Translations under genes and position numbers: made by a program | In this document: positions 1-5,751 of the stretch, piece by piece | Position numbering within the stretch: position 1 is the stretch's first letter | Layout: every line of letters starts with the position of its first letter | Notes under the pieces: generated by a model | Told to the model about the DNA's origin: nothing | Database searches by the model: none | What the model saw: only the letters and a program-made list of their open reading frames with translations | From: Bacteroidota bacterium | GTDB lineage: Bacteria; Bacteroidota; Bacteroidia; Flavobacteriales; Crocinitomicaceae | Direction of reading: 5' to 3' | Length of the DNA stretch: 5,751 nucleotides | Assembly: GCA_029558435.1 (NCBI GenBank) | Contig: JAKQEZ010000488.1 | Coordinates: forward strand, 1-5,751

Positions 1-21
1 AAGCCGAGAACCGTTAGCGGT
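1..21 (+). repeat. Right end of an attC-like boundary repeat (partial, cut by window edge)
   Basis: The window opens in what appears to be the right arm of a palindromic boundary repeat. AAGCCGAGAACC is followed by the core GTTAGCGG at 13-20. The same arrangement occurs at 5537-5554, where AAGCCAGAATCGTTAGCGG differs only by one missing base and one substitution, and at 715-737, where AAAGCCCGAAAAC precedes GTTGTATGCC. The nine bases at 13-21 are exactly complementary to 601-609, the left end of the repeat that closes this block. The left arm of this repeat lies outside the window, so its hairpin cannot be confirmed. Confidence 0.6.
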
Positions 22-728
22 CATTGTAAAAAGACATCCTACATAAATTAATATGACGATCTGAAACGATATTTGAACCTTATCTACAGTTAGCATTTAA
101 CTGACAGATAGGAACTACAAAACATCAATGCCTGAAACAAAAAGTAAAAGATTACAAAGAAACAATTTAACTTTTTATGACATTAAACGACTTTAAAGAA
201 GAACTTAAAAATTGGAAATTTACTAAGTACAAATTAATAAATTTTGCTATTGGAATTTCGGCATTGCTCATTTACGAATTTATTGGACGACCAATCTACC
301 GACCTTATATCTATAATAATAAAATTAACGACTTTCACATTGCAGACACATTAGGTAATACATTTGGGACTTTGCCGACAATATTTTTCTTAATTGCAAT
401 TTTATCCAACGAAACAACAAAAGGAAACTATTTAATAAAACTTGGAACATTTAGCGTTGTTTTATTTGAACTTGCACACCCTTTGCTAGGCAAAACAATA
501 GACATTTGGGATATAATTGCTACTATTTTAGCTGGACTTGTAAGCTATTTAATTTATAATGGAATATTTAAAGACAAATCCAATGAGCAGAAAACAACGA
601 ACCGCTAACACGGGTTTTGCGTCAGGCGGGGTGACGTGCAAACTTGGAGCTTTGTGCTTCTATTCAAGTTCAGTGCAGGTTGACAGTTTTGTGCTCCGAA
701 ACCCGCCCGAACGCAAAGCCCGAAAACG
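14..728 (+). mobile_element. Candidate gene cassette 1 (VanZ-like membrane protein)
   Basis: The limits are set by analogy with integron cassettes, where the crossover falls between G and TT of the core. The unit would then run from the TT of GTTAGCGG (core G at 13) to the G of the next core (728). Its first bases (13-21 with the core G) are a perfect 9-bp complement of 601-609, the left end of its closing palindrome, as expected for a cassette whose attC site reforms on circularisation. It carries a single gene on the + strand. Positions 22-176, before the gene, form an A+T-rich leader in which I see no gene and no confident promoter. Mobility is inferred, not shown. Confidence 0.5.
177..608 (+). 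CDS. Small four-helix membrane protein, VanZ-like
   Basis: This encodes a 143-aa integral membrane protein with four apparent hydrophobic segments at about residues 19-37, 58-76, 85-103 and 110-131. The C-terminal part, with ELAHPLLGKTIDIWDIIAT at about 98-116 followed by a glycine-containing helix, resembles the D-x-x-D-x-x-A pattern of VanZ-like proteins. In that family the name comes from teicoplanin resistance, but most members have no known role, so no resistance function is claimed. The ATG at 177 is the first in-frame start and follows an A/T-rich leader without a clear ribosome site, which is usual in Bacteroidota. The tail (KDKSNEQKTTNR) is hydrophilic. The stop codon TAA (606-608) lies inside the left end of the boundary repeat, so the gene has no 3' untranslated spacer. 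It could also be an unrelated four-helix protein of unknown function. Confidence 0.8.
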   Translation: MTLNDFKEELKNWKFTKYKLINFAIGISALLIYEFIGRPIYRPYIYNNKINDFHIADTLGNTFGTLPTIFFLIAILSNETTKGNYLIKLGTFSVVLFELAHPLLGKTIDIWDIIATILAGLVSYLIYNGIFKDKSNEQKTTNR

Positions 729-737
729 TTGTATGCC
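601..737 (+). repeat. attC-like palindromic boundary repeat closing cassette 1
   Basis: This is an imperfect palindrome of about 137 nt. The left end ACCGCTAAC (601-609) complements the start of its own block (13-21). A long stem follows: 611-622 pairs with 711-722 (12 pairs, one of them T615-G718), then A710 is unpaired, C623 pairs with G709, A624/C708 mismatch, and 625-630 pairs with 702-707. Inside the loop, GGAGC (646-650) can pair with GCTCC (693-697). The right end is the core GTTGTATGCC (728-737), which opens the next block. Integron attC sites likewise have an imperfect stem with unpaired bases on one strand between R'' and R'. The cores do not match the classical GTTRRRY, so this is called attC-like only. 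The transcript hairpin may also attenuate transcription. Confidence 0.8.
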
Positions 738-2784
738 ATTAAAAGTTACTATAATGAAAGGGTATGTTTTAATAGGTCTAATTCTTTTTCTCTTTTGCTC
801 TTGTGAACCAAAATCAAATGAAGATCAGGTTACTGAATGGATAGTTGATCACTCTATTCCCCTAAAAACAGTGGAAGCCGGAAACGGATTTGACGATCTT
901 ACTCCAATAGGCGATATAGTTGGGGATGCGCGGATTGTTTCCTTGGGAGAACCCACACATGGTAATCGTGAAGTGTTTCAATTGAAACACCGTCTAATCG
1001 AGTACCTCGTCACCGAAAAAGGGTTCAACCTATTGGCTTTGGAATGCCCTTTTGGGGAAGCATTTGATGTAAACAACTATATTCTACATGGCGAAGGAAC
1101 TCCCGAAGAGGTCTTGGCAGGAATTTATTATTGGACTTGGGATACCCAAGAATTCGTGGATTTGTTAAAATGGTTGCGTGAATACAATGCAAACCCCAAC
1201 CATGCTACCAAAGTGAAATTCTACGGTTTTGACATACAAGATCCTGAGCGGGCAGCCAGAAAGATGTTAGAATATTTAAGAGAAGTGGACCCCGAATTAT
1301 GGCAATCTGTTAAAACCGAGTTAGCCATTCTTGAAGTTCAGTTTTCTGACCCCATTGGGTTAGGACGAAGACCCTATATCCCTGAAGAATGTGACCAAAG
1401 GAGTTTGTCGGATATTAAACGTGTAATCAATGCCTTCAAACAAAAAAAGGGAGCGTACATTTCTGCTACCAGCGAAAGGGATTGGTTAATCGCAGCACAA
1501 TACGCCCGACAGGTTGAAATATACATCGAAGCTTGTGCCAATGATGGTGAAAAATGGGCGGAAATCCGGGAAATTGCTCAGGCAGAAAACATAAAATGGG
1601 CGCTTGATCAGGAAGAACCAGCCTCCAGGGCAATTGTCTGGGCGCATAATTGCCATGTGTCGAATGCGGCACCGAAGGAAAATATTAAAATGCATGGCCA
1701 TTACCTCCGGAAAATGTACGGAGATCAATTAAAAATATTCGGATTGTTTTTTAATCAGGGTGGATTTAAAGCCATTGATGCACATATACCTTCCAAAGGG
1801 GTTTACAACTTTTCAGTAGATCAAGCCCCTCGCGGAACGCTGGAGGATGCCCTTGCCGCAGCCGAACATTCTCTTTCAGTTGTGGATATGCAGCAGCTAC
1901 CAAAAAAAGGACCCATCCATGAATGGTTTTATACCAAACGACCTACCCGGCATTCCGGGGGAGGGTATAATGAAAATAAACCCGAGGACTATTTTTGGTC
2001 GTATATCCCCGCTGAAGCCTATGACGTTCTGGTCTACTTAGATACTACGACTCCAGTAAAATCAATCAATGATGCTGATTACAGTTATTTCTGGATGCTT
2101 GATAAAAAGTTAGACAAGCCAACAAATCTGGATTTTGAAAGTGACCCTGCAGTACCAGAAGGGTGGTTGGTTTGGTCTAAGTTTCAGCGCTTGGGTTTAG
2201 ATTTTTCGGTGACCGACCAAAACCCTTACAAGGGGAAGCATGCAGCCATGATTCATCGACCTGAAGGCATTTTGTATGGAGAGATTACACCTAACCTGAC
2301 ACAAAGGATTGATGCTTCCCCATACAAAGGCAAAACCATACGTCTAAGGGCGGTTTGCCGTTCCGAGGTGGAAGCCCCGGGGTTTGCCTTTTTCCGACTT
2401 TCTATCGATCCGAGTATCCTTCAAAGTGCTCATGATGGATTGCCTCCGCTTTTTGACAGTTTGGACAGCGTTAGAATTGAGACTTCTGACTGGAGCGTTT
2501 ATGAGATAGAGGCAAAAGTTTATGAAAATGCAGAAAGTATTACCTATGGAATTTATCTCCGGGATCCCGGAACAGTTTGGATAGATGATGTACAGATAGA
2601 AATTGTTGAATAAATATTAAATTAAATTGCAAGTGAGACCAATCGAAAATAAAAACGGCATACAACATTGAATAAGCGTAATGCGGGCTAAAGTGCTAAT
2701 TTTAAACGAATTGAATATTAATAAGCATAAGGTTAAACCGAAAGTGAAGTGCTTCTAATCCCGCACTACGCTTATACTTGACCG
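729..2784 (+). mobile_element. Candidate gene cassette 2 (erythromycin-esterase-family lipoprotein)
   Basis: By the same rule, this unit runs from the TT of GTTGTATGCC (core G at 728) to the G of GTTGGCGGTC (2784). The opening core (728-737) is a perfect 10-bp complement of GGCATACAAC (2657-2666), the left end of the closing palindrome. That match uses a different core sequence from cassette 1, so each block carries its own matched pair and not one fixed repeat. It holds one gene on the + strand. Its base composition is richer in G+C than that of the adjacent blocks, which supports a separate origin. Mobility is inferred. Confidence 0.5.
754..2613 (+). CDS. Erythromycin-esterase-family lipoprotein with C-terminal beta-sandwich-like domain
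   Basis: From ATG 754 this encodes 619 aa. Residues 1-17 form a lipoprotein-type signal, with a hydrophobic run ending LFCSC and C17 as the probable lipidated cysteine, so the protein likely sits on the periplasmic or outer-membrane side. Residues of about 45-430 match the erythromycin esterase family (PF05139 type). They include LGEPTHGNRE at 64-73 (E66, H69, E73), ALECPFGE at 95-102 (E97), FYGFD at 156-160 and WAHNCHV at 296-302 (H298, H301), which correspond to the metal-independent hydrolytic site of EreB-like enzymes. Residues of about 458-619, from NLDFE to VWIDDVQIE, look like a galactose-binding or carbohydrate-binding beta-sandwich. EreA and EreB are cytoplasmic and lack this extension, so macrolide hydrolysis is uncertain; another ester substrate is plausible. 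The frame is open upstream to 559, but that would translate the palindrome. ATG 733 is a possible alternative start but falls inside the core and would precede the signal peptide. Confidence 0.88.
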   Translation: MKGYVLIGLILFLFCSCEPKSNEDQVTEWIVDHSIPLKTVEAGNGFDDLTPIGDIVGDARIVSLGEPTHGNREVFQLKHRLIEYLVTEKGFNLLALECPFGEAFDVNNYILHGEGTPEEVLAGIYYWTWDTQEFVDLLKWLREYNANPNHATKVKFYGFDIQDPERAARKMLEYLREVDPELWQSVKTELAILEVQFSDPIGLGRRPYIPEECDQRSLSDIKRVINAFKQKKGAYISATSERDWLIAAQYARQVEIYIEACANDGEKWAEIREIAQAENIKWALDQEEPASRAIVWAHNCHVSNAAPKENIKMHGHYLRKMYGDQLKIFGLFFNQGGFKAIDAHIPSKGVYNFSVDQAPRGTLEDALAAAEHSLSVVDMQQLPKKGPIHEWFYTKRPTRHSGGGYNENKPEDYFWSYIPAEAYDVLVYLDTTTPVKSINDADYSYFWMLDKKLDKPTNLDFESDPAVPEGWLVWSKFQRLGLDFSVTDQNPYKGKHAAMIHRPEGILYGEITPNLTQRIDASPYKGKTIRLRAVCRSEVEAPGFAFFRLSIDPSILQSAHDGLPPLFDSLDSVRIETSDWSVYEIEAKVYENAESITYGIYLRDPGTVWIDDVQIEIVE

Positions 2785-2793
2785 TTGGCGGTC
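2657..2793 (+). repeat. attC-like palindromic boundary repeat closing cassette 2
   Basis: This is an imperfect palindrome of about 137 nt, the same length as the one at 601-737, although the sequences are largely different. The left end GGCATACAAC (2657-2666) complements the start of its own block (728-737). The stem pairs 2672-2687 with 2760-2775: 15 of 16 positions pair, with one A2681/C2766 mismatch. The loop is about 72 nt of A+T-rich sequence and contains a small inner hairpin, GAAGTGCTTC (2746-2755). The right end is CCGTTGGCGGTC (2782-2793), which opens block 3. Conserved length and architecture with diverged sequence is what is expected of attC sites recognised by structure. The site lies 43 nt after the upstream stop codon and could also act as a transcription terminator or attenuator. 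Confidence 0.8.
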
Positions 2794-2849
2794 AGGCTAA
2801 CAAGACAGACACTCAACAAAATGACAAGACAATTAATCAATTTCACATC

Positions 2850-3641
2850 GTGAATATAAGGATATACAAAGTAAAAAATATTGATAGTTGCATATCGGAA
2901 ATAGTTGAAGTAAAATCAGATTCTTCATTAGATACTCTCACGCACATTGTTCCACCGTTTGGCAACCCTGAAATAATACTTTATGTTGGCAAGACACATC
3001 AAATTAAAAATGTTCCATTCGCCAAAGGTGTTATTAAAGGGCATTACAATATTTCGCAAAAAATAGATTTTATACCAAACTATCATTTTATAACTATCCG
3101 ACTGCAACCCTATGGACTGAAACAATTGTTTGACATCAATGCTATGGGCTTACTCAATTCTGTAATTGATATTGAAAATCATCCTTTAACAGAAGCAATG
3201 TTCAGTTTTATCAAATCAGCAGTTAACTTTGATGTATCGTTTCTAAAAACATTAATTGCTTTTATTGAGCAAAACGCAGTTTATCCTATTTCTGCGTCAA
3301 CAAGAGAGTTTCTAAAAATTTCATCTGAAACAGAATACAAAACGATTAAAGAACTGAGTTATCAGCACGGCATTGGTCAACGAACTTTACAAAGAAATTT
3401 TAAAAAAGAAGTTGGTTTAACGCCCAAAGAGTATTTGAGAATAAAGCGAGTTAATGCGATAGAACAAAAAATGTCTCTTAAAATAGATGTATTTGAAATC
3501 ATTGCTGATTTTGACTTTTCAGACCAGGCTCATTTTATAAAGGACTTTAAAAAACTACGAGGTTTTACCCCATCAGAAATTTTAAAAAAGAAGTTATTGC
3601 TCTCTGACCAACTTGCAACACCTGAAATTATTACAATTTGA
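2850..3641 (+). CDS. AraC-family transcriptional regulator (DUF6597-like N-terminus)
   Basis: From GTG 2850 this encodes 263 aa. The C-terminal AraC/XylS DNA-binding region has two helix-turn-helix units. The first is at about residues 164-187, with the recognition stretch GIGQRTLQRNFKKEVG and then TPKEYLRIKR. The second is at about 213-236, with FDFSDQAHFIKDFKKLRGFTPSE, the signature second helix-turn-helix and GFTPSE end of the family. The N-terminal part (PPFGNPEIILYVG at about 35-47) resembles the effector domain labelled DUF6597. There is no ATG start near the N-terminus. The frame is open to TTG 2778, but that start would translate the repeat core, so GTG 2850 is preferred because it gives a typical AraC N-terminus (MNIRIYKVKN). 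It lies upstream of the methyltransferase, DinB and SRPBCC genes in the same direction and is the likely regulator of that trio. Its ligand is unknown. Confidence 0.85.
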   Translation: MNIRIYKVKNIDSCISEIVEVKSDSSLDTLTHIVPPFGNPEIILYVGKTHQIKNVPFAKGVIKGHYNISQKIDFIPNYHFITIRLQPYGLKQLFDINAMGLLNSVIDIENHPLTEAMFSFIKSAVNFDVSFLKTLIAFIEQNAVYPISASTREFLKISSETEYKTIKELSYQHGIGQRTLQRNFKKEVGLTPKEYLRIKRVNAIEQKMSLKIDVFEIIADFDFSDQAHFIKDFKKLRGFTPSEILKKKLLLSDQLATPEIITI

Positions 3642-3717
3642 ATTTGTCGCTTTTTTACAATGAAAACCCACTTATTTGGTAAGACCTTTGCATCTCAAAA
3701 CATAAGTCGTTGATAAT

Positions 3718-4491
3718 ATGAAACGAGTTCACGCTCTTGAATGGGAAGATTTGCAATGGTTTCCTACAAGTTGGAGAGATTATGGCACAGACTACTTAAA
3801 GTTTATTGCCACAAAATTTAATATCTACAAGCCTGTTTTGCCTTTAATGCAAAAATGTTTAGACAAAAGCGGGCAACAACATTGGGTAGATTTAGCATCT
3901 GGTGGTGGCAGCGGATTGATTTGCTTGGCAAAAGATTTAAAAAAAGACAATACCAATTTGAAAATCACGCTTACAGATTACTACCCTAACATCAAGGCAT
4001 TTGAACAACTTCAGGCAGAAGTTCCAGACACTTTTTTTTATGAAAAGTCATCGGTAGATGCGGCTCAACCGCCTATACACTTGCAAGGAAAAATGCAAAC
4101 AATTTTTGGTGCATTTCATCATTTCCGCCCCCAGAAAGCCAAACAGATTATACAAAATGCAGTGGAGACAAATTCCACCATTGCAATTTTTGAGCCTGTC
4201 GGTAGGAATTTCGGAAGTTGGTTTTCTATGCTTTTTGTACCACTAAATGTTTTAATATTTACTTTGTTTATTCGTCCTGTTCGTTGGAATGTTTTGCCGT
4301 TTATTTATCTCTTCCCTTTAATTCCACTTTATATTTTGTGGGACGGTATCGCTTCTATTTTGCGTACCTACTCGGAAAAAGAATTGCAAGATTTGGTGAA
4401 TTCCTTAGAAAACACTCATACCTACGAGTGGGAAATCGGTAAAACTTCAGGACGAATGCCTATTTACTATCTCTTGGGTTATAAAAAATGA
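3718..4491 (+). CDS. Class I SAM-dependent methyltransferase with hydrophobic C-terminal region
   Basis: This encodes 257 aa. SAM-binding motif I is VDLASGGGSG at residues 57-66, the acidic residue after strand 2 is in LTDYYP (D87), and a later motif GAFHHF (131-136) with IAIFEP (155-160) fits the Rossmann-like methyltransferase fold. After the fold come two strongly hydrophobic stretches at about 166-186 and 192-207, split by RPVRWN, so the protein may attach to a membrane or act on a lipid-like substrate. The last segment (about 217-257) returns to a soluble pattern ending in IYYLLGYKK. The substrate cannot be told from the sequence. The ATG at 3718 follows a 76-nt gap after the regulator; I see no convincing promoter there. 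The stop overlaps the next gene (ATGA at 4488-4491), indicating translational coupling. Confidence 0.85.
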   Translation: MKRVHALEWEDLQWFPTSWRDYGTDYLKFIATKFNIYKPVLPLMQKCLDKSGQQHWVDLASGGGSGLICLAKDLKKDNTNLKITLTDYYPNIKAFEQLQAEVPDTFFYEKSSVDAAQPPIHLQGKMQTIFGAFHHFRPQKAKQIIQNAVETNSTIAIFEPVGRNFGSWFSMLFVPLNVLIFTLFIRPVRWNVLPFIYLFPLIPLYILWDGIASILRTYSEKELQDLVNSLENTHTYEWEIGKTSGRMPIYYLLGYKK

Positions 4492-5033
4492 TGAAGATGA
4501 ATTGGATAACAGAACTTGACAAGATAACCAAAGATGTTGAGTTACTATTTAGCAATTTGACATCTTTGGAACTTAATTGGAAACCTAATCCGCAAACGTG
4601 GAGCATCGCTCAAAATTTAGAGCATTTGATAGTGGTTAATGAAACTTACTTTCCTGTTTTGTCAGCATTAAAAAACAGCAACTATAAAACACCGCTTATT
4701 GGAAAATTAGGTTTTATCGTTTCATTTTTTGGTAAAACTGTCTTAAATGCCGTTCAGCCCGACAGAAAGAAAAAAATGAAAACATTTCCAATTTGGGAAC
4801 CAACTAAAAGTGAAGTAACAAAGGATATTTTTTTGCGATTTAAAAATCATCAAAACGAATTAAAACAACAGATAAAAGATTCTGAAATCCTTGCAAAAAA
4901 AGGAGTAGTCATTGCTTCACCAGCAAACAAGAACATTGTTTATAAATTAGAAACGGCATTTGACATCATTGTAACTCACGAGCAAAGACATTTAGAACAA
5001 GCCAAAGAAATTTTAAACCTTTTAAAAAAATGA
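4488..5033 (+). CDS. DinB-superfamily protein
   Basis: This encodes 181 aa of the DinB/YfiT-like four-helix-bundle type. H46 (in NLEHL), H164 and H168 (in THEQRH) form the three-histidine metal site typical of the superfamily, and WSIAQNLEHL at about 38-47 is the usual N-terminal signature (W-S-x-x-x-x-x-x-H-L). Many members are metal-dependent thiol transferases or hydrolases for low-molecular-weight thiols, and others have no known activity. The function here is inferred only at fold level. Its start overlaps the stop of the methyltransferase gene (ATGA, 4488-4491), with in-frame ATGs at 4488, 4491 and 4497, so the exact first methionine is uncertain by up to three residues. The stop overlaps the start of the next gene in the same way (5030-5033). 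Base use is A+T-rich, like its neighbours in block 3. Confidence 0.85.
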   Translation: MMKMNWITELDKITKDVELLFSNLTSLELNWKPNPQTWSIAQNLEHLIVVNETYFPVLSALKNSNYKTPLIGKLGFIVSFFGKTVLNAVQPDRKKKMKTFPIWEPTKSEVTKDIFLRFKNHQNELKQQIKDSEILAKKGVVIASPANKNIVYKLETAFDIIVTHEQRHLEQAKEILNLLKK

Positions 5034-5533
5034 AGTTTACAACAAAAATCACTACAACCTTTAACTGCTCATTAGAAAGAGCCTTTAAAACCCCGATGCT
5101 TTGTGATGTAACAAAAGTGCATACCGGTTATGGATTAATGCCAAGGGTAACGCATACCACAGATGACAAAAATTGGGGACAAATAGGTTCAAGTAAAAAA
5201 GTATTTGTTGCCAAATCATTAACTCATAAAGGTGGTTTTGGGTCCGTGGATAATGTTGTGGATCGTATAGAAAACAAATACTGGAAAATCGAAATCAATA
5301 ATTTTCAAGCGTGGATGTTAGGCTTCTACAAATTTGTTGGTGAATGGCAGACAACCGAACTTGAAAAAAACAAGATTTTGATAGAATATACCTATACATT
5401 ATACGCTAACAATCCGTTGCTTTACCCGATAAATTGGCTTTTTACAAAGACTTTTTGGAGAAGATATATGAAGCAAGCATTGGAAAATGTCAGACAACTT
5501 ACCATTAAAAAAGAGCCATACCAATATGCGTAA
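5030..5533 (+). CDS. SRPBCC (START/Bet v1-like) family protein
   Basis: This encodes 167 aa. The alternating hydrophobic beta-strand pattern, an N-terminus of the form KITTTFNCSLERAFKT (strand, then helix), the mid-region KIEINNFQAWMLGFYKFVGEWQTTEL and the long amphipathic C-terminal helix (about 134-156, NWLFTKTFWRRYMKQALENVRQL) fit the SRPBCC ligand-binding fold. Such proteins bind hydrophobic small molecules or act in their modification; no catalytic residues can be assigned. ATG 5030 overlaps the TGA of the DinB gene, the second 4-nt overlap in a row, so the three genes are almost certainly one operon made in linked amounts. The stop lies 14 nt before the GTTAGCGG core at 5547, with no palindrome in between. 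A membership call by profile search would firm this up. Confidence 0.75.
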   Translation: MKFTTKITTTFNCSLERAFKTPMLCDVTKVHTGYGLMPRVTHTTDDKNWGQIGSSKKVFVAKSLTHKGGFGSVDNVVDRIENKYWKIEINNFQAWMLGFYKFVGEWQTTELEKNKILIEYTYTLYANNPLLYPINWLFTKTFWRRYMKQALENVRQLTIKKEPYQYA

Positions 5534-5536
5534 AGA

Positions 5537-5554
5537 AGCCAGAATCGTTAGCGG
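5537..5554 (+). repeat. Boundary core without complete palindrome (AAGCCAGAATCGTTAGCGG type)
   Basis: The sequence AAGCCAGAATCGTTAGCGG here (5536/5537-5554) is nearly identical to positions 1-20 (AAGCCGAGAACCGTTAGCGG), so it is probably the right end of the same boundary repeat class. No matching left arm lies in the 14-nt gap after the SRPBCC stop codon. CGCTAAC at 5404-5410, inside the SRPBCC gene, is complementary to GTTAGCG at 5547-5553 at a distance close to that in the complete repeats, but it lies in apparently conserved coding sequence. The site may be a truncated or degraded repeat. Confidence 0.5.
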
Positions 5555-5626
5555 TAAGCAATGAGACTCGTAATATTTTGAGATACTTAAGAGTCAAATT
5601 AGAAAAAAAATAAATCAAACAAAGAA

Positions 5627-5751
5627 ATGAATAAACTAACGCTACCTTTATTATTGATTGTATTGCTATTACCAATACTTTTAGGCTTAACGAATGTAAA
5701 AGATGAATGGATAGTTGAAAAACAAAAAGGCTATTCTTTACATTACAAAAC
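5627..5751 (+). CDS. Hypothetical exported or membrane-anchored protein (N-terminal fragment)
   Basis: The frame is open from ATG 5627 to the end of the window and gives 41 codons, beginning MNKLTLPLLLIVLLLPILLG. That start is a strongly hydrophobic stretch (about residues 4-21) after a single lysine, typical of a signal peptide or N-terminal membrane anchor. There is no lipobox cysteine. The following residues (LTNVKDEWIVEKQKGYSLHYK) look like the start of a soluble extracytoplasmic domain. I do not recognise the family from this fragment. The start follows an A-rich leader (AAAGAA just upstream), usual for Bacteroidota. It lies about 73 nt after the GTTAGCGG core, as in cassettes 1 to 3 where the first gene follows the core closely, so it is the probable first gene of a fourth block. 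The 3' end is outside the window. Confidence 0.65.
   Translation, partial: MNKLTLPLLLIVLLLPILLGLTNVKDEWIVEKQKGYSLHYK

What the first reader, a model, noticed from the sequence alone, without database searches (positions are those of the whole stretch)
1..5751. Cassette-like array with attC-like palindromes in a probable Bacteroidota genome
Three to four unrelated gene blocks, all on the + strand, are each preceded by a GTT-starting core (13, 728, 2784, 5547). Two complete 137-nt imperfect palindromes separate blocks 1/2 and 2/3. The palindromes share length and layout but little sequence, as attC sites do. The architecture is that of an integron cassette array, yet the cores (GTTAGCGG, GTTGTATGCC, GTTGGCGG) do not fit GTTRRRY and no integrase lies in the window. 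This could be a divergent integron array, a cassette cluster lacking an integrase, or a different recombination system that uses folded single strands.
Basis: partly seen in the sequence, partly recalled or inferred. Interest (0 to 1): 0.8.

Follow-up and report, generated by a model that had tools for sequence, protein, structure and literature searches.

The report
Integron-like gene-cassette array in Bacteroidota
The window is a piece of a movable gene-cassette array from an integron-like system of Bacteroidota bacteria, with recombination sites and a recombinase unlike those of known integrons; related arrays carry antibiotic-resistance genes.

Summary
The two palindromes are recombination sites of one family. 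Model R1, from 45 sites (14 of 15 stem pairs with compensatory changes), finds them at 606-731 and 2663-2787. Each cassette's 3' end is the reverse complement of its own 5' core, as in integrons: 88 of 102 scored pairs outside plasmid pPP2 match in 5-6 of 6 bases, shuffled mean 7. R1 matches 127 of 158 genomes of the class of a Seonamhaeicola genome and 1 of 114 of an Aquabacterium's class. In fetched regions with a tyrosine recombinase, 83 of 83 site matches lie downstream on its strand, and first cassettes begin at a point behind it. Riemerella, Empedobacter and Myroides plasmids carry resistance genes in such arrays; one cassette is as long (956 nt) as an insert that a 2026 paper saw integrate without homology. 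The recombinase is not an IntI: it fails the IntI model, lacks the IntI insertion and branches outside IntI; 7 of 121 cores fit GTTRRRY. The window itself has no recombinase. The boundary at 5547 is not supported. Catalysis and strand choice are inferred.

The parts
13..22 (+). 5' core of cassette 1 (GTTAGCGGTC); window bases 1-12 look like the end of a preceding site (by eye)
   Evidence: its reverse complement recurs at the end of cassette 1 (601-609)
14..728 (+). cassette 1, taking G|TT as the exchange point
   Evidence: own-core match of its two ends; same rule in 88 of 102 scored pairs outside pPP2
177..608 (+). ORF of cassette 1, VanZ-like membrane protein (PF04892, below the curated cut-off)
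601..609 (+). 3' end of cassette 1 (ACCGCTAAC), reverse complement of its own 5' core
606..731 (+). recombination site of cassette 1 (attC-like palindrome)
   Evidence: R1 82.4 bits; DNA identity 79-82% in six plasmid records of Empedobacter (at lnu(H)), Riemerella and Myroides, 73% in three further Myroides records
728..736 (+). 5' core of cassette 2 (GTTGTATGC)
729..2784 (+). cassette 2
   Evidence: own-core match 6 of 6
754..2613 (+). ORF of cassette 2, erythromycin-esterase superfamily (PF05139); far below the EreA, EreB and EreD cut-offs, so resistance is not implied
2657..2666 (+). 3' end of cassette 2 (GGCATACAAC), reverse complement of its own 5' core
2663..2787 (+). recombination site of cassette 2 (attC-like palindrome)
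   Evidence: R1 102.9 bits; 74% DNA identity to the site behind lnu(I) in Riemerella plasmid NZ_CP073240.1
2784..2792 (+). 5' core of cassette 3 (GTTGGCGGT)
2785..5751 (+). cassette 3 or more; its end was not found in the window
   Evidence: no site and no own-core end in the rest of the window
2844..3641 (+). ORF, AraC-type regulator (PF12833); start codon uncertain
3718..4491 (+). ORF without Pfam match; weak NCBIfam match to NF004851 (hypothetical protein); one relative is named class I SAM-dependent
4488..5033 (+). ORF, DinB_2 family (PF12867)
5030..5533 (+). ORF, polyketide cyclase-like (PF10604)
5547..5554 (+). GTTAGCGG, proposed fourth core: not supported, no site precedes it

Best explanation
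The window is an interior or recombinase-less part of an integron-like cassette array of a Bacteroidota bacterium. Each cassette is a gene block plus a palindromic site of about 125 nt. It is excised as a circle by exchange within the GTT shared by neighbouring sites, and inserted at an attI-like point behind the gene of a tyrosine recombinase, or at another cassette's site. The recombinase is a XerA-like enzyme, usually with an extra N-terminal domain, not an IntI. [quoted passage not shown] Competence, which by general knowledge brings in single strands, would feed such a system directly. Shown by comparison, in related arrays: site family, own-core rule, polarity, recombinase at array heads, insertion point, cassettes in different contexts. 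Shown by others in Riemerella: homology-independent integration of one such unit. Inferred: that this recombinase does it, the strand, the circle.
For: Sites: 14 of 15 stem pairs have double compensatory changes among 45 sites. Own-core rule: 88 of 102 scored pairs outside pPP2 with at least 5 of 6 bases (81 perfect), 12 for the next core, shuffled mean 7.2 and maximum 18 in 2000; separately 72 pairs including pPP2. Specificity: 127 of 158 genomes against 1 of 114. Array head: 45 of 45 matches, in 13 of 80 loci found through the recombinase, and 38 of 38 in 11 of 20 regions round recombinases, lie downstream on its strand; also 5 of 5 in a Chryseobacterium plasmid and 2 of 2 in a Persicobacter plasmid. 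Insertion point: in 22 of 22 loci examined a core matching the first cassette's own end lies before the first site (21 at 6 of 6), 34-152 nt behind the recombinase stop in 13. Mobility: of 15 shared segments (90% identity or more) in different contexts, 5 have both ends and 10 at least one end at a GTT. Experiment by others: integrated unit 27+789+140 = 956 nt (PMC13148043); core-to-core distance round the 789-nt gene on NZ_CP073240.1 is 956 nt. Strand: bottom strand folds better in 37 of 45 sites, 40 of 45 for stems alone.
Against: No recombinase lies in the window and its genome is not held. 88 of 117 genomes without a match to the recombinase's N-terminal domain still have sites. 9 of 14 site clusters had no relative in the fetched stretch, which was 3-10 kb in three of them. 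Of 14 recombinase regions with at least 10 kb downstream, 4 had no site. Two of the five recombinases found beside clusters run divergently, one with a site on its other side too. The inverted repeat before the insertion point stands out (2 or fewer of 100 shuffles) in only 5 of 17 loci. No recombinase was found for Riemerella. 14 of 102 pairs fail the own-core test and 11 of 113 could not be scored; missed sites may explain many, not shown for each. The 20 regions were 20 of 55 listed matches, chosen for room downstream; for some of them sites on the same contig were already visible. One search's chance rate is 3% for two independent positions but 17% for one, and its segments overlap. Several resistance genes (catB, ere(D), erm(F)) lie on the opposite strand to the array.
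Confidence: 0.83

Rival explanations
1. It is a cluster of ordinary integron cassettes (attC sites of an IntI-type integron) in a Bacteroidota host, with nothing special about the recombinase.
For: Same layout, same own-core rule, an insertion point behind the recombinase. Integrons have been reported in Bacteroidota (PMC8618304 and PMC9668308, passages), with one complete example, Salinibacter ruber, in the IntegronFinder 2 paper (PMC9024848, passages). NCBI names some of these enzymes 'site-specific tyrosine recombinase/integron integrase'.
Against: 7 of 121 cores fit GTTRRRY. Six enzymes of the array type score 197-207 bits on the IntI model TIGR02249 (cut-off 265), three IntI controls 431-470. 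The stretch before the catalytic RHSF motif is 59-60 residues in 20 of 20 relatives against 102 in six IntI. The six IntI form their own clade (100/100). R1 has no match in those six IntI loci.
Confidence: 0.07
2. The sites are integron-like and mobile, but the recombinase at the array heads is a passenger; host XerC/XerD or another enzyme moves the cassettes.
For: Many genomes have sites but no match to the N-terminal domain. No such recombinase was shown for Riemerella. Other tyrosine recombinases, next to IS91-family transposases, sit in the Myroides array.
Against: 83 of 83 site matches in the fetched recombinase regions are downstream on its strand, and a first-cassette core sits close behind it in 13 of 22 loci. 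In pPP2 it is the only PF00589 match and lies at the array head.
Confidence: 0.08
3. The palindromes are terminators, REP-like repeats or structured RNAs at gene ends, not recombination sites.
For: They sit at gene ends and fold better than most shuffles.
Against: No Rfam family reaches its cut-off. The own-core rule, one-way arrays behind a recombinase, cassette ends at the cores and the 956-nt unit of the published experiment are not expected of them.
Confidence: 0.02

Closest known systems
Integron (IntI, attI, attC cassette arrays), including integrase-less clusters (CALIN)
   Same: Arrays of gene blocks in one direction, palindromic sites at gene ends, own-core complementarity, GTT in the core, recombinase at the head with an insertion point behind it, resistance cassettes.
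   Different: The recombinase lacks the IntI insertion, fails the IntI model and lies outside the IntI clade; it mostly runs with the array; the core is GTTR plus about 5 variable bases, rarely GTTRRRY; sites are one family of about 120-125 nt with a longer form of about 180 nt.
Homology-independent integration of aph(3')-IVb, lnu(H) and blaRATA in Riemerella anatipestifer (PMC13148043)
   Same: The authors note that the 140-bp 3' segment of aph(3')-IVb folds like attC and propose structure-based site-specific recombination; their unit has the length of one cassette here.
   Different: In the section and passages read they name no recombinase, insertion point, site family or wider distribution.
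XerA-type tyrosine recombinases (NF040815; structure 5hxy)
   Same: Six of six tested enzymes pass the NF040815 cut-off (220.9-233.3 bits, cut-off 220); XerA is first by Foldseek and by VIA-align.
   Different: Extra N-terminal region of about 75-100 residues without a Pfam family worth naming; they head cassette arrays.
Superintegron of Vibrio (recalled, not fetched)
   Same: Persicobacter pPP2 has 62 site matches in 50 kb, all on one strand.
   Different: Plasmid-borne, other site family, other recombinase.

Membership tests
Integron (IntI type) | Integrase with the IntI-specific extra domain | tested here: not met
   None in the window. In related arrays: 59-60 residues before the RHSF motif in 20 of 20 aligned relatives against 102 in six IntI; TIGR02249 197-207 bits in six enzymes, cut-off 265, three controls 431-470. 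Three of the six enzymes come from array heads seen here or are 99% identical to one, three are relatives known by sequence only
Integron (IntI type) | Recombinase falls within the IntI clade | tested here: not met
   Six IntI form a clade with 100/100 support in a tree of 48 rows; no Bacteroidota recombinase lies inside
Integron (IntI type) | Core GTTRRRY | tested here: not met
   0 of 4 proposed window cores; 7 of 121 non-redundant cores, whose GTTR was imposed by the detector
Integron (IntI type) | Palindromic site whose ends pair within the cassette's own circle | tested here: met
   Cassettes 1 and 2 of the window; 88 of 102 scored pairs outside pPP2, 11 more unscored
Integron (IntI type) | attI beside the integrase gene where the first cassette begins | tested here: met
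   In related loci, not in the window: a matching core before the first site in 22 of 22 loci, 34-152 nt behind the stop in 13; in 3 the stop was not located by the script
Integron (IntI type) | Cassettes move as units | tested here: met
   In related arrays: 5 of 15 shared segments with both ends at a GTT; one cassette by published experiment. Not testable for the window's own cassettes
Integron (IntI type) | Recombination of the folded bottom strand | not testable with these tools
   Only supporting: bottom strand more stable in 37 of 45 sites
Integron (IntI type) | Match to the IntegronFinder attC model | not tested
   That model was not available here
XerA-type recombinase (NF040815) | Score over the curated cut-off of 220 bits | tested here: met
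   Six of six enzymes 220.9-233.3 bits; three of three IntI 177-182

The most novel reading that the evidence does not exclude
Bacteroidota have their own integron system, spread across the phylum and independent of IntI: a XerA-like recombinase with an added N-terminal domain took up recombination of folded single-stranded cassette sites without the IntI extra domain, captures cassettes at its own attI, and is fed by natural competence. It would be the unrecognised builder of the resistance-gene clusters of Riemerella, Myroides and Empedobacter.
Probability: 0.6. Interest if true: 0.92.

Novelty: new variant of a known kind. Interest (0 to 1): 0.85.

Why it matters
Integrons are held to be rare in Bacteroidota: the IntegronFinder 2 paper reports one complete example there (passages). 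A system with sites in 127 of 158 sampled genomes would be a large gene-capture platform that was overlooked because its cores and recombinase differ. It would explain how tet(X), lnu, ere(D), catB, OXA and aadS genes gather in Flavobacteriia plasmids, and gives a candidate mechanism for the unexplained homology-free integration in Riemerella. The IntI extra domain is described as necessary for integron recombination (PMC9668308, passage); an enzyme that works without it would make testable what folded-strand recombination really needs.

Tried and rejected
Own genome search: not held. Rfam: nothing over cut-offs. Terminator or REP reading rejected (see rivals). The IS91-linked tyrosine recombinases of Myroides p63039 were considered as the cassette recombinase: four PF00589 matches, three in the annotated stretch beside IS91 transposases and on the opposite strand to the array; not pursued. 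Co-occurrence by the N-terminal domain alone is a weak argument: 39 of 41 domain-positive genomes have sites, but so do 88 of 117 negative ones. Comparison of 50 kb of pPP2 with 41 kb of a Persicobacter JZB09 plasmid to see cassettes in a new order: no shared stretch of 230 nt or more. The hand-made detector missed both sites of that locus, which R1 found. Search for a Riemerella recombinase through relatives of the Chryseobacterium enzyme: no Riemerella name among the 120 rows shown of 8000. N-terminal domain: no Pfam match worth naming; a resemblance to the HARP domain came from memory, one paper search gave nothing on recombinases, and it is not claimed. Structure libraries: rows cover residues from about 92 on, so nothing is said on the fold of the first part. 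Rufibacter plasmid L174 and C. oryzae L173 gave only weak, mostly short matches, one of them on both strands. The own-core count was first made on a chosen subset (90 pairs, 78 matching) and repeated with the remaining R1 matches outside pPP2, except the weak L173 match and one L174 place matched on both strands.

Papers: PMC13148043 section 11 and passages; PMC9024848, PMC9668308, PMC8618304 and PMC10645730 passages only; others only as listings. Apart from PMC13148043, which one search listed, the searches listed no title or abstract start that describes this system. The library holds only open-licence papers and no preprints, so earlier print elsewhere is possible.

Full report
WHAT IS IN THE WINDOW. 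Three cores (13, 728, 2784) and two complete palindromic sites divide the window into cassette 1 (VanZ-like ORF), cassette 2 (erythromycin-esterase superfamily ORF) and the start of a longer block with an AraC-type regulator, a protein without Pfam match, a DinB_2 protein and a polyketide-cyclase-like protein. These ORFs are on the + strand. The end of cassette 1 (601-609) is the reverse complement of its own 5' core, and so is the end of cassette 2 (2657-2666). That is what excision as a circle predicts. The core-like GTTAGCGG at 5547 has no site before it and is not supported. The window has no recombinase, and its genome is not held. The named relatives of the ORF at 3718-4491 are Bacteroidota.

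THE SITES ARE ONE FAMILY. A distant blastn of the whole window against 72,556 plasmids matched 12 records; the best places of 11 cover 118-155 nt of one of the two sites, and that of Emticicia 59 nt of site 1. Sites collected from these plasmids, from Persicobacter pPP2 and from recombinase loci were thinned to 45 and aligned. The consensus stem has 15 pairs, 14 with at least one sequence changed on both sides. One A is invariant (45 of 45) opposite C (40 of 45), and a second A/C pair is common (30 and 34 of 45). These are mismatches on the top strand and G.T pairs on the bottom strand. With DNA parameters the bottom strand folds better in 37 of 45 sites, and in 40 of 45 for stems alone. Model R1 was built from this alignment, so its matches to those 45 sites are by construction.

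THE OWN-CORE RULE. Among 72 neighbouring sites, most from pPP2, the end of a cassette matches its own 5' core at 72-86% of sequences at positions 4-9, against 26-58% for the next core. With R1 site lists outside pPP2, 102 of 113 neighbouring pairs could be scored: 88 match in at least 5 of 6 bases (81 perfectly), 12 match the next core, and shuffled pairings give a mean of 7.2 and a maximum of 18 in 2000 (an earlier count on a subset gave 78 of 90). With gaps up to 2 kb it is 74 of 81, so missed sites explain some failures.

DISTRIBUTION. R1 at E 1e-4 matches 127 of 158 genomes of the class of the Seonamhaeicola genome (Bacteroidia in GTDB, recalled), with counts limited by the tool's scoring cap, and 1 of 114 genomes of the class of an Aquabacterium genome (Gammaproteobacteria in GTDB, recalled). 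In 15 genomes of recombinase loci 12 have matches: 53, 8, 31, 3, 29, 5, 10, 15, 30, 62, 3 and 37; Mediterranea, Pseudoduganella and Aquabacterium have none. DNA of cassette 2 against 395 genomes gave 38 listed matches in 30 genomes, with two candidates scored per genome. By my count of that list 31 matches, in 25 genomes, lie in the site and 7 in the gene part, so the site occurs without this cargo.

THE RECOMBINASE. Persicobacter pPP2 carries 62 R1 matches in 50 kb, all on one strand, and one PF00589 match in its 404,592 bases, at the head of the array and in its direction. Loci fetched through relatives of this enzyme (80 loci, capped; many are not Bacteroidota or are cut short) hold 45 R1 matches in 13 loci, all downstream on the recombinase strand. 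Of 55 listed matches to its N-terminal domain in 158 genomes, 20 were chosen for room downstream; for some of these, sites on the same contig were already visible. They hold 38 matches in 11 regions, again all downstream on its strand; of 14 with at least 10 kb downstream, 10 have sites. A Chryseobacterium plasmid (5 of 5) and Persicobacter JZB09 (2 of 2) agree; Rufibacter and C. oryzae plasmids gave only weak matches. The reverse test is weaker: of 14 site clusters, 5 have a relative in the fetched stretch, 3 in the usual orientation and 2 divergent, and 9 have none. In 22 of 22 loci examined a core matching the first cassette's own end lies before the first site (21 at 6 of 6 bases); in 13 it is 34-152 nt behind the recombinase stop, in 6 it is 300-4032 nt away, and in 3 the stop was not located. 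In 5 of 17 loci an inverted repeat stands out just before it.

MOBILITY. Plasmids of Empedobacter, Riemerella and Myroides carry resistance genes in these arrays, some on the opposite strand. Fifteen segments of at least 350 nt and 90% identity are shared between contexts; 5 have both ends and 10 at least one end at a GTT; chance is 3% for two independent positions and 17% for one, and the segments overlap. The strongest outside evidence is PMC13148043 (section 11 read): a PCR fragment with aph(3')-IVb integrated into R. anatipestifer ATCC 11845 without flanking homology, consistently with 27 bp before and 140 bp after the 789-bp gene, and the 140 bp fold like attC. On the plasmid of strain RCAD0416, which the paper names as a carrier, the distance between the two cores round the 789-nt APH(3') gene is 956 nt, equal to 27+789+140. 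The landing place shown in the paper lies among relE, hthR and cdf; on this plasmid a relE-HTH pair lies between two sites.

CONCLUSION. The window is part of an integron-like array of Bacteroidota with a non-IntI recombinase. Layout, site family, own-core rule and polarity are shown by comparison, mostly in related arrays. Catalysis by the array-head recombinase, recombination of the folded bottom strand and the link with competence are inferred.

Noticed in passing
L011, L012 (Persicobacter psychrovividus pPP2, NZ_AP025294.1): A superintegron-like array with 62 site matches in 50 kb on a 404-kb plasmid, with one short cassette (core GTTATCTCTG) repeated many times and a longer site form of about 180 nt.
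   Followed up: partly
L186, L190: A second recombinase type, closest to that of L032, stands divergently from the array, as intI does in classical integrons; in L190 a site also lies on its other side.
   Followed up: partly
G003:C16:511295-511774 (Winogradskyella genome): A recombinase frame with four stop codons lies upstream of a run of sites: a decayed array head.
   Followed up: no
L003 (Myroides p63039) 13017-15371 and 6958-9312: A unit of an IS91-family transposase plus a tyrosine recombinase, present more than once, borders on the left ends of cassette sites.
   Followed up: no
plasmid hits H22-H46 (Acinetobacter, one 'uncultured bacterium'): A tyrosine recombinase 52% identical to the catalytic part of the Seonamhaeicola array-head enzyme (query 143-376) sits on these plasmids.
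   Followed up: no
P0001 residues 1-75 and relatives (A3): The N-terminal domain of these recombinases has no Pfam family worth naming and is predicted with high confidence.
   Followed up: partly
L002 (Riemerella pRCAD0416RA-1) 4227-5559 and 12952-14284: A tet(X) segment occurs twice in one plasmid, 99.4% identical, with both ends at a GTT.
   Followed up: yes
G173:C194:602-723: The only site match (E 1.2e-10) among 114 control genomes.
   Followed up: no
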